Virus record (IMG/VR): IMGVR_UViG_3300010885_005470
Span: 1-62,231 of that record
From: a virus
Strand: one strand, 5' to 3'
Length of the DNA stretch: 62,231 bases
Shown: one piece after another, positions 1 through 62,231 of the stretch
Numbering within the stretch: position 1 is the stretch's first letter
Layout: the number at the start of each line of letters is the position of its first letter
Position numbers and translations under genes: made by a program
Notes under the pieces: generated by a model
What the model saw: only the letters and a program-made list of their open reading frames with translations
What the model was told of the DNA's origin: nothing
The model's database searches: none

Positions 1-1
1 C

Positions 2-2707
2 AATACAGCCAATATTGTTTTAAGTGATACATCAACAACTGCAAGAACATTTACTGGTGGTGCTTTAACTTATAACACCATTACCATTGGTGGCACTACA
101 GGAATATCTACTACAACTTTTGGCGCAACCGCTGGTACTGTAATTGGAACATTAGCCAGCACAAAAACAGTAGCACATACTATTCAATTTTCTGCGGCAC
201 AAACAGTAAATAATTGGACTGTAACTGGAACAAGCGGAAATATAGTAACTGTAAACTCATCTAATTCAGGACAACAAAGAGCAATAACTTATACAGGTAG
301 CGGAACAGTATCTATGGACTATATGTCCATTACGGATATTAACTTTTCCTATACTTTAGGTGCATCAAACCCTTATCTTGTTTATGGTGGAGCAAACTCT
401 ACCAATGGCGGTAATAACGCTGGCATATTGTTTCAACCCACTACAGTTAAAGCGTATTTATTAACTACAAGCGGTAGTTGGACTGTTCCATCTGATTGGA
501 ATAATAGCAATAACGCAATCCACATGATTGGTGCTGGCGGTGGCGGGTCAACTACTGCAATATCAGGAAATAACCGAGCAGGCGGTGGCGGTGGCGGTGG
601 CGGTGGATATACAGTTTTAACAAATCAAACATTAAGTGGTTCTATATCTTATGTAATTGGTGCTGGAACAGCTAATGCCAACGGAGGTAGTACTACATTT
701 AATACAGTTAATATTGCTGGTGGTGGCTTAAAAGGCAATGCGACTACAGTACCTTTATCTACTGGCGGTACTGGCGGTACTGGCACTACTTACAATGGCG
801 GTACAGGTGGTGCTGGTTCTACTTCAACAGTAGCCGCAACAGGAGATGGCGGTGGCGGTGGCGGCGGTGCTGGCGGCCCTAATGGAGTGGGTGGTAATGG
901 TGGTAATGGTTTTGCTTCTACAACCACGGCAAATATATCAGGCGGTGGCGGTGGTGGTAATGGTGGTGGTTCTGCTGGTGGTAATGCTTCTTCTGCTTTG
1001 GGAGGTACTGGTGGTAATAACTTTGGCGGTACAGGTGGTGGTGCTGGCGGTATAAGCGGTGCAACTGGCGGTACTGGAACATTTGGTGGCGGTGGCGGCG
1101 GTAATGCGGGTGTAGGCGGTGCTGGTATAGATATTGCCAATACTGTTGGTGGTGCTGGCGGTAAAGGCGGTGCTTCAGTTGTTATTGGCACATCCCCAGT
1201 CGGTTATGGTGCTGGTGGTGCTGGTGGTGCTGTAACAACTGGCGGTTCTGGTGCTGTAGGCGGCACAGGCTCACAAGGTGTAATCTTTATTGTATATACA
1301 CCCGGCGGAACAGCTTATACGGGAGCTATTACAGAGGCGTTTACTATTGCAGATTTAATGTCTGTATTAGCTAGTTTTTCAAGCAACATTTCTGAATCAA
1401 ATACCCTAGCAGATAGTGAATCAGCAATTGCTTCTTTTGCATCGTCCATATCGGAAGACAACACCCTAGCCGATACCCCAACTACAACCGCATCGTTTAA
1501 CTCAAACATATCGGAAGACAACAATATAGCGGACAGCAACGTAGGTAACGCTACATTTAACAACTCAATTTCAGAAAACACAACCCTAGCTGACACTGAA
1601 TCCGTTTTAGCTACCTTTGCTTATGCCGTATCTGAGGCTTTAACCGTTGCTGATGCGCAGTCTGTTGTAACTGCCTTTGCTAGCGCCATATCTGAAAACA
1701 TAAGCCCAGCCGATACCCCATCAGCTGTAGCCAGCTTTATTACCGCTATTTCTGAAAATATTGATGTTGTAACAGATATTGAGTCTTTAATTGCTACATT
1801 CTCAGCGGCTATTACTGAAGCAATTAGTTCTATAGCTGATGCAGAGTCTTCCGTAGCCCCCCTAACAGCTGCAATAACTGAAGCTTTATCTGTAGCCGAT
1901 TTAGAAACCGTAATAGCTTTATTTGCTAGCGTAATTGCCGAAAATATTAATTTAGCTGATACTCAAACAACAACTGCGGCTTTTAATAGCTCTGCTACAG
2001 AAAATACTACTTTAGCCGACTCTGAAACTGTAGTTGCCAGCTTTGCTGCCGTAATTAGTGAAGCTACTCAAATTGCTGATACCGAGTCTGCAGTAGCTGC
2101 CTTTGCTGCTTTAATTACCGAAGCTGCCACTTTAGCCGATGCGCAGTTGGCAACCCTTATTTTTAACACCAATATTTCAGAAAACATAACCCTAGCCAAC
2201 TCCCAGACAGTTGTAGCTAACTTTGCCAGCTTGGTGCTTGAAGGCGTAAGCGTAGCCGATTCTGAGTCTATAGTAGCTAGCTTTGCGGCTGTAATTAGTG
2301 AAAATACTAGTATCCAAAATCTACAGTCTGTTTTAGCCAGCTTTGCGTCCAGTATTTCTGAAGCTTTAACAGCAGCTGATTCTAGCGTAGTAGTCAAAAT
2401 CTACAACTCAGCTATTACTGAAAATTTAAGCCCAGCGGACGCAGCTACAGCCATACGTATCCAAAACGCCTTAATAGCAGAAAATCTAGCCCCAGCCGAT
2501 TCTATTACAGTAATTGCCTCATTTAATAGCCAGATAGTAGAAAATTTGGTATTATTAGACAGCCAATTCCCTCGTGGCTGGTATGCTATTAATGACGGGC
2601 AGACTGCTGGATGGGCGGGGGTAAATAATTCAGGAACAAGTACTTGGACAAGCATTAATGATGGACAAACGATAACTTGGGTACCAGTTAATAATAGTTA
2701 CCCATAA
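2..2707 (+). CDS. Glycine-rich, repeat-bearing tail fibre protein (5' end missing)
   Basis: The frame is open from base 2, so the start lies outside the window and the ATG at 314 is internal. After a beta-type Ser/Thr-rich N-terminal stretch, about 270 residues are extremely Gly-rich and begin with a 'WTVPSDW...IGAGGGG' pattern typical of phage glycine-rich fibre domains. They are followed by twenty 20-residue repeats and a Trp-rich tail in which 'W..INDGQT..W..VNN' occurs twice. It is probably a trimeric host-contact fibre (inference). Another copy of the repeat architecture is in the gene ending at 61934. A collar-type fibre gene follows 10 bases downstream. Confidence 0.8.
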   Translation, partial: NTANIVLSDTSTTARTFTGGALTYNTITIGGTTGISTTTFGATAGTVIGTLASTKTVAHTIQFSAAQTVNNWTVTGTSGNIVTVNSSNSGQQRAITYTGSGTVSMDYMSITDINFSYTLGASNPYLVYGGANSTNGGNNAGILFQPTTVKAYLLTTSGSWTVPSDWNNSNNAIHMIGAGGGGSTTAISGNNRAGGGGGGGGGYTVLTNQTLSGSISYVIGAGTANANGGSTTFNTVNIAGGGLKGNATTVPLSTGGTGGTGTTYNGGTGGAGSTSTVAATGDGGGGGGGAGGPNGVGGNGGNGFASTTTANISGGGGGGNGGGSAGGNASSALGGTGGNNFGGTGGGAGGISGATGGTGTFGGGGGGNAGVGGAGIDIANTVGGAGGKGGASVVIGTSPVGYGAGGAGGAVTTGGSGAVGGTGSQGVIFIVYTPGGTAYTGAITEAFTIADLMSVLASFSSNISESNTLADSESAIASFASSISEDNTLADTPTTTASFNSNISEDNNIADSNVGNATFNNSISENTTLADTESVLATFAYAVSEALTVADAQSVVTAFASAISENISPADTPSAVASFITAISENIDVVTDIESLIATFSAAITEAISSIADAESSVAPLTAAITEALSVADLETVIALFASVIAENINLADTQTTTAAFNSSATENTTLADSETVVASFAAVISEATQIADTESAVAAFAALITEAATLADAQLATLIFNTNISENITLANSQTVVANFASLVLEGVSVADSESIVASFAAVISENTSIQNLQSVLASFASSISEALTAADSSVVVKIYNSAITENLSPADAATAIRIQNALIAENLAPADSITVIASFNSQIVENLVLLDSQFPRGWYAINDGQTAGWAGVNNSGTSTWTSINDGQTITWVPVNNSYP
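1328..2567 (+). repeat. Twenty tandem 20-residue fibre repeats
   Basis: The translated repeat is roughly [IV]-[ST]-E-[NAD]-x3-[AV]-A-D-x2-[ST]-x-[VI]-[VAL]-A-x-F-x3, with two 21-residue units and a partial last unit. The DNA units are about 60 bases and have diverged. The same repeat recurs eight times in the gene at 61338-61934. The regular 20-residue spacing suggests a repeating beta or coiled shaft (inference). Confidence 0.85.
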
Positions 2708-2717
2708 AGGATAAAAC

Positions 2718-3932
2718 ATGGCATCTTCATACACCCCCTCGCTACGCGCCGAACTTATCGGTGCTGGTGACCAATCTGGTACTTGGGGAAGCACCACAAA
2801 CAATAACTTCCAATATATCTTTGAAGCCGCTATTGCTGGTTTTCAAACTGTAGCTATTGCCCCAACTTCAAACAACCAAGTACTAACCTATACAAACGGA
2901 CCAACTTCTACATCAACGGCTGACCAGTCTGTTTATGCGATTTTAAAGCTTAATGCTAGTGCCGTATCAGCTAACTTTAACATCTTTGCCCCACCTGCTA
3001 GCAAGACCTATATTATTTGGAACAATACTAGCTATACAGCTACTTTCTATAATTCCTCTGTTATCGGCAACACAACTGCAGCAGGTTCTGGGGTAGTTAT
3101 CCCTTCTGGCGCTAAAGTATTTATATGGTCTGACGGCACAAACTTTTGGGGTAACGACACTGTTGCGGGTAATCTTACTGTTGCTGGAAACTTGGCTGTA
3201 TCTGGGACTTTAACAGGTACAACAGGTACATTTAGCGGTGCTATATCTTCTGTATCCCCATCATTTACTGGATTTCCTTCTAGCCCCACCGCTTCTGTTA
3301 ATGCAAATAATACACAAATAGCTAATACAGCGTATGTAGACAGAGCAGTAGCTAACGCATTCCCATCAGGTACTCGTTTGGTATTTGCTCAAGCTTCTGC
3401 GCCTACTGGTTGGACTCAAGATACTTCTGATACGGCTAATAATCGTATGATGCGTGTAGTTGCATCTGCTGGTGGTGGTTTGGGCGGTTCTGCAAGTCCT
3501 ATTTTAATGGATGTAGTGCCAAGCCATACTCACGGTGTTTCTGGTTCTGGTACTACTAGTGATATAAGTAACGGGCATAACCACACATTTAGCGGGTCTA
3601 ACAATACAGACGTAGGATACGCTAACATTGCAGACCCGGGGCATGGGCATAATTTAAATGTAGCAGTTGGCTCTGTAGGTACTGGTGGTGGCTTTGGAGT
3701 TGCAGATAGACAATCAGATGAAAACCCAACAGGAAGAGGAATAACTGCTGGTGCAAATACAGGTGTTTATGACTCAGGTCACCAGCATGGCTTTTCAGTT
3801 TCTGGTACTACTGCCGCCCAAAATACAGGGCATACTCATACATATTCATTTTCTAGCACTACCGACAACGGTTCTAGCCAAACAAACTGGACGCCACGTT
3901 ATAACAATGTAATTATTTGTCAGAAAAACTAA
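2718..3932 (+). CDS. Tail fibre / collar-type protein with HxH tip
   Basis: This 404-residue protein shows the usual layout of phage collar-type fibres: an N-terminal attachment region, repeated 'GNLTVAGNLAVSG' shaft motifs, an 'NNTQIANTAYVDRAV' segment near residue 200 and a C-terminal 'APTGWTQ...' receptor-binding head. The head contains a series of HxH motifs (HTH, HNH, HGH, HQH, HTH), which in the T4 long tail fibre tip bind metal ions. Its C-terminal head is paralogous to that of 59773-60699. The stop overlaps the next start as TAATG. Confidence 0.8.
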   Translation: MASSYTPSLRAELIGAGDQSGTWGSTTNNNFQYIFEAAIAGFQTVAIAPTSNNQVLTYTNGPTSTSTADQSVYAILKLNASAVSANFNIFAPPASKTYIIWNNTSYTATFYNSSVIGNTTAAGSGVVIPSGAKVFIWSDGTNFWGNDTVAGNLTVAGNLAVSGTLTGTTGTFSGAISSVSPSFTGFPSSPTASVNANNTQIANTAYVDRAVANAFPSGTRLVFAQASAPTGWTQDTSDTANNRMMRVVASAGGGLGGSASPILMDVVPSHTHGVSGSGTTSDISNGHNHTFSGSNNTDVGYANIADPGHGHNLNVAVGSVGTGGGFGVADRQSDENPTGRGITAGANTGVYDSGHQHGFSVSGTTAAQNTGHTHTYSFSSTTDNGSSQTNWTPRYNNVIICQKN

Positions 3933-4258
3933 TGGAACTCAAAACAGTCTTAACCTGCCCACTAGGGGCTAAATGCGAAGAAATTAAAGACAACGCAATT
4001 CATCGTTGTATGTGGTTTCAAACCTTTGCTGGTACAAACCCTAGTACGGGAGAAACTGTAGATGAAAAAGGTTGCGCTATGGCATGGCTCCCCATACTGA
4101 TGATTGAGAATTCTAAACAACAATTAAGCACTAGCGCAGCAGTGGAGTCTTTTCGAAATGAAATGGTTAAAGCGCAAGAAGCCAGCCAGAATCTTTTAAT
4201 CAATACCGTATTTAACCGACCAGCGGCACAAACTTTAAAATATGTAGAGGAAGAATAA
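3932..4258 (+). CDS. Small four-Cys protein paired with fibre gene (copy A)
   Basis: This 108-residue protein has Cys at residues 9, 14, 26 and 48 and the segment 'AAVESFRNEMVK'. A paralogue lies at 61029-61337, also beside fibre genes. The conserved Cys spacing suggests a metal or Fe-S site (inference). The start at 3932 is chosen for the TAATG overlap with the fibre gene; five extra residues upstream are possible. The role is unknown, perhaps fibre assembly or a virion component. Confidence 0.7.
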   Translation: MELKTVLTCPLGAKCEEIKDNAIHRCMWFQTFAGTNPSTGETVDEKGCAMAWLPILMIENSKQQLSTSAAVESFRNEMVKAQEASQNLLINTVFNRPAAQTLKYVEEE

Positions 4259-4500
4259 TGGACTTTAAATTTGGAATCACTTGGTTGTTTGACAAGCTTG
4301 GCTACATGCCAAAAATTGATATGGAAGTTGGTAAGGTAAATCTGGACGTAAAACCGCCAGAGTTTCAGATGTGGCCTTTCCCTGGAGTTAGCGAAGACTT
4401 TGACCCGCGCCCTAAGAAAAAACAGGTAAAAAAACCAGCTATAGTAAAGAAAAGAATAGCACTTAAAAAAGCTACAACACGCAAGCCTAAAGCAAAATGA
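4258..4500 (+). CDS. Hypothetical protein with Lys-rich tail
   Basis: This 80-residue protein is hydrophobic and aromatic at the N-terminus ('FGITWLFDKLGYMP') and strongly basic in its last 30 residues. It overlaps the gene before it by one base (TAATG) and the holin-like gene after it by four (ATGA), so it belongs to the fibre-lysis transcript. I do not recognise the family. Confidence 0.6.
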   Translation: MDFKFGITWLFDKLGYMPKIDMEVGKVNLDVKPPEFQMWPFPGVSEDFDPRPKKKQVKKPAIVKKRIALKKATTRKPKAK

Positions 4501-4994
4501 ATTGGCTTGAACAAATAGCCCCTACTATTGCTACTTGCCTTGGCGGTCCCTTGGCTGGTCTGGCTGTTACTGCGCTTAGTAAGTTATTTGGTGTTGCGCC
4601 CGATGACGTAAAGGGCATGATTGAAGATGGCAAATTATCTGCTGAGCAGATTGAAGCAGTTAAAGTAGAAGAGATTCGGTTTAAAGAACAGACCCAAGCG
4701 CTTGGTTTGAACTTTGAGCAGCTAGCAGTAGAGGATAGAAAGTCCGCCCGTAGTATGCAGTCTGAAACTAAGTCTAATGTGCCTGCTATTTTATCTTATG
4801 CTATTACTATTGGGTTCTTTGGAATCTTAGGCGCCATTATGCTAGACTATGCTAAAGATAATAATCAGCCACTTTTAATTATGCTTGGCTCTTTGGGCAC
4901 AGCGTGGGTATCAGTAGTTTCCTTTTGGTTTGGTTCTACAAACGCAAGTCATGTTAAAGACGATATGTTGTATCACTCTACACCCACAAAATGA
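4497..4994 (+). CDS. Holin-like membrane protein (3TM type)
   Basis: This 165-residue protein has a hydrophobic N-terminal segment ('IATCLGGPLAGLAVTALSKL'), a charged amphipathic middle and two further hydrophobic segments near residues 98-117 and 124-146. Layout and length fit holins of the three-transmembrane type known from gene transfer agents. It directly precedes the endolysin with an ATGA overlap, as in a lysis cassette. Holin function is inferred from topology and position; no spanin was found beside it. Confidence 0.7.
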   Translation: MNWLEQIAPTIATCLGGPLAGLAVTALSKLFGVAPDDVKGMIEDGKLSAEQIEAVKVEEIRFKEQTQALGLNFEQLAVEDRKSARSMQSETKSNVPAILSYAITIGFFGILGAIMLDYAKDNNQPLLIMLGSLGTAWVSVVSFWFGSTNASHVKDDMLYHSTPTK

Positions 4995-5434
4995 GTCCAA
5001 ATTTAAAAGCATTTCTTGATATGATTGCGGTGTCGGAAGGTACTAAAGGAAAGGGTAACGATGGTTATAACGTCATTGTTGGTGGGTCTTTGTTTACTAA
5101 TTATTCGGACCATCCAAAAAAGTTGGTTTGGATTCGTGACGGTTTAGCTTCTACAGCCGCTGGTAGATATCAGTTATTAGGTAGATACTGGGACGTATAT
5201 AAAAAACAACTGGGCCTAAAAGACTTTTCACCAGCATCGCAAGATGCAGTAGCAGTACAGCAAATTAAAGAGCGTAAAGCGCTAGATGATATTGAAAAAG
5301 GCTATGTTAGCGTAGCTATTGATAAGTGTAAAAATATTTGGGCATCTCTTCCCGGAGCTGGCTATGGACAGCGTGAAAATAAAATTGAGACCCTACTAAC
5401 AGCCTATAAAGCTGCTGGTGGTACAGTAGCTTAA
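4991..5434 (+). CDS. Endolysin, lambda R-type lytic transglycosylase
   Basis: This 147-residue protein closely follows the phage lambda R protein along its whole length: 'KAFLDMIAVSEGT', 'GYNVIVGGSLFTNYSDHP', 'AAGRYQLL', 'SPASQDAVAVQQIKER' and 'NIWASLPGAGYGQ'. Glu16 in 'VSEGT' matches the lambda catalytic Glu. The family cleaves peptidoglycan glycan strands by a lytic transglycosylase reaction. There is no signal peptide, so it needs the upstream holin for release. It overlaps that gene by four bases. Confidence 0.95.
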   Translation: MSPNLKAFLDMIAVSEGTKGKGNDGYNVIVGGSLFTNYSDHPKKLVWIRDGLASTAAGRYQLLGRYWDVYKKQLGLKDFSPASQDAVAVQQIKERKALDDIEKGYVSVAIDKCKNIWASLPGAGYGQRENKIETLLTAYKAAGGTVA

Positions 5435-5443
5435 GGATAAAAA

Positions 5444-7444
5444 ATGCCATTACAAAAACTACAATTTCGCCCAGGTATTAATAAAGAAGGCACAACACTT
5501 GCTAACGAAGGCGGCTGGTTTGCTGGTGACAAGGTACGTTTTCGTTCTGGGCAAGTTGAAAAGATTGGTGGCTGGACACTAGATACTGGCGCTGTTAGTA
5601 CTGGTGGTTCTTACGTTGGTGTATGCCGTGATTTATGGAACTGGATTGGACTATCTGGATACAACTACCTATCTGTTGCTACTAATCAAAAATTTTATAT
5701 ACAAAATGGTACCGGCGGCAATATTTATGACATAACCCCAATACGCGCAACAATTTCTTCTCCATCCGCAACTTTTGCTGCCACTACTGGCTCGACTACT
5801 ATTACAGTTACGCAAGTTGGGCATGGTGCTCAAACTGGTGACTTTGTTGTTTTTTCTGGTGCTACTAGTCTTGGCGGTAACATTACAGCTACCCTTTTAA
5901 ACCAAGTACAGGGCTATCAGATAACATATATCTCGTCTTCACAATACTCAATTACTACTTCTGTCGCTGCAAATGCAAGCGATACAGGTACAGGAGGCGG
6001 TGCAGTTACTGGGGCATATCAAATCACTTCTGGTAATGCTGTTTATACGAGTAACGTTGGTTGGGGCGCTGGTGGATGGTCTGGTGTAAATACTGGCGCT
6101 TCCTCTACTGGTTGGGGTTCAGCAGCCCCTGCGTCACAAGGTATCGGGCAACAGCTTCGTCTATGGAGTCAATCTAATTTTGGACAGAATTTAATTTTTA
6201 ACCCTCGCGGTGGCGCTATATACTACTGGGTTGTTGATGCAGTTGTATCTACTTTTGATAGAGGGCAAGTACTTTCTTCTACTAACTCAAATACCCAAAA
6301 TGGAACGGCTTATTGGCAAGCAGATACAAGCTGCCCAAGCGTATGTAATTTTGTAATGGTCTCAGATGCTAGCCGGTTTGTTATTGGGTTTGGCGTTAAC
6401 GATTACGGTACTGCCACACAAAACCCCATGCTTATTCGCTGGTCAGACCAAGAAAGCGTATTGACTTGGGCGCCTTCTGTAACAAACCAAGCCGGTAGTT
6501 ATCAGTTAAGTCACGGTTCTAATATTATTTGCGCTGTACAGTCTCGTCAAGAGATTTTAGTATATACAGATGCCGCCATATATTCTATGCAGTATTTAGG
6601 TGCTCCGTATGTTTGGGGCTTTCAGATTCTTGCAGATAACATATCTATTGTTGGTCCAAACGCAGTAGCAGTAGTAAATAACGTTGCTTACTGGATGGGT
6701 CAAGATAAGTTCTATATGTATTCTGGACGGGTTGAAACACTGCCTTGTACCTTGCGTGAGTATGTGTACCAAGATATTAATTTAACCCAGTCTTATCAGT
6801 TTTTTGCTGGTACAAATGAAGGCTTTAATGAAGTCTGGTTCTACTACTGCTCAGCAAACTCAAATGTAATTGACCGCTATGTAATCTATAACTACCTAGA
6901 GCGTATTTGGTATTATGGCAATTTAACTCGTAGTGCTTGGCTAGATAGTCCGCTACGTAGTTACCCTATGGCTGCTGGTTATGCAAATAGCGCAGTAAGT
7001 CCACAATATAATGGTGTTAACCCAGGGATTATTTACCATGAGTCTACGGTTGATGATGGCACGACTAACCCACCTACTGCTATTTCTGCGTATATCCAAT
7101 CTTCTGACTTTGATATCGGTGACGGGCATAACTTTGGGTTTGTATGGAGAATTATTCCAGACGTGTCGTTTAACGGCTCTACAAGTAATAACCCAGTTGT
7201 AAACTTTACTGTACTGCCCCGCCAAAACCCCGGAGCTGCTTATGGACCAGACGATAATCCAGCCGTAGTAAGTAAGCAAAACTACCAAAACCAACGCACC
7301 TATGAAGTACAGCAGTTTAGTGAATATGCTTACGTACGGATGCGTGGTCGTCAAATGGCTTTTAAACTTACATCAAATCAGTTAGGTACACAGTGGCAGT
7401 TAGGCACTCCTAGGCTTGATGTCAAACCTGATGGACGCAGATAA
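5444..7444 (+). CDS. Large virion structural protein, probably tail hub/stabilisation
   Basis: This 666-residue protein has an N-terminus 'LQFRPGINKEGTTLANEGGW' and long beta-rich stretches like a phage packaged-DNA stabilisation or tail-hub family found in podoviruses. Residues about 112-175 hold a 'GHGAQTGDFVVFSG...YQITYISSSQYSI' module resembling the FCCH-like inserted domain; a related module is in the protein at 52646-53152. The SD 'aaggataaaa' precedes the ATG. The exact virion position is inferred. Confidence 0.65.
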   Translation: MPLQKLQFRPGINKEGTTLANEGGWFAGDKVRFRSGQVEKIGGWTLDTGAVSTGGSYVGVCRDLWNWIGLSGYNYLSVATNQKFYIQNGTGGNIYDITPIRATISSPSATFAATTGSTTITVTQVGHGAQTGDFVVFSGATSLGGNITATLLNQVQGYQITYISSSQYSITTSVAANASDTGTGGGAVTGAYQITSGNAVYTSNVGWGAGGWSGVNTGASSTGWGSAAPASQGIGQQLRLWSQSNFGQNLIFNPRGGAIYYWVVDAVVSTFDRGQVLSSTNSNTQNGTAYWQADTSCPSVCNFVMVSDASRFVIGFGVNDYGTATQNPMLIRWSDQESVLTWAPSVTNQAGSYQLSHGSNIICAVQSRQEILVYTDAAIYSMQYLGAPYVWGFQILADNISIVGPNAVAVVNNVAYWMGQDKFYMYSGRVETLPCTLREYVYQDINLTQSYQFFAGTNEGFNEVWFYYCSANSNVIDRYVIYNYLERIWYYGNLTRSAWLDSPLRSYPMAAGYANSAVSPQYNGVNPGIIYHESTVDDGTTNPPTAISAYIQSSDFDIGDGHNFGFVWRIIPDVSFNGSTSNNPVVNFTVLPRQNPGAAYGPDDNPAVVSKQNYQNQRTYEVQQFSEYAYVRMRGRQMAFKLTSNQLGTQWQLGTPRLDVKPDGRR

Positions 7445-7722
7445 TGTCATCACAAAACTCAATAGCACCACGGCTACCAATAGCTCCAATAGAATATGAC
7501 CAAAGGTTTATGGATGAGTTTATCCGTATTTTGCGCTTATATTTTGCCCAGTTAGACAATCCTGGACCTTTGCAGGGGACTACGTTAAATTTATCTAGTA
7601 TTAACCAAACTACGGGTCAAGCGTCTATAATACTACCTACACAGGCAAGTTTGTCAACTTTGAGACGTGGCGACGTTTATTACGATACTACAGCAGGCAA
7701 CGTGCTGAAAATTAAGACTTAA
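7444..7722 (+). CDS. Hypothetical small virion-region protein
   Basis: This 92-residue protein overlaps the structural gene before it by one base (TAATG). The middle carries 'FMDEFIRILRLYFAQLDNP', a likely helix, and the C-terminus 'LRRGDVYYDTTAGNVLKIK' looks like the short beta motif found at the ends of many phage virion proteins. It is probably a minor structural protein; function unknown. Confidence 0.6.
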   Translation: MSSQNSIAPRLPIAPIEYDQRFMDEFIRILRLYFAQLDNPGPLQGTTLNLSSINQTTGQASIILPTQASLSTLRRGDVYYDTTAGNVLKIKT

Positions 7723-7730
7723 AGGTTAAT

Positions 7731-8180
7731 ATGGCAGGAATCTTAGGAAATGATGATAGTCTAGCGAGCAAGGCAGCGCAACTTGCTCAATCCGTCGTGG
7801 GCGATGATGAGTCTACAGGGGTACCAACCGTTCAAATTCTTTTACATGACTTCCATTTACGTGGTATTCCACCTAAAGCTGGTATTGCTGGAGCTATGCA
7901 AGAATTAAAAACTGGGTTAAAAATGTATCGCCAGCATAACACAATTATGGCTATTAAAAAACTTAGCCCTGTAGTAGCACAAGCACATTTTTTTACAATG
8001 GACCCAGAACCTGTATTTGGTAAACTAGTTACAGAATGGGTAGACAAGCTACGCCAAGCTGGTGGCAAAGTAATTTATGATACTGTAGCAGACCCCCATA
8101 TTATTAGGGCACTGCAAAAAGCAGGGGCTCAGATTCAACAACCAGATAGCCCTAAGTTTAAATTAAAGGCTCTAATATGA
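7731..8180 (+). CDS. Hypothetical virion-region protein
   Basis: This 149-residue soluble protein contains 'LLHDFHLRGIPPKAGIAGAMQELKTGLKMY' type sequence and a C-terminal Rossmann-like 'KVIYDTVADPHIIRALQKAGAQIQ' stretch. I do not recognise the family. It has an SD (aaaggttaat) and overlaps the cupin-like gene by four bases. Its place suggests a late gene. Confidence 0.6.
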   Translation: MAGILGNDDSLASKAAQLAQSVVGDDESTGVPTVQILLHDFHLRGIPPKAGIAGAMQELKTGLKMYRQHNTIMAIKKLSPVVAQAHFFTMDPEPVFGKLVTEWVDKLRQAGGKVIYDTVADPHIIRALQKAGAQIQQPDSPKFKLKALI

Positions 8181-8569
8181 GCCAAGTTATTGAATCTATT
8201 ACACAAAAAGTAGAAACCCTACTTCCTGAGCTAAAGGCAATGCCTCAAGTAGACTGCCAAGAAAAGCATTACTTTGGACCTAGTATATACATTAAAGAAG
8301 TAACTATGCCAGCTGGCTCCGTTATCATTGGCAAGCCTCATAAAGTAGAGCATATGTGCGTGATGCTGCAGGGCAAAATGATTTTAGTAGCAGAAGATGG
8401 GTCAAAGAAAGAAGTAAAAGCACCTTTAACTTTTGTTGGTACTCCTGGTCGGAAAGTGGCGTACATACTAGAAACGGTTGTTTTTCAGAATATCTATGCA
8501 ACTGATGAGACCGATGTTGAGAAATTAGAGAATATGTTTATTGAGCAGCCTAGGCTGGAAGGGAAATAA
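8177..8569 (+). CDS. Cupin-like protein
   Basis: This 130-residue protein has a single small beta-barrel pattern: 'AGSVIIGKPHKVEHMCVMLQGKMILVAEDG' near residues 46-75 resembles cupin motif 1, and 'PLTFVGTPGRKVAYILE' resembles motif 2. Only part of the usual metal-binding His set is visible, so enzymatic activity is doubtful. It lies between virion genes, with ATGA overlap upstream and 1 base before the next ATG, so it may be a virion-associated binding domain (inference). Confidence 0.6.
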   Translation: MSQVIESITQKVETLLPELKAMPQVDCQEKHYFGPSIYIKEVTMPAGSVIIGKPHKVEHMCVMLQGKMILVAEDGSKKEVKAPLTFVGTPGRKVAYILETVVFQNIYATDETDVEKLENMFIEQPRLEGK

Positions 8570-8570
8570 T

Positions 8571-9833
8571 ATGGCTTTTGTTGATGTAGCTTTGGCTGTT
8601 GGTACAGCTATTGGGGCTGATGCACTAGGAGCAGGTGCTGCTACTATGATTGGTGGCGGTCTTATGGGCGCTGGTATCGGTGGTCTAGGCGCTGCGCTTA
8701 CTGGTGGTAATATTGGTCAAGGTATGCTTCTCGGTGGTGGCCTCGGTGCTGGTGGCGCTGGATTACTAGGCGCTGGTACAGCCGCTGCCCCTGCAGTAGC
8801 TGAAGCCCTTCCTGGTGTTGGTGTTGGTGGCGCTGCTCCTATTGCTGGTAGTGTTGCTACTTATGATGCTGGATTAGCTGGAACTGCGGCTACCCCTGCA
8901 GTTACTGTATTGCCTAACGTTTCCGAAGCTGCTTTTACTCCTGCACAATACGCAGACCAGTATGCAGCGCAAGATTTAGAAAACGGTATTAATGCTGGAA
9001 CTGGTACAGGTGTTACCTCTACTGCCGCTGGTGCAGGTGCTGGACTTTTTGACAGTATTCCTACTTGGGCTAAATACGGTGCTGGTGCTTTAGGTCTTGG
9101 TGCTTTAATGCAACACGATAATAAAAAATATGGCACCATTTCCAACCCTGCATCAAACCCACTACCTTATAAATCAAACTTTGGTACTTACCAACCTTTA
9201 GATACAACTGTTATGCGCCCTATGGGTCCTGCAGCTGGGTATACTGGCACTCCTTATGGTGCTCCTGGATATATAGGCAGTCGTGTTGGTTATGCTGCTG
9301 GTGGTATTACTAACTCAGATAATGGCGCTACTCCTCCAAACCCACCCCCCGGCGGTCCTGTAGAGCAGATGTCTAGGGACAACGCACTTGGGCAAAACCA
9401 AATGTTCCCACAGTCTAACCTACAAACCAATGCGTTTTCTAGCCCTACTAATACCCCTATGGGTAGCAATATGATTGCTGCGGCTGGAGATACAAATGTT
9501 GACCCATATACTGGCGCTGAGAAGTTTGCTGTAGGTGGTGAAGTAGGGCATACCCTAGGTGGCTACGCAGCTGGTGGTAATCCCCGTTTACTTAAAGGTC
9601 CAGGCGATGGCATGTCAGATAATATCCCAGCTACGATTGGTGGCAAACAACCTGCACGTTTGGCAGATGGCGAGTTTGTGGTGCCTGCTGATGTTGTTTC
9701 TCATTTGGGTAATGGTTCTACTGATGCAGGCGCTAAGCACCTTTACAATATGATGGATAAAGTTCGTAAAGCCCGTACAGGTAATAAGAAACAAGGCAAA
9801 CAAATTAAACCAGATAAGTTTTTACCTAAATGA
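8571..9833 (+). CDS. Gly/Ala-rich virion protein with AAGG motifs
   Basis: This 420-residue protein has about 120 N-terminal residues that are Gly/Ala-rich and hydrophobic, consistent with membrane insertion. The C-terminal third holds 'YAAGGIT', 'FAVGGEV', 'YAAGGNP' and the segment 'GKQPARLADGEFVVPADVV', a pattern I associate with structural proteins of aquatic phages. The ATG at 8571 is preferred over an upstream TTG because 'GGAAGGGAAATAAT' provides an SD at the right distance. It is probably an internal or ejected virion protein (inference). Confidence 0.65.
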   Translation: MAFVDVALAVGTAIGADALGAGAATMIGGGLMGAGIGGLGAALTGGNIGQGMLLGGGLGAGGAGLLGAGTAAAPAVAEALPGVGVGGAAPIAGSVATYDAGLAGTAATPAVTVLPNVSEAAFTPAQYADQYAAQDLENGINAGTGTGVTSTAAGAGAGLFDSIPTWAKYGAGALGLGALMQHDNKKYGTISNPASNPLPYKSNFGTYQPLDTTVMRPMGPAAGYTGTPYGAPGYIGSRVGYAAGGITNSDNGATPPNPPPGGPVEQMSRDNALGQNQMFPQSNLQTNAFSSPTNTPMGSNMIAAAGDTNVDPYTGAEKFAVGGEVGHTLGGYAAGGNPRLLKGPGDGMSDNIPATIGGKQPARLADGEFVVPADVVSHLGNGSTDAGAKHLYNMMDKVRKARTGNKKQGKQIKPDKFLPK

Positions 9834-10249
9834 GTTTAACTGTGCAGCAAATAGGACCTAAATGTATGCCTAGGGTATTTCCTCAGGTTAGAAATCTTAT
9901 TGCTAGTGGCCTAGAAGATACAGATGATTGCACTGCAGAAGATGCAAAAGAGTATTTAGAGCGAGGCGATTGGCAGTTATATGCAGCATTTAATACAAAT
10001 AATGAGATTAAAGGGGTCTATGTTACTACCATTAATTACTCACCTACTGGTAAAATTGCAGTAATTATATCCGCTGCGGGTAAAGGGTTGGCTAGTATGG
10101 ATGTATTTAACCAGCTATGCGATAAGGTTAAAGAATTAGGCGCTGTAAAGATTCGAGCATTAGCCAAGGAGTCTGCAGCCAGATTATATAAACGTGTTGG
10201 CTTTGTAGAAAAAGCTATATTAGTGGAGAAGAAATTATGGGTGGAGTAG
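9830..10249 (+). CDS. GNAT-like acetyltransferase-fold protein
   Basis: This 139-residue protein ends in 'ALAKESAARLYKRVGFVEKAIL', a typical last helix and strand of the GNAT fold, preceded by a 'GKGLASMDVFNQLCDKVKELG' region in the place of the acetyl-CoA loop and helix. The canonical Q/R-x-x-G-x-G/A motif is not clean. It overlaps the genes on both sides and lies among virion genes. The substrate is unknown. A second GNAT gene is at 51225-51713. Confidence 0.6.
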   Translation: MSLTVQQIGPKCMPRVFPQVRNLIASGLEDTDDCTAEDAKEYLERGDWQLYAAFNTNNEIKGVYVTTINYSPTGKIAVIISAAGKGLASMDVFNQLCDKVKELGAVKIRALAKESAARLYKRVGFVEKAILVEKKLWVE

Positions 10250-12696
10250 TCGATGCAATTTTTGGTGGTGGCGGTTCTAGCGGCGGTGGTAGCCAACCTG
10301 CTCCAACTTCTCAAAATCAAACAGTATCTAACATTGCGCCTTGGGCACAACCGGGGGTAGCTAACCTTATTAACGCTGCATCTGGTCAGATATTTACAGA
10401 CGCTAATCAAACCCAACTAAAAGGTTACACGCCTTTTAATGCCAATACTCCTGCAGGTCAAGAGTGGGTACAAGGTGCGGCGGGTAGTGTGGCTGGGTTC
10501 TCTCCACTTCAGCAACAAGCCCAACAAAATATTGCGAATATGCAAGTGCCAGGCCAATATGGTACAGCCATGAACGCTGCGCAGCAAGCAGGTCAAGGGT
10601 ATTTAGATACTACTGGACAAGCTGCTAACTATGGCGCAATGGGTTCAGGATATGGCTCATCTGCTGCGGGTCTTGCGCCTCAAGCACAATTATACGGACA
10701 AAATGCAGCTGGTATTGGTATTGCAGGTGGCTTAGGCTATGGAGCACAGGGCGCACAAGCAGGGCAAACTGGTGCTGGCTACGGCGCAATAGGCGCACAA
10801 CAAGGTGCAAGCTATGGGCAAAATGCTACTAACCCTAATGCGGTTCAAGCATATATGAACCCATACTTACAAGCTACTTTAAACCCAGCACTACAATTAC
10901 AAAACCAACAATTTGGTCAGCTTAATGCGCAAAACCAAGGACAGGCTACTCAGCAAGGCGCATTTGGTGGTGGTCGTCAAGCCGTTATGCAAGGGTTAAA
11001 CCAGCAAAATCAAATGCTTGCGCAGAACCAGCTCGTCGGTAATGCCTATAACCAAGCCTATAATACTGCTAATCAAAATATGCAACAAGCTGCGGCTCTG
11101 GGTATGCAGGGTGCTGGCTTAGGTATTCAAGGACAAAATGCGGCTATGCAAGGTGCTGGTATAGGCTTACAAGGTGTTAATGCCGCTATGCAAGGTCAAC
11201 AAACTGGGCTACAAGGGTTGCAACAAGCAGGTAGTCTATACGGTCAAGGTATGCAAGGCGCCCAAATTGGGTTGCAAGGCGTTGGTGCGCAACAGGCTGG
11301 ATATGGTGGTGCTGGTTCACAGGCTACTAATCTTGCTAATATTGCTGGCGCGCAAACTCAAACTGGGCTTAATATTAATGCTGCACAAAACCAAGCTGGT
11401 GCCCTGCAACAACAGAACCAACAGAACATTCTTAACCAAGCAATGGCTAATTACAATACTGCTCAGACTTATCCGATGACGCAGTTGGCACAGTTAGAGT
11501 CTTTGTATACAGGTGCTCCACAAAACATTACTTCTTCTACCTATTCCGCTGCGCCGTCTACTGTTTCTCAGCTAGCAAACTTAGGGGCTGGTGCTTATGC
11601 CGCTTCCAAATTAGCTGCTAAAGGCGGCTTAATGAAGACTAAAAAAATGGCAGCTGGTGGTATTGCTAGTTTTGATGTTGGAGGCGCTGTAGGGAAAGTT
11701 GATTACTCTCTTGAGAATATGGATGCTGAACAATTAGAAGATACAATTAGGACTAGTACTAGCCCGTATATTCGCCAAAAAGCTAAAGAACTTTTGCCTA
11801 TGGCTATGCAACGTAGTGCTGGTGTAACTGGTGCAGGTAGTGGCAAAGGTTTTGCAGCTGGTGGTGGCATCGTAGCTTTTGCTAATGGCGGTTCAGCTTT
11901 TACTGATGAAGAAATGTACGCTGGTTCAAATCGCCAAACCCCATTGCCTCCTATAGCAACACAATCCCCAGTAAGTGGCGGCCTTAAAAATGTAATGAGT
12001 TATTTAGACCAACTTAAGTCTATGGGCTATGGTACTTCTAGTGAAGAAGGAAAAGCACTTCGGGAAGAAATTAAACAAGAACGTGCTGAACTAAAAGCAG
12101 GTAAAGAAAAGAATTTTTATAGAGCCTTGTTACAGGGTGCTGGTGAAGGGTTACAAGTAACCTCCCCATTTGCAAATCCGGGTATTGGTAAGTTAATTAG
12201 TGGTACTTCACAAGCATATGCGGCTGGTGAAAAAGACTATGCTGACCAACTTGCTAAGCTACGTTCAGGCGAGCTTGACCTTTCTAAGATGGATGCCACC
12301 GATAGAAACAACTTGCTACACTATGCGATGACTGGCGCTACAAGCGAATCTAATACCGAAATGCGTACTAGAGAACTATTGGAAGCTGCTAAATTACGTG
12401 CATCTCAAGTTGGTGCTGCTAACGCCGATAGACAATTTAATGCTAAGGTAAGTGCGTACAACAACGCTTATGGTAAGCTACTACAAGCTAGAAAAGATGT
12501 GCTTGGTGTAAATCCATTAACAGCACAAGACTATGCAGATATTGAAAACCAAGCTGCCCACGCTGCAGAAAGATTTATCCAAGGCGCTAGCGCTAAAGGT
12601 AAAGACGATAAAGGTAGCAAAGGTCCTAAAGTAGGTGCTGAAAATGCCCCAAGTAATGTAGTAGACTTTAACGATTTTAACAAACCTAAAGGCTAA
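10237..12696 (+). CDS. Large Gln/Ala/Gly-rich internal virion protein
   Basis: In this 819-residue protein, residues about 60-450 are low-complexity Q/A/G-rich ('QGAGLGIQGQNAAMQGAG' type repeats), then a GG-motif region ('MAAGGIASFDVGG', 'FAAGGGIVAFANGG'), then a charged helical C-terminus. This composition fits podoviral ejection proteins that enter the cell with DNA (inference). SD GGAG lies 8 bases before the ATG; the start overlaps the GNAT-like gene by 13 bases. Confidence 0.65.
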   Translation: MGGVVDAIFGGGGSSGGGSQPAPTSQNQTVSNIAPWAQPGVANLINAASGQIFTDANQTQLKGYTPFNANTPAGQEWVQGAAGSVAGFSPLQQQAQQNIANMQVPGQYGTAMNAAQQAGQGYLDTTGQAANYGAMGSGYGSSAAGLAPQAQLYGQNAAGIGIAGGLGYGAQGAQAGQTGAGYGAIGAQQGASYGQNATNPNAVQAYMNPYLQATLNPALQLQNQQFGQLNAQNQGQATQQGAFGGGRQAVMQGLNQQNQMLAQNQLVGNAYNQAYNTANQNMQQAAALGMQGAGLGIQGQNAAMQGAGIGLQGVNAAMQGQQTGLQGLQQAGSLYGQGMQGAQIGLQGVGAQQAGYGGAGSQATNLANIAGAQTQTGLNINAAQNQAGALQQQNQQNILNQAMANYNTAQTYPMTQLAQLESLYTGAPQNITSSTYSAAPSTVSQLANLGAGAYAASKLAAKGGLMKTKKMAAGGIASFDVGGAVGKVDYSLENMDAEQLEDTIRTSTSPYIRQKAKELLPMAMQRSAGVTGAGSGKGFAAGGGIVAFANGGSAFTDEEMYAGSNRQTPLPPIATQSPVSGGLKNVMSYLDQLKSMGYGTSSEEGKALREEIKQERAELKAGKEKNFYRALLQGAGEGLQVTSPFANPGIGKLISGTSQAYAAGEKDYADQLAKLRSGELDLSKMDATDRNNLLHYAMTGATSESNTEMRTRELLEAAKLRASQVGAANADRQFNAKVSAYNNAYGKLLQARKDVLGVNPLTAQDYADIENQAAHAAERFIQGASAKGKDDKGSKGPKVGAENAPSNVVDFNDFNKPKG

Positions 12697-12698
12697 TT

Positions 12699-15600
12699 AT
12701 GCCAGTAGATGTTCGGATGCCTGATGGGACTATTGTAAAAAATGTTCCAGACGATATGCCACAAAGTGAGCTATTAGCTAAGTATAAATCTTACGCTACA
12801 CCTGAAACTGCACCTAAAGAAAAAGAAGCTACTATTCTTAGTCAGCTAAAAGGTGGGGCTAAGCAGTCTATTGAGGACTACAAAACATACCTCCAAACAA
12901 TTGGTGCGCCTACAGAAGAGATTAGCCGTCTAGCTGCTGAAGCTGCTGCTACTAAAGAAAAAATCGGTAAAGAAGTAGGCACTACTCGTGGACTTAAAGA
13001 AGTAAGTGAGGCTTACGACAAGAGTGGTATCTTAGGTGCTGCTAAAGAAGTTGCATCCCAAGCCCCAGGGTTTATTGCAGGTAGTCTACCGCAAGCCGCT
13101 GAGATGGCTGCTGGTGCGGGTGCTGGAGCCCTTGCGGGTTCTGTAGTTCCTGGCATAGGTACAGGTATTGGTGCTCTTGCTGGTAGCTTCATGGCTCTTT
13201 ACCCACAGTTCTTTAGCCAAAATATTGCTGAGCAATCTGCAGAAATGCAAAGAACTAATGTACCTAAAGAAATTGACACTACAAAAGCTGCTTTTGCTGG
13301 AGCAGGGCAAGCTGCACTTGAATCTGCTGGTAAAGGTTTTGCTATTGGTAAAAACTTACTTACTTCTATTCTAGGCAAAATTCCTACTGAAAAAGCAGCT
13401 AAAGCTCTTGCTACTAAAGAACTTGTTACCGCCGCAGAATCTACACTTAAGAACGTAGGTAAAGGCATAGCTCGTGGTTCTGTTGAAGAAGCGTTTGTTA
13501 ATCCAGCGCAAGATATTATGGAGCGCTGGCAAGCTGGAGAAGATTTATTCTCTAAAGAAGCTCTAAAGCAGTATGGCGAATCCATGTATCAAGGAGCTGT
13601 TGCTGGTGCTGCAATGGGCCCTGCCGCTGGCGTACTAGAAACTAAAGTTGCACGTAATGAATTAGCTAAGCAAGGTCTAGATATTACTGGCGCTCCAATA
13701 CCGCCCACAGAAGCTAAAACGGAAATTGATTCGGGAAATACAAAATTTATTACTAATGAGCAAGGTGCCTTAGTACCTAACCCGCTGTATAAAGAAACTG
13801 GCGTTCCACCTTCTACAGAAACAGAGTCTAAAGGAGTAGCCCCACTTACAGCTCCAATTGAAACAAGCCAGCAGCAAGGTTTATTTGCGCCTGAAGAACT
13901 ACCAGCAAGCACTGCTACGCTTTCGCCTGATGTTCGTGCTGGTCAAACTGAAGCTGGAACTTCTGTAGAAACTAATGCGCTGCAAGCACCTGAACGTGCC
14001 CAAGCTGAAATCGAGCGTAACATTTTTGCATTAGAACAACAAGAACAAACACCTGAAGTTAAAGCACAGATTGATACTTTAAAAGAACAGCTAACTAAAG
14101 GTCCTGGTGAGACGCTTGATATTCTAAAACAAGAGCATACAGTCCTTGCTAACAAGGGTCAAGCTATTCAAACAATCATCCAAGACCTAACCCAAAAGCG
14201 AGATGCTACTCCTAATATGGATGGCAAGCTAGCTCTTACGGAACAAATTAAACCACTACAAGCTCAGCTCGATACTATTATTAATCGCCAACAAGAGCTT
14301 TTACAAGAAGGTGCTAAAGTAGCTAAAGGTTTAGAAACCCCAGAAGTAATTAAAGAAGAAGCTGCGCCTTTAAATCTTCAAGGTAAAATTACTGAAGACG
14401 ACTTTAAAACAATGAAGATTAACAAGTCTAACGTAAAGTTACGTGAGGCTATTTTAGGTAAAGATTTATCTGACCCTGCACAACGCCAAGAAGTTATTGA
14501 TGTACTAAATGATTATGCTGGTGCTCCTAATCGCAGCGCAGCAATGTCTACTAGGATTGGCGATTTTATTAATAAGATTTCACAGGAGACAGCAAATGAT
14601 GAACGTACTGGAGTTGGAGCTGTCAACGGAGCAGCTGAGCGAGGCGTTCAATTGCCTAGCATTGGGTTACAAACCCCCCCAAGAACTACACCACCTGAAG
14701 CTACGGGAGTGGGAAGCCCTGTCGGAACTACTACACCAGCTGATGGAGGAACGGGAGTTAGTGGAGCAAATGGGAATGTTGCATTAGACCAAACCACAAC
14801 CCCTGCAACGGGCCAAACTAACGCCCAACTATTTAAAGCCGCTGGTGGTAAGAAAAAGCCTGCTGGGATTTTAACTAGGTTAGTAGCAGCTGCTTTTGGT
14901 AAGTTTAAAGAAACAGAAGATGCTTATGAGAAAAACCAATTACTCAGCACACAAGTATTTGGTAAGCTACAAAACTTGTTTTCTTTTGATGATGCCTTTA
15001 GTAATCGTATGCGTGCTGGATTTATGGAGCTTGCTAATAAAGGCGATATTACCCTTAAACAAGCAACTGATGCTTTACTAAGGTCTTCCTTAACACAAGC
15101 GCTTTTCCGTTCCGAACTAGCCCATAAGTTTATGTCTATGGGTAACTTGTCTTATGATGCCTTGACTAACCGCTGGACTGCGGTATCTGATGAAGTGAAC
15201 ATGGGTAAGTTTGAAGAACTAGCTAAGGCTTTTGCAGCTCGCACTGGTGTTGATATAGATACTGCCCTCGAGCATATGTCCAAAGCATACGAAGCTAACA
15301 GGGTTATGGAATTTTATAATAGTTTAGTTAAAGCCCGTACAGAGATTACCCGTGTTACTAAACAGATTAAAGCTTTATCTAGTAATAAGAAACGTACAAA
15401 AGCTGAAGACAAAGAACTTAATACTAAGCATGCCTATCTAAAAGAACAAAAGAAAATAGCTGATGACTTAGAGCATAAGACTATGCACATGACCCGCCAA
15501 GAAGCATTGGTAGGTATGAAGCTATACAACTCTAACCCTGAAATCCAAGCAGGTACTGCAGTTTTTAACACTATGCGAGAGCGTGCTATTGGCTGGCTAG

Positions 15601-17546
15601 TAAAGACGGGTGCTAAGACCCAAGAAGAAGCGGATAGATGGCTTAGCTCTATAGCGTATATACCATTCCAACGTGTAATGGAAGACAAAGAATTTTCAGG
15701 TTTAGCTGTGTCTACTAAAGGTATACGTGAAATTATGAAAGACCCCCGCATGAAAGGGTCTATGCTCGAGGTTGATAATACTGTAGGTAATATGTATCAG
15801 TGGATGCAGTGGGCTATTTCTCGTGCGATTAGCAATCAACAGTTAAATGTTATGCTGGATTCGTACAAAACTGTAGCTCCTGAAGAGGTACGTGAAGGTA
15901 AAGGTAAAGATGGGAATACGTTTACAGTATTCCAAAATGGGGTTAAGCGTGAATATAATGTGGCTAATCCTGCAGTTGCCCAAGCTTTTATTGGCGCACA
16001 ATCTATTATGTTTCCTAGTATTGGGGCATTACGTAGCTTTAAATCTGCGTTTACTCATGCGTTTACTCGTTTACCATTGTTCCCTACTGCGCAGCTAATA
16101 TTTAAAGATACATGGGAAGCTATGTTTACTTCGGGGCTTAAACATCCTTGGATGCTATTAAAGCAAATCCCCGCCGAGATTCTTAAAACTGCAAAAGGTA
16201 CTAGTGAAGCTCGTCAAGCTATGTTCGCCGCAGGTGTGTTATCTACGCACGATACTCCGTTTATGGGTGATGCCAACGATACCGCTACTAAGCTAAACCT
16301 AAAGAACCCAAGCGCCTACCGCAAAGTAATGCGTGGGCTAGATAAATGGGCCGCACTTAATGATAATATGCTACGTCAAGCAGTATACGCACAGACTAAA
16401 GCTGAAGGCGGTACACATGAACAAGCTATGGAAAAAGCTGTAGAAATATTTAACTTCCGCCGTCAAAGTGGAAACGTAGGTATGCAGATAGCTAGCCAGA
16501 TTGTTCCATTTATGAACGCCTTTGGTCAAATGCAACGTATTACAGTTAAGACACTTTCAGGTTCAGGTATCTCACCACAAACAAGAGCCGCTGGGTTATC
16601 CACATTAGCTACTACTACCGCAGTATTAGGTATGCTATCTTTTGCTTATGCTGCTAGCGTATCAGATGACGACGACTATAAGAAGATGAATCGTACCCAA
16701 CGTGATTCTTCGTTTGTTATTCCTGGCTCAGGGGGTTTACGTATTCCTGTGCGTATGGGCTTGCTTACTATGCCTAAGTTAGTTGGTGAGTATCTTTACC
16801 ATATGATTGCTGATAAAGGCTATACAGACCCGCAAATGTTTAAGAGTGCTATGAAACGCGCTATTGAACAGCAAATTACACCTCCAGTTACTTCTGCTGT
16901 ATCCCCAATAGTTGGGCTTATAGCTAATCACGACTTCTTTTATGACCGTGAAATTGTTAACGCCACACAACGTAAGCTAGCACCTGAAATGCAGTTTAAT
17001 AAAAATACAACAGAGCTTTCAAAAGTCATGGGTAAAACAACTGGTATATCCCCATTAAAACTAGACTACTTCTTTAAGTCTTACTTAGGGCAGTATGCGA
17101 CCCTTATTGCGCTATCAAACAATAGCTTAGCAGAAAGTCGTGGGGTATCCCGCCCAACTCCTGAACACCCAACTAAAGAGTTTTTATTGAACCTGCCAGG
17201 GGTTGGTAGCTTTGTAACTAAAGATGCTGCTACTGGTGCGCTATCTGATTTCTATGAAGCGGCTAGAGATGTAGACGTAATTATTGCTACTACCAGAGCT
17301 ATGGCTAAATCTAACCCTGCGGAAGCAAAAGCCTATTTAGAAAAAAATGGGGAAAAGACAATGAATGTTGCAGGTATTGAACGTGCATTAGGTGGGTTAA
17401 ATACACGAGAAAATATCATTCGTGAGATGCCTGATACTAGAATGTCTCCTGAAGAAAAAGCCGCAAGGATTAAAGAGATTGAACGGCAACGAGAGAGCTT
17501 ATCTAGCTCAATTATTAAGATAAGACAAAAACTCTACAATAAATAA
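12699..17546 (+). CDS. Giant (1615-residue) virion/ejection protein
   Basis: The N-terminus 'VRMPDGTIVKNVPDDMPQSE' is a short module common at the start of large phage internal proteins. Residues about 115-165 are hydrophobic Gly/Ala-rich ('AAGAGAGALAGSVVPGIG'), followed by coiled-coil helices and a C-terminal third with 'RNVGMQIASQIVPFMNA'-like and 'FVIPGSGGLRIPVRMG' segments. The latter resembles the large polyvalent protein-associated domain seen in injected phage proteins (LPD38-like; tentative). It is the last gene of this rightward arm and converges on the early region. Confidence 0.65.
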   Translation: MPVDVRMPDGTIVKNVPDDMPQSELLAKYKSYATPETAPKEKEATILSQLKGGAKQSIEDYKTYLQTIGAPTEEISRLAAEAAATKEKIGKEVGTTRGLKEVSEAYDKSGILGAAKEVASQAPGFIAGSLPQAAEMAAGAGAGALAGSVVPGIGTGIGALAGSFMALYPQFFSQNIAEQSAEMQRTNVPKEIDTTKAAFAGAGQAALESAGKGFAIGKNLLTSILGKIPTEKAAKALATKELVTAAESTLKNVGKGIARGSVEEAFVNPAQDIMERWQAGEDLFSKEALKQYGESMYQGAVAGAAMGPAAGVLETKVARNELAKQGLDITGAPIPPTEAKTEIDSGNTKFITNEQGALVPNPLYKETGVPPSTETESKGVAPLTAPIETSQQQGLFAPEELPASTATLSPDVRAGQTEAGTSVETNALQAPERAQAEIERNIFALEQQEQTPEVKAQIDTLKEQLTKGPGETLDILKQEHTVLANKGQAIQTIIQDLTQKRDATPNMDGKLALTEQIKPLQAQLDTIINRQQELLQEGAKVAKGLETPEVIKEEAAPLNLQGKITEDDFKTMKINKSNVKLREAILGKDLSDPAQRQEVIDVLNDYAGAPNRSAAMSTRIGDFINKISQETANDERTGVGAVNGAAERGVQLPSIGLQTPPRTTPPEATGVGSPVGTTTPADGGTGVSGANGNVALDQTTTPATGQTNAQLFKAAGGKKKPAGILTRLVAAAFGKFKETEDAYEKNQLLSTQVFGKLQNLFSFDDAFSNRMRAGFMELANKGDITLKQATDALLRSSLTQALFRSELAHKFMSMGNLSYDALTNRWTAVSDEVNMGKFEELAKAFAARTGVDIDTALEHMSKAYEANRVMEFYNSLVKARTEITRVTKQIKALSSNKKRTKAEDKELNTKHAYLKEQKKIADDLEHKTMHMTRQEALVGMKLYNSNPEIQAGTAVFNTMRERAIGWLVKTGAKTQEEADRWLSSIAYIPFQRVMEDKEFSGLAVSTKGIREIMKDPRMKGSMLEVDNTVGNMYQWMQWAISRAISNQQLNVMLDSYKTVAPEEVREGKGKDGNTFTVFQNGVKREYNVANPAVAQAFIGAQSIMFPSIGALRSFKSAFTHAFTRLPLFPTAQLIFKDTWEAMFTSGLKHPWMLLKQIPAEILKTAKGTSEARQAMFAAGVLSTHDTPFMGDANDTATKLNLKNPSAYRKVMRGLDKWAALNDNMLRQAVYAQTKAEGGTHEQAMEKAVEIFNFRRQSGNVGMQIASQIVPFMNAFGQMQRITVKTLSGSGISPQTRAAGLSTLATTTAVLGMLSFAYAASVSDDDDYKKMNRTQRDSSFVIPGSGGLRIPVRMGLLTMPKLVGEYLYHMIADKGYTDPQMFKSAMKRAIEQQITPPVTSAVSPIVGLIANHDFFYDREIVNATQRKLAPEMQFNKNTTELSKVMGKTTGISPLKLDYFFKSYLGQYATLIALSNNSLAESRGVSRPTPEHPTKEFLLNLPGVGSFVTKDAATGALSDFYEAARDVDVIIATTRAMAKSNPAEAKAYLEKNGEKTMNVAGIERALGGLNTRENIIREMPDTRMSPEEKAARIKEIERQRESLSSSIIKIRQKLYNK

Positions 17547-17572
17547 AAAAGACCCCGCTGTTTAGGCGGGGT
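17545..17572 (-). terminator. Rho-independent terminator of the leftward early transcript
   Basis: A perfect 7-bp stem (17552-17558 with 17566-17572) and 7-base loop are followed, on the minus strand, by six T from 17550 to 17545. There is no U-tract on the plus side, so it mainly ends leftward transcription, just past the last early gene. Confidence 0.85.
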
Positions 17573-17628
17573 TCAATCACAAGAGGAGTAAACGAGGAAA
17601 CATTTACATTTCCGAATATACACAAGTA

Positions 17629-17829
17629 TTATCGTTTACGCCAGAACCTTATACCAATTTTTTCGTTTTCAATTACCTCTTTATATACAAGCCTTATACG
17701 ACGTTTTTTAGCTTCGTTTAAAATTTCTTCTATAAGAGGCTCAGTATCTAATGCAGGTATAAAAAAAGAGGAGCCCAGCACCATTGCGTGCCATTCAATA
17801 ATGACTGGGACCCCTTCGTTAAAAATCAT
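17629..17829 (-). CDS. Hypothetical 66-residue protein
   Basis: This is the last gene of the leftward region, with an ATGA overlap to the primase-helicase before it. The C-terminus is basic ('EAKKRRIRLVYKEVIENEKIG...FWRKR') and the middle is hydrophobic. Coupling to the primase-helicase gene suggests a replication-linked role, but the family is not recognised. Confidence 0.55.
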   Translation of the reverse strand: MIFNEGVPVIIEWHAMVLGSSFFIPALDTEPLIEEILNEAKKRRIRLVYKEVIENEKIGIRFWRKR

Positions 17830-20669
17830 TCTTCCGTAGGCTCTTCGGGTGTTATATTAAACTTTAGCTTGGCTTTCTCAACGCTAAACCCTAGTGCATT
17901 TACTTGAAAAGTATCTAGTTCAGAACCTTTAGCCATACCCTTTTTCTTAATCACTGCATTAGGGTCAAGAGCTTTTACGCCGTTAATAATTCCTGAATAG
18001 CCAATCTGTTTCTTAGTGCACCATAGGCGTAGCTCGTCAACAGCAATCCATAGCAAGCCAGTATCAGGCTCATAACGAGTCATCAAAGGACCATATGGAA
18101 TCTTCAATGGTGCTTTAGTCAAGCCAGTACGCTTGTCGTTTGCATCATCTACTACCAAAAGGTTGCGGTTATGTTCATTTAGGAACGCACCCAAACTAGC
18201 CAATGGGTCAGCCCCTCCAGACTTAACGCTTTCACGCAACTCGCTAAAGTATTTAACAGCCCATACCCAAATCTTATCAACATCAACATTAATAAGTCCA
18301 AGCTTGTTAGCAAGAATCCCAGCAGTAAATGCCATAGCTGCACCAGCAGAATAGAAGCGTTGTTTCTGACTTAGCTTAGCGTCTTTATCAAACCTTATCT
18401 GTGTTTCCTGCAATAGCTTTTTAACAGTATCTAAATTAGCAAGCATATGCTGAACTAAAACTGGTCCAATATGTCCGTAGTTATCCGTCAAGACGTGCTC
18501 AAATAACGCATCGCTTTCTTCTTTAGTCATAGAGGTATCTTGGGGGACTTCCATCTCTACAATACGCAACTGTTCTGATTCAGGTGTAGCCTTTAAGGTA
18601 GCCATCTTGTCGTGCATACTGGCATTACCTGAAAAGATAGCTGGCAACGCCCAACGAGTATTGTTCAGACGCATCTCATTAGAGTTAGCTTTCATGCGGT
18701 TATTAGACCGACCCTGTGATACCCCATAGGCAATGTTACTAACTGCTTCCTCAGACATTTCAGTTACTTCATCAGTGCAAATAGCAATGTTATTGAATAC
18801 ACCAAACTGGTGGAACTGTGACTTCAAAGTATCTTTTGCTATGAGCATCGTATCTGTAGGGTGACCCCAAATACTGTTAATCATCCGCTGTATAGAAGTT
18901 TTGCCAGTAGCTGATTCGTTTGACACTAAAGAAAAGATTAAACCCTTTTGATTAGTAAATTTAAGCAAGGGTGCGCCTAGTCCTACCATTAGCATAAAGG
19001 CTCTCATCTCTTGCCCTTCCCTACTGTATACATCCGCTACACGCTTCCACTCGTCCATACTGCCTTTAGGTTTGAACCAAGATACAAATGGTAGGGTTGT
19101 GTTAGATGGTGGTGAGTATTGAACTCCAGTAGCAGATATTTCTTTATCGGCAAGAATAAACTTGGTATCGTTATCGCACCAGCCAAACTGTGTACGCATC
19201 TTTTCAGTTGTTTCACGCTCTTGTAAATCTTTTGCAAATGTAGTTATATAGTTCATAATCTCTGCCATTTCTTTAGCATTACCAATAACCCCATGCGGAG
19301 CTACAGTATCTTTAAACCTATCAGTAACCATTAGTGATTGATTAGAACACGCAAACTCACGCACGCCATCCTTAGGCATATGCACTCGCATCCATACCAT
19401 ATCACCAAGCTCAGGGTCTTCCATCCGTTTAACAATATAAAAGTCATGCTTAAAGATTAGCTTATCTTTCTCTGCTTCTTCGCCATCATCATCAACGTAA
19501 CCCTGCTTATAAATGCCGCCGTTCTTACCCCTAAAGTATGGATAAGGTAATTCAGGAATCTTATAGACAACCTCAGTTTCAATCTCTGCGCTCTTTAAAA
19601 CTAATACGTTATCTTCTCCAGTAGCTTTAGCAATCTTTGAGTTAATAGAAATAGGGCTTGTAATCTTTCCTTTATGGATGCACCCATCACATTTTCCTGG
19701 GTTATTACGTTCAAGAGTTGTGCAATGATAAGGACCGCCAATGTCGTTAGCTTTATATTCAGTATCTTGTGGAGAATACTCAGGGTGCTTTTCAGACAGT
19801 TTATGTATAGCCATATCCCTATCTTCACAAAACTGTGCAATAGATAGTGCCCCACGCCATTGGTTGTAATCAATAGTAGGTTGATTTAAGTAGGCGTATT
19901 TAAGTTGAGCGCACTCTCCACTCTTCATAATATCGCTAAAGTTACTAACCTTATTACCCAATAATTTACGGGTAGTCTCATCCATAGGGCGGCGAGGTGC
20001 TTTGCTAAGGTCAAGTTCAATCTCAATCCCTTGCATTACCTTTGCACGAAAATCCTCGTACTCCATGGGTGGGAATTTCTTAAGCCATTCTACCTTTAAC
20101 GGGGGGTCAGACTTAAAGTTGTGTGTATCGGGTACACGCAATACCGCCGCAACATCAGTAATCTTCGTAGCATCTGCAATAATATTTAGACGCTTAAGTT
20201 GTGCTCTCCAGTATTCACAAGTCTTAACCCACTCTTCTTTCTCAATAGCATTTTCCATTACCCAATGTACATGAAGCCCATTACCTGAGCTAATGACGTT
20301 CGGTTTAGGTAACTTTAATTCTTTGCATAGACGAGCAACATCTACTAAAGCTTCTATTTGACTAAGGTATCCAGTACCAGCATCAGCATACGACTGACCA
20401 CAATCTAAGTCTAACCAAAAAGACTTCTGCCATCCTGCGTTAATTGCCTTCCTATTTTCATTTGTAATATATTTCGAGCACCCGAAATAAACATCTTTCT
20501 TATCATCTAGTAGTTGCTGAATACGCTCCTCAGCTTCTGCAATAGTCCTAGTAAAATATTGTTTCGGTGTGGTCTTTTTCTTGTATGTTCCTATGCAATA
20601 CCAGCCCAAACCTTCTTCGGGTAGTATCGTAGAGAGAAAATTATTCCACGAGGTCATTGACATCCTCAA
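17826..20669 (-). CDS. Primase-helicase fusion (AEP-like primase plus P-loop helicase)
   Basis: In this 947-residue protein, the N-terminal third has archaeo-eukaryotic primase signatures: 'FWLDLDCG' at 84-91 (Asp87/Asp89 as catalytic metal ligands) and 'SSGNGLHVHW' at 127-136. A zinc-type cluster follows (His315, Cys316, Cys327, Cys330). The C-terminal half has a Walker A 'NESATGKTS' at 584-592 and an acidic 'CTDEVTEM' Walker B-like site near 631-638, as in DUF927/SF3-type helicases. It should make primers and unwind DNA at the replication fork. Confidence 0.85.
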   Translation of the reverse strand: MRMSMTSWNNFLSTILPEEGLGWYCIGTYKKKTTPKQYFTRTIAEAEERIQQLLDDKKDVYFGCSKYITNENRKAINAGWQKSFWLDLDCGQSYADAGTGYLSQIEALVDVARLCKELKLPKPNVISSGNGLHVHWVMENAIEKEEWVKTCEYWRAQLKRLNIIADATKITDVAAVLRVPDTHNFKSDPPLKVEWLKKFPPMEYEDFRAKVMQGIEIELDLSKAPRRPMDETTRKLLGNKVSNFSDIMKSGECAQLKYAYLNQPTIDYNQWRGALSIAQFCEDRDMAIHKLSEKHPEYSPQDTEYKANDIGGPYHCTTLERNNPGKCDGCIHKGKITSPISINSKIAKATGEDNVLVLKSAEIETEVVYKIPELPYPYFRGKNGGIYKQGYVDDDGEEAEKDKLIFKHDFYIVKRMEDPELGDMVWMRVHMPKDGVREFACSNQSLMVTDRFKDTVAPHGVIGNAKEMAEIMNYITTFAKDLQERETTEKMRTQFGWCDNDTKFILADKEISATGVQYSPPSNTTLPFVSWFKPKGSMDEWKRVADVYSREGQEMRAFMLMVGLGAPLLKFTNQKGLIFSLVSNESATGKTSIQRMINSIWGHPTDTMLIAKDTLKSQFHQFGVFNNIAICTDEVTEMSEEAVSNIAYGVSQGRSNNRMKANSNEMRLNNTRWALPAIFSGNASMHDKMATLKATPESEQLRIVEMEVPQDTSMTKEESDALFEHVLTDNYGHIGPVLVQHMLANLDTVKKLLQETQIRFDKDAKLSQKQRFYSAGAAMAFTAGILANKLGLINVDVDKIWVWAVKYFSELRESVKSGGADPLASLGAFLNEHNRNLLVVDDANDKRTGLTKAPLKIPYGPLMTRYEPDTGLLWIAVDELRLWCTKKQIGYSGIINGVKALDPNAVIKKKGMAKGSELDTFQVNALGFSVEKAKLKFNITPEEPTEE

Positions 20670-20723
20670 ATTGCGCCGACAATAATCCTATCAAGGTGGA
20701 TGGCACCCACCCTAATAGTTGGC

Positions 20724-20885
20724 TTACGCCTTCTTTTTTAAATACTTATAAATCTTTGTTTCGTGAATCTTATTTGGCTGACTTTTACCTAAGAACCAAG
20801 CGTATATAGCAGTGCGAGATACACTAAAATAATTAGCTACTTCTATTACAGAAATATCTTTATCAATACATAGTTTACCTAGCAT
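20724..20885 (-). CDS. Short HTH DNA-binding protein (53 residues)
   Basis: The predicted product reads 'MLGKLCIDKDISVIEVANYF' then 'SVSRTAIYAWFLGK', a clear helix-turn-helix of the Cro/phage-regulator type, with a Lys-rich end. A 135-base gap separates it from the gene upstream and 54 bases separate it from the primase-helicase, the loosest spacing nearby, so it may control expression here. It is a candidate reader of local operators. The SD is weak (AGG 4 bases upstream). Confidence 0.7.
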   Translation of the reverse strand: MLGKLCIDKDISVIEVANYFSVSRTAIYAWFLGKSQPNKIHETKIYKYLKKKA

Positions 20886-21020
20886 TACACCTACTAGGTC
20901 TTAGTTGGCTTTGGCAACTGCCTTAGCAAATTTTAAAGAGTATCCAGTCATATTATTCTTATTAGGTGGGGCTAGCGGTCGTTTATTTCGCTATTCAAGC
21001 AATCATGCACCCCGTTACTA

Positions 21021-21899
21021 TTATGCCCAGTCGTCTAGGACAGCGTTAATATCTTTAGGCGTTTCCGCTTCAGCTTTCTTAGTACGCTTTACTGGTTCAG
21101 GTGTGTCTTCCTCCACCACAGCTGGTTCTACTTTAGCCACTGGCTTAGGGGCTGCGATAGCAACTGCGCTGTCAATAGCACCCGCTGTTAAGCCAATAGC
21201 TTGTTTAGCCTCAGGGGTCTTACCTTTAGCCAATGAGTTAGCAAACTCGTCTTCTTCCAAATAACGTACTGCTTTGAAAGTAAGTTTTGGTGTAGCGCTA
21301 CTTGTGTCAAAACGCATCTCTGTAACTACTGAAGTCACTGAAACATTGTTTGTACCTAATAGGCGTACATAGGCTTCAAGTGGTAACTTACCATCAACAC
21401 CCTTACCAAAAATAGACTGGGCTGGTAGTGTCAGTTGGAATACATCACCACGCTGGTCATTCTCTAATACAACCGCAAGGCGGCGGCTAAAACGACACGC
21501 ACGACCTTTACCACTTGGTGCTGACCCATCTACGTTCTGTGGGCAGTCTTTGCAACTAGAAGCTTGTGGTGCTGTGCTTTTAGCGTTTGGGGTGATACCA
21601 TTGTCAGAGAAGCAGTCAGGCATCTTAGCTCCTTGACCTTCGGCAAACGTAGCCTCATAGAAAGTACGAGAGTTATATTGAGCCGCACCTACGATAACTA
21701 CATTCATCGCACGCTCTTCGTTCTTGGCTACTTCTTTACCAGCTACTACCATACGGAATACAGAACCCTTAATAGAAATACGCTTAATGCTAGGACCTGC
21801 TTCAGGGGTATTGCCCATAAGAGCACGAGTTGTTTCATCTACACCGCCACGTAAGTGAGCTGGTAGGTTTCCATTTAATAAACTAAGTTCATTAGCCAT
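21021..21899 (-). CDS. Putative ssDNA-binding protein with Cys cluster
   Basis: The central region of this 292-residue protein has four Cys in 'PDC...SSCKDCPQ...RACRFSRR', a probable zinc site, within a beta-rich core ('GDVFQLTLPAQSIFGK'). The C-terminal 70 residues are Pro/Ala/Glu-rich and end in the acidic aromatic tail 'NAVLDDWA', reminiscent of SSB tails that recruit replication partners. It sits between helicase and primase genes. SSB function is inferred; another DNA-binding role is possible. Confidence 0.45.
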   Translation of the reverse strand: MANELSLLNGNLPAHLRGGVDETTRALMGNTPEAGPSIKRISIKGSVFRMVVAGKEVAKNEERAMNVVIVGAAQYNSRTFYEATFAEGQGAKMPDCFSDNGITPNAKSTAPQASSCKDCPQNVDGSAPSGKGRACRFSRRLAVVLENDQRGDVFQLTLPAQSIFGKGVDGKLPLEAYVRLLGTNNVSVTSVVTEMRFDTSSATPKLTFKAVRYLEEDEFANSLAKGKTPEAKQAIGLTAGAIDSAVAIAAPKPVAKVEPAVVEEDTPEPVKRTKKAEAETPKDINAVLDDWA

Positions 21900-22074
21900 T
21901 TGATACTACTCCTTGTGTGTTAGTTAATACATCAATATCTGCTTTTTTAAACCGCAGTTTTGTACCTACTTTAAAGTGAGGTAACTTCCCTTCCCTACAT
22001 AAAACATAAATCGTTTGGCGAGAGACACGTAGTATCTTCGCTACTTCATCAACTGTCAATGGCAAGTTCTCCAT
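21892..22074 (-). CDS. Excisionase-family HTH protein (HTH_17 type)
   Basis: This 60-residue protein carries 'LTVDEVAKILRVSRQTIYVLCREGKLPHFKVGTKLRFKKADID', the full MerR-like winged helix-turn-helix of the excisionase/DNA-binding family. It overlaps the next gene by eight bases. The family includes excisionases and transcription regulators; with no integrase in the window, a regulator is more likely. Confidence 0.8.
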   Translation of the reverse strand: MENLPLTVDEVAKILRVSRQTIYVLCREGKLPHFKVGTKLRFKKADIDVLTNTQGVVSNG

Positions 22075-22076
22075 TC

Positions 22077-22472
22077 TTACTTCCTCCTTACTGTAACTGT
22101 ATACTTATTATTAATATTTAACCCAATAGGCATCAGCGTTGGATTTTCATCCAAAAACTGCTTCATATTTGTTGGGCTAATACGACGTTGTAATACTTGT
22201 GGAATATCATGTTCTTTAATAAAAGCGTACATATTCTCCCAATCGGTTGTTTCGTATGAAGTCCTAACTGACCTAAACACAAGACCTGCTGATGTTTTAA
22301 TGCTATCAGCACCAATATTTTTACATAGCTTTAGTAATTCTTCGGCTACCATTTCCATCTGTTCTTCTATTGCTCTATCTTTTGCATCAAATTCTTTTTG
22401 CAACTCACTGCGCTTGTCACGCATTTTTATATACACGCTAGCTAGCTTATCAGCTTGCACTTGGTCAGTCAT
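22077..22472 (-). CDS. Hypothetical coiled-coil replication-region protein
   Basis: The 131 residues have an N-terminal half that is a charged coiled coil ('KMRDKRSELQKEFDAKDRAIEEQMEMVAEELL' region) and a C-terminal half that is beta-rich and ends 'NINNKYTVTVRRK'. The ATG at 22472 is chosen because AGAGG lies 8 bases upstream and it begins one base after the previous stop. I do not recognise the family; position suggests replication or recombination. Confidence 0.6.
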   Translation of the reverse strand: MTDQVQADKLASVYIKMRDKRSELQKEFDAKDRAIEEQMEMVAEELLKLCKNIGADSIKTSAGLVFRSVRTSYETTDWENMYAFIKEHDIPQVLQRRISPTNMKQFLDENPTLMPIGLNINNKYTVTVRRK

Positions 22473-22473
22473 T

Positions 22474-22842
22474 TTATTTCCTCTCTGCTCTTGCATACCA
22501 CTGTGTTATTAGGTCTTTTAGACTCTCTTTAGTATCTCCCCACTCTATCCAACCCTTATGTGGATTGAACAACTGCACCTTACTTACTTCCATGCCATCA
22601 TCGGTATTGCCTTCAATTAGCACTACTAAAAACCCCGACTTCTTAGCTAAGTTTTCTAAGAGGATTTCTTGACCACGACTAATACTTTCGTTAGGGCGTT
22701 TCCATTCCCCCACTAGGAACGAGCCTTTGCGCTCTAATACCATGTCTAGGTTAGATGGTAAAAATCTAGGATTACTTGGTATTACCCCAACAAGCTCAGC
22801 AAAGTCAATGTGCTTGGCATCAGGGTTACGCATTGCAGTCAT
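22474..22842 (-). CDS. PD-(D/E)XK-type nuclease, probable
   Basis: This 122-residue protein contains Asp33 in 'NLDMVL', then 'GEWKRP' with Glu46-x-Lys48, and 'SRGQ' with Gln58, matching the order of catalytic residues in small PD-(D/E)XK nucleases and Holliday-junction resolvase-like folds. It lies directly downstream of the SNF2-type helicase, a common pairing. Catalytic activity is inferred from these few residues. Confidence 0.55.
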   Translation of the reverse strand: MTAMRNPDAKHIDFAELVGVIPSNPRFLPSNLDMVLERKGSFLVGEWKRPNESISRGQEILLENLAKKSGFLVVLIEGNTDDGMEVSKVQLFNPHKGWIEWGDTKESLKDLITQWYARAERK

Positions 22843-22886
22843 TTAGTTTCCTCTTTTTTATAATTGTACATCAACTCTTAACAATG

Positions 22887-24440
22887 TCAACTAAGTAGGT
22901 CATTATACAACGCCATAATACTTCCTTGAATATCCTGCTTGTTTTGCAACGCATCATATAGTTTTTTCTCTACACTTGAGCCCTTTAACCTAATAACTGT
23001 ACAAGGGTTCTTTTGACCACTACGATGCACTCGAGCATTTGCCTGTGCATATGTTTCATAGGATGTTATCGGACCCCACCATACAATCGTGTTAGCCGCA
23101 TGAAGTGTTACGCCATGACTTGCCGCCTGTGGTTGGATGATAAGCACTCGAGGTTCAGGTGTAGTTTGGAACTTTTTAAATATTTCTGTACGTTTGTTTA
23201 CAGGAACACCTCCATGTATAACTTCTACTGAGTACCCGTCTTTCTCTAGGCTATCTCGTATAACTTCAATGGCGTGCCTAAAAGGTGCAAACACAAGTAC
23301 CTTATGGCTTGATTCATCAATAACTTCTTTTAAAACCCTTAATCTATTGCTAGCATCAAACTCCACAATCTCGCCAGTATCCGAATAGACTGCACCACTA
23401 GAAAGCTGAAGTAACTTATTTAGGTTAGCCGCCGCATTGATGGTGGTAATCTCCTCACCAGCCGCATGAACTAGCATCTGCTTGCGGAGCATATCGTAAT
23501 ACTTCTGTTGCTGTGAGGTTAGAGGGACTTCACGCGTTTGGTATGTAATCTCAGGTAAGTCAAGACATTGTTCTTTAGTAAATCGTATGGCAGGTTGTAA
23601 TACCTTATGAACAATATCTTCTGAGTTAGCTTTAGGTATCCACTTAAACATTGTAATCTTCTGCATTACTTGGTCTCGGAAATGAGAGTAAAACTTAGGC
23701 ACTCCTGATGGGTTAACTAGCTTAGCTATACCATAAGCATCCACAGGCGACTGAGCCGCTGGTGTACCAGTCATCATCCATAGCCAAGTATGTGGTTTAA
23801 TTAGCGAGTTAAATACTTTCCAGCGATTTGTAGTAGGGTTCTTATAGGCATTGGCTTCATCTACAATAATTAAATCAAAGTCTGCATTAGCGATTGTTTC
23901 AGAGACAATCTCAATACCATCAAAGTTAATGATAATAAATTCAGCGCCACTCTCAATAATCTTTTTTCGTTTATCCCTGTGTCCATAGGCGGTGTCTACT
24001 GTACGGTGAATAGCAAATGTAAACAAGTCTGCACGCCACGCCGCATCCATGATAGACAGGGGGCATACAATTAACACCCGCTTAATAACACCCAACTTCA
24101 TTAGGTAGTCAGCCGCCCATATAGCTGAAGCAGTCTTGCCAGTACCTTGTTCGTTAAACACAAAGGCTCGGCGATGTAAGGTAAGGAATGATGCGGTGGT
24201 TTTTTGGTGGTCAAATGGTTTGAACTGCCCAGGCCAAATATATTGCCCTTCGATGGGGGATGGCACATTACGTACCTTAAGATTTTTTAGGACTTGCATT
24301 TCTTCTAAGCCCCAATGCACTAGAACTTCATGGTAGTTCTCGCCCTCTGAACGGATTAACTTGCTCTTAGGAATGACTGACGTAATGCGGTCAGGGTCAC
24401 GCACCTTCAGCAATACTGCCTTGTTATTAACGATTTCCAT
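22887..24440 (-). CDS. SNF2-family DEAD-type helicase
   Basis: In this 517-residue protein, Walker A is 'GTGKTAS' at 99-105, Walker B 'VDEAN' at 193-197, motif III 'MMTGTPA' follows, and motif VI is 'ANARVHRSGQ'. These are diagnostic of SNF2-like superfamily 2 translocases. Phage members are thought to act in replication or recombination. The start at 24440 overlaps the previous stop (TGATG) and has AAAGGG 9 bases upstream; a start seven codons earlier is possible. Confidence 0.9.
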   Translation of the reverse strand: MEIVNNKAVLLKVRDPDRITSVIPKSKLIRSEGENYHEVLVHWGLEEMQVLKNLKVRNVPSPIEGQYIWPGQFKPFDHQKTTASFLTLHRRAFVFNEQGTGKTASAIWAADYLMKLGVIKRVLIVCPLSIMDAAWRADLFTFAIHRTVDTAYGHRDKRKKIIESGAEFIIINFDGIEIVSETIANADFDLIIVDEANAYKNPTTNRWKVFNSLIKPHTWLWMMTGTPAAQSPVDAYGIAKLVNPSGVPKFYSHFRDQVMQKITMFKWIPKANSEDIVHKVLQPAIRFTKEQCLDLPEITYQTREVPLTSQQQKYYDMLRKQMLVHAAGEEITTINAAANLNKLLQLSSGAVYSDTGEIVEFDASNRLRVLKEVIDESSHKVLVFAPFRHAIEVIRDSLEKDGYSVEVIHGGVPVNKRTEIFKKFQTTPEPRVLIIQPQAASHGVTLHAANTIVWWGPITSYETYAQANARVHRSGQKNPCTVIRLKGSSVEKKLYDALQNKQDIQGSIMALYNDLLS

Positions 24441-24751
24441 CAGAACAAACCCTTTTCCCAAGCCTTCATTAGATGCTTAATCGCCTTATGGTTTGTTTTT
24501 TCCCAGTTAGTAACACCTAGGGTAAATTGCATACGTTGTGTTTCCCCCGAAAGAGGTGGTAGTGTACTAAGTAGTCTTCTACGCTTCAAAAGTTCTACTG
24601 GCATATCTACCCATTCCCATACGACTGCCCTAAAATAAGTATTAGATTTATTTCTGTATGTTGGATGAAACCGACCCGCAGGGGTACTTAGCCCTACCTT
24701 TATAAACTTACCCTCGACAGCTAATACAGCCTCAAATTCTTCCCTAGTCAT
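24440..24751 (-). CDS. Hypothetical 103-residue protein
   Basis: A basic, aromatic protein with 'GRFHPTYRNKSNTYFRAVVWEWVDMP' type sequence. It overlaps the helicase start by one base, so the two are probably coupled, and it is the first gene after a 230-base gap. I do not recognise the family. Confidence 0.6.
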   Translation of the reverse strand: MTREEFEAVLAVEGKFIKVGLSTPAGRFHPTYRNKSNTYFRAVVWEWVDMPVELLKRRRLLSTLPPLSGETQRMQFTLGVTNWEKTNHKAIKHLMKAWEKGLF

Positions 24752-24981
24752 TTCTCTCTCCGATGCAAGTTAGCCTGAAAGCGGTCTCCGCTTCAAGCTT
24801 TTATAATTTATCTAGTCTTTCCCAGTGTCCGTTAGCTCATGCAGTTGAAAGGTTTTTAGCACGTGAGCACTAAATACAAAGACCGCTTACTAACTGATAT
24901 GGTTTACCATGAAAGGGGTCATCCCCCCGAGCCAGCTAGGTACTCATACCTTAACCTGTGACTCTTTCCAAACAACTAGAA
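24752..24981. other. 230-base non-coding gap with hairpins in a dense operon
   Basis: No gene longer than a few codons is visible, although the surrounding genes overlap. It contains the perfect inverted repeat AAGCGG-tct-CCGCTT (24780-24794) and, on the minus strand, GGGG-atga-CCCC followed by TTT near 24910-24925. It may be a structured 5' leader, processing site, weak terminator plus new promoter, or a small RNA. No tRNA fits. Confidence 0.4.
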
Positions 24982-25266
24982 TTACTTTTTCTTACGTTCT
25001 TTAGTGCTTACTTCAGATACTAAATTACTTTTTGAATCTCTTTTAAATGAACGATTGGTGCTAGCTTTCTCAATCTTGTAGCCGTCTTTAATTGAGCCGC
25101 CCTTGTCCATAGCTTTCTTGTGGGCTACATCCATACCATCACCCTTATGCACCTTACCTTCTTTAAGAAGCTTACGACGAATGCGATTGCGCTCTACTCG
25201 ATGCGCTACTTGCTCAGGGGTATCTTCGTATCTAATTGATGATGCGTAGTTTCGTTTAGTTGCCAT
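24982..25266 (-). CDS. Small HNH-like nuclease-family protein
   Basis: This 94-residue, very basic protein has 'RVERNRIRRKLLKEGKV' followed by 'DGMDVAHKKAMDKGG', then 'STNRSFKRDSKSN'. It matches a family of small phage proteins in which D-[VI]-x-H and a downstream Asn/Arg form a reduced HNH motif. Its activity is uncertain. It ends two bases before the 230-base gap region begins downstream of it in the transcript. Confidence 0.55.
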   Translation of the reverse strand: MATKRNYASSIRYEDTPEQVAHRVERNRIRRKLLKEGKVHKGDGMDVAHKKAMDKGGSIKDGYKIEKASTNRSFKRDSKSNLVSEVSTKERKKK

Positions 25267-25268
25267 AT

Positions 25269-25946
25269 TTAACCTCTTCCATTATGTGTGCAGGATAGCA
25301 CAGGGCAGTGTTTAGGGCAAGTGAAATTCCTTTTTGGATTCCATACCCCATTCTCAATGCACGCATCTAACTGATTTACAAGGGGTTTAAATTGTTCAAA
25401 ATAAGCCAATCTATGATGCGTTGTATATTCTTCTTTGATAAACTCTTTAGATACTACAAATAGCAAGCCAGCCTTGATAATTTTAATCTCAGGGTAGTGT
25501 GTAAATACACAAGCGGCTAGTAGCTTTAGCTGTTTAGTATCCGCATACTTTGCCGATTTGCCTGTCTTGTAATCAATAATGCGGGCTTCTTGGTTCTCTC
25601 GGTCTAGGATAATTAGGTCGGCAATACCCCGATACCATACGTTCTTATCAAAAAAATCACAGGGGGCTAACTTGCCACCATCTACAATCTTAACTGCAAG
25701 TTTGTTTTCACAAAGCTTTTCCCCTTTAATAAGATTTAGCTTATCCAAGAGTTCTTTAATATAAATGTATTTTTCGGGTAGGGGCTTACCATCCCTTATG
25801 TATTCTTCAGCCGCAAGGTGTAGGTCTTTACCATAGTTCATTGCTTCGGATTCAGGCTCTTTAATATCCTTAGCCACCCGTAGGTGGTAATATTTTTTAG
25901 GGCATTGCTCGAATAGGGTGATACTAGAGTAAGACCATGCAGTCAT
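25269..25946 (-). CDS. RecB/Cas4-like PD-(D/E)XK exonuclease
   Basis: The 225 residues start with 'WSYSSITLFEQCPKKYY' (Cys15), continue with 'GKDLHLAAEEYI', 'GIADLIIL' (catalytic Asp) and 'ARIIDYKTGKSAKY' (Asp-x-Lys), and end with three Cys in 'FTCPKHCPVLSC'. This is the layout of RecB-like nucleases with a four-Cys Fe-S cluster. It probably resects DNA ends in recombination or degrades host DNA. An ATGA overlap joins it to the microprotein upstream. Confidence 0.85.
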   Translation of the reverse strand: MTAWSYSSITLFEQCPKKYYHLRVAKDIKEPESEAMNYGKDLHLAAEEYIRDGKPLPEKYIYIKELLDKLNLIKGEKLCENKLAVKIVDGGKLAPCDFFDKNVWYRGIADLIILDRENQEARIIDYKTGKSAKYADTKQLKLLAACVFTHYPEIKIIKAGLLFVVSKEFIKEEYTTHHRLAYFEQFKPLVNQLDACIENGVWNPKRNFTCPKHCPVLSCTHNGRG

Positions 25947-26065
25947 GATTTGTTCCTGTGGTATGCGTCTTTTGGGTTAGCCAGCATAGATTTTAACAGG
26001 TCATCAATGGTGCTGAACCACTGAATTACTTTCATGCCATCATGCTGCATGATTGTAAAACTCAT
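25943..26065 (-). CDS. Microprotein (40 residues)
   Basis: The frame encodes 'MSFTIMQHDGMKVIQWFSTI' then 'DDLLKSMLANPKDAYHRNKS'. It is joined to both neighbours by 4-base ATGA overlaps, the strongest evidence that it is translated. No family recognised. Confidence 0.6.
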   Translation of the reverse strand: MSFTIMQHDGMKVIQWFSTIDDLLKSMLANPKDAYHRNKS

Positions 26066-26376
26066 TTCTTTTTCGCTTTCTTCTCAGCTTTTTCAGCTTT
26101 ATCTGCCGCTTCTCTAATACCTTTTAAAAACTCAGCACGATAGGCTAAGGCTTCAGGTGTAGCATAAGCATCTAATTGAAACTTCTTGCAGTAGGCATCC
26201 CATAACTTTTCACAGCGTAGGTCAAGGACACTAGCTATCCCAGCTAAATGATTCCATACTTCATCCTCGGTCATGGGAGCAGGGTGGTCTACAAAGCGCC
26301 AAATCAATAACTCTATGTCGTTTTTAACAGCCCATACACTACTAATTGCGTCTTCTAAATCTATCTTATCGTTCAT
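26062..26376 (-). CDS. Hypothetical helical protein
   Basis: This 104-residue protein is mostly helical and ends in a repeated Ala/Lys tail ('ADKAEKAEKKAKKK'). It overlaps the previous gene by 11 bases and the microprotein after it by four. Function unknown. Confidence 0.55.
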   Translation of the reverse strand: MNDKIDLEDAISSVWAVKNDIELLIWRFVDHPAPMTEDEVWNHLAGIASVLDLRCEKLWDAYCKKFQLDAYATPEALAYRAEFLKGIREAADKAEKAEKKAKKK

Positions 26377-26605
26377 TTTGTTCCTTTAACTGTTTATTAA
26401 ACTCATCAACTTCTTTCCACCAAGCGTCTGTGTACTTTGCTGGTTTTGGTTCTTGTAACTCCATTGCCTTGTTAAACTTCTCTTTCCAATACTCTATTTC
26501 AGCTTGTTGCTGACGAAGTACTGATTCAAGTTTTAAGAAAAACTTATGGTCGTCTGTTTCTCTCAAACACTCTCCAATTAAAGCAGTAAGTTCATTTGCG
26601 TTCAT
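26366..26605 (-). CDS. Hypothetical coiled-coil protein
   Basis: This 79-residue protein has heptad-like 'LESVLRQQQAEIEYWKEKFNKAMEL', then 'YTDAWWKEVDEFNKQLKEQ'. It is linked to its neighbours by overlaps of 4 and 11 bases. Function unknown. Confidence 0.55.
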   Translation of the reverse strand: MNANELTALIGECLRETDDHKFFLKLESVLRQQQAEIEYWKEKFNKAMELQEPKPAKYTDAWWKEVDEFNKQLKEQNER

Positions 26606-26769
26606 TTCTCTTCCTCTGTTGGTCTAGCTTCGTATTCCATGTAATGCTTTGAGCATAAAACTCCGTAAGCAATAGCTGGTTCACACTCCCTTGTTTCTGT
26701 ATCCCACTCGCAAAAGATTCCCCAGCCTTGGCTCTCTACTTTGCAACCACAAGTTAGTGTGAAGCTCAT
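26602..26769 (-). CDS. Cys-rich microprotein (55 residues)
   Basis: The product starts 'MSFTLTCGCKVESQGWGIFC' and has five Cys (7, 9, 20, 29, 39) plus His41, so zinc binding is likely. Both ends show ATGA overlaps. No family recognised. Confidence 0.6.
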   Translation of the reverse strand: MSFTLTCGCKVESQGWGIFCEWDTETRECEPAIAYGVLCSKHYMEYEARPTEEEK

Positions 26770-27080
26770 TTCTCTTGTGCCTTTCTTAGTATTGCTCTAG
26801 CAAAATCTAAATCGTTTCCCATGGCTACAAGGTTTGCTTGCCATACTTGTTTTATTTCATCATCTGTTAGTGTCTTTGCTGGATGGGTGTTTCTTTCTTT
26901 CAATATCTTTTCAACCTTTTGCAGCCTAAACTCATCATTAGTGATTGTTGCTATTTCTTCGGCAGTTAATCCTTGCCATGTCTTTGCTGGATGGGTATAG
27001 AGTGGAATATGAAATATCCAAGTTTCTTTTTTATTAAAACTTCCACTTGCGCTCATCCACGCTACTGGTTCATTGTTCAT
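26766..27080 (-). CDS. Hypothetical protein with duplicated THPAKT motif
   Basis: In this 104-residue protein, 'YTHPAKTWQGLTAEEI' and 'NTHPAKTLTDDEI' are an internal duplication. The N-terminus 'NNEPVAWMSASG' and this motif define a small-protein family common in phage early regions. ATGA overlaps join it to both neighbours. Function unknown. Confidence 0.65.
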   Translation of the reverse strand: MNNEPVAWMSASGSFNKKETWIFHIPLYTHPAKTWQGLTAEEIATITNDEFRLQKVEKILKERNTHPAKTLTDDEIKQVWQANLVAMGNDLDFARAILRKAQEK

Positions 27081-27229
27081 TTTGACTCCTCGGTGGCTAA
27101 ATATACTTTAGCTATTACTTTTAAAACATATTGCATATCGTTAGGGGTCAACTGCCCCATCAACTGAAGTATCTTCATCACTGCAACATCGTTATCTAAC
27201 GTTTGTGGTTTAACTATTGTTTCAATCAT
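27077..27229 (-). CDS. Microprotein (50 residues)
   Basis: The product begins 'MIETIVKPQTLDNDVAVMKI' and is amphipathic-helical. A strong SD (GGAGGA, 5 bases from ATG), a TAATG overlap upstream and an ATGA overlap downstream support it. Confidence 0.6.
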   Translation of the reverse strand: MIETIVKPQTLDNDVAVMKILQLMGQLTPNDMQYVLKVIAKVYLATEESK

Positions 27230-27396
27230 TATTCCTCCACAGGTATCCAGCTTTTAACATTTACACTCATCAACCTAATCTCTGCTTGTGCGTTAAGGCA
27301 GTGGTCATGAGCTTCTTGAAAGTCTCTTTTAATTAAGCAGTCGTGTGCTGCTTTGATTTCTTTTAGTGCTTCTAAATAGTATGTTGAGTAATCCAT
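27229..27396 (-). CDS. Microprotein (55 residues)
   Basis: The product begins 'MDYSTYYLEALKEIKAAHDC' with a second Cys at 33, in a helical-hairpin-like pattern. It starts on the last base of the DNA polymerase stop codon (TAATG) and ends in the same way on the next gene, so it is coupled to the polymerase. Confidence 0.6.
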   Translation of the reverse strand: MDYSTYYLEALKEIKAAHDCLIKRDFQEAHDHCLNAQAEIRLMSVNVKSWIPVEE

Positions 27397-29216
27397 TAAC
27401 AATCTCCGTAACTTTCTCCATAACCAGCTTCACAACTTACTGGTAAACCTTTTGCCCAATCGGGTGTCCATCGCATACATTCCTGCACATACGCCATAGC
27501 TTTCTCGACTTCCTCTTTAGGTGCTATACAAGCCACCGCATCATGCACAGTTAATACAGGCTTATATTTCTTAGCTATCCTCAACATCTGCTCACCAATA
27601 ATACAGCGAGCTAATGCTTGGCATATGTTCTCTACTAGCTTGCCACCATATATTTTAACAGAGCCACGCCTTGCATCGTACACATACTGCTCACCATCTT
27701 CAGTACGAATCTTTCTCAAATTAGGGTAGCGTTGATATAAGCCATTAGGTAATAACAATCCATCCTTTCCACATACTTCTACACAGCCATTACCAAACGG
27801 GGTGTTTTGGTTCTTAACCATTGCTTCGATTGCGTGGCGACCCGCTGTCCAGAGTAACGGGATTTGTGAATAAGTTTGACGGTAGGTTTGAACGATATGG
27901 ATAGCTTCCGATTCTTCAATTTCCGTACCAAAGGTTTTGAGCTGTACCCCAAATTTCTTAGCCCCCATGCCATACCCAGCTCCAAGAATCGTGGTTTTCC
28001 CGACAAACCTCTCGTTAGGCAAAACTTCACCAACGTCTTTTGCATAGATGGCGCTAGCCATGATTTTATATACATCTTCTCCATTTTTAAAAGCCTCCGT
28101 TAAATCATCCTGCCCTGATAGCCAAGCCAATACCCGAGCCTCAATCTGTGAAGAGTCGCTATCAATTAAATAGTAACCCTCAGGTGCTTTGATTGAGAAC
28201 TTAAGCTTGTTGGCATTGTTCCCACGACTAGGAAGATTCTGTAAGTTAATCTTATCTGCACCGCCCCAACGCCCTGTATGAGCCGCATAGTATTGCAAGG
28301 GTACGGGCATAGTCCCACGCTGGGATATACCTATAAACCTCTCTGTGCGTGTCTCCTCAAGGGTAGACTTGTTCCCCAACCTAGCGGCAACCAATGCTTG
28401 CACTCGTAAGTCTTCATGCTCTAGTAAGGCTTTGAACTCCTCGTCTGACTTAGCCATAGCCAGCGTTTCTTTACCTGTCATTAAAGATATTTTGGTAGGA
28501 GGTTCAACTCCAAGGTCCCGTAACATCTCGGCAAACTTAAGGTTAGACATCAGGTCATCACGAGTCTCAACGCCCGCTTCCTCAAGCAATAGTTCCTTGC
28601 GATACTTTACCTCTGCGAGGTGTTGCTTTAAAAGATTTTGGTCTAGGACTAAGCTAGGTTCTGAAAACATTCTTATGGTTAAGTCTATAAGTTTAAGTTC
28701 GCTTTGCTTGAAGTGCGGCACTAGTTTCCTAAAGAGTTTTTGTGTTAGCTCCACATCGTTACGGCAATACCCACCATAAGCATCAAGCTCCGCCTTAGTA
28801 AAATCCTCAAGCCGTTTACCCCGAGCATCTACAACCTCTGTGCCTTTGACACCTAGCTCATAGAACAAAGATAGCTTAGCCAACGAGTTACCAACTTCTG
28901 TGCCATGAATAGCACGAGCCATACTCAACGTGTCTAGTATCGCTTTAGGAGTAATGTTATAACGCCAACTAAGAATCGCAGCATCAAATAAAGCGTTATG
29001 GGCAAGAAGAGCACTACTGCCCCAGTCAAAATTACCCAAAAAGCTAGCAACTCCAGCATCATCTCCAGTGTACCAAATGGTTTCATCCTCATTTACCTTT
29101 ACTCCTACCCCAATGGTTTGAAACAATGGGCTTCGTATATATTCTTCTGTTGTTATCTTACTAAGTGAAAACTGCTGGTCATAATATGTTTCAAAATCAA
29201 GTGAGATTATGTTCAT
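27396..29216 (-). CDS. DNA polymerase, family A with 3'-5' exonuclease
   Basis: In this 606-residue protein, exonuclease motifs are 'LDFET' (Asp7, Glu9), 'AHNALFD' (Asp78) and 'YCRNDVEL' (Asp154). Polymerase motif A is 'DSDSSQIEAR' near 352-361, motif B 'RFVGKTTILGAGYG' near 403-416 and motif C 'TVHDAV' (His558-Asp559). No 5'-3' exonuclease domain is present. It is the phage replicative polymerase, acting with the primase-helicase at 17826-20669. Confidence 0.95.
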   Translation of the reverse strand: MNIISLDFETYYDQQFSLSKITTEEYIRSPLFQTIGVGVKVNEDETIWYTGDDAGVASFLGNFDWGSSALLAHNALFDAAILSWRYNITPKAILDTLSMARAIHGTEVGNSLAKLSLFYELGVKGTEVVDARGKRLEDFTKAELDAYGGYCRNDVELTQKLFRKLVPHFKQSELKLIDLTIRMFSEPSLVLDQNLLKQHLAEVKYRKELLLEEAGVETRDDLMSNLKFAEMLRDLGVEPPTKISLMTGKETLAMAKSDEEFKALLEHEDLRVQALVAARLGNKSTLEETRTERFIGISQRGTMPVPLQYYAAHTGRWGGADKINLQNLPSRGNNANKLKFSIKAPEGYYLIDSDSSQIEARVLAWLSGQDDLTEAFKNGEDVYKIMASAIYAKDVGEVLPNERFVGKTTILGAGYGMGAKKFGVQLKTFGTEIEESEAIHIVQTYRQTYSQIPLLWTAGRHAIEAMVKNQNTPFGNGCVEVCGKDGLLLPNGLYQRYPNLRKIRTEDGEQYVYDARRGSVKIYGGKLVENICQALARCIIGEQMLRIAKKYKPVLTVHDAVACIAPKEEVEKAMAYVQECMRWTPDWAKGLPVSCEAGYGESYGDC

Positions 29217-29499
29217 GCTTACTGTATTCTTCCTTGAATATGTTATTCATTATTGCTAACGCTTCGTCTACTATTTTTTGGCTTGTGATAATTTTTGTAG
29301 GTCTTTCGTAATATACAGGGTCTGTTGCCCAAACTAATTGCCTCCATGCACGATACCCTTCCACATAACTTTCAGGCTGGACAACATCCCCATAAGTTTC
29401 TTTAACCCATTTATAATACTTATCCCTAGCCCTTGAAGGCCACTTCTTTAGCGGATACCTGAGTATCTTTTGTCTTATTGTTTTAGGTGTGCGACTCAT
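29197..29499 (-). CDS. Small basic protein with KWVKETYGD motif (copy 1)
   Basis: This 100-residue protein contains 'YYKWVKETYGD' followed by 'GYRAWRQLVW'. The gene just upstream encodes the same core motif, so the pair looks like a tandem duplication. The start at 29499 gives an ATGA overlap; longer starts would run into the neighbour. It overlaps the polymerase start by 20 bases. Function unknown. Confidence 0.6.
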   Translation of the reverse strand: MSRTPKTIRQKILRYPLKKWPSRARDKYYKWVKETYGDVVQPESYVEGYRAWRQLVWATDPVYYERPTKIITSQKIVDEALAIMNNIFKEEYSKHEHNLT

Positions 29500-29714
29500 A
29501 CTGTACTCCCGTATATCCCTCGTGCATCTGTCCAACCCCAATTATGTTGTCTTTCGGGTTCTTCTTGTTTTATATCCATTACCGCACGATAGCCATTTAC
29601 ATGGATAAACCCTTTTAAAAATTCATCATCTCCATAAGTTTCTTTAACCCACTTGAAATAATCGTTTAATCTAAGGTCATCCCAATCGACAATGCTTTTA
29701 TTCCAATCTCTCAC
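29496..29714 (-). CDS. Small protein with KWVKETYGD motif (copy 2)
   Basis: This 72-residue protein has 'YFKWVKETYGDDEFL...GYRAVMD', which aligns with the next gene. The N-terminus is 'MRDWNKSIVDWDD'. Family unknown; the conserved aromatic and charged core suggests a small folded domain. Confidence 0.55.
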   Translation of the reverse strand: MRDWNKSIVDWDDLRLNDYFKWVKETYGDDEFLKGFIHVNGYRAVMDIKQEEPERQHNWGWTDARGIYGSTV

Positions 29715-29717
29715 AAC

Positions 29718-29873
29718 TTATCTCCATTGTGGTGGTATTTGTGGAAAAGTAATAATTTGCCCTACGATTTCGTTGTTCGGTCCGAGTATGATTGATTGTG
29801 TCTGTGCAAACACATCAAGGGCAAGCCCTAACACAAACACTATTATAAAAAAGCCTAGCATCCATTTAATCAT
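29718..29873 (-). CDS. Exported or membrane-anchored microprotein (51 residues)
   Basis: The N-terminus 'MIKWMLGFFIIVFVLGLALD' followed by 'VFAQTQ' looks like a signal peptide with an A-x-A-like cleavage site or a single membrane anchor; the rest is short and polar. It begins directly after the previous stop. It is one of the few early products predicted to reach the envelope, so superinfection or membrane roles are possible (inference). Confidence 0.6.
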   Translation of the reverse strand: MIKWMLGFFIIVFVLGLALDVFAQTQSIILGPNNEIVGQIITFPQIPPQWR

Positions 29874-30065
29874 TTAGCATCTCCCATCCATATCAAATTC
29901 TTCACGTTGATTAGTCTTAGCCATCAAAAGTTCGTATCGGCGTTCTAACTCCACAATAATGTCCTGCAAAGCATCGGCTTGTAACACCCAATGAGCGTGC
30001 TCAAAACCATTACTAAACAGAACCTTAGCTTCGTCACCGTTCCATACTGCTGTCAATAGTTTCAC
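29874..30065 (-). CDS. Hypothetical 63-residue protein
   Basis: It contains 'WNGDEAKVLFSNGFEHAHWVLQADALQDIIVELERRY', a beta-alpha pattern. It overlaps the preceding gene by 32 bases in another frame and is followed at once by the next ATG. Family unknown. Confidence 0.5.
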   Translation of the reverse strand: MKLLTAVWNGDEAKVLFSNGFEHAHWVLQADALQDIIVELERRYELLMAKTNQREEFDMDGRC

Positions 30066-30252
30066 TTTTCTTTCTCCTCTTAACTGCGGTTATACCTACC
30101 TCTTCTTTTGGTTTGCGTGCTTCAAGCATGGCGTCTGCAATGGTGTAAGCTCTTTTTGATAATTCTGCTTCTTCGTGGTTATCTTTATACGCCATCACCA
30201 ACCCAACCATACTAAACATAGCAAAACAATCTCTCAGGTCTTGTTCGTTCAT
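30034..30252 (-). CDS. Hypothetical 72-residue phage early protein
   Basis: It contains 'AYTIADAMLEARKPKEE', a short motif I recognise from many small phage early proteins of unknown function, preceded by a hydrophobic helix. It is linked to its upstream neighbour by ATGA. Confidence 0.6.
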   Translation of the reverse strand: MNEQDLRDCFAMFSMVGLVMAYKDNHEEAELSKRAYTIADAMLEARKPKEEVGITAVKRRKKSETIDSSMER

Positions 30253-30443
30253 AACCCATCCAACCCATCATGCCACTTCCAGCCTAGCAATACACCATGA
30301 GTAAAGCGTTTCCACAATGTAGGCTTCTCATCTGCTGGGTGTTTAACTATGCCACCATGCGCCGACCAGTACCCAATAGGTTTAGGCACTTTAAAGGTAG
30401 TATATTTCTGCCCTGTCGCTCCACTAATAACCTCATCTTTCAT
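30249..30443 (-). CDS. Hypothetical 64-residue protein
   Basis: An aromatic and His-rich protein ('IGYWSAHGGIVKHP', 'GVLLGWKWHDG'). ATGA overlaps on both sides support translation. Family unknown. Confidence 0.5.
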   Translation of the reverse strand: MKDEVISGATGQKYTTFKVPKPIGYWSAHGGIVKHPADEKPTLWKRFTHGVLLGWKWHDGLDGL

Positions 30444-30865
30444 TTTGCCACCTCATCACAACGCTCAATCAAAGCGGCATAGCCACACACATCAACTAAG
30501 TTATCACGATGACTTGGGTCATTGGCAAAGCGTGCAACCTTAACCAACATCATCATGGCGGCTACATCTTTAGCGGTGATAGTGAAGTTGCCATCATCCA
30601 TGTTGTTCATGTATGCGTTCCACATATTAGCGATGGTCTTAAGGTTCTTAGCGGGGTGTCCGTAAGTCTTTTCCCTGTCACCATAAATAATGTTTTGCGC
30701 TTCCTCAAGCACAGATGTCTTAGGCTTAACGGCTTTTAACTTCTTAGGCTTAGCGGTAGTGATGTCATGCACCATCTCTGATAAATCTTCTTTACCGATA
30801 CTTACACCAACTGCGGCTGTTTCCTCTACTGTTACATTTGTTTCCTCGATTTGAGTCCAACTCAT
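30440..30865 (-). CDS. DUF6378-like protein
   Basis: In this 141-residue protein, residues about 52-135 carry 'EEAQNIIYGDREKTYGHP', 'IANMWNAYM', 'ITAKDVAAMMMLVKVAR' and 'HRDNLVDVCGYAAL', matching a widespread small phage domain known to me as DUF6378. The N-terminal 50 residues are a variable linker. Biochemical role not established. Confidence 0.75.
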   Translation of the reverse strand: MSWTQIEETNVTVEETAAVGVSIGKEDLSEMVHDITTAKPKKLKAVKPKTSVLEEAQNIIYGDREKTYGHPAKNLKTIANMWNAYMNNMDDGNFTITAKDVAAMMMLVKVARFANDPSHRDNLVDVCGYAALIERCDEVAK

Positions 30866-31206
30866 TTTATTTCTCCTGTTTTAATTAACAAATCAAATGT
30901 TGCCCCTTGTATAGGCAATCCAACTTCTAACAACAACTGCAACTGCTCTAAACCATTTTCATTTACTATTACTGCTATACCGCCCGCATCCATAATCTGT
31001 GCTAGGTTCTTATCTTGTAATGCTGTTGTCTTACCTTTACCTGCCTTTGCTTCAATGCCTATGAATTTGCCCTTAATACAAGCAACAAAATCAGGCACAC
31101 CACTAGACCCAAAACCACTCGTAACTGGTGTAAAATAATACGCCCCATGTTTCTTGAGTAGTTCAGTAATCTTTTTCTTTACTACAACCTCAGGTTTTAC
31201 TGCCAT
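30862..31206 (-). CDS. VRR-NUC / resolvase-like PD-(D/E)XK nuclease
   Basis: In this 114-residue protein, 'GVPDFVACIKGKFIGIEAKAGKG' (written here in parts: Asp39, Glu52-x-Lys54) and 'ALQDKNLAQIMDAGGIAVIV' match the stand-alone VRR-NUC fold. Phage members are thought to resolve branched DNA. ATGA overlap to the next gene. Confidence 0.85.
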   Translation of the reverse strand: MAVKPEVVVKKKITELLKKHGAYYFTPVTSGFGSSGVPDFVACIKGKFIGIEAKAGKGKTTALQDKNLAQIMDAGGIAVIVNENGLEQLQLLLEVGLPIQGATFDLLIKTGEIK

Positions 31207-31627
31207 ATACCTCTCCTATTTCAGGCGTTTCTACGATATAGAAAATAGAGTCGCTTATTTTCTTACCAAGCCCCTCAATCGTCACGCCTTGGTCTACAAT
31301 CATGAGTACGGATAGTGAATCTTGTACCCAAAGGGGCAAATCTTCCTGCTTAAAAGTATCCCTCATTTTACCCGTACTAGTTGGCAATGTAAAGTCATTT
31401 AATTCAACCAAACCATTATTTAAAACATGAACCCGCCATACATTCTGCAAGGGTAGATTGAACTGCTCTTGAACCATCTTTATAGCCACGCTTTCTACAC
31501 CACTCTCAAGACGACCTGAAAAATACTTATGACCCCCACCAAACAGCACATCGTCTAAGTGCATCCAACCCCAATTATTTGTTTCTTCTGCGCTATGAGC
31601 GTATAGCTTCCCATAAAGAGTTTTCAT
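31190..31627 (-). CDS. Hypothetical 145-residue protein
   Basis: A soluble mixed alpha/beta protein starting 'MKTLYGKLYAHSAEETNNWG'; three residues more are possible from an ATG at 31636. It overlaps the nuclease by 17 bases. No family recognised. Confidence 0.5.
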   Translation of the reverse strand: MKTLYGKLYAHSAEETNNWGWMHLDDVLFGGGHKYFSGRLESGVESVAIKMVQEQFNLPLQNVWRVHVLNNGLVELNDFTLPTSTGKMRDTFKQEDLPLWVQDSLSVLMIVDQGVTIEGLGKKISDSIFYIVETPEIGEVYGSKT

Positions 31628-31645
31628 TTTCCCCATTACCTCTCC

Positions 31646-32452
31646 TCAAAGTAGCACCCAGTAGATGCCTGTATCTTGTTTCATCCCAACATCCTCAACA
31701 AACGTATTCTTGTCCGTAATATCTAATACAAACAACTTTTCACGCAAGTTTTCAGGTAGCTCGGCAGTGGTGTTGACTTGGTTAATTACCTTATCAATCT
31801 CATACACTACACTGTTAGGTCTAACCCATATCATACACTTCTTAGGTTTGTAATCATAGTATTTTTCAAGTTCTTCTTTATTTTCGACAGCATATGCAAT
31901 AGCTTGCGCCATCTTGGGAGTGGTTGGGGTATACCCTGTGTTGCGCATATGTAACAGTTCCGAAAAGACATCAGAAAAGTTCATCTTCATAGCCACATCT
32001 GCTTTAGCAACGACTGTTCTACTGCGCTGGATAATAGCCCGTTCAATGTTGCCTTCATGTTCTTCTTTAACTTCCTCATAGCTCAAAGGTTTTAGATACT
32101 TACCCGCTTCCTTGACTATGTTCTTCATATGTTTAGAAGATTTAGATTGGTGCTGACTGGTGTTCCAACGACCAAATTTCTCGTTACGAATCAATCTACT
32201 ACGCACGAAGTATTTATCGTCAGAATCAAACCCAACACCACCGATAGGTTTATCAGGGTCGCCTACATCGAACACAACTAAAGATGTTTTAGTTTCAACC
32301 CTACCATTTGCCCCTAGTGGGTCATTTATATACAACCTATTACCTCCCACCTTGAAAGATAACATCGGGTTTTTAAGTTTGATTGCTTCCATTAGGTCTA
32401 GGACTTGAACTAATACCTTCTCACCTAAAAATTCTTTGAACTCATACGCCAT
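31646..32452 (-). CDS. Hypothetical 268-residue early protein
   Basis: A soluble, charged protein. 'KPIGGVGFDSDDKYFVRSRLI' and 'RWNTSQHQSKSSKHMKNIVK' are notable but not assigned. It overlaps the small gene upstream by 11 bases. It lies downstream of the palindrome at 33750 and may be part of that transcription unit. Confidence 0.55.
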   Translation of the reverse strand: MAYEFKEFLGEKVLVQVLDLMEAIKLKNPMLSFKVGGNRLYINDPLGANGRVETKTSLVVFDVGDPDKPIGGVGFDSDDKYFVRSRLIRNEKFGRWNTSQHQSKSSKHMKNIVKEAGKYLKPLSYEEVKEEHEGNIERAIIQRSRTVVAKADVAMKMNFSDVFSELLHMRNTGYTPTTPKMAQAIAYAVENKEELEKYYDYKPKKCMIWVRPNSVVYEIDKVINQVNTTAELPENLREKLFVLDITDKNTFVEDVGMKQDTGIYWVLL

Positions 32453-32618
32453 CTTGTTTCTCCTTATTTTGTTTAAGGTTATCCTCTATTTGCTTGATTA
32501 ACTTATCCGCTAGCTTATTTTTCTTCCCAAAGATAGCATCAAAATTAGCATCAAACTGCTCCAAACTTACACCTAGTGGGCGTGGTGCATCGCCTTTACC
32601 GCCATCATGCTTAGTCAT
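32442..32618 (-). CDS. Small conserved protein (58 residues)
   Basis: The product starts 'MTKHDGGKGDAPRPLGVSLE' then 'QFDANFDAIFGKK', a motif I recognise from small proteins of many phages. It overlaps both neighbours by 8-11 bases. Function unknown. Confidence 0.65.
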   Translation of the reverse strand: MTKHDGGKGDAPRPLGVSLEQFDANFDAIFGKKNKLADKLIKQIEDNLKQNKEKQDGV

Positions 32619-32781
32619 CATTTAGCTCCTCATCTTCACGACACGACTCGGTCACGATATATCCATCTCTGCCAGCAAAATCTTCCAATGCGGGCAAACA
32701 CGCCATATACAATTCTTCACTAGCAAACTGCGCTACTACCTCGGAAGCCCTACCATTCTCAAAGTAAACAACAATCTTCAT
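32611..32781 (-). CDS. Small acidic protein (56 residues)
   Basis: The product starts 'MKIVVYFENGRASEVVAQFA' and ends in a highly acidic tail. AAGGAG lies 6 bases before this ATG; another ATG three bases earlier is too close to the SD. Function unknown. Confidence 0.6.
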   Translation of the reverse strand: MKIVVYFENGRASEVVAQFASEELYMACLPALEDFAGRDGYIVTESCREDEELNDD

Positions 32782-32791
32782 CATCTTCTCC

Positions 32792-33727
32792 TTATATCCA
32801 AGATTTATATGAATCGTGTGACATCTCACCCAACGGCACAACCTCTACATCAAACGGCTTCTCTTGACGATAGGCTTCCTTTTGAATCTTAGGAATCAAC
32901 CCAGCTTCGCTATACTCATATGTTCTTGTAGTCCAATTCCAACGATTTAGTTTTTGCTTATAGTTAGCAACTGCGGTTAGCCATGACTCAGGAATCTCAT
33001 CGGGATTCTTTAGCGTTACAAAGTCTTTCCAATGCGTATCTAATACCGAACCCCACGAGTTACCTTTAGGCTCAACTAACGGAAACATTACCTTAGCGTA
33101 GTCAATGAAAGTCTTGAGCTTCTCACGAATCTCTTTAGTCTTGGTGCGGTTTAACTTATGCTTGACCTCACGATACACATGAAGCGGTGTCCATGTTGTT
33201 CCACCCTTAGGTCGATAGAAAGTAACATCGCCTTTATCTAGCGTGTAATAGTTACAAGCATGGGGGTTAATTTCGGTAGGGGCTTTTACAACTAAGTAGG
33301 TAGTCCCACGATGTTTAGTTAAGCACATTCCTACTGGCACATTGTAGTCGTAGAAATAATAAACCGATGGGCTCATAAACCCAAAGCGGTTGCGGTGAAT
33401 GATGATAGACTCTACCTCACCTTCTTGCTTGAGAGTGATTGCTCGAGGTCTATAATCGCTCTCGTTTTTATCCTGCATAATCTGTGCATCATTCCAGTTC
33501 CAATGTGTGCATGATAAATAATACTCAGTATCGCTAACCTTAACGATGCGTTCATGCGCTCTGTTGCGGTCATGCACACCAAGGGGTCTGACATCTAACG
33601 CTTTGCGTTTACCAATCAAGGGCTTGATACTCTCGTATCGTTCGACTGCCTTAGCAAAGTCTGTTCTCTTACCATTCTGACGTTGAATATCTTCAGGGGT
33701 TCTTGCGTTCCAATTTCCATAACTCAT
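32792..33727 (-). CDS. Hypothetical 311-residue early protein under palindrome a
   Basis: A soluble basic protein with aromatic, Asn/Trp-rich stretches ('CTHWNWNDAQIMQDKN', 'YYFYDYNVPVGMCL'). I do not recognise the family. Its start codon lies 23 bases downstream of palindrome a and it opens the block running to at least 31646. The leader is similar to that of the MoxR gene (shared 'AATACAAAC' and a GGAAGTAAAT or GGTAGTAAAT SD stretch). Confidence 0.6.
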   Translation of the reverse strand: MSYGNWNARTPEDIQRQNGKRTDFAKAVERYESIKPLIGKRKALDVRPLGVHDRNRAHERIVKVSDTEYYLSCTHWNWNDAQIMQDKNESDYRPRAITLKQEGEVESIIIHRNRFGFMSPSVYYFYDYNVPVGMCLTKHRGTTYLVVKAPTEINPHACNYYTLDKGDVTFYRPKGGTTWTPLHVYREVKHKLNRTKTKEIREKLKTFIDYAKVMFPLVEPKGNSWGSVLDTHWKDFVTLKNPDEIPESWLTAVANYKQKLNRWNWTTRTYEYSEAGLIPKIQKEAYRQEKPFDVEVVPLGEMSHDSYKSWI

Positions 33728-33749
33728 GATTTACTTCCTTTCAGTTTGT

Positions 33750-33769
33750 ATTCGTTACATGTAACGATT
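33750..33769 (-). promoter_or_regulatory. Palindrome a, CGTTAC-AT-GTAACG
   Basis: First of eight copies. The 14-base core is fully palindromic and the flanked form AATCGTTACNNGTAACGAAT reads on the minus strand. It lies between the stop of the next gene upstream and the start of 32792-33727. Best read as a repressor or activator operator; an RNA hairpin in the leader is the alternative. Confidence 0.75.
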
Positions 33770-33950
33770 AGGTTTCTACTGCGTTTAAAATATCTGCTAC
33801 TGCTGGTTCTACTGGGGTAAGGGTATCTTTTCTTCGCATACTAGCCATAGGCATATCTTTAAACTTAACCAGTGAGTAGTCCTTCATAAAGTTATACAAA
33901 GTTATATACCCTACCTCCCCATCAATACTAATTACCCAATCCTTTTTCAT
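33768..33950 (-). CDS. Hypothetical 60-residue protein
   Basis: It contains 'WVISIDGEVGYITLYNFMKD', beta-rich. The stop codon lies within the flank of palindrome a and the start shows an ATGA overlap with the preceding gene. Family unknown. Confidence 0.5.
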   Translation of the reverse strand: MKKDWVISIDGEVGYITLYNFMKDYSLVKFKDMPMASMRRKDTLTPVEPAVADILNAVET

Positions 33951-34333
33951 GCCCAGTCCACTATTACTTGCCTACTAATCTGCACCATCTCGTAAGGGTC
34001 GTTACCAAAGTATCTTTCCACATTGTCATCTGACTCCTCACCTACACGACAATACGCACCATCTACTTCAATACCCTCATCATCCCTAGTTTCTGCCTTA
34101 TCCCATAGTGCTTCATGGCATTTGACTTCGGGGTATTCGTCATACCACTTCCAATTCTCTGCAAGGAAACGAATCTCATACTTCTCCTCGTCTACTTCAA
34201 AGCACTCGGGGTTTTCCTTGTCGTTAAAACATAGGGCTGTGTCAGGGTCTAACTTGGCTTCCGCTATGAATCCCCAAAAGTCCTCCTTCATGTTGAACGC
34301 TATCTTGTATGCAACTGTTGACCTATAACCCAT
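33947..34333 (-). CDS. Hypothetical acidic protein (128 residues)
   Basis: It begins 'MGYRSTVAYKIAFNMKEDFW' and is strongly acidic. Three ATGs occur in a row; the third is chosen because GGAGG then lies 6 bases upstream. It sits directly downstream of the VWA-gene group and may belong to that cassette. Family unknown. Confidence 0.55.
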   Translation of the reverse strand: MGYRSTVAYKIAFNMKEDFWGFIAEAKLDPDTALCFNDKENPECFEVDEEKYEIRFLAENWKWYDEYPEVKCHEALWDKAETRDDEGIEVDGAYCRVGEESDDNVERYFGNDPYEMVQISRQVIVDWA

Positions 34334-34556
34334 CATCATCCTCCAATAAAGTAACTACTACATCATTAGGAAACTCGGGATTTATATACTCCTTATACTC
34401 AAAGACTAAATCGTCATCCGTATAATTGTTATATCCCATAAACCCCTCAGCAATAATTAACAAAAGATAATCAGGGTTCATTTCTAAATCATCAAACATC
34501 GACTGACTAAGATGTTCAATCATTTCTCCTCTAGTAATACTTATATACTCTACCAT
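34323..34556 (-). CDS. Hypothetical acidic protein (77 residues)
   Basis: It has 'RGEMIEHLSQSMFDDLEMN' and an acidic C-terminus. It starts immediately after the VWA-protein stop, so it is very likely co-translated with that gene. Family unknown. Confidence 0.55.
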   Translation of the reverse strand: MVEYISITRGEMIEHLSQSMFDDLEMNPDYLLLIIAEGFMGYNNYTDDDLVFEYKEYINPEFPNDVVVTLLEDDDGL

Positions 34557-35738
34557 TTAATCCTCCATATGAATTGATTGACCTACGCTTGGTATTGCCT
34601 TACAACCACCTACGATGCACCACAACACAGGGCTAGTCCAATGCCCACCCCAATCGTCACCTACATAACCATCTGTAAGCACGACCACACACTCGGGGAC
34701 AATGTTCTTATCTTTCAGATACTTAGTTATACAGCTTGGGCTTGTGCCACCACCACCCTTAACTTTAGTAGAAGTCATAAGCCTATCGCCCTCGCCCTGA
34801 CCATATACCTCATGCCCTGCAACCTCGCTATCCCAGTAAAGCAAGTCCACTAGCTCGGGATTCACATTGTTCATGATACCCACCACCTCGGACAGAAAAC
34901 GATTAACTGATTGCTGGTCAATAGAGCCTGATGTATCTACTGCTACAACTAACCTACCCATTGTTTCGCTGATGGTGCTAGGTAAATACAGGTCATGTTG
35001 CAACCACTTACGATTAGGTTTACGCCATGTAGAATCATCTTTACCTGCACAGGTAGCCGATACAAACTCACGCAACGCCTCACGCCAATCAACCTTAGCA
35101 CTCATCAAGTCAGTAAAGCATCGGTCTAGGTCACCGCCTACCTTACCCGCTAGGATTGCACCCTGACGAATAGCTTGGTCTATCTGCTTACCCAACTCTT
35201 GCTTTTCTTCCTCGGACATAGACTCGGCATCTTCCCAACCATGCTCGTCAAGACTACCGCCCTCGCCCCCCTCATCGTCATCATCGAGTAACGCAAATAC
35301 TTCTCCCGAGTTAAGCCCACGATACTTCTCGTCATATAGTCCGCACTTAGGTAGCTGAATAAATCCATTTGATTTCTTGCCTTCATCGACAATCTCCAAG
35401 TTAATAACATAATCACAAGCACGATTAGCCTTGCTAGCATTTTGTTTCCATAGATGTTTCCATGTAGCGATATGCCTATACATCTTGTGCTTGTTCTCGT
35501 GCAAGATAACTGCACGCAACTCGGGGTCTGACAACTTAGCGATAAAGTCACGACCATAAACTACATCACGCCCATTGGTATAAGCAGTCGGACATTTGCT
35601 TGGGTCTGACTCGACCCTAACGCTACCGACCATGAGCACACCGCTATATGCAACGAAAGCTGGTGTTTTCATTAAGTCAATATGACTGCGTTCAACACGC
35701 TGTTCCTGTGTAAGATTCTTTACTGTTGTTAAAGACAT
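34557..35738 (-). CDS. VWA-like protein with metallopeptidase-type N-terminus
   Basis: In this 393-residue protein, 'LHENKHKMYRH' at 79-89 gives an HExxH zinc motif, followed by 'KANRACDYVINLEI', as in the DUF2201-type N-terminal domain. An acidic linker follows, then a von Willebrand A domain with MIDAS 'VDTSGSID' at 267-274, 'GGGGTSP' and 'LTDGYVGD'. Such proteins pair with MoxR ATPases, here 9 bases upstream. The target is unknown; a chaperone-protease or chelatase-like role is inferred. Confidence 0.85.
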   Translation of the reverse strand: MSLTTVKNLTQEQRVERSHIDLMKTPAFVAYSGVLMVGSVRVESDPSKCPTAYTNGRDVVYGRDFIAKLSDPELRAVILHENKHKMYRHIATWKHLWKQNASKANRACDYVINLEIVDEGKKSNGFIQLPKCGLYDEKYRGLNSGEVFALLDDDDEGGEGGSLDEHGWEDAESMSEEEKQELGKQIDQAIRQGAILAGKVGGDLDRCFTDLMSAKVDWREALREFVSATCAGKDDSTWRKPNRKWLQHDLYLPSTISETMGRLVVAVDTSGSIDQQSVNRFLSEVVGIMNNVNPELVDLLYWDSEVAGHEVYGQGEGDRLMTSTKVKGGGGTSPSCITKYLKDKNIVPECVVVLTDGYVGDDWGGHWTSPVLWCIVGGCKAIPSVGQSIHMED

Positions 35739-35747
35739 ACATCCTCC

Positions 35748-36815
35748 TTATTGTGCAAACAAATAGTTATTAGCAGTAGCCCACTTCACAAACTCTGTGC
35801 TAGTACCTACAACCGATTTCTTTTGGGTTCTCATTACGCTAGTAGCGAACAAGCCCTGTGCTTCCTTGCTGATACGCCCCATATACTTAATCCACTTGTT
35901 GATGGTATCTTTCTCGACACGCTGAACTGCGGAATACACAAGCATACAAATCGCCGCTGGACTCTCGGGTATCTGCGCTTTCATTGGGTCAGCCATGATA
36001 GAGTCCCATGACGGCAAGTCAGAAGCGAGCTTAACTACATTGAGCATATCGTAACAAGCACGAGCACCAATAGTCCCCTTGATAGCACAACCAATAACAT
36101 CCTCAGGCATACCACGAGTTTTCTTGATGATGTTACTTGCCTTCTCTAACGAACGAGGAGTAACGAAAGCGGGTCTAGGTGTGCGAGGGTCATTGATATA
36201 CTCATTATCCTTGGGGTCTGTGTAGTCCTCGAATGATGCAAGCATCTGCGGAAACTCTTTGACTGTAAGGATAACCTCAGGTGCGATGTCAGCATCTAAC
36301 GCCCATTCAATCCACTCATCAGCCGATGGCTTACGAATCTTCACTACCGACACACGATTGCGACCATGTGGAGGAAGCAAGTCACCAATACCCTCGGAGG
36401 CTAGGTTAGTAGTGGCGAATATCTTAGAGCCTTGTGGAAACTCATATACACCCAATGCAAACTCCTGCATGATACGCAAGGAAGCATTGAACACCGCCTT
36501 ACCTACCTTACCAATCTCGTCAAGCATCACGATGACTGGCTTGCCAGTATGAAAGCCGAACTCCTCATTCGGGATAAAACTACATACATCTACGCCATTG
36601 ATGGTGCGAATCTTCGGGATAAGAAAATCACCGACATCCTTAGTAGTCATATCGACATAACAGATGTGGTGGTCAGGGTTCATCTTGGCTAACATCTTGA
36701 GCATTGATGACTTACCAATACCCATCTCGCCTTGAAACAATACTGTATCGTCATCACCGATACGATGAACTAACTCTGCACCTTCTTTAAGGCTGATTGA
36801 TTTATATAATTCCAT
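35748..36815 (-). CDS. MoxR-like AAA+ ATPase
   Basis: In this 355-residue protein, Walker A is 'GEMGIGKSS' at 29-37, Walker B 'VIVMLDEIGK' ending near 103, sensor 1 'ATTN' at 134-137 and an Arg-rich 'PPHGRNRVSVV' follows. This places it with MoxR/CobS-type ATPases that act on a VWA partner, encoded directly downstream. Its start is 30 bases downstream of palindrome b, so the pair may be switched as a unit. Confidence 0.9.
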   Translation of the reverse strand: MELYKSISLKEGAELVHRIGDDDTVLFQGEMGIGKSSMLKMLAKMNPDHHICYVDMTTKDVGDFLIPKIRTINGVDVCSFIPNEEFGFHTGKPVIVMLDEIGKVGKAVFNASLRIMQEFALGVYEFPQGSKIFATTNLASEGIGDLLPPHGRNRVSVVKIRKPSADEWIEWALDADIAPEVILTVKEFPQMLASFEDYTDPKDNEYINDPRTPRPAFVTPRSLEKASNIIKKTRGMPEDVIGCAIKGTIGARACYDMLNVVKLASDLPSWDSIMADPMKAQIPESPAAICMLVYSAVQRVEKDTINKWIKYMGRISKEAQGLFATSVMRTQKKSVVGTSTEFVKWATANNYLFAQ

Positions 36816-36844
36816 GATATTTACTACCTTTCTTTGTGGTTTGT

Positions 36845-36864
36845 ATTCGTTACAGGTAACGATT
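36845..36864 (-). promoter_or_regulatory. Palindrome b, CGTTAC-NN-GTAACG
   Basis: Second copy, between the DUF3150-like stop and the MoxR start. With copy a it shares extended flanks ('TTTGTATTCGTTACA' on the plus strand), so these two form a closer subgroup placed at the same distance from a start codon. Confidence 0.75.
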
Positions 36865-36867
36865 GGT

Positions 36868-37779
36868 TTAGATACTGAACTTCTTTAACATCTCATTTAC
36901 TGCATCTCTTGTATTGATACGCAAGCCCTCATCTTCTCGGAAGTCATCGGCATCACACCCGCCAAGTAGCCCCTCCAACTTTTTACGCATCGCTTCCATC
37001 TGCATATCTCCTGTTATGTTTAGGTGTTTAAGTAAGCCCGTTAATTCTTGGGCATTTTCGATAAGGCTATCTCTAAATATCTTTTTGGTTTCGCCCTCCT
37101 CATAATCAAATCGTTCGGACATCTTGGACAAGGCATCGTGCAATCTCTCCCATACATCTTTCATTGATGCTTCGATACGGGATTTATACGCTGACTGATA
37201 CTGCTCACGCAATTCGGACATACCCGCATTACCAATATCAACCCTGAAATCGCCCGCTTCAGGAACAGGGCTGAATGTATAGTGCAAGCCAAATTTACTT
37301 TGTATCTTTTCTACAACAGGGTAATCTTCCCTGTTAAATAGGTCGCCTAGCTGAAAAGCTGCTTTAGAAACAAGGACATCGTATTCAGCTAAAAATTCTG
37401 TAACCTTATCGCTAAACATCTTTTCGTATTCTGCGAGTTTGGCTTTGTAGTCAAAGAATAAAGTAGATGGCAACAACCGAGTCCCCGCATCTGACCAAGG
37501 CGATGTTTGGGAATAGCTCCAGTTACGGATGGCTGATGACAGTTTGCCTATCTCCGCAAGTTTCTCCGAGCCCGCTAACAGATTCTTGTGGTAATTACCC
37601 GCCTTGCCTTTGGTATTCTTACTTGCATCTACCTCGGCACTAACAGTCTTATCTAGCTTGCGACCAGTCCATACTGACAAGGACAAATCTACTAGCATGG
37701 CACTACTACTGATTTTTGAGTAAGCATAGTCTTGTGTGTCTAGAACTAACTCGATTTGGTTTGGGTGTGCTTGAATCAT
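36868..37779 (-). CDS. DUF3150-like protein
   Basis: The 303 residues are mainly helical, with 'VWTGRKLDKTVSAEVD', 'RNWSYSQTSPWSDAGTRLLP' and 'FREDEGLRINTRDAVNEML'. I associate this with DUF3150, a family found beside MoxR and VWA genes in phages. The start at 37779 has GAAAGG 6 bases upstream; a reading frame continuing 49 codons further upstream would cross palindrome c and its promoter and is rejected. Confidence 0.7.
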   Translation of the reverse strand: MIQAHPNQIELVLDTQDYAYSKISSSAMLVDLSLSVWTGRKLDKTVSAEVDASKNTKGKAGNYHKNLLAGSEKLAEIGKLSSAIRNWSYSQTSPWSDAGTRLLPSTLFFDYKAKLAEYEKMFSDKVTEFLAEYDVLVSKAAFQLGDLFNREDYPVVEKIQSKFGLHYTFSPVPEAGDFRVDIGNAGMSELREQYQSAYKSRIEASMKDVWERLHDALSKMSERFDYEEGETKKIFRDSLIENAQELTGLLKHLNITGDMQMEAMRKKLEGLLGGCDADDFREDEGLRINTRDAVNEMLKKFSI

Positions 37780-37815
37780 GGTGAACCTTTCAAATAAAAT
37801 AAAAAGAAAAAAGGT

Positions 37816-37835
37816 AATCGTTACCAGTAACGAAT
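37816..37835 (+). promoter_or_regulatory. Palindrome c within a hairpin followed by T-tract
   Basis: Third copy. Here the arms extend to a 12-base inverted repeat with one mismatch (37813-37838 including flanks). On the minus strand it is followed by TTTTTTCTTTTTATTTT. It lies downstream of the promoter at 37864 and before the DUF3150-like gene, so it could act as an attenuator/terminator as well as a protein-binding site. Confidence 0.7.
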
Positions 37836-37863
37836 ACCCCTGAACAACTACAACTAATACTAT

Positions 37864-37892
37864 ATTATAACAGCTTATAGACTCCAATGCAA
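37864..37892 (-). promoter_or_regulatory. Sigma70-like promoter for DUF3150-MoxR-VWA unit
   Basis: On the minus strand TTGCAT, 17 bases, then a perfect TATAAT. The expected start of transcription is near 37857, which puts palindrome c at about +25 to +40 and the DUF3150-like start codon at about +79. Confidence 0.7.
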
Positions 37893-38068
37893 GCCATCGT
37901 AAATACTCCGACCCACAATGCACCAATCAACGCACCGCCTATAAATTCCAGCGTTAGTTTGGCATCACTCTTAAATGTCTGAATTGCACAGGCATACTTA
38001 GCATCACGCAATGATTCGCTTAATGTTCGTGCTACTGGCTGTAAGTTTTTTTCCATTGGTGTTCTCAT
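37865..38068 (-). CDS. Single-pass membrane protein (67 residues)
   Basis: It begins 'MRTPMEKNLQPVARTLSESL'. The C-terminal 26 residues 'FIGGALIGALWVGVFTMACI' onward form a membrane helix. GGGAG lies 7 bases before the ATG at 38068. Its last codons overlap the promoter at 37864, the end of the upstream operon. Function unknown. Confidence 0.6.
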   Translation of the reverse strand: MRTPMEKNLQPVARTLSESLRDAKYACAIQTFKSDAKLTLEFIGGALIGALWVGVFTMACIGVYKLL

Positions 38069-38069
38069 T

Positions 38070-38210
38070 TCATTTCTCCCAAAGATGTTTTGGTGCGGTG
38101 ACAAGACTAGGGATTACCCGCATATCGTCAATCCTATGTTGTTGCGGGTGTGGTGCTGGCTTGTATAGCTTGTCTGTAAACACAGGCACAGTTGCTTTAG
38201 TTTTCTTCAT
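38070..38210 (-). CDS. Microprotein (46 residues)
   Basis: The product starts 'MKKTKATVPVFTDKLYKPAP' and is basic and Pro-rich. It is joined to the previous gene by ATGA and ends one base before the next start. Function unknown. Confidence 0.55.
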   Translation of the reverse strand: MKKTKATVPVFTDKLYKPAPHPQQHRIDDMRVIPSLVTAPKHLWEK

Positions 38211-38446
38211 TTGATTCTCCCAATGTAGTTGCGGTTAATAAAATCTTCATACGACTCGTCATACTTCCTTACTCTTAGATACTCTCCAAACATATAGTGC
38301 AACGGATTGCGCTCCGTTACCAAGTCCACCTTCTCTTGCCTTGTGGCTAAGGTTTTGATTAGCGTGGTAATACTGTTCTCATTAACCTTAGCGTTTTCTT
38401 TTACAGTCATACGCTTGCGGTCATCTTTTAGTATATGAATACTCAT
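38207..38446 (-). CDS. Hypothetical basic protein (79 residues)
   Basis: It contains 'NENSITTLIKTLATRQEKVD' and 'YDESYEDFINRNYIGRIK'. Four-base overlaps on both sides. Function unknown. Confidence 0.55.
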   Translation of the reverse strand: MSIHILKDDRKRMTVKENAKVNENSITTLIKTLATRQEKVDLVTERNPLHYMFGEYLRVRKYDESYEDFINRNYIGRIK

Positions 38447-38589
38447 TTTGATTCCTTATGGGCTGGTGATTTTATTCCGAGTCGTTTGTGCATTGCATAC
38501 ACTCGCTTGACGAAATCGACATATTGTTTTTCGGTTTTAGGTGTCCAAGGCACTAGCTTTTTGCTTGGGTCAAATATATACGGGTTCAT
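38443..38589 (-). CDS. Microprotein (48 residues)
   Basis: The product starts 'MNPYIFDPSKKLVPWTPKTE' and is basic. ATGA overlaps at both ends support it. Function unknown. Confidence 0.55.
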   Translation of the reverse strand: MNPYIFDPSKKLVPWTPKTEKQYVDFVKRVYAMHKRLGIKSPAHKESK

Positions 38590-38732
38590 TTCGATTCTTC
38601 CTTTAATTTATACTGCTCCACAATATGTTCTAAAATGCCTGACCTTGCACCACCATGCCATTGCAAATCTAAGATAGCATCTTCAATTTCTAGTATGTCT
38701 TGTTTAGTTAGGGTTACTTGTATTGTTATCAT
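38586..38732 (-). CDS. Microprotein (48 residues)
   Basis: The product starts 'MITIQVTLTKQDILEIEDAI', a strand followed by helices. It is joined to its neighbours by 4-base overlaps. Function unknown. Confidence 0.55.
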   Translation of the reverse strand: MITIQVTLTKQDILEIEDAILDLQWHGGARSGILEHIVEQYKLKEESK

Positions 38733-38854
38733 TTTGATTCCTTTACATAGCAAGCTAAACCTTGCTCGTTGCGATACTCATGCCCAAACTCATCAAGCAC
38801 TTTCCCATTTTCATCAACAGTTAAACCTCGTTCTAATACCTCATCTATACTCAC
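38729..38854 (-). CDS. Microprotein, GTG start (41 residues)
   Basis: An ATG start at 38944 would overlap the zinc-ribbon gene by 94 bases. A GTG at 38854 instead gives a GTGA overlap with that gene's stop, the same coupling used throughout this operon. The product contains 'SIDEVLERGLTVDENGKVLD'. Function unknown. Confidence 0.5.
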   Translation of the reverse strand: MSIDEVLERGLTVDENGKVLDEFGHEYRNEQGLACYVKESK

Positions 38855-39051
38855 TTTACTATCCCGCCTTTCTGATTGACGCCGATTAAGTCGGCTTGGT
38901 TTGTCACCAGCATATAGTTCGACTTGTGCATAGGCACAACGCAACGAACCACTCGATTGGCAATCTCGTCACCACAAGGCAAACATACCTTATAGCCCAA
39001 GTCCCAACGCTTCTTTGCTACCTTATCATCACACTTTCTGCATCGCATCAT
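38851..39051 (-). CDS. Zinc-ribbon protein (66 residues)
   Basis: 'MRCRKCDDKVAKKRWDLGYK' then 'VCLPCGDE' gives two CxxC pairs, and 'VPMHKSNYMLVTN' follows. This is a familiar small phage early protein with a zinc ribbon; function not established. GGAGG lies 7 bases before the first ATG. Confidence 0.7.
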   Translation of the reverse strand: MMRCRKCDDKVAKKRWDLGYKVCLPCGDEIANRVVRCVVPMHKSNYMLVTNQADLIGVNQKGGIVK

Positions 39052-39136
39052 CTATTAACCTCCATATAAAGTTACCTACACAAATACCCGCCAAGAATGA
39101 CATGACGTGCCAAAACCAATACTCAAACTTATCCAT
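39029..39136 (-). CDS. Membrane microprotein (35 residues)
   Basis: The product is 'MDKFEYWFWHVMSFLAGICV' followed by 'GNFIWRLIDDAMQKV', with one likely membrane helix. It overlaps the previous gene by eight bases and the zinc-ribbon gene by 23. Function unknown. Confidence 0.5.
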   Translation of the reverse strand: MDKFEYWFWHVMSFLAGICVGNFIWRLIDDAMQKV

Positions 39137-39308
39137 CTTTTTCTCCTTGTAGTGCAGTTAATTTTGCTTTAGCGATTGTTATCGTGGTGTATGCTTGGGC
39201 TAAGTCAGGGGACACCCCCGCAATACCTAAGTTATCTAGCTTTTTCTCCATATTTGCAATGATGTTTAACAGCTCGGTGATGCGTTCACCCTTGTAATGT
39301 GTTGCCAT
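39129..39308 (-). CDS. Small helical protein (59 residues), first gene of an operon
   Basis: It starts 'MATHYKGERITELLNIIANM', a coiled coil followed by 'DLAQAYTTITIAKAKLTAL'. AAGGAG lies 5 bases before the ATG. It is the first gene downstream of palindrome d and of the 500-base non-coding stretch, so it opens the operon running to about 37865. Confidence 0.6.
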   Translation of the reverse strand: MATHYKGERITELLNIIANMEKKLDNLGIAGVSPDLAQAYTTITIAKAKLTALQGEKDG

Positions 39309-39336
39309 GTGTTCTCCTTAATAAACTCAGTTAGGC

Positions 39337-39356
39337 ACTCGTTACCTGTAACGAAT
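39337..39356 (+). promoter_or_regulatory. Palindrome d, CGTTAC-CT-GTAACG
   Basis: Fourth copy, 32 bases upstream of the start codon of 39129-39308 and downstream of a possible promoter at 39377. Flanks ACT and AAT on the plus strand. Confidence 0.75.
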
Positions 39357-39376
39357 AGCAAGTGCCTTGTGAATCT

Positions 39377-39406
39377 ACTATATGCTGGGTTATTAAATTA
39401 TTTCGA
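39377..39406 (-). promoter_or_regulatory. Possible weak promoter upstream of palindrome d
   Basis: Minus strand TCGAAA, 18 bases, TATAGT. Only the -10 is good. If used, transcription would start near 39370 and palindrome d would lie at about +17 to +30. Confidence 0.35.
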
Positions 39407-39792
39407 CCTCTGCTATTTTCTCGCAGTCCTGTTCGGGGTTAAGGTCAGGGCAGTAAATATATAAGTGGCATAAAGATACGAGGCGATGGTGCATAGCGCA
39501 TCACATCAACCTGAAAAAATCTCCATATATAAATACTGCGTAGGGCTACTGTTCGGTTTTCGTAGTTTTAGTTTGTTGGCTCTAACACGCTTGCTGTTTT
39601 TATGGCGACTCGCAGTTTTGAGTCTTTCTCGTGCTTCTTACTTGTAGTGGTCTGTTATCCCACAGCCTTAGCTTGGAAACTACTGCAACCTATGCCTACC
39701 CTACACCTAGTGCATTGTTACTAGGCATTTTGCAAATTGTAAAAGAGGAGTGGCTAATTGTGTCGGGGAGGGTACTGTTACTTTCAGGATGC

Positions 39793-39812
39793 AATCGTTA
39801 CTTGTAACGAAT
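39793..39812 (+). promoter_or_regulatory. Palindrome e, CGTTAC-TT-GTAACG
   Basis: Fifth copy, about 40 bases downstream of the -10 of the strong promoter at 39851, so within the transcribed leader. This position fits a roadblock or stoperator better than classical promoter occlusion. Confidence 0.75.
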
Positions 39813-39850
39813 ACCCTAGCCCTATACATACTTCTACCACTTATAACTAC

Positions 39851-39879
39851 ATTATACTCTCTTATACTATGTTTGTCAA
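39851..39879 (-). promoter_or_regulatory. Consensus sigma70 promoter (leftward)
   Basis: Minus strand TTGACA, 17 bases, TATAAT: a perfect match to both consensus hexamers at ideal spacing. Start expected near 39844. The spacer is almost the same as in the promoter at 41766 (24 of 29 positions identical overall), so they form a promoter family. It should be a strong early promoter. Confidence 0.85.
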
Positions 39880-40182
39880 GTCATCTTTTGGTGTGCGCTT
39901 ATAGGTTTTCTGGCTAGGTCTTATCAGCAAGCGACCCCTGTTGCCTACCCTGTATCTCGCTTCTACTGTTTTTACTTGTAAGTTATATTTCTCCGCAATT
40001 TCTTTGAGTGACAGACATACCCCCTCAATCTCTATTCGCATCGGCTCACGCTTTGGCTTGGCTGGTTTAGATGGCTTAGTTTCTTTGAGTTTTATATCAG
40101 GCAGTTTCACCACTATGCGCTTTGGTTTACGCTTTAATTGGTTGCGTAGTTCTTTGATTGCTTTGATGATGTTGAGTTCCAT
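39862..40182 (-). CDS. HTH DNA-binding protein
   Basis: This 106-residue protein has a Lys/Pro-rich N-terminal half and a C-terminal 'SLKEIAEKYNLQVKTVEARY' segment with a classic helix-turn-helix pattern. The start at 40182 has GGGG 6 bases upstream; an ATG four codons earlier lies too close to its SD. It is encoded directly after the ribbon-helix-helix gene, between palindromes e and f, so both are candidates for the protein that reads those sites (inference). Confidence 0.65.
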   Translation of the reverse strand: MELNIIKAIKELRNQLKRKPKRIVVKLPDIKLKETKPSKPAKPKREPMRIEIEGVCLSLKEIAEKYNLQVKTVEARYRVGNRGRLLIRPSQKTYKRTPKDDLTNIV

Positions 40183-40184
40183 GA

Positions 40185-40478
40185 TTAACCCCATGCCTCG
40201 TTATAGTCATCTTCTATTTTCTTACGCTGTGCAGGGGACATGGCTTGGAGCTCTTGGTCGTATGCACTTAATACTTTGCCCCTTGCTTGGGGTTGTGGTG
40301 TGCTACCTAATAATGCGTTGGGTGCTTCGTCAATAAGATACTGTGCAAGGACATTTCTAGCCATTGTTGAAACCCCCATGTATTTGGACTGGGCTAGGGC
40401 ATTTAGTTGGTCAAGCAGTTTTTTGGGTAGGCGAATTGCGAGGATTTCCTCGTTTTTTGGCTTATTTGTGTTAGACAT
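40185..40478 (-). CDS. Ribbon-helix-helix (CopG/Arc-type) regulator
   Basis: In this 97-residue protein, residues 10-50 'EEILAIRLPKKLLDQLNALA' and 'GVSTMARNVLAQYL' form the strand-helix-helix of CopG/MetJ-type repressors, which bind palindromic operators as dimers. The C-terminal 45 residues are a polar tail. Palindrome f lies 104 bases upstream of its start, fitting autoregulation. AGGA lies about 7 bases before the ATG. Confidence 0.75.
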   Translation of the reverse strand: MSNTNKPKNEEILAIRLPKKLLDQLNALAQSKYMGVSTMARNVLAQYLIDEAPNALLGSTPQPQARGKVLSAYDQELQAMSPAQRKKIEDDYNEAWG

Positions 40479-40581
40479 TGTATATCCTATGTTAGTTAAA
40501 AAGAGTAACGAGATGATGTGTTTCGTTGGTATAGAGTATACACGATGTTATACAGGTTTTGGGTAGTTTTTTGATTGGTGC

Positions 40582-40601
40582 AATCGTTACGGGTAACGAA
40601 T
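40582..40601 (+). promoter_or_regulatory. Palindrome f, CGTTAC-GG-GTAACG
   Basis: Sixth copy, upstream of the ribbon-helix-helix gene. A TATACT element near 40539 could be the -10 of a promoter for that gene, but no good -35 was found. Confidence 0.75.
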
Positions 40602-41066
40602 AGGGTTGGTGTCATACAATGTAATACATAGAAATGCAGGGAAATGGGCTTAAAAGTGTTAATCCGAATATGTTCGCTATAAGTGCGTAATTAGCACAAC
40701 TTCCTTGTATTTGCATATACTTTTCCAGAGGCTATCGCCCTGCGAGCCTTACTGGGCGGTATTTAGACAATTATCCAGCTCCGAGAGAGAAAAAGTAAGC
40801 GTGGACAAAAGCAAGAAAAAAGATGTATATACAAAGTAATACACTCAAAACTAAAACACTCTATATATATTTCTATTATTATTAGATAATTAGGATAAAT
40901 ACAAAAAAAGTCAATAAGTATATGGCTTGCGTGTCACCCCCCTTGCTGGATAAATATACGCAAATTGTGCAAATTATGCAAATATACTAAGTTACACTAA
41001 GTCACATCTTCTTGACTTCTCCGCTTCTCCCCTGCTCGGCACTCCTCTCCCCTACCGATGATGACA

Positions 41067-41083
41067 GACATGATAGTCATGTC
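41067..41083. repeat. Perfect inverted repeat GACATGA-TAG-TCATGTC
   Basis: Seven-base arms around a 3-base centre, followed on the plus strand by eight A. It is unrelated in sequence to the eight-copy palindrome and could be a second operator. Confidence 0.55.
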
Positions 41084-41098
41084 AAAAAAAATGGGCGT

Positions 41099-41127
41099 AA
41101 AAAAACCCCACCTGATTCGGTGGGGTT
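41099..41127 (-). terminator. Terminator after 41147-41710
   Basis: Minus strand: a 9-bp stem AACCCCACC/GGTGGGGTT with a 6-base loop, then a run of T (41103-41099). It lies about 20 bases past the stop codon, so the single gene is insulated from the genes further left. Confidence 0.9.
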
Positions 41128-41128
41128 G

Positions 41129-41148
41129 ATTCGTTACTGGTAACGATT
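41129..41148 (-). promoter_or_regulatory. Palindrome g, CGTTAC-TG-GTAACG
   Basis: Seventh copy, squeezed between the stop codon of 41147-41710 and its terminator. A site at the 3' end of a transcription unit cannot control its own initiation, which again suggests a stoperator, RNA or other architectural role. Confidence 0.75.
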
Positions 41149-41710
41149 AGGCTTCTAAACATTCCTCTGCTACTAGGATAGCTTTAATCTCTGCCTGTGT
41201 TGCTTCACTAAGCGATTCGAATTCACTATGGTTATATAAGGCGACTAGAACATTAGCGAATAAAACTTCTGCCTTTTCGCCTTGCGCCTTGTCTGCCTTG
41301 TTACCCTTGCGCCCATCTTTAGACTTATTCATTCCCTTAGCTTTCTCGCCTGTGTTTACTACCTTGCGGAAAATCTCATAGTAGGCTTGCTTGGTAGTAT
41401 CTGCCAATTCGCCCAATGAATCTAAAAACGCCTGTTTAATCGCCTTTGTATTGGCGTCTTGCTTGCGCCCGTCTGCCAATACATAGCTACTAGCTTTAAT
41501 GCTTAATGCTTTAGCGTTAAAGTTTTCCAATGCTTTCTTTTTTAATTCGATAGCACTTTCAATCATCGAATCTTGCTTACCAATAGTCAGGGCACTTGCG
41601 CCCGCTTCAGTAGCGAACCCGATAATATCTAGCAGAGTTACTACTGAAGTCTGCTTAACCTTAGCACCTGTGCTAGTAGTAGTTACTGTTGTTTTGGTTG
41701 ATGTAGTCAT
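41147..41710 (-). CDS. Hypothetical monocistronic early protein (187 residues)
   Basis: It begins with a Thr/Ser-rich stretch, then a helical body ('FATEAGASALTIGKQDSMIE', 'AFLDSLGELADTTKQAYYEI') and a basic 'KSKDGRKGNKADKAQGEK' segment. No family recognised. It has its own near-consensus promoter (41766), leader hairpin and terminator, and two palindromes around it. That suggests strong immediate-early expression: a host-takeover or regulatory protein (inference). Confidence 0.65.
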   Translation of the reverse strand: MTTSTKTTVTTTSTGAKVKQTSVVTLLDIIGFATEAGASALTIGKQDSMIESAIELKKKALENFNAKALSIKASSYVLADGRKQDANTKAIKQAFLDSLGELADTTKQAYYEIFRKVVNTGEKAKGMNKSKDGRKGNKADKAQGEKAEVLFANVLVALYNHSEFESLSEATQAEIKAILVAEECLEA

Positions 41711-41765
41711 GATGTATTACCTTTCGTTTTATATGGCGGGCGGAATTGCCCAATCCATAAGTAAT

Positions 41766-41794
41766 ACTATACTCCCGTATTCTAGGTTTGTCAA
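41766..41794 (-). promoter_or_regulatory. Near-consensus sigma70 promoter (leftward)
   Basis: Minus strand TTGACA, 17 bases, TATAGT. Transcription should start near 41759, giving a leader of about 50 bases with a GGGC-AATTCC-GCCC hairpin and AAAGG SD before the ATG at 41710. It is the sister of the promoter at 39851. Confidence 0.8.
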
Positions 41795-41865
41795 ATGATA
41801 CTTACATTTATTTTGACCCTTATCCTATATAGCTTAGCGGGCAGGTTATCCCTATCCATTCCCCT

Positions 41866-41885
41866 ATTCGTTACGGGTAACGATT
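41866..41885 (-). promoter_or_regulatory. Palindrome h, CGTTAC-GG-GTAACG
   Basis: Eighth copy, about 75 bases upstream of the -35 at 41794, in the divergent control region between the leftward and rightward arms. Confidence 0.75.
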
Positions 41886-42101
41886 ACAAAGCCCGATTAA
41901 ATGCGCCAAAACATATTTTGGTGTAATTGAGAACCATTCGCATTTGGCGTGACAGACACCCCCCGCCCCCCAAAATTCAAAGTGGGACTCCGACCCTTTT
42001 ACTATTACTCGAAAATGCACGTTGGATATGCAAATTTCTAGCCGATGCCCCCCTTATGTTTTTAAATCCAATATCGAAAAAAATTTTTGCAAAATTTCTA
42101 G

Positions 42102-42107
42102 TATAAT
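42102..42107 (+). promoter_or_regulatory. Rightward -10 element TATAAT
   Basis: A perfect TATAAT preceded by long A and T tracts that could act as an UP element; no good -35 at 16-18 bases. Likely drives the 41-residue gene at 42141. Confidence 0.45.
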
Positions 42108-42140
42108 TGCTGCATTGCAACATAACTTAAGGAGAACGCA

Positions 42141-42266
42141 ATGTTTGGATTTGATGAGCAATACAAAAAGTTTGAAGAAGTATTAGATAGAACAAAACAG
42201 ATGTACGAGTTTTGGTCAAATGCAGTAATGGATACTTGGAAAGATTTATACAAGTTTAAAAAATAA
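42141..42266 (+). CDS. Small phasin-like protein (41 residues)
   Basis: The product begins 'MFGFDEQYKKFEEVLDRTKQ' then 'MYEFWSNAVMDTWKDLYK'. The amphipathic helix with 'FWSNAVMDTWKDL' resembles a piece of phasins, surface proteins of PHA granules, but the similarity is short. AAGGAG lies 6 bases before the ATG, and it has its own promoter-like element and a hairpin after the stop. Confidence 0.55.
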   Translation: MFGFDEQYKKFEEVLDRTKQMYEFWSNAVMDTWKDLYKFKK

Positions 42267-42278
42267 GCAATAAAATCA

Positions 42279-42294
42279 GGGGGCTACGGCCCCC
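42279..42294 (+). terminator. GC hairpin with TACG loop
   Basis: GGGGGC-TACG-GCCCCC directly after the small gene. There is no T-tract, so it may stabilise the transcript end or act as a weak terminator. A sister hairpin with the same loop at 52606 does have a T-tract. Confidence 0.5.
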
Positions 42295-42394
42295 AAGTGC
42301 ATGAAACTTTAATAAAAAATCATGCAAACTGATGCTTATAGGTATCAAAACCAGCATCAAACTTATATCCATAGGTATAAAAAACGCAAAAAAA

Positions 42395-42423
42395 TAGACA
42401 CGTTTTAAAAATGTGTATACAAT
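42395..42423 (+). promoter_or_regulatory. Sigma70-like promoter of the head operon
   Basis: Plus strand TAGACA, 17 bases, TACAAT. It sits just before the terminase genes and implies transcription from about 42430, which argues against using the ATG at 42411 as the start of the small terminase. Confidence 0.6.
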
Positions 42424-42458
42424 ACGTTCATATCGGAGTGCCCCCAAACTTTCCTCCT

Positions 42459-43076
42459 ATGACAAAACAGATTCGTGTAGTACCAGAAGTGACAATACCT
42501 ATTCCCGTGGATTTAACGCCACAGGAAGCCAAGACTTTGCATGAAAGAGCCAAAGCTGCTTTTAAAACCATGGAGTTTTTGGCTGCAATGGGCTTAGAGC
42601 CCAAAAAAGAAAATATGCAAGCTGCAAAACGCGAGGCAGAACGCCAATTTGCGGGAAGTCCTGCAGCTGGACGCCGCCCATTTAACGCAGAAACAACTCT
42701 ATGGTTAGACAAGCTGTTGTCAGATTACAACAATGCCATAGTAGACGACACAATACGCCTTAAAACGTACGTAACTACCAAGTTAGTCGAAGAATCTAAC
42801 GGAGAAAAGGCTGCAGACCGCTTAAGAGCGCTAGAATCGCTGGGTAGATTGACCCAACTGGGCATGTTTGCAGATAAAGTAGAGATTTCTGTCAATAATA
42901 AGTCCACAGATGAGCTAAAAGAAGAGCTTTCTAAGAAATTATCGCGTTATATGGGCGTAGCGGAGGAAGTACAGGCTGAAAAAATCAAAGAAACGGTGCA
43001 AGTTATTGATTTAGATGCAGAATTGGGAAGGCGTAAAGATATAAACCCCATGGAAGGTGAAGATTTAGATGACTGA
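42459..43076 (+). CDS. Terminase small subunit
   Basis: The 205 residues start 'MTKQIRVVPEV'; helical with 'LKTYVTTKLVEESNGEKAAD', 'RLRALESLGRLTQLGMF' and 'LSKKLSRYMG'. It resembles small terminases of aquatic podoviruses and directly precedes the large subunit with an 8-base overlap. It should recognise the packaging site. The start is uncertain: no good SD; an in-frame GTG at 42438 is the alternative. Confidence 0.7.
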   Translation: MTKQIRVVPEVTIPIPVDLTPQEAKTLHERAKAAFKTMEFLAAMGLEPKKENMQAAKREAERQFAGSPAAGRRPFNAETTLWLDKLLSDYNNAIVDDTIRLKTYVTTKLVEESNGEKAADRLRALESLGRLTQLGMFADKVEISVNNKSTDELKEELSKKLSRYMGVAEEVQAEKIKETVQVIDLDAELGRRKDINPMEGEDLDD

Positions 43077-44607
43077 CCCCATCGAGATTCTTAAAAACCT
43101 GCCTGAAAAAGAGCGTAACGAGTTCTTAGACACCCTGCCTAAAGATGAGGCAGCTGAGATACTAGAGATTTTAGAAGAATTAAAGACAAGAGACGACCGA
43201 GAGTTAGTAAAAACTGACTTTATGGCATTTACTAATCAGGTTTGGCCTGAGTTTATTCATGGAAGACATCATGCAAAGATGGCTAAGGCGTTTGAGGACG
43301 TTGCTAGTGGGGCGTGTAAAAGACTTATTATTAATATGCCGCCGCGTCATACTAAGTCCGAGTTCGCATCTTACCTTTTACCTGCTTGGTTCCTCGGAAA
43401 ATTCCCTGGAAAGAAAGTTATACAAACTTCGCATACGGCTGAGCTTGCTGTGGGTTTTGGTAGAAAGGTACGTAACCTTGTCGACAACCCATTATATAAA
43501 CGCCTATTTCCGGCAATTGAACTACAGTCAGATTCTAAAGCAGCTGGTCGTTGGAATACTAATTTCGGTGGTGACTATTTCGCTATTGGTGTCGGCGGTG
43601 CAGTCACTGGTAAGGGCGCAGACCTCCTTATCATTGATGACCCACATTCAGAGCAGGAAGCTGCATTAGCTGCGTTCAACCCAGAAGTCTACGACAAAGT
43701 CTACGAGTGGTTTACATCTGGACCACGTCAGCGTCTACAACCAGGTGGAGCTATCGTTATTGTTATGACCCGTTGGTCCTTACGGGATTTAACGGCTCAA
43801 GTAATGAAATCCGCAGCTCAGCGCGGAGGCGATGAGTGGAGGGTCATCGAATTCCCAGCCATCCTTCCTAGTGGCAAACCCCTTTGGCCCGAGTTCTGGA
43901 GCCTTAAAGAATTAGAAGCCTTACATGTTGAACTTCCAAACAGTAAGTGGCAAGCGCAGTATATGCAGCAGCCCACATCGGACTCGTCTGCTATTGTTAA
44001 ACGGGAGTGGTGGAAGATATGGGAGGCGGACCACCCGCCAATGTGTGAGTATATAATTCAGTCATGGGATACGGCGCACGAGAAAAAGACAGTAAATGAC
44101 TTCTCTACTTGTACAACGTGGGGTGTCTTCTATAATGAAGAGGATTACGACCTACCGAATATCATCCTCCTGGACTCCTACAAAGAACGCCTGGAGTTTC
44201 CGGAACTCAAACAAAAAGCGTTCGAGAAGTACCAAGAGTATGAACCGGACTCACTTATTGTTGAAAAAAAAGCGGCGGGGGCCCCTCTTATTCAGGAACT
44301 ACGTCGCATGGGTATCCCCGTTGGTGAGTTCTCACCTGGCAAGGGGCAGGACAAGATTTCGAGATTAAATTCAGTTGCGGATTTCTTTGCATCTGGTAAA
44401 GTATGGGCTCCAGCTACACGCTGGGCTGAAGAATTGATAGATGAGGTTGCCGCGTTCCCTTCAGGCGAACATGACGATTTGGTGGACTCAATGACATTAG
44501 CGTTAATGCGGTTTAGGTCGGGGGGCTTTTTACGGCTTCCAAGTGATGAACCAGAAGAGATTCGGTACTTTAAATCTAAACGCAACGCTGGGTATTATAA
44601 CGTTTAA
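43069..44607 (+). CDS. Terminase large subunit
   Basis: In this 512-residue protein, the ATPase has 'PPRHTKSE' at 91-98 (Walker A-like), 'LLIIDDPH' at 186-193 (Walker B) and 'VMTRW' coupling motif near 231-235. The RNase H-like nuclease shows 'SWDTAHE' at 331-337, 'LIVEKKAAG' and 'GEHDDLVDS'. It cuts concatemers and drives DNA into the prohead. Confidence 0.95.
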   Translation: MTDPIEILKNLPEKERNEFLDTLPKDEAAEILEILEELKTRDDRELVKTDFMAFTNQVWPEFIHGRHHAKMAKAFEDVASGACKRLIINMPPRHTKSEFASYLLPAWFLGKFPGKKVIQTSHTAELAVGFGRKVRNLVDNPLYKRLFPAIELQSDSKAAGRWNTNFGGDYFAIGVGGAVTGKGADLLIIDDPHSEQEAALAAFNPEVYDKVYEWFTSGPRQRLQPGGAIVIVMTRWSLRDLTAQVMKSAAQRGGDEWRVIEFPAILPSGKPLWPEFWSLKELEALHVELPNSKWQAQYMQQPTSDSSAIVKREWWKIWEADHPPMCEYIIQSWDTAHEKKTVNDFSTCTTWGVFYNEEDYDLPNIILLDSYKERLEFPELKQKAFEKYQEYEPDSLIVEKKAAGAPLIQELRRMGIPVGEFSPGKGQDKISRLNSVADFFASGKVWAPATRWAEELIDEVAAFPSGEHDDLVDSMTLALMRFRSGGFLRLPSDEPEEIRYFKSKRNAGYYNV

Positions 44608-44616
44608 GGAACGATT

Positions 44617-47148
44617 ATGGCAATGGACAAAGGTTTATATCAGGCCCCGACAGGGATTATGGCTACAGAAGAGCCAGCATTAGAGATTGAGATTCTTAAT
44701 CCTGATGAAGAAATTGGTGAAACTGCTGACGGCATTGAGAATGAAAGTGAAGGCTCTGATGAGTTTAACGAGAACCTTGCCGAGTCGATGGATGAACGTG
44801 ACCTGCAATCTATTGCTAATGAACTAATTGGATTACTGGATGCAGATATCTCTGCACGTAAAGATTGGGCAGATACCTATGTCGAAGGTCTTAAACTACT
44901 TGGCCTTAAGTACGAAGAAACCACAGAACCCTGGGCGGGCGCATGTGGCGTTTACCACCCGATGCTTGCAGAAGCTGTGGTCAAGTTCCAATCCGAGGCT
45001 ATTATGGAGACCTTCCCTGCTATGGGTCCGGTCAAAACTAAGATTATCGGTAAAGAAACCAAGAATAAAAAAGAAGCGTCTATCCGCGTTTCGGAGGATA
45101 TGAATTACCGCTTGACTGAGCAGATGAGCGAGTATCGCCCTGAGCATGAAAAGCTTTTGTGGAATCTACCACTAGCAGGTTCTGCATTTAAGAAAATCTA
45201 TTTTGACCCAAGCTTAGGTCGCCAAGTAGCAATGTTTATACCAGCAGAAGATTTGGTTGTTCCTTACGGCGCATCAAACTTAGAAAATGCCGAGCGTATC
45301 TCACATGTAATGCGTAAGACCAAAAACGACGTTAAGAAATTACAAGCCGCAGGATTTTGGCGTGACATCGACTTAGGCGAGCCAATGAACGTCATGGACG
45401 ACATTGAGAAACGCAAAGCTGAAGAGCAAGGTTTTACAGCAACAACAGACAATCGTTTCAGAATTATTGAAATGCACGTTGACTATGACTTGCCTGGGTA
45501 CGAAGATGAGGCAGGAATTGCACTACCTTACATCATTACTCTAGAAAAGAGCACCGGAAAAGTGCTCGCAGTCCGCCGTAACTGGTACGAAGGCGATACA
45601 CTTAAATTGAAACGTACACACTTCGTGCACTACCAATACGTACCGGGATTTGGATTTTATGGATATGGACTCATTCACCTCATTGGCGGTTATGCTCGTT
45701 CTGCTACTACTATTGTTCGCCAGCTTGTCGACGCGGGGACACTCAGCAATTTACCGGGCGGCCTCAAAGCACGAGGCTTACGGGTCAAGGGAGACGACAC
45801 ACCAATCTCCCCTGGAGAATTTAGAGACGTAGATGTACCATCTGGCACAATCAAAGACAACATTATGTTGTTGCCATATAAAGAGCCTAGTCAGACTCTT
45901 ATGGCGTTGTTCAACCAAATCGTACAAGAAGGTCGTTCATTCGTATCTGCTGGTGACCTCCAAGTATCCGACATGGGTGGCAATGCGCCTGTTGGAACTA
46001 CTCTGGCTATTCTCGAGCGCACTCTTAAGGTAATGTCGGCAATTCAAGCTCGTTTGCACTACTCAATGAAAGTTGAGTTTAATCTTCTTAAAACTATTAT
46101 TGCGGATTACACAGATGAAGACTATGAGTATGAACCTGAAGAAGGCCTTTCATCAGCTAAGAAATCGGATTACGATGATGTTGAGGTTTTACCGGTTAGC
46201 GACCCTAACGCGAGCACGATGGCGCAGAAAATCGTACAGTATCAAGCTGTGCTCCAGCTGGCTCAATCGGCACCACAACTCTACAACCTCCCACTCCTCC
46301 ACAGACAGATGATTGAAGTTCTTGGTATCAAGAACGCACAAAAACTGGTACCAATGGCGGATGACCAGAAACCCCAAGACCCAGTCACAGAAAATCAAAA
46401 CGTTCTGATGCTCAAACCTGTGAAAGCATTTAGCTATCAAGACCACCAAGCTCATATCATGGTCCACATGGCGGCAATGCAAGACCCACATATTAACCAG
46501 TTGTTACAAGGTAACCCACAAGCTCAGCAAATTGCGCAAGCAATGTATGCACATATTAACGAGCATATTGGATTTGAATATCGTGTGAAAATTGGTGAGC
46601 AAATGGGTATGCCTATGCCTCCACAAGATGTTAACGAGGCGGGTGAGGAAGAAGATACAAACATGACTCCAGAGATGGAAGCTCAGTTGGCTCCAATGTT
46701 AGCTCAAGCTGCTCAGAAGATGCTGGCTCAGCACCAAGGCGAACAGAAACAGCAACAAGCTGCGCAGCAAGCCCAAGACCCACTGATTCAGATTCAACAG
46801 CAAGAACTCCAGCTTAAAGCTCAAGCTCAGAAAGCTAAAGAGCAAAAAGACGCAGCCGAGCTACAGCTTAAGAATCGTCAGTTAGATATTGAGCAGCAGC
46901 GCATTCAGTCTCAAGCTGCGATTGCAACACAAAATACCAAAGCTCAAGTTGTTATGAATCAACAGAAGATTAAGACTCAGAACAAACATAAAGCTGCGGA
47001 CATTATGGCTAATGCAATGCACAAAGAGCATGACACCAAGCACCAACAAACTACGCAAGCTCGTGACCAGTTTCATCAGTTAATGTCTAGTGAGCACCAA
47101 ACTGGTTTGCAACCAGAAACACAACCTATAAAGGAAACTAAAGAGTGA
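44617..47148 (+). CDS. Portal protein
   Basis: The 843 residues have an acidic N-terminus, then a body with 'RKDWADTYVEGLKLLGLK', 'LLWNLPLAGSAFKKIYFDP' and 'FYGYGLIHLIGGYARSATTI', as in P22/T7-like podoviral portals. The last 200 residues are Gln/Ala/Lys-rich coiled coil, like a portal barrel or internal core contact. It forms the 12-fold DNA gate and follows the terminase. Confidence 0.85.
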   Translation: MAMDKGLYQAPTGIMATEEPALEIEILNPDEEIGETADGIENESEGSDEFNENLAESMDERDLQSIANELIGLLDADISARKDWADTYVEGLKLLGLKYEETTEPWAGACGVYHPMLAEAVVKFQSEAIMETFPAMGPVKTKIIGKETKNKKEASIRVSEDMNYRLTEQMSEYRPEHEKLLWNLPLAGSAFKKIYFDPSLGRQVAMFIPAEDLVVPYGASNLENAERISHVMRKTKNDVKKLQAAGFWRDIDLGEPMNVMDDIEKRKAEEQGFTATTDNRFRIIEMHVDYDLPGYEDEAGIALPYIITLEKSTGKVLAVRRNWYEGDTLKLKRTHFVHYQYVPGFGFYGYGLIHLIGGYARSATTIVRQLVDAGTLSNLPGGLKARGLRVKGDDTPISPGEFRDVDVPSGTIKDNIMLLPYKEPSQTLMALFNQIVQEGRSFVSAGDLQVSDMGGNAPVGTTLAILERTLKVMSAIQARLHYSMKVEFNLLKTIIADYTDEDYEYEPEEGLSSAKKSDYDDVEVLPVSDPNASTMAQKIVQYQAVLQLAQSAPQLYNLPLLHRQMIEVLGIKNAQKLVPMADDQKPQDPVTENQNVLMLKPVKAFSYQDHQAHIMVHMAAMQDPHINQLLQGNPQAQQIAQAMYAHINEHIGFEYRVKIGEQMGMPMPPQDVNEAGEEEDTNMTPEMEAQLAPMLAQAAQKMLAQHQGEQKQQQAAQQAQDPLIQIQQQELQLKAQAQKAKEQKDAAELQLKNRQLDIEQQRIQSQAAIATQNTKAQVVMNQQKIKTQNKHKAADIMANAMHKEHDTKHQQTTQARDQFHQLMSSEHQTGLQPETQPIKETKE

Positions 47149-47333
47149 CCGAGTATGAATACCTAGTCAAAGAGTTGGAAACAATGATTGAAACTAGAGC
47201 CCAATCCGTTGCCGCAGGCAACTGCCAGAGTATTGAAGAGTATCGAAACACAACAGGGATTATCCGTGGTCTTGCCCTTGCTGTGGATTTTATCAAAGAC
47301 CGCGAGCAAAAACTAAAGGACTCAGATGAGTGA
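47145..47333 (+). CDS. Hypothetical 62-residue protein (GTG start)
   Basis: GTGA overlap with the portal stop. It contains 'YLVKELETMIETRAQSVAAG' and 'ALAVDFIKDREQKL', a helical pair. Small proteins of this type often follow portal genes; function unknown. Confidence 0.6.
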   Translation: MTEYEYLVKELETMIETRAQSVAAGNCQSIEEYRNTTGIIRGLALAVDFIKDREQKLKDSDE

Positions 47334-47751
47334 TATATTAGTACCTGATAATGGTGGCTTACTACTTACCGACGCATTAGGTAATGTACTTAAAGTTCCA
47401 GAAAAGGCAGAAGAAAAAGCAAAACAGCTTCCTAAACCAGCGGGATATCATATTTTATGTATGGTTCCAGAAGTTGAAGCAGAGTATGAGGGCGGCTTAC
47501 TTAAAGCTAGCGATACCATGAAGTACGAGGAAGTTTTAACCCCCGTATTGTTTGTTATGGATATTGGACCCGATGCCTACGCCGATAAAGAACGTTTCCC
47601 TAGCGGACCGCTTTGTAAGGTTGGTGACTTTGTATTGATTCGTCCAAGTTCGGGTTCACGTCTTAAGATTCATGGTCGTGAGTTCCGTATCATTAATGAT
47701 GATTCAGTCGAAGCTGTTGTTGAAGACCCCCGCGGGATTACGCGTGCATAA
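47326..47751 (+). CDS. GroES-like co-chaperonin
   Basis: In this 141-residue protein, 'AGYHILCMVPEVEAEYEGGL', 'VLFVMDIGPDAYADKERFP', 'CKVGDFVLIRPSSGSRLKI' and 'EFRIINDDSVEAVVEDP' follow the Cpn10 fold, including a mobile-loop-like insertion. Phage Cpn10 proteins such as T4 gp31 let host GroEL fold the capsid protein; its place between portal and scaffold genes fits that role. Confidence 0.8.
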   Translation: MSDILVPDNGGLLLTDALGNVLKVPEKAEEKAKQLPKPAGYHILCMVPEVEAEYEGGLLKASDTMKYEEVLTPVLFVMDIGPDAYADKERFPSGPLCKVGDFVLIRPSSGSRLKIHGREFRIINDDSVEAVVEDPRGITRA

Positions 47752-47761
47752 GGAGACCTAA

Positions 47762-48841
47762 ATGGCTAATGAAGAATTTGGAGCCGTAACTTTTGGTAAG
47801 GGCGGTGAAGTTATTCCGCTAGATGGTGGTAATTCTACATTTGAATTCCCCGACGAAGTTGCAGCCCGTGAAGAAGTAGAAGTAGAAACAAAGGTTAAAG
47901 CTAAGCCAGAACCTGAAGTGGATATTGAGATTGTTGATGATACCCCTGAAGAAGACCGCAACCGCAAGCCTATGGATGAAGCAAAAGCCTTAGAAGCTGC
48001 TGATGAGGAAGACGATGAACTTCAGTCTTATGACAAAAAAGTTCAAAAACGCATCAAAAAGTTAACTAAAGGCTACCATGACATCCGTCGTGAGAAAGAA
48101 GAAGCAGTTAAAGCACGTGAAGAAGCTATTCGTGCAGCTCAGTTTATGGCAGATGAAAACCGTAAATTACAAGCTACCCTCCATGAAGGTAGTAAGAGCT
48201 ACATTGAACAAGGTAAACAAAGTGCTGAAGTTGAACTTTCTATGGCTAAAAAAGCATATAAAGATGCTTATGAAGCTGGCGATGGGGAAGCGTTAGTAGA
48301 AGCACAACAAGCAATGGCAGAAGCAACGCTAAAGCTCGACCGTGTTAAAAACTTGCAGCCAATCCAAGTAAAGGAACAGGAATTTAAGATTCCTCAATCA
48401 ACTCCAGAAGCTCCTGCACAAGACCCAAAGCTTACTCAATGGTTAGACAATAACGATTGGTATGGCGGCGAAACTGCAGAAGAAGATGAGATGACTGGGC
48501 TTGCAATTACAATTCATAATCGCCTTGCGAGAGAATTTGGTGAAAAATATGTTGGAACTGATGAGTATTATTCAAAAATCAGTGATACAATTCGCAAAAG
48601 ATTCCCCGATTATTTCGGAGCCGATGAAGAATCAGAAGTTAACGAAGCACCCGTCGTAGAGACAAAACCGGTTAAAACCCGAGCCAAACCCGCTGCAGCA
48701 GTCGTAGCTCCCGCTACACGCTCAGTTGCCCCCAAAAAAGTACAATTAACGCCTACTCAGGTACAGATTGCTAAGCGCTTAGGTGTGCCTCTAGAACTGT
48801 ATGCCAAGAAGGTTGCCGAACAAATGAATGGAGATAGATAA
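47762..48841 (+). CDS. Scaffolding protein
   Basis: The 359 residues are very acidic at the N-terminus, with a long central coiled coil ('EEAVKAREEAIRAAQFMADE' onward), and a basic C-terminus ending in a 'LTPTQVQIAKRLGVPLELYA' helix, the usual capsid-binding end. Position between portal and capsid genes agrees. The N-terminus carries 'TFGKGGEVIPLDGG', a GG motif shared with many other proteins here. Confidence 0.8.
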   Translation: MANEEFGAVTFGKGGEVIPLDGGNSTFEFPDEVAAREEVEVETKVKAKPEPEVDIEIVDDTPEEDRNRKPMDEAKALEAADEEDDELQSYDKKVQKRIKKLTKGYHDIRREKEEAVKAREEAIRAAQFMADENRKLQATLHEGSKSYIEQGKQSAEVELSMAKKAYKDAYEAGDGEALVEAQQAMAEATLKLDRVKNLQPIQVKEQEFKIPQSTPEAPAQDPKLTQWLDNNDWYGGETAEEDEMTGLAITIHNRLAREFGEKYVGTDEYYSKISDTIRKRFPDYFGADEESEVNEAPVVETKPVKTRAKPAAAVVAPATRSVAPKKVQLTPTQVQIAKRLGVPLELYAKKVAEQMNGDR

Positions 48842-49290
48842 TGGTTAAGAAAGTTACTCGTGATGCAGAAGTACGTGATGCGGAAGCCCGCCCAGTAGAA
48901 ATGTGGCAGCCTCCTCAATTACTACCAAGCCCAGATGAGCGCCCAGGTTGGGTACATCGTTGGGTAAGAACTTCAACAATGGGTGCATCTGACCCAATGA
49001 ATGTCTCTTCTAAGCGTAGGGAAGGTTTTGAGCCTGTTAAGGCTGAGGATTATCCTGAACTTATGACCCACGCGTCCATTGATGGACAGTTTAAAGGTTC
49101 TATTGAAATTGGTGGTTTAGTTTTATGTCGTGCTCCAAAAGAGTTTATGGAACAAAGAGCTGCACATTACAGCAAATTGAACAGCTCTCAGATGGAGTCA
49201 GTAGACAATAACTTCATGTCCCAAAATGACCCACGTATGCCGATGTTTAAAGAACGGTCTACTAAAGTTACTTTTGGTAAGGGAAGTTAA
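48841..49290 (+). CDS. Hypothetical head-region protein
   Basis: In this 149-residue protein, 'ERPGWVHRWVRTSTMGASDP' and 'IEIGGLVLCRAPKEFMEQRA' are conserved-looking. It starts on the last base of the scaffold stop (TAATG). I associate it with proteins adjacent to capsid genes in aquatic podoviruses; function unknown. Confidence 0.65.
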   Translation: MVKKVTRDAEVRDAEARPVEMWQPPQLLPSPDERPGWVHRWVRTSTMGASDPMNVSSKRREGFEPVKAEDYPELMTHASIDGQFKGSIEIGGLVLCRAPKEFMEQRAAHYSKLNSSQMESVDNNFMSQNDPRMPMFKERSTKVTFGKGS

Positions 49291-49317
49291 TTTTTAATTT
49301 AATTTAAGGAGCTTTTT

Positions 49318-49974
49318 ATGAGCACAGTATCGGCCCCGTACGGGCTTAAACCAATCAGTTTGATTGGCGGTCAATCCTTTACTGGCGGAACAATCCGTGA
49401 GTATTTGTTGACCTCGAACAACAGCGCCGCAATTTATACCGGCGATTTAGTTCAGTTAGGAGCATCAGCCGCTGGACAACCTACCGTTGTTACTAGCACA
49501 CCTACAACCAGCTCTGTTGGTCTAGTCGGTGTTTGTGTTGGTGTACGTTATCAATTATCTGGTCAACAGTTGGGCTATCCTTTATACGCTCAATATTTGC
49601 CAGCTGGCGCAGTAAACGCTGGTTACACCAACATATTTATTCGTGTTGTTGAAGACCCAGACCAGTTATATCAAGTTCAGTCTTTAGGCTCTATTGGCTA
49701 TGGCTCTATTGGTAAAACAGCTGCTTTAGGCAACTTTACTGCTGGTACAAGTAGCTCGACTGGTAATACAACTACTGGTAACTCAGTTGTTGCTATGGCT
49801 TCTTCTGCTGCAAATACAAGCGCGTTGGCTGTTAAGATTGTTGACTTGGTTAACTCCAGCTCTACATTCGGCGGCAACTTCCCATCTAACCCTGGTGATG
49901 CGTACACTGATGTGATTGTCAAATTAAACTTTGGCGTTCATTCATACTACCAATCAGCCGGTACAACTAACTAA
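49318..49974 (+). CDS. Putative capsid decoration / head protein
   Basis: The 218 residues are beta-rich and Ser/Thr/Gly-rich, starting 'STVSAPYGLKPISLIGG'. It directly precedes the major capsid gene and has a strong SD (AAGGAG). The sequence style fits a decoration or head-stabilising protein (inference). Confidence 0.6.
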   Translation: MSTVSAPYGLKPISLIGGQSFTGGTIREYLLTSNNSAAIYTGDLVQLGASAAGQPTVVTSTPTTSSVGLVGVCVGVRYQLSGQQLGYPLYAQYLPAGAVNAGYTNIFIRVVEDPDQLYQVQSLGSIGYGSIGKTAALGNFTAGTSSSTGNTTTGNSVVAMASSAANTSALAVKIVDLVNSSSTFGGNFPSNPGDAYTDVIVKLNFGVHSYYQSAGTTN

Positions 49975-49989
49975 TAAAGGAGCTATAAC

Positions 49990-50901
49990 ATGGCTATTTC
50001 ACGTTCACAACTCCTAAAAGAGTTACTCCCGGGTCTAAACGCATTGTTCGGATTAGAATATGCACGTTACGGTGAAGAGCACAAAGAGCTCTACGAAACC
50101 GAATCTTCTGAGCGTTCATTCGAAGAAGAAACTAAGTTGTCAGGCTTCTCGGCTGCTCCAGTCAAGAACGAAGGCGGCGCAATTTCTTATGACAATGCGC
50201 AAGAAGCATGGACCACACGCTACTCACACGAAACCATCGCTTTAGGTTTCTCAATCACTGAAGAAGCGATTGAAGATAACTTGTATGACTCTTTGTCTGC
50301 TCGTTACACTAAAGCATTGGCTCGTGCTATGGCTTACACCAAGCAAGTTAAAGCTGCTTCTGTATTGAACAACGGTTTCTCCAGCTCTTATACTGGTGGC
50401 GACGGCGTTGCTTTATATAGCACAGCTCACCCATTGGTTTCTGGCGGTACAAACAGCAATACATTCGCAACCCAAACCGACTTGAATGAGACTTCTTTGG
50501 AAGCCGCTGTAATTCAAATCGCTGCTTGGACTGACGAGCGTGGTCTGTTGATTGCTGCTAAGCCTAAGAAATTAGTAGTTCCACCTGCATTGATGTTCGT
50601 TGCGACTCGTTTGCTCGAAACTAAATTGCGTGTTGGTACAACTAATAACGATATTAGCGCTATTAACAACAATGGTACAATCCCTGAAGGTTACTGTGTT
50701 AACCACTTCTTGACCGACACAAACGCATGGTTCTTGTTGACCGACGTTCCAAACGGTTTGAAGCACTTCGAGCGTACACCACTCCAGAATTCTATGGACG
50801 GTGACTTCGATACAGGTAACGTACGTTACAAATCCCGTGAGCGTTACAGCTTCGGCTGGTCTGACCCATTGGGAACATTTGGTTCTTCTGGTTCGTTCTA
50901 A
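49990..50901 (+). CDS. Major capsid protein (HK97 fold, Mu gpT-like)
   Basis: In this 303-residue protein, 'EETKLSGFSAAPVKNEGGAI', 'AWTTRYSHETIALGFSITEEAIEDN', split here, and 'LYSTAHPLVSGGTNSN' are typical of Mu gpT-related capsid proteins. It has a strong SD, follows scaffold and decoration genes and is followed by a strong terminator. Confidence 0.85.
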   Translation: MAISRSQLLKELLPGLNALFGLEYARYGEEHKELYETESSERSFEEETKLSGFSAAPVKNEGGAISYDNAQEAWTTRYSHETIALGFSITEEAIEDNLYDSLSARYTKALARAMAYTKQVKAASVLNNGFSSSYTGGDGVALYSTAHPLVSGGTNSNTFATQTDLNETSLEAAVIQIAAWTDERGLLIAAKPKKLVVPPALMFVATRLLETKLRVGTTNNDISAINNNGTIPEGYCVNHFLTDTNAWFLLTDVPNGLKHFERTPLQNSMDGDFDTGNVRYKSRERYSFGWSDPLGTFGSSGSF

Positions 50902-50917
50902 TCTGAACTTACCTAAT

Positions 50918-50949
50918 AAAAAACCCAGCTCACGAGGCTGGGTTTTTTT
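50918..50949. terminator. Bidirectional terminator after the capsid gene
   Basis: An 8-bp stem AACCCAGC/GCTGGGTT with a 7-base loop, flanked by A on the left and T on the right. It ends rightward capsid transcription and leftward transcription of the HNH-GNAT island; the HNH stop codon lies in the loop. Confidence 0.9.
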
Positions 50950-51280
50950 CATCATGGTGATGGATTCTATGGCAGTTAGCGCATAGTACTACGCACTTTT
51001 TTATTTCTTCGTAGGCTCTTTTAAACCGCCCATCGCTTATTAAACGATTGACGTTGTGCTCTTTTAGACTTGGGTCTTCGTGGTGAAAATCTAAAGCTGC
51101 ATGGTGGTTAAAACCGCATTTTGTACATTTAAGTGTACGTTTATATACATCCCATTCTTTTTTTAACTCACGCCGTCTGATGTTTATTTCTTCTCGTCTT
51201 TTAGCATAATTTGCTAAGTAGTGATTACGGCTGTACTCCTTGTGCTTGGCGGCTCTTACGCTCTTGTCTTTGTATGGCAT
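50930..51280 (-). CDS. HNH endonuclease (leftward, in head operon)
   Basis: The 116 residues have a basic N-terminus, then 'KCTKCGFNHHAALDFHHEDP' (Cys52, Cys55, HNH His66/67) and 'CVVLCANCHRIHHHD' (Cys100, Cys103). This is a zinc-supported HNH of the free-standing homing type. The start at 51280 has AAGG 9 bases upstream and overlaps the GNAT gene end by 56 bases. Confidence 0.85.
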   Translation of the reverse strand: MPYKDKSVRAAKHKEYSRNHYLANYAKRREEINIRRRELKKEWDVYKRTLKCTKCGFNHHAALDFHHEDPSLKEHNVNRLISDGRFKRAYEEIKKCVVLCANCHRIHHHDEKNPAS

Positions 51281-51713
51281 CCTGATTGACCTTATATTTC
51301 CAATAAATTGCATTACGGAAGGACCACTTGTTAGCAGGAGTATATATCTTAAAACCAGCATTGATTAAAGAGTTGGCAGACGCAGGGTTATTTGTTGTAT
51401 CTGTGATACACCAGTTCCAACCTAATCGTTTTGCTTGGGCTAACCTAGCTTTGATTAAGCGTAGCTGTAAGCCGTTACCAGTAAAGCCACCAAGTACACC
51501 AGCCCTACATAAGTAACCTGTATCTGTCCATTTTATCGAGCGTACCAGACCCGCAAAAGCGACTGGCTTCCCATCTTCTGTATAGGCTATCCACCAATGC
51601 CCCCATGTTGGTTCGTAAGGTTGGTCCGCTGGCAATATCTGCTTCTGAAGATAAAGCAACAGATTCTGAATTGCTGGGTTTCTGATATCGACTTTTTTTA
51701 TTGTGAATTGCAT
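51225..51713 (-). CDS. GNAT-family N-acetyltransferase (leftward)
   Basis: In this 162-residue protein, 'AGVLGGFTGNGLQLRLIKAR' fits motif A with the acetyl-CoA loop, and 'TTNNPASANSLINAGFKIY' is the typical last motif. The start at 51713 has GGAG 8 bases upstream. Oriented against all surrounding genes, it forms a two-gene island with the HNH gene. The substrate is unknown; phage GNATs may modify host proteins or toxins. Confidence 0.85.
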   Translation of the reverse strand: MQFTIKKVDIRNPAIQNLLLYLQKQILPADQPYEPTWGHWWIAYTEDGKPVAFAGLVRSIKWTDTGYLCRAGVLGGFTGNGLQLRLIKARLAQAKRLGWNWCITDTTNNPASANSLINAGFKIYTPANKWSFRNAIYWKYKVNQDAIQRQERKSRQAQGVQP

Positions 51714-51770
51714 TGCCCATTCTCCGCCCAATTAATTGCCTAGATGCACTCATTTTACCTAAAAATAGTG

Positions 51771-51797
51771 TTGCAAATATTAAAAAAGATGTATACT
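51771..51797 (+). promoter_or_regulatory. Possible rightward promoter after the island
   Basis: TTGCAA, 15 bases, TATACT. The -10 is good but the spacing is short. It could restart rightward transcription after the terminator at 50918. Confidence 0.4.
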
Positions 51798-51885
51798 ACG
51801 GCTATCTGGGTAATTTACCGTACTTGACTGCCCCAGCAGACGATGCAACGATTTGTACGGTTAACTTTTGCATAGGAAATATATC

Positions 51886-52596
51886 ATGGCACGTTCCACC
51901 TTTGAAGGCCCAATTTTAGCTGGCGACAACCGTTTTGGCGCATTACGTAACACAGGCTCAGCCCGTTTATCACAAAATTCTTTTGTAGACTATTCTGTAA
52001 CTACAGGAAATGGTACTCCAGGATATCCTGGCGCAGCTAGTCAATTCGTTAACTCCAATCAATTATCTTCTGATGCCAACGTAAACGCTACTGTTTATAC
52101 ACCATCTTCTTCTACATACCCATCTGTAGCTGCTTCTATACCTGCTGATAGCGGAACAAATATTTATCGTGGTGCTGTAATGTATATTCCAGCTAACTCA
52201 CAAATTGAGTCAATCGTAGTTGACTATTTGACAGCTATTACTGTTGGTAATGCTAGTTTAAGCGCTGTTAATATCTATGCTTCTAACGGCTACACAGCAG
52301 CTGCAGGCACACCAACTTACGCTACTATTACTTTAGGTACAACAACTGTTGGTACTGCAGGTCGTCAAACAACTACTTATTCCGCAACTAACTTGTTGAA
52401 TATGGCTGCTACATCAACTGATATTTTACCAGGCGGCGGTGTTAACCCAATGTCACAAGTTGTGTTCACATTATCTATTGTTGGTACTACGCTTACTACT
52501 TTAACTGCCGGTAAATTTAATATTACCCTCAATTACATACAAGCTGACGGCTCGTTAGGTACTAAGACTGTATACCCATATGGTAATGCTGACTAA
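51886..52596 (+). CDS. Putative virion protein
   Basis: The 236 residues start 'MARSTFEGPILAGDNRFGAL' and are beta-rich, Ser/Thr/Ala-rich. The ATG at 51886 has AGGA 8 bases upstream. A strong terminator follows it, so with the possible promoter it may be an abundant single-gene transcript, for example a second decoration or fibre-like head protein (inference). Confidence 0.6.
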   Translation: MARSTFEGPILAGDNRFGALRNTGSARLSQNSFVDYSVTTGNGTPGYPGAASQFVNSNQLSSDANVNATVYTPSSSTYPSVAASIPADSGTNIYRGAVMYIPANSQIESIVVDYLTAITVGNASLSAVNIYASNGYTAAAGTPTYATITLGTTTVGTAGRQTTTYSATNLLNMAATSTDILPGGGVNPMSQVVFTLSIVGTTLTTLTAGKFNITLNYIQADGSLGTKTVYPYGNAD

Positions 52597-52605
52597 TTAA
52601 TCCCG

Positions 52606-52626
52606 GGGGTCTACGGACCCCTTTTT
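52606..52626 (+). terminator. Terminator after 51886-52596
   Basis: GGGGTC-TACG-GACCCC stem-loop followed by TTTTT. A clear rho-independent terminator with the same TACG loop as the hairpin at 42279. Confidence 0.85.
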
Positions 52627-52645
52627 AAAATTTAGGAGATTAATT

Positions 52646-53152
52646 ATGACAATGCAATATGATGTAAAAGGCTCGCATTTTAGTGGCTCTGGTTTAGCTG
52701 TTTCTGGACGCACACGCCTTAAAAACTTGATTTATCTTGGTACTGGTACTGCTGGTAGCATTGATGTTTTTGATACAACAACTGCCCCTGTTTCGGCTAC
52801 TTATGCTCGTTCTGGCTATACAGTAACGGTTACAAAAACAGCGCACGGATTAACTACCGGGCAAAATATCGGTATAACTTATGCTGCTGCTTCTGGCGTA
52901 GCTGCTGTAGCTGGCAATTATGTCATTACTGTTTTAACTGCGGATACTTTTAGTATTACAGACCTTAATACTGGAACTATTGCTGGCGGCACAGCTTGTG
53001 TATATTCAACTGGTAAATTTTTAACTAGCTACAATACAGGTACAGCCGTTCAGCCTTTCCAAGCTATTTTTTCTGGTGAAGGTATTTTGGCTCAAAACGG
53101 CATATATGTTGTTGTTACAAACATCAGCTTCCAGACAATTCAATATGGCTAA
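52646..53152 (+). CDS. Virion protein with inserted FCCH-like module
   Basis: The 168 residues start 'MTMQYDVKGSHFSGSGLAVS'. The middle contains 'KTAHGLTTGQNIGITYAA' and 'GNYVITVLTADTFSITD', an FCCH-like beta module also seen near residue 115 of the protein at 5444-7444. The ends form a short conserved core, so the module looks inserted. Probably a head or tail surface protein. Confidence 0.6.
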   Translation: MTMQYDVKGSHFSGSGLAVSGRTRLKNLIYLGTGTAGSIDVFDTTTAPVSATYARSGYTVTVTKTAHGLTTGQNIGITYAAASGVAAVAGNYVITVLTADTFSITDLNTGTIAGGTACVYSTGKFLTSYNTGTAVQPFQAIFSGEGILAQNGIYVVVTNISFQTIQYG

Positions 53153-53402
53153 GAAAAAAGGCGTTTCGCTTGCAGTTGGTCGTGGTGAGAAGTTGCCTGT
53201 GGCTAAGGGCGCTGGGCTTACCGCCAAAGGTCGTGCTAAATATAATGCGGCTACTGGCTCTAATCTAAAGGCTCCGCAACCTGAAGGCGGGCCACGTAAG
53301 AAGTCTTTTTGTGCTCGTATGTCTGGTATGCCAGGCCCAATGAAAGATGAAAACGGCAAACCAACTCGTAAAGCGGCTAGTTTAAAACGATGGAAGTGTT
53401 AA
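53145..53402 (+). CDS. Small basic protein, DUF6321-like
   Basis: The 85 residues contain 'GAGLTAKGRAKYNAATGSNL', 'KAPQPEGGPRKKSFCARMSG' and 'MKDENGKPTRKAASL'. This motif set is that of a small basic family (DUF6321, tentative) shared by phages and large DNA viruses. Strongly positive charge suggests packaging with DNA (inference). It overlaps the preceding gene by eight bases. Confidence 0.7.
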   Translation: MAKKKGVSLAVGRGEKLPVAKGAGLTAKGRAKYNAATGSNLKAPQPEGGPRKKSFCARMSGMPGPMKDENGKPTRKAASLKRWKC

Positions 53403-53403
53403 A

Positions 53404-53652
53404 ATGAGCGACATTAACCCAATTGAAACAGCTAGAGAATTAGCAACACACGCTAACGATATTCAACACTTGCAGGCTGATATGGATAAACTTGTACAAG
53501 ACATGGAAGAAGTTAAAAAATCCTTAGCTACAATTCAGCAAATGCTTGGTGAGCAAAGTGCTAGCAAAAAGACTTTGCATGGTGTTTTAACTGTATGCGC
53601 TGGTTTAGCTGGTGGTATTATTGTTTGGATACTTGATAGGTGGATTAAATAA
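53404..53652 (+). CDS. Coiled-coil plus single TM protein (XhlA-like topology)
   Basis: In this 82-residue protein, residues 15-50 form a coiled coil ('DIQHLQADMDKLVQDMEEVK') and residues 59-78 form a membrane helix ('GVLTVCAGLAGGIIVWILDR'). The layout is that of XhlA-type accessory lysis proteins, though it lies far from the lysis cassette at 4497-5434. Confidence 0.6.
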   Translation: MSDINPIETARELATHANDIQHLQADMDKLVQDMEEVKKSLATIQQMLGEQSASKKTLHGVLTVCAGLAGGIIVWILDRWIK

Positions 53653-54254
53653 TGCCTAGCGTATCTAAAAAGCAACACAACTTTATGGAAATGGTTGCCA
53701 ATAACCCAAAGATGGCTAAGAAAGTTGGTGTCCCACAATCTGTTGGTAAGGACTTTGCTAAAGCAGATAAGGGTAAAAAGTTTGGTACTGGCGGAGATGT
53801 TAAGTATACTTTTGGCGGTAAGAACCAAGTTAATAAACAGCGTACTCGTGGTGGGTCTACTTTTGGATATCAAAAAGAAGTTCCCGATGTAAATAATAAC
53901 AAGTATGCGGGTTTAAAAATTGGCGGTTCAGTACGTACAGACCTACAAAAAGCCAACGTAAAAAAGACCGACCACGGAAATGCGGCGTTATTTAAAAAAG
54001 GTGGAATTATGAAAAGCGATATGAAAGAAGATATGGCGGCGGATAAGAAGCAAGATGTTGCTATGATTAAGAAAGCTTTTAAAGAGCATGATGCTCAAGA
54101 ACATAAAGGTGGTAAGGGTACTAAACTAACTCTTAAAAAAGGCGGCGCTATTAAAGAAGCTCGTTTAGAACCTGCTAGAATGGAAGCTGTAAAAACTAGT
54201 CCAAGCCGCGATGGTGTAGCTCAGCGAGGTCGTACTAAAGGTCGTGTTTGTTAA
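53652..54254 (+). CDS. Basic KGG-motif protein with SKKQ N-terminal domain
   Basis: The 200 residues start 'MPSVSKKQHNFMEMVANNPK' followed by 'MAKKVGVPQSVGKDFAKADK', a domain I recognise from many phage small proteins. The rest has repeated GG motifs ('FGTGGDV', 'KIGGSV', 'FKKGGIM', 'LKKGGAI') and is Lys-rich. Probably packaged (inference). TAATG overlap with the gene before. Confidence 0.65.
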   Translation: MPSVSKKQHNFMEMVANNPKMAKKVGVPQSVGKDFAKADKGKKFGTGGDVKYTFGGKNQVNKQRTRGGSTFGYQKEVPDVNNNKYAGLKIGGSVRTDLQKANVKKTDHGNAALFKKGGIMKSDMKEDMAADKKQDVAMIKKAFKEHDAQEHKGGKGTKLTLKKGGAIKEARLEPARMEAVKTSPSRDGVAQRGRTKGRVC

Positions 54255-54269
54255 TTAAGGAGAAGTAAA

Positions 54270-54482
54270 ATGGCAACAGAAAAAATGGGCCCAAAATCAA
54301 TGAGCCAAGACGTAGAAAAATTTCCGCAATTTGAATCTCATGATGCAGCAATGAAAAAACATGCTGGTGCGCACAAGCCACAGCACGAAATGATTGCTGA
54401 GCATAAAGCCAGTCATGATGCACACCATGAAGCAGTTGCTAAGATGTGTGGCGGCGGTATGGCTAAAGCTAAGAAGAAATAA
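54270..54482 (+). CDS. His-rich small protein
   Basis: In this 70-residue protein, 'HKPQHEMIAEHKASHDAHHE' holds many His, so metal binding is possible. Preceded by AAGGAG. It belongs to the run of small basic proteins. Family unknown. Confidence 0.6.
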   Translation: MATEKMGPKSMSQDVEKFPQFESHDAAMKKHAGAHKPQHEMIAEHKASHDAHHEAVAKMCGGGMAKAKKK

Positions 54483-54484
54483 TC

Positions 54485-55087
54485 ATGCCATTTACAGAGA
54501 CTGGCAAAGAAAAAGCCAAGCGTGAAGCCTATATGAAGGCTAATAAGGAGCGTGGTGTTCGTCAAGAACAAGAGCGTGACTATAAAATGTTTGGCACTAC
54601 TGAACAAAATATTCCTAAAGTAGATACTATGGGTAATGTAACTGGAATGAAAAAAGGCGGAAAAGTTATGAGCAAAAAAGCAAAACGCTACGATGAAGGT
54701 GGCGATGTTGAGACAGGTACTACACAAGGTCAAAACGCACGTATTGATGACGACGTTCGTGCTAAAGCGTTGGAGTATGCTAACTCTCGTATTGAAGATG
54801 AGCCGATGATTGATATGCGTCCAGCTCCAAAAGCAAAACCTAAGTCCGCTTCGTTTAAAGAAAAAGCTAAGTCTACTGGGTTTACTTCTGCTGAAACAGG
54901 TGGTGGTGCAGCTCTTATGACTCGCAAAGATAGCAGCGGCTCTAAACCTGCTCCTAAAGCAAGCCCTTCTAAAAAGAAAGATACTTCGAGCATTGACTAT
55001 TCAGTCGGTAATGCAATGAAAAAAGGCGGCTCAGTTAAGAAGGTTGCTGGTAAGTTAGCTACTCGTGGGTACGGTAAAGCGCGATGA
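54485..55087 (+). CDS. Basic KGG-motif protein
   Basis: The 200 residues show 'GMKKGGKVMSKKAKRYDEGG', 'ALMTRKDSSG' and 'AMKKGGSVKKVAGK'. It is Lys/Ala/Ser-rich with little predicted folding; it resembles neighbouring proteins only in the GG motif. Probably virion-associated (inference). Confidence 0.6.
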   Translation: MPFTETGKEKAKREAYMKANKERGVRQEQERDYKMFGTTEQNIPKVDTMGNVTGMKKGGKVMSKKAKRYDEGGDVETGTTQGQNARIDDDVRAKALEYANSRIEDEPMIDMRPAPKAKPKSASFKEKAKSTGFTSAETGGGAALMTRKDSSGSKPAPKASPSKKKDTSSIDYSVGNAMKKGGSVKKVAGKLATRGYGKAR

Positions 55088-55332
55088 AATCTTCTAGAGG
55101 CATGGGCGCAGTTAGCCCATCTAAGCTTCCTAAAGGTTCTGAATCTGCTGTCCTTGCTAAAGGTGGCAAAGTTAATGCTGCCGGTAACTATACAAAACCA
55201 AGTCTTCGCAAGAAGATTGTTTCTCAAGTTAAAGCTGCTGCTACTCAGGGAACTGGGGCGGGTAAATGGTCAGCCCGTAAAGCACAGCTAGTAGCAAAGA
55301 AGTACAAGGCTGCAGGTGGTGGATATAAATGA
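55084..55332 (+). CDS. Small basic protein with KWSARKAQLVAKKY motif
   Basis: The 82 residues start with 'VLAKGGKVNAAGNYTKPSLR', then 'KKIVSQVKAAATQGTGAGKW' and 'SARKAQLVAKKYKAAGGGYK'. The second half is a recognisable small domain found in phages and in large eukaryotic DNA viruses. ATGA overlaps join it to both neighbours. Confidence 0.7.
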   Translation: MKSSRGMGAVSPSKLPKGSESAVLAKGGKVNAAGNYTKPSLRKKIVSQVKAAATQGTGAGKWSARKAQLVAKKYKAAGGGYK

Positions 55333-55580
55333 GTGGGTTGGCAAAATCGCAACAGTCTTTAAAGGCTTGGGGTGAGCAGAAATGGACAACCAAATCTGGA
55401 AAGAAATCATCTGAAACAGGCGAACGGTATTTGCCAAAGAAAGCTATTGATGCATTAAGCCCGCAAGAGTACGCTGCAACAACACGCGCTAAACGTGCTG
55501 GTAAAGCAAAAGGTAAGCAGTTTGTAGCACAGCCTAAAGCAATTAAAGAAAAAGTCAAACCATATAGAAAAGTAAAATAA
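55329..55580 (+). CDS. Small basic protein with GERYLP motif (DUF5872-like)
   Basis: In this 83-residue protein, 'SLKAWGEQKWTTKSGKKSSE', 'TGERYLPKKAIDALSPQEYA' and 'TTRAKRAGKAKGKQFV' match a family I know as DUF5872 (assignment tentative) from giant viruses and phages. Highly basic, so a DNA-binding packaged protein is likely (inference). Confidence 0.7.
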   Translation: MSGLAKSQQSLKAWGEQKWTTKSGKKSSETGERYLPKKAIDALSPQEYAATTRAKRAGKAKGKQFVAQPKAIKEKVKPYRKVK

Positions 55581-56326
55581 TGACAACATCTGGTACCGCA
55601 ACGTTTAACCTAGACTTATCTGAGATAGTTGAAGAGGCTTTTGAGCGCTGTGGCGCTGAGCTTCGTACTGGCTATGATTTGCGTACTGCACGTCGTTCTT
55701 TGAACCTACTTACTATTGAGTGGGCTAATCGTGGCATTAACCTATGGACTATTGAACAGGGCGTAATACCCTTAATTCAAGGAGTAAATACATATGACCT
55801 ACCGACAGATACTATTGACCTATTGGAACACCAGATTCGTACAAATGCCGGTCAACAAAATAACCAGACTGATATCACCATCAGTCGCATCAGTGTATCT
55901 ACCTACTCTACAATCCCTAATAAATTAGCTCAGGGACGCCCTATACAGGTCTGGATTAACCGCCAAAGCGGAGCAGACTACCCTACAGGTAATACTCCTG
56001 ATAGAAAGCCTCAAATCACTGTTTGGCCTACCCCAGACCAAGGCACTGCCCAAGTACCTTATTACAACTTTGTTTACTGGCGTATGCGCCGTATCCAAGA
56101 TGCTGGCACAGGTGTTAATACCCAAGATATTCCTTTCCGTTTTATTAACTGTATGGTGGCAGGATTGGCTTGGTATTTAGCTGCTAAGATACCTACAGTT
56201 ACTATGGAGCGTGCACAAGCCTTAAAAGCTGAGTATGAACAGCAATTTGATTTGGCAGCGCAAGAAGATAGAGAAAAGGCTCCAATTAGATTTGTACCAA
56301 GACAGCAATTTTTGGGGAATGGATAA
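55580..56326 (+). CDS. Head-tail adaptor / tail tube A-like protein
   Basis: In this 248-residue protein, 'LSEIVEEAFERCGAELRTGY', 'RRSLNLLTIEWANRGINLW' and 'CMVAGLAWYLAAKIP' form the helical bundle typical of P22 gp4 / T7 gp11-type adaptors that bind the portal, with a beta domain between. It begins on the last base of the previous stop. Confidence 0.75.
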   Translation: MTTSGTATFNLDLSEIVEEAFERCGAELRTGYDLRTARRSLNLLTIEWANRGINLWTIEQGVIPLIQGVNTYDLPTDTIDLLEHQIRTNAGQQNNQTDITISRISVSTYSTIPNKLAQGRPIQVWINRQSGADYPTGNTPDRKPQITVWPTPDQGTAQVPYYNFVYWRMRRIQDAGTGVNTQDIPFRFINCMVAGLAWYLAAKIPTVTMERAQALKAEYEQQFDLAAQEDREKAPIRFVPRQQFLGNG

Positions 56327-56829
56327 TGTCGGACTATGAGCGTATTAAAGCTTGGAGACTAGCTAATCCAGAAAAAGTCAAAGAGCAAAATAAACGGTAT
56401 GCAGAAAAACACCCTGAAGTACTAAGGGCTAAAGCTTTACGTCATAAAGTTAAAAATATTGAAACTATTCGTGTTAAAGATAGAGAGTCTTCTAAAGCCT
56501 ACAGAGAAGCCAATAAAGAAAAAGTAGCCGCCAGTAAGCTTAAATACGCCCAAGAAAATAAATATATTATTAATGCGGCTGTAGCTCGTAGAAAAGCGGC
56601 TAAGTTAGAACGTACCCCAGGCTGGTTAACTGAATTTGACAAATTAAAAATCAAGTGCTTATACTCTATTGCAGCTATGCTTACCCATGAGAATAAAGAA
56701 CCCTGGCATGTAGACCATATTATTCCATTACAGGGTAAATTAGTGTCTGGTTTACATGCACCTAGCAACATGCAAGTTCTACGGGGTATAGAAAATGTTA
56801 GTAAAAAGAATACGTTTAAGGTAGTATAA
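56326..56829 (+). CDS. HNH endonuclease in tail operon
   Basis: In this 167-residue protein, the N-terminal 110 residues are Lys/Ala-rich helix ('AKKVAASKLKYAQ'-like) that probably binds DNA, and the C-terminus has 'WHVDHIIPLQGKLVSGLHAP' and 'SNMQVL', a canonical HNH. It is wedged with one-base overlaps between structural genes, as free-standing homing endonucleases often are. Confidence 0.85.
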   Translation: MSDYERIKAWRLANPEKVKEQNKRYAEKHPEVLRAKALRHKVKNIETIRVKDRESSKAYREANKEKVAASKLKYAQENKYIINAAVARRKAAKLERTPGWLTEFDKLKIKCLYSIAAMLTHENKEPWHVDHIIPLQGKLVSGLHAPSNMQVLRGIENVSKKNTFKVV

Positions 56830-57248
56830 TGGCTACACAGTTTGCTTCTGGTGTACATTCAATTGCAGAATGCGATAGGTGCGGATTTAGGTATAAACTT
56901 AAAGAGTTAAAAAAGTTAACTATTAAGACTAAAAACGTTAGTATTAAGGTGTGCCATGAATGTTTTGAAATGGACCAACCACAGTTGCAGCTTGGGATGT
57001 TCCCAGTTTTTGACCCACAGGCCGTACGGGAACCAAGACGGGACAATAGTTATTACCAATCAGGCAATACTGGACTAGAAACAAACCCGTATACTGGTGG
57101 AACAACTCTTGCAGGTAATGGAACTCCATCGGGTGGTAGTAGGGTAATTCAGTGGGGGTGGTTTCCTGTAGGTATGAAATATGATTTTAATGAAACACCA
57201 AACACTTTAGTAGGAACAACTGCTGTAGGGCAAGTAACAATTAATTAG
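56829..57248 (+). CDS. Zinc-ribbon virion-region protein
   Basis: In this 139-residue protein, 'ECDRCGFRYKLKELKKLTIK' and 'VCHECFEMDQPQL' supply two CxxC pairs. The rest is Gly/Thr-rich and beta-like. This zinc-ribbon family is common beside adaptor genes of podoviruses; function unknown, probably structural. Confidence 0.65.
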   Translation: MATQFASGVHSIAECDRCGFRYKLKELKKLTIKTKNVSIKVCHECFEMDQPQLQLGMFPVFDPQAVREPRRDNSYYQSGNTGLETNPYTGGTTLAGNGTPSGGSRVIQWGWFPVGMKYDFNETPNTLVGTTAVGQVTIN

Positions 57249-57258
57249 GAGTAGAAAA

Positions 57259-57456
57259 ATGGCAAGAGATACTGGCATCGAATCAAAAGGTAGAACTAAG
57301 GGTAAAAATCTTGGTGATAGTGGACCAACCGCAAAAATTATGAAGGCAAATAAAAGTCTTGGCGTATCTAATGAAGAACGCAAAGCTGATGGTATGAACC
57401 GTGCTAAGCTAATTAATCAGTTTGGTTCTACTGGTCTTAAAGGCAAAGGATTCTAA
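57259..57456 (+). CDS. Small basic Gly/Lys protein
   Basis: The 65 residues start 'MARDTGIESKGRTKGKNLGD'. Extended, basic, with SD AGGAGT. The 'GRTKG' element also ends the protein at 53652-54254. Probably packaged (inference). Confidence 0.55.
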   Translation: MARDTGIESKGRTKGKNLGDSGPTAKIMKANKSLGVSNEERKADGMNRAKLINQFGSTGLKGKGF

Positions 57457-57458
57457 TC

Positions 57459-57755
57459 ATGGTTGCTCAAGTTAAACCAACTACTAAAAATAGTCCTGCT
57501 ATCAAAGTTGGCAATAAAAAGAATGACTTACCAGCTGAAAAGTACGCTACTCCGCACGATATGAGTGGCAACCCAGTTAGCGGTGGGTTACCTGCCATGT
57601 CTACAGAGACTGGTGCTCAATATATGAACCGCATGAATATCTCTACTGGTACAGTTAGCAAGGGCAATTACCCAGCTACTAAAACTGAAGGTGTTACAAC
57701 TCGTGGTAACGGTGCTGCAGAGCGTGGTACAAAAGCCCGTGGGCCAATGGCTTAA
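57459..57755 (+). CDS. Small basic low-complexity protein
   Basis: The 98 residues are Thr/Gly/Asn/Lys-rich, with 'YATPHDMSGNPVSGGLPAMS' and an Arg/Gly end. Little folding expected. It continues the run of small basic proteins. Family unknown. Confidence 0.55.
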   Translation: MVAQVKPTTKNSPAIKVGNKKNDLPAEKYATPHDMSGNPVSGGLPAMSTETGAQYMNRMNISTGTVSKGNYPATKTEGVTTRGNGAAERGTKARGPMA

Positions 57756-57767
57756 GGGTAAACCCTA

Positions 57768-58715
57768 ATGAACTATGTCCAGTTGTATCAAGCGATACAA
57801 GACTACAGCGAGAATACTGAACCGTTGTTTGTAACTAATATTCCACGCTTTGTTCAAGAGGCAGAAGATAGGATTTACAACAGTGTTCAGATTCCATCGC
57901 TGCGTAAAAACGTAACAGGTAACTGTAGCGCTGGAAACCAATATTTGTCTTTACCACAAGACTATTTAGCTACGTATTCTATTGCTGTAGTGGATGCTAA
58001 TGGCAACTATAATTACTTGCTTAATAAAGACGTTAACTTCTTGCGCGAGGCATACCCAACAACTGTTTTAACTAGTGGTTCTTATCAGGGCACTCCACAG
58101 TCTATTCCTAAGTACTACGCGCTATTTGGTAATCAATATGGCAATTTAGACGCTTTGTCTTTGATTATGGCCCCTACTCCTGATGCTAGCTACCCAGTAG
58201 AGATGCACTATTTTTACTATCCTGTATCTATTGTGCAAGGTCAAATTGCTACCCTCAATACCCTTGTTGGCGGTACTGGATATACTAATGGTAACTACCA
58301 AGATATTGCTTTAACTGGCGGAAATGGCTCAGATGCAACAGCTACAATCACTGTTTCTGGTGGTGTTGTAACTTCCGTAGTTCTTAATAACCCAGGAAGT
58401 TTTTATATTGTTGGCGACGTACTAAGCGCAGCTACTAGTGACTTAGGTGGTACAGGCTCAGGGTTTACCACTACCATTGCTACAGCAAATAACCCTAATG
58501 GCGTTAGCTGGCTTGGTGATAATTATGATGCGGTCTTGCTCTATGGCTCTTTAAGAGAAGCCATTTTGTTTATGAAGGGTGAGCAAGATATGGTTAGCTA
58601 CTACGAGAAGATGTACGCAGAAGCTCTTGCACAACTTAAACGCCTTGGTGATGGTCTGGAACGCAACGATGCCTACAGAAGGGGGCAGACGAGTCTGCCT
58701 TATAATCAGCTATGA
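57768..58715 (+). CDS. Adaptor/tail protein with inserted glycine-rich beta domain
   Basis: In this 315-residue protein, residues 1-155 and 255-315 form a helical/beta adaptor ('NYVQLYQAIQDYSENTEPLF', 'YDAVLLYGSLREAILFMKGE'). Between them is a 'GGTGYTNGNYQDIALTGGNG ... GDVLSAATSDLGG' domain that many phages carry as a mobile insertion. It probably sits below the first adaptor in the tail. Confidence 0.7.
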   Translation: MNYVQLYQAIQDYSENTEPLFVTNIPRFVQEAEDRIYNSVQIPSLRKNVTGNCSAGNQYLSLPQDYLATYSIAVVDANGNYNYLLNKDVNFLREAYPTTVLTSGSYQGTPQSIPKYYALFGNQYGNLDALSLIMAPTPDASYPVEMHYFYYPVSIVQGQIATLNTLVGGTGYTNGNYQDIALTGGNGSDATATITVSGGVVTSVVLNNPGSFYIVGDVLSAATSDLGGTGSGFTTTIATANNPNGVSWLGDNYDAVLLYGSLREAILFMKGEQDMVSYYEKMYAEALAQLKRLGDGLERNDAYRRGQTSLPYNQL

Positions 58716-59146
58716 TTTCTCAAGGCCAGTGCAATATCTTTAAAAAGAACTGCTTAAGCGGGTTAGAGAACTTTGCCGCCGGTACTTCTTATGTGTATAA
58801 GATTGCTCTCTATACCTCATTAGCTAACTTAACCCCAGATACTGACGCGTATACAACCACAGGCGAAATTACGGGTACAGGATATACAGCTGGGGGTAAG
58901 ACTTTAACAGTTAGCCAAGTGCCTGTTTATGACGCTTCTAACGATACTGCTTATGTGTCTTTTGCCAACGTAGTTTGGAGCCCAGCTTCCTTTACTGCTA
59001 GGGCAGCTTTGATATATAATTCAACAACTGGAGCCGCTGTAGCCGTGTTGGATTTTGGTTCAGATAAAACAAATACAGCAGCAGGTACTTTTACTGTAAC
59101 TTTTCCAACAGCAACATCGACAACTTCTATTTTAAGGATATCTTAA
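58712..59146 (+). CDS. Beta-rich tail-region protein
   Basis: The 144 residues include 'YKIALYTSLANLTPDTDAYT' and 'ARAALIYNSTTGAAVAVLDF', similar in style to small tail proteins next to fibre genes in aquatic phages. ATGA overlap with the adaptor gene. Confidence 0.6.
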   Translation: MISQGQCNIFKKNCLSGLENFAAGTSYVYKIALYTSLANLTPDTDAYTTTGEITGTGYTAGGKTLTVSQVPVYDASNDTAYVSFANVVWSPASFTARAALIYNSTTGAAVAVLDFGSDKTNTAAGTFTVTFPTATSTTSILRIS

Positions 59147-59147
59147 C

Positions 59148-59759
59148 ATGCACAATGAATTATCAAACTTTGGCGATGCAGCTAGCGCTGCTGTAACTCG
59201 TGGTGCGCCACACGAAGAAATTTTCGGTATCCAAGGATACTACAACGTCAAGTGCTATGATGCAGATGGCAACCTAAAGTGGGAAGACATTGCTCCTAAC
59301 TTAGTTACTGCTGTTGGTAAGCAAGACTTGTTTAACTACTACTTTGGCGCAACGTCAAACGGCGGTACAGCTTCCGGTGCTAACTATTTAGGTTTGCTAG
59401 GCGGTACTACTACTTACACAGCCGCAGATACTATGGGTTCACACGCATGGACAGAAGTTGGTGGTACAAATGCTCCAGCTTACACAGGTAACCGCCAAGC
59501 TCCAACATGGACAACTGCTACTAGCACAGGCTCTACACCGTCTAACGTAACTTCCAAAACTGCTCCAGCATTGACATTCTCAATGACTTCTTCTGGTACT
59601 GTTGCAGGTTGCTTTATTAACTCTGGTTCTGGAGCTTCTGCTACTAAAGATACAACTACTGGTGTTTTGTATTCTGCTGGTTCATTTACTGGTGGTAGCA
59701 AGACTGTAGCCAACGGTGACTCTTTAGCGGTCACATATACTACTACAGCTACTAGTTAA
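59148..59759 (+). CDS. Beta-rich tail-region protein
   Basis: In this 203-residue protein, 'EIFGIQGYYNVKCYDADGNL' and 'ITPNLVT'-like strands begin it, and a Ser/Thr-rich body follows. Probably a tail or fibre-base component (inference from order). Confidence 0.6.
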   Translation: MHNELSNFGDAASAAVTRGAPHEEIFGIQGYYNVKCYDADGNLKWEDIAPNLVTAVGKQDLFNYYFGATSNGGTASGANYLGLLGGTTTYTAADTMGSHAWTEVGGTNAPAYTGNRQAPTWTTATSTGSTPSNVTSKTAPALTFSMTSSGTVAGCFINSGSGASATKDTTTGVLYSAGSFTGGSKTVANGDSLAVTYTTTATS

Positions 59760-59772
59760 TTAGGAGCCTAAC

Positions 59773-60699
59773 ATGGCTCTTGTTCTAGCTGATAGAGTAC
59801 AGCAAACTGGAACAGCCAATACAACCGTAAGTTTTACACTAAGCGGCTCTGTAACTGGCTTCCAGTCTTTTGCTGTTGTTGGAAATACAAACACCACATA
59901 TTACTCAGCTACAGATGCTTCTGGAAACTGGGAAGTTGGTATTGGTACGTATTCAACTACGGGGCCTACTTTAACTCGCACCACAATTCTATCCTCAAGC
60001 AATTCAGGTAGTGCAGTTACCTTTAGTGGAACTGTTGCGGTTCTTCTTACCTACCCGTCATCGTATTCCGTAAGAGCTGCAGCATCTGGGTCTAATAGTG
60101 AATTTGTTTCTAGCACCGCATTGTTGTTTTACCAAGCTACCGCACCTACTGGCTGGACTAAATCAACAACCAATAATGATAAAGCATTGCGGGTTGTATC
60201 AGGTGCTACTGGTGGTTCAGCTGGCGGTAGCGTGGCGTTTACTACAGCTTTTGCATCTCAAGCGGTAACTGGTAGTGTAGCTGCAACTGGTTCTACAACT
60301 GCGGGGGGTACTGTTGGTACATCAGGCTCAACAACGGCATCAGGCACTGTTGGAAATACAACCCTTTCTTTATCACAAATTCCAAGTCATGCTCACTACG
60401 TTAGGGGTGTTGCTAGACCCGATTCAGTAGGAATAAGATTTGGCGATATGGGTGGTGGTTCTACTAATATGTGTCCTAGTGGTGACCCCGTTAACTCAGA
60501 CACATACACTGGAGGTTTGTATGGATGGTATGAGGGAGGAGACGGTTCACATAACCATACTTTTACTGGAGATGCGCACAACCACGCAGGGGGTACATTT
60601 ACTGGAACGTCTCACAATCACACCAGTGGGGCGTTTACTGGAACAGCCATTAATTTAGCCGTTCAATATGTAGATGTTATTATTTGCACCAAAGACTAA
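59773..60699 (+). CDS. Tail fibre / collar-type protein with HxH tip (second copy)
   Basis: In this 308-residue protein, the N-terminus 'LADRVQQTGTANTTVSFTLS' is a common phage fibre module, and the C-terminal head starts at 'ATAPTGWTKS'. HxH motifs (HAH, HNH, HNH, HNH) recur as in 2718-3932, and both end in 'DVIICTKD' or 'NVIICQKN'. It is a paralogous receptor-binding head on another shaft. Confidence 0.8.
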   Translation: MALVLADRVQQTGTANTTVSFTLSGSVTGFQSFAVVGNTNTTYYSATDASGNWEVGIGTYSTTGPTLTRTTILSSSNSGSAVTFSGTVAVLLTYPSSYSVRAAASGSNSEFVSSTALLFYQATAPTGWTKSTTNNDKALRVVSGATGGSAGGSVAFTTAFASQAVTGSVAATGSTTAGGTVGTSGSTTASGTVGNTTLSLSQIPSHAHYVRGVARPDSVGIRFGDMGGGSTNMCPSGDPVNSDTYTGGLYGWYEGGDGSHNHTFTGDAHNHAGGTFTGTSHNHTSGAFTGTAINLAVQYVDVIICTKD

Positions 60700-60708
60700 A
60701 AGATAAAA

Positions 60709-61032
60709 ATGAAAATAACAGTAATTCCAACAAATGGTTCAATTTCTATTGATGGCGAAGTTCATCACAAGATAGATTTATCTAGTTTAGACCCAACTAT
60801 TCATGCTATTCAATGGTATGACACCGAGGGCGAAGTAGAGATTAAAGATGCCCGTGGTCGCATAGTTGAAAACCGTAAGATTACTTCTTTTGATGAGTTT
60901 GCGTTTGTAATTCCTTTATGGGAATCTGTTAAGTTAAAGTCTGAACAAGATGAACAAGCATTAAAGGATGCACAAGCGCAATATGAGCAATCATTGGCTG
61001 ATGCAAAAGCGCAAGCTCAACAAACACCATGA
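60709..61032 (+). CDS. Small fibre-associated protein
   Basis: The 107 residues have a beta N-terminal half ('TNGSISIDGEVHHKIDLSSL', 'IQWYDTEGEVEIKD') and a Gln/Ala-rich helix at the end. Such proteins usually follow fibre genes and may assist assembly. It overlaps the next gene by four bases. Confidence 0.6.
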   Translation: MKITVIPTNGSISIDGEVHHKIDLSSLDPTIHAIQWYDTEGEVEIKDARGRIVENRKITSFDEFAFVIPLWESVKLKSEQDEQALKDAQAQYEQSLADAKAQAQQTP

Positions 61033-61337
61033 AAATAGAACCTAAAGCCAATTGCCCACTAGACGGATTTAATCCATGCCGCCAGATGGAATGTGCTTGG
61101 TTTATGAAGGTTGTTGGTAAAAACCCCAATACTGGAGCTGACATTGAAGATTGGGGCTGTGCCATGACATGGCTTCCAGTTATGATGATTGAAAATAGTC
61201 AAATGCAAAGACAAACTGGTGCAGCCGTAGAATCGTTTAGAAATGAAATGGTTAAGAATAATGAAATAGGGCAACGGGTTTTATTAGCAGCGGTTGGAAC
61301 TCCACAGCAGACTCAAAAAATGATTTTAGAGGGCTAA
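61029..61337 (+). CDS. Small four-Cys protein paired with fibre gene (copy B)
   Basis: In this 102-residue protein, Cys at 9, 17, 21 and 44 plus 'AAVESFRNEMVKNNEIGQ' align it with 3932-4258, and 'WLPVMMIENSQ' matches 'WLPILMIENSK'. The pair is a clear duplication. A metal or Fe-S site is inferred. Confidence 0.7.
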   Translation: MKIEPKANCPLDGFNPCRQMECAWFMKVVGKNPNTGADIEDWGCAMTWLPVMMIENSQMQRQTGAAVESFRNEMVKNNEIGQRVLLAAVGTPQQTQKMILEG

Positions 61338-61934
61338 ATGTTTGGATACGCTGCCTTTGCTCAACCTACTTTTGCTAGTTTAGGTAGCCAGCTATATATT
61401 GGTGACAGACTAGAGAATTTTACGGCAGCGGATTCAAGTTCGGTTGTAGCATCGTTTGTAACTGTAAGGCTAGAGCCAATTACCAATGCGGATTCTAGTT
61501 CTGCTTTGGCTAGTTTTGTTTCTTTGGTTTCTGAAAATTCTGGGTACGCAGATACGCCATTAGCCATTAAAACGATGTATGTGGACATTACAGAGCCACA
61601 GACTATTACAGATGCAGCTACTGGATTAGCTAGATTTTTAGGGGCTGTTTCAGAAAGCATTGTTTCGCAAGATATTATTATTGCTGTATCTGCTAAATTT
61701 ATTACTTACATTACAGAATCCTTAACTATAGCAAATGCTCAAACAGCACTAGTTAGTTTTATAAGTTCAACAACTGAAAATCTAACAGCAAACGACATAA
61801 ACGATGTAGCCGCCACATTTAAGTATGCAGCGATAGAAAACATCAACTTAGCAGAAGCCCCATTAGGCTTTGCTTGGGTTAAAATAGACAATTTCGAGAG
61901 TACCCAGTGGGTGCTGATAGATAATCGACAATAA
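61338..61934 (+). CDS. Fibre protein with eight 20-residue repeats
   Basis: The 198 residues comprise a short N-terminus, then eight repeats of the same class as those at 1328-2567, then a Trp-containing tail 'AWVKIDNFESTQWVLIDN' similar to the end of the gene at the left edge. It may be a short fibre or a partial duplicate of that protein. Confidence 0.75.
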   Translation: MFGYAAFAQPTFASLGSQLYIGDRLENFTAADSSSVVASFVTVRLEPITNADSSSALASFVSLVSENSGYADTPLAIKTMYVDITEPQTITDAATGLARFLGAVSESIVSQDIIIAVSAKFITYITESLTIANAQTALVSFISSTTENLTANDINDVAATFKYAAIENINLAEAPLGFAWVKIDNFESTQWVLIDNRQ

Positions 61935-61943
61935 GGAGTATGT

Positions 61944-62105
61944 ATGTCAAATTGCGCTGTTGTAAACGCTGATGGCGTAGTAGTAAATATTATTGTTGCT
62001 GAACCTACCGACATTCCCCCTGAAGGATGTACTTTGGTGCTACTTCCTTTTTGTGACATTGGCTACACATGGGATGGTAAAAACTTTAAGCCACAGGCTG
62101 ACTAA
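61944..62105 (+). CDS. Small tail-fibre-assembly-like protein (53 residues)
   Basis: The product starts 'MSNCAVVNADGVVVNIIVAE' and contains 'CDIGYTWDGKNFKPQ', a pattern frequent in small proteins encoded beside phage fibre genes. AAGGAG precedes it; the stop overlaps the next start (TAATG). Confidence 0.65.
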   Translation: MSNCAVVNADGVVVNIIVAEPTDIPPEGCTLVLLPFCDIGYTWDGKNFKPQAD

Positions 62106-62231
62106 TGGCAATTTCATTTGTCGGTGCGGGTTCAGTAGGCACAGGTACTTCAGCGGTAGTTACAGTTCCGACTGGGTACCAAGCCAATGACATATTATTA
62201 ATAATAACAACGTCAGGCTCTACTGCTAGTA
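62105..62231 (+). CDS. Fibre-like protein, 5' fragment (runs off window)
   Basis: Only 42 codons are visible: 'MAISFVGAGSVGTGTSAVVT' then 'VPTGYQANDILLIITTSGST'. This is a common N-terminal module of phage fibre and appendage proteins. It could be the start of the same kind of gene whose end is at 2707, but direct joining of the window ends is out of frame. Confidence 0.6.
   Translation, partial: MAISFVGAGSVGTGTSAVVTVPTGYQANDILLIITTSGSTAS

Follow-up and report, generated by a model that had tools for sequence, protein, structure and literature searches.

Dispersed palindromes behind promoters of a freshwater phage and their covariation with a predicted helix-turn-helix segment of the first early gene product

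The window analyzed here, a virus record of 62,231 nt in full (about 62 kb), is the genome of a freshwater phage and carries eight exact copies of the gapped palindrome TCGTTACNNGTAACGA, all of them among the leftward early genes. In this phage and its relatives, a palindrome lies behind most near-consensus promoters and overlaps none of them, and its sequence changes together with a predicted helix-turn-helix (HTH) segment in the product of the first early gene. We consider it probable that the palindromes are dispersed DNA operators of a repressor encoded by this gene, which would regulate itself and act in a roadblock or stoperator-like manner. The matched change of the palindromes and the DNA-reading part looks like an immunity switch or an early shut-off switch.

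Palindrome copies and promoter geometry

With up to three mismatches allowed, TCGTTACNNGTAACGA has 11 matches in the window against 1.9 expected, a number reached in no shuffle. All eight exact copies (Table 1) are non-coding, compared with 19% of the window's 16-mers (p ~1.5e-6), and the sites are near-perfect palindromes whose leftover flank asymmetry is seen in both orientations. Searches of Rfam and of phage DNA with the window element gave no match, a scan of viral contigs for the exact palindrome returned 112 stretches, nearly all single-copy and at about chance level, and the repeats listed for the window include no further family located at gene starts. In terms of the large terminase, the nearest match to the window phage is Phage DSL-LC04 (59%), followed by pelagiphage HTVC027P (52%); no repeated palindrome was seen in the 50 kb examined in the terminase-sharing DSL-LC04, HTVC027P, and 023Pt_psg01.

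Table 1. Features of the early region of the window (., no strand assigned)
Feature	Coordinates	Strand	Match or score	Context
Palindrome copy a	33752..33767	.	exact	abuts stop codon, before gene 32792-33727
Palindrome copy b	36847..36862	.	exact	between stop codon of DUF3150-like gene and MoxR-type ATPase gene
Palindrome copy c	37818..37833	.	exact	30 bp past -10
-10 of leader promoter of DUF3150-like gene	37864..37869	-	TATAAT; weak -35s, 9/12 overall in window	
Palindrome copy d	39339..39354	.	exact	22 bp past -10 of weak promoter-like site
Weak promoter-like site	39377..39406	-	TATAGT at 39382-39377; 9/12, not significant alone	before copy d
boxA-like element	39737..39748	-	CCTCTTTTACAA (relatives GCTCTTTAACAA); sequence match	in leader past copy e
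Palindrome copy e	39795..39810	.	exact	40 bp past end of -10
Sigma-70 promoter	39851..39879	-	TTGACA-17-TATAAT; 12/12	promoter of conserved non-coding leader; conserved in L113/L116 and other relatives
Palindrome copy f	40584..40599	.	exact	ribbon-helix-helix gene start 106 bp downstream
Intrinsic terminator	41104..41127	-	9-bp stem and T run	after copy g
Palindrome copy g	41131..41146	.	exact	abuts stop codon of first early gene
First early gene	41147..41710	-	187 aa	proposed HTH regulator; predicted HTH at residues 86-120; flanked by copies h and g
First early gene promoter	41766..41794	-	TTGACA-17-TATAGT; 11/12	
Palindrome copy h	41868..41883	.	exact	~75 bp upstream of -35 of first early gene

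An earlier, sequence-only reading had placed the palindromes downstream of promoters, beginning 20-45 bases past the -10. The measured distances for copies c, d, and e agree with this range, whereas copy h, which precedes the promoter of the first gene, departs from the general statement. The same reading's placement of copy g between a stop codon (41147) and a following terminator (41127-41104) is confirmed. The window region contains 19 promoter-like sites compared with 23.7 in shuffles, so the two 9/12 promoters preceding c and d are not significant alone; among the promoters before c, d, and e, only that before e is convincing by itself. The promoter before c is rescued by its orthologue in the relatives L113 and L116, TTGACT-17-TATAAT, which scores 11/12 and is followed by an aligned palindrome with aligned flanks. 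The perfect promoter before e heads a conserved non-coding leader of ~440 nt (39360-39851, minus strand) that includes the boxA-like element.

With the MoxR-type ATPase adjoining the sites as the query, 80 related viral loci were gathered. Most of those holding the region have a set of their own, made up of identical gapped palindromes that are different in sequence and located in the same slots, with 4 to 12 copies per phage in the window phage and its relatives. Each phage type has a palindrome sequence of its own, and the clade studied includes at least nine types; in orthologous leaders (the window compared with L113/L116, and L183 compared with L188) the promoter and flanks align and the arms differ. 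We counted promoter geometry in 29 representative palindrome-bearing loci with 199 sites and 62 near-consensus sigma-70 promoters (≥11/12). A promoter of this quality, the -10 of which ends 25-60 bp ahead of the palindrome, precedes 44 of the 199 sites, compared with 2.5 (maximum 8) by random placement, and 52 of the 62 promoters have a palindrome 20-80 bp past the -10. The distance from the -10 to the palindrome is most commonly 38-41 bp, with a spread of 28 to 79 bp, and no site among the 199 overlaps a ≥11/12 promoter. The claim that the palindromes sit past the promoter and not over it thus holds, the position being kept across relatives with many different palindrome sequences, and these counts support the roadblock or stoperator half of the mechanism proposed in the sequence-only reading.

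The site before the first gene does not follow this geometry in every phage: it is upstream of that gene's promoter in the window, L118, L120, L135, and L140, which is one caveat to the operator reading. Copy h may serve the late genes, since a weak rightward TATATA ends 37 bp away from it. As a rightward promoter behind copy h, this weak TATATA was set aside, and no stronger rightward candidate is present there.

Not all related phages have a single set of sites. One clade (e.g. L121-L133) is without palindromes and without the DUF3150-like gene and has other repeats; both features are likewise missing from L136-L147, and many of the phages in these two groups have short-spaced GCACCAnnnTGGTGC repeats instead. 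Two palindrome families per phage are present in L161, L163, and L166, sometimes adjoining in one leader as a TAGTAT type followed by an AGTTAG type ~30 bp apart. A loose relative, Synechococcus phage MinM2 (L196), has 18 exact copies of GTTCAGnCTGAAC, or 28 at one mismatch, mostly intergenic and just ahead of ribosome sites; its first gene, MM2_92, also has copies on both sides.

The first early gene and palindrome specificity

Among genes, one tracks the palindrome, and it is the first early gene. The correlation between HTH distance and palindrome distance is 0.80 (0.60 as a partial correlation given the ATPase), a value that none of 2000 permutations reached. Correlations with palindrome distance are 0.53 for the N-terminal part of the protein, 0.31 for the C-terminal part, and 0.18 for the neighboring DUF3150-like protein; the covariation of the N-terminal part is a second caveat to the operator reading. 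The HTH tree, built on just 38 columns, requires seven changes of palindrome type, which equals the minimum, compared with nine on the tree of the C-terminal part and ten on that of the neighboring ATPase. For the TTCCCAC type alone, the counts are one change on the HTH tree and four on each of the other two.

The sequence of the predicted HTH follows the palindrome type. All TTCCCAC phages have KKTAQNYLSL and TCCCTAT phages have PKTAQNYYEL, KTAQNY being common to both of these CCC-holding types, and TTCATA phages have GTxxNYL[ST]TF (xGTxxNYL[ST]TF in most TTCATA types), with the exception of L164, which has ASTAQKVYLPTF. The phages L183 and L188 have ATPases that are 98% identical, yet their HTHs and palindromes differ; L175 and L190, with ATPases of 79% identity, have the same HTH and the same palindromes. 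The first genes at the two ends of contig G012 (L177) are not the same: their C-terminal halves are nearly identical and their HTHs differ, and each cassette is self-consistent, pairing its own HTH with matching flanking sites. This double cassette may be a duplication, a recombinant, or an assembly artefact in which two strains were joined.

The first-gene protein has no Pfam or PHROG match, no tblastn match in 50,697 phage records, and, in a Foldseek search with its AF2 model, no known fold at E ≤ 0.001; as the sole query, the window first gene retrieved no relatives. AF2 predicts two helices and a short turn in the palindrome-tracking segment (two models, pLDDT ~90). As neither a known family nor a known fold at E ≤ 0.001 was found, the HTH label derives from the AF2 models together with the covariation, and the protein apparently represents a new helix-turn-helix family. 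In the distant clades L155, L157, L159, L165, and L181, the first gene is also flanked by the phage's own palindromes, and hhalign detected no homology between these first genes and the window family, a further caveat to the operator reading.

In the operator reading, the first-gene protein probably binds as a dimer, with one subunit on each arm. The commonest distance of 38-41 bp places the center of the palindrome near +38 to +40 of early transcripts if transcription starts ~7 nt past the -10. With the protein bound there, or in the interval from a stop codon to the ribosome site of the following gene, access of RNA polymerase to the promoter would be unhindered, and the protein would instead stop polymerase at about promoter escape or block elongation. 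Sites flank the first early gene in the window phage and many of its relatives, so the gene is probably autoregulated. Such a protein would either set the timing of early shut-off or keep silent a co-infecting phage whose site set matches.

It is unlikely that the first-gene protein binds the palindromes and, without repression, activates, antiterminates, or organizes DNA. The tight distance from the -10 (38-41 bp in most cases) could reflect contact with RNA polymerase, but distances of 28 to 79 bp exceed the range of such contact, and promoterless intergenic sites exist too. Also in favor of an activator are the position of copy h between divergent early and late genes and the match of the L116 first-gene protein to a late-promoter regulator profile (phrog_254, E 0.0075), although this match is weak and falls outside the HTH.

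DNA or RNA, and other readers of the sites

The palindromes could alternatively be hairpins in leader and intergenic RNA that are recognized by an RNA-binding regulator, as in nut/boxB-like antitermination or translational control. Nearly all copies are in presumably transcribed DNA, either near +30 or in the gap separating a stop codon from a ribosome site, boxA is present in one leader, and every copy folds as a stem and tetraloop; the C-NN-G tetraloop described in the sequence-only reading is indeed predicted, on a stem of 6 bp rather than 5 bp. However, at four of the window's eight copies the predicted hairpin amounts to just -4 kcal/mol. Within one phage, the two spacer (loop) bases vary freely and the arms are constant. 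A comparison of relatives for compensatory change, which had been suggested as a means of separating DNA from RNA conservation, speaks against RNA conservation: across 1290 pair cells, the mismatched arm pairs are 9 G-U, 10 A-C, and 31 others, with no compensated changes. The free spacer, the absence of any excess of G-U over A-C, and the zero count of compensated changes are what a DNA dyad fits, and the arms covary with the predicted HTH. These results disfavor the RNA-binding regulator that had been raised as an alternative, and we regard it as decidedly unlikely.

The boxA-like element, which is of the rrn type and lies in the leader behind the strong promoter, is best considered apart from the palindrome. 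In 13 of 30 loci, GCTCTTTAACAA is found with 0-1 mismatch, and none is found on the other strand; the window element has two mismatches. The order is palindrome then boxA in the window clade and boxA then palindrome in L167, L175, and L188. Because the order changes with the clade, boxA appears to be a separate RNA module, a point that also speaks against the hairpin reading. The sequence of this leader suggests NusB/S10 antitermination of phage early transcription.

That some other phage protein reads the sites is very improbable. The ribbon-helix-helix protein (40185-40478) has an Arc-like profile match (phrog_582, E 0.0058) and copy f upstream of its gene, and a 110-aa protein (39862-40194) is a second candidate; but their homologues were found in just 10 and 8 loci, respectively, none of them in the TTCCCAC/TTCATA clade even though that clade shares the site system, and both were ruled out as regulators by this too narrow distribution. 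A role as replication, partition, or packaging signals is extremely improbable, for although dispersed identical palindromes look like iterons or centromeres, the sites are restricted to early intergenic and leader slots and tied to promoters, and no ParA was found.

Comparison with known systems and phage lifestyle

The operator arrangement proposed here resembles the conserved inverted repeats (CIR) of Streptomyces phage phiC31, palindromes dispersed through the intergenic parts of the early region, close to early promoters, that serve as repressor sites; this likeness is one of general description, and the host, protein, and sequence differ. Lambda-type operators are likewise palindromic sites for a dimeric HTH repressor, as is proposed here, but they overlap the -35 and -10, which 0 of our 199 sites do. 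Compared with a boxB/nut hairpin, the palindromes lack a conserved loop, compensating changes in pairing, and a fixed palindrome-boxA order.

The cluster A mycobacteriophages (L5, Bxb1, TipsytheTRex) have many short repressor sites, called stoperators, in intergenic gaps, with a consensus that varies by phage and tracks the repressor, and a block to elongation has been proposed (PMC6550527, PMC9283540). The L5 sites are 13-bp, asymmetric, and oriented, and number 20-30 per genome, and the protein that binds them is a monomer carrying two DNA-binding domains (PMC9283540). As in cluster A, one site recurs in several short gaps between genes (8 of 8 non-coding in the window), and the site consensus tracks the repressor, here a proposed one. 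In contrast to the L5 sites, those of the window are palindromic, eight in number, and spaced at a set distance from the promoters they follow; they lack the asymmetry and the single orientation relative to transcription of the cluster A sites. The first-gene protein is unrelated to the L5-type repressor as far as PHROG, Pfam, tblastn, and fold comparisons extend. From sequence, we describe the arrangement as a putative stoperator-like dispersed operator system; membership in the stoperator family is not supported.

Cluster K mycobacteriophages have extended start-associated sequences (ESAS), 17-bp inverted repeats near gene starts with a consensus that likewise varies by phage and spacers of mostly 4-13 bp, alongside an asymmetric start-associated sequence (SAS) of 13 bp located at the ribosome site (PMC3203893). 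Unlike the SAS/ESAS pairs, the window palindromes have no 13-bp start-associated repeat beside them among the repeats listed, and the passages describing ESAS give no promoter geometry or cognate protein (PMC3203893).

Unlike the temperate cluster A phages, the phages studied here yielded no integrase, resolvase, or ParA (PF00589, PF00239, PF13614) in ten contigs of ~60-66 kb; lysogeny may proceed by another route. We tentatively raise superinfection immunity without integration as a possibility that is on balance doubtful: type-specific operators and the first-gene repressor would silence co-infectors of the same type, and selection for escape would drive coordinated switching of HTH and operators between near-identical phages. 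If the phages are truly non-integrating, specificity groups of the immunity type would exist outside classical temperate phages. The system offers what is apparently a new family of DNA-binding proteins whose recognition code can be read, with at least nine specificities, and natural specificity swaps between phages whose neighboring ATPases are 98% identical, making testable how a repressor and a whole operator set change specificity together. A terminase search of bacterial genomes returned one 9-kb contig (L272) in an alphaproteobacterial bin, which may be a hint of the host class or a stray phage contig; it carries seven copies of the TTTCGTACnGTACGAAA palindrome.
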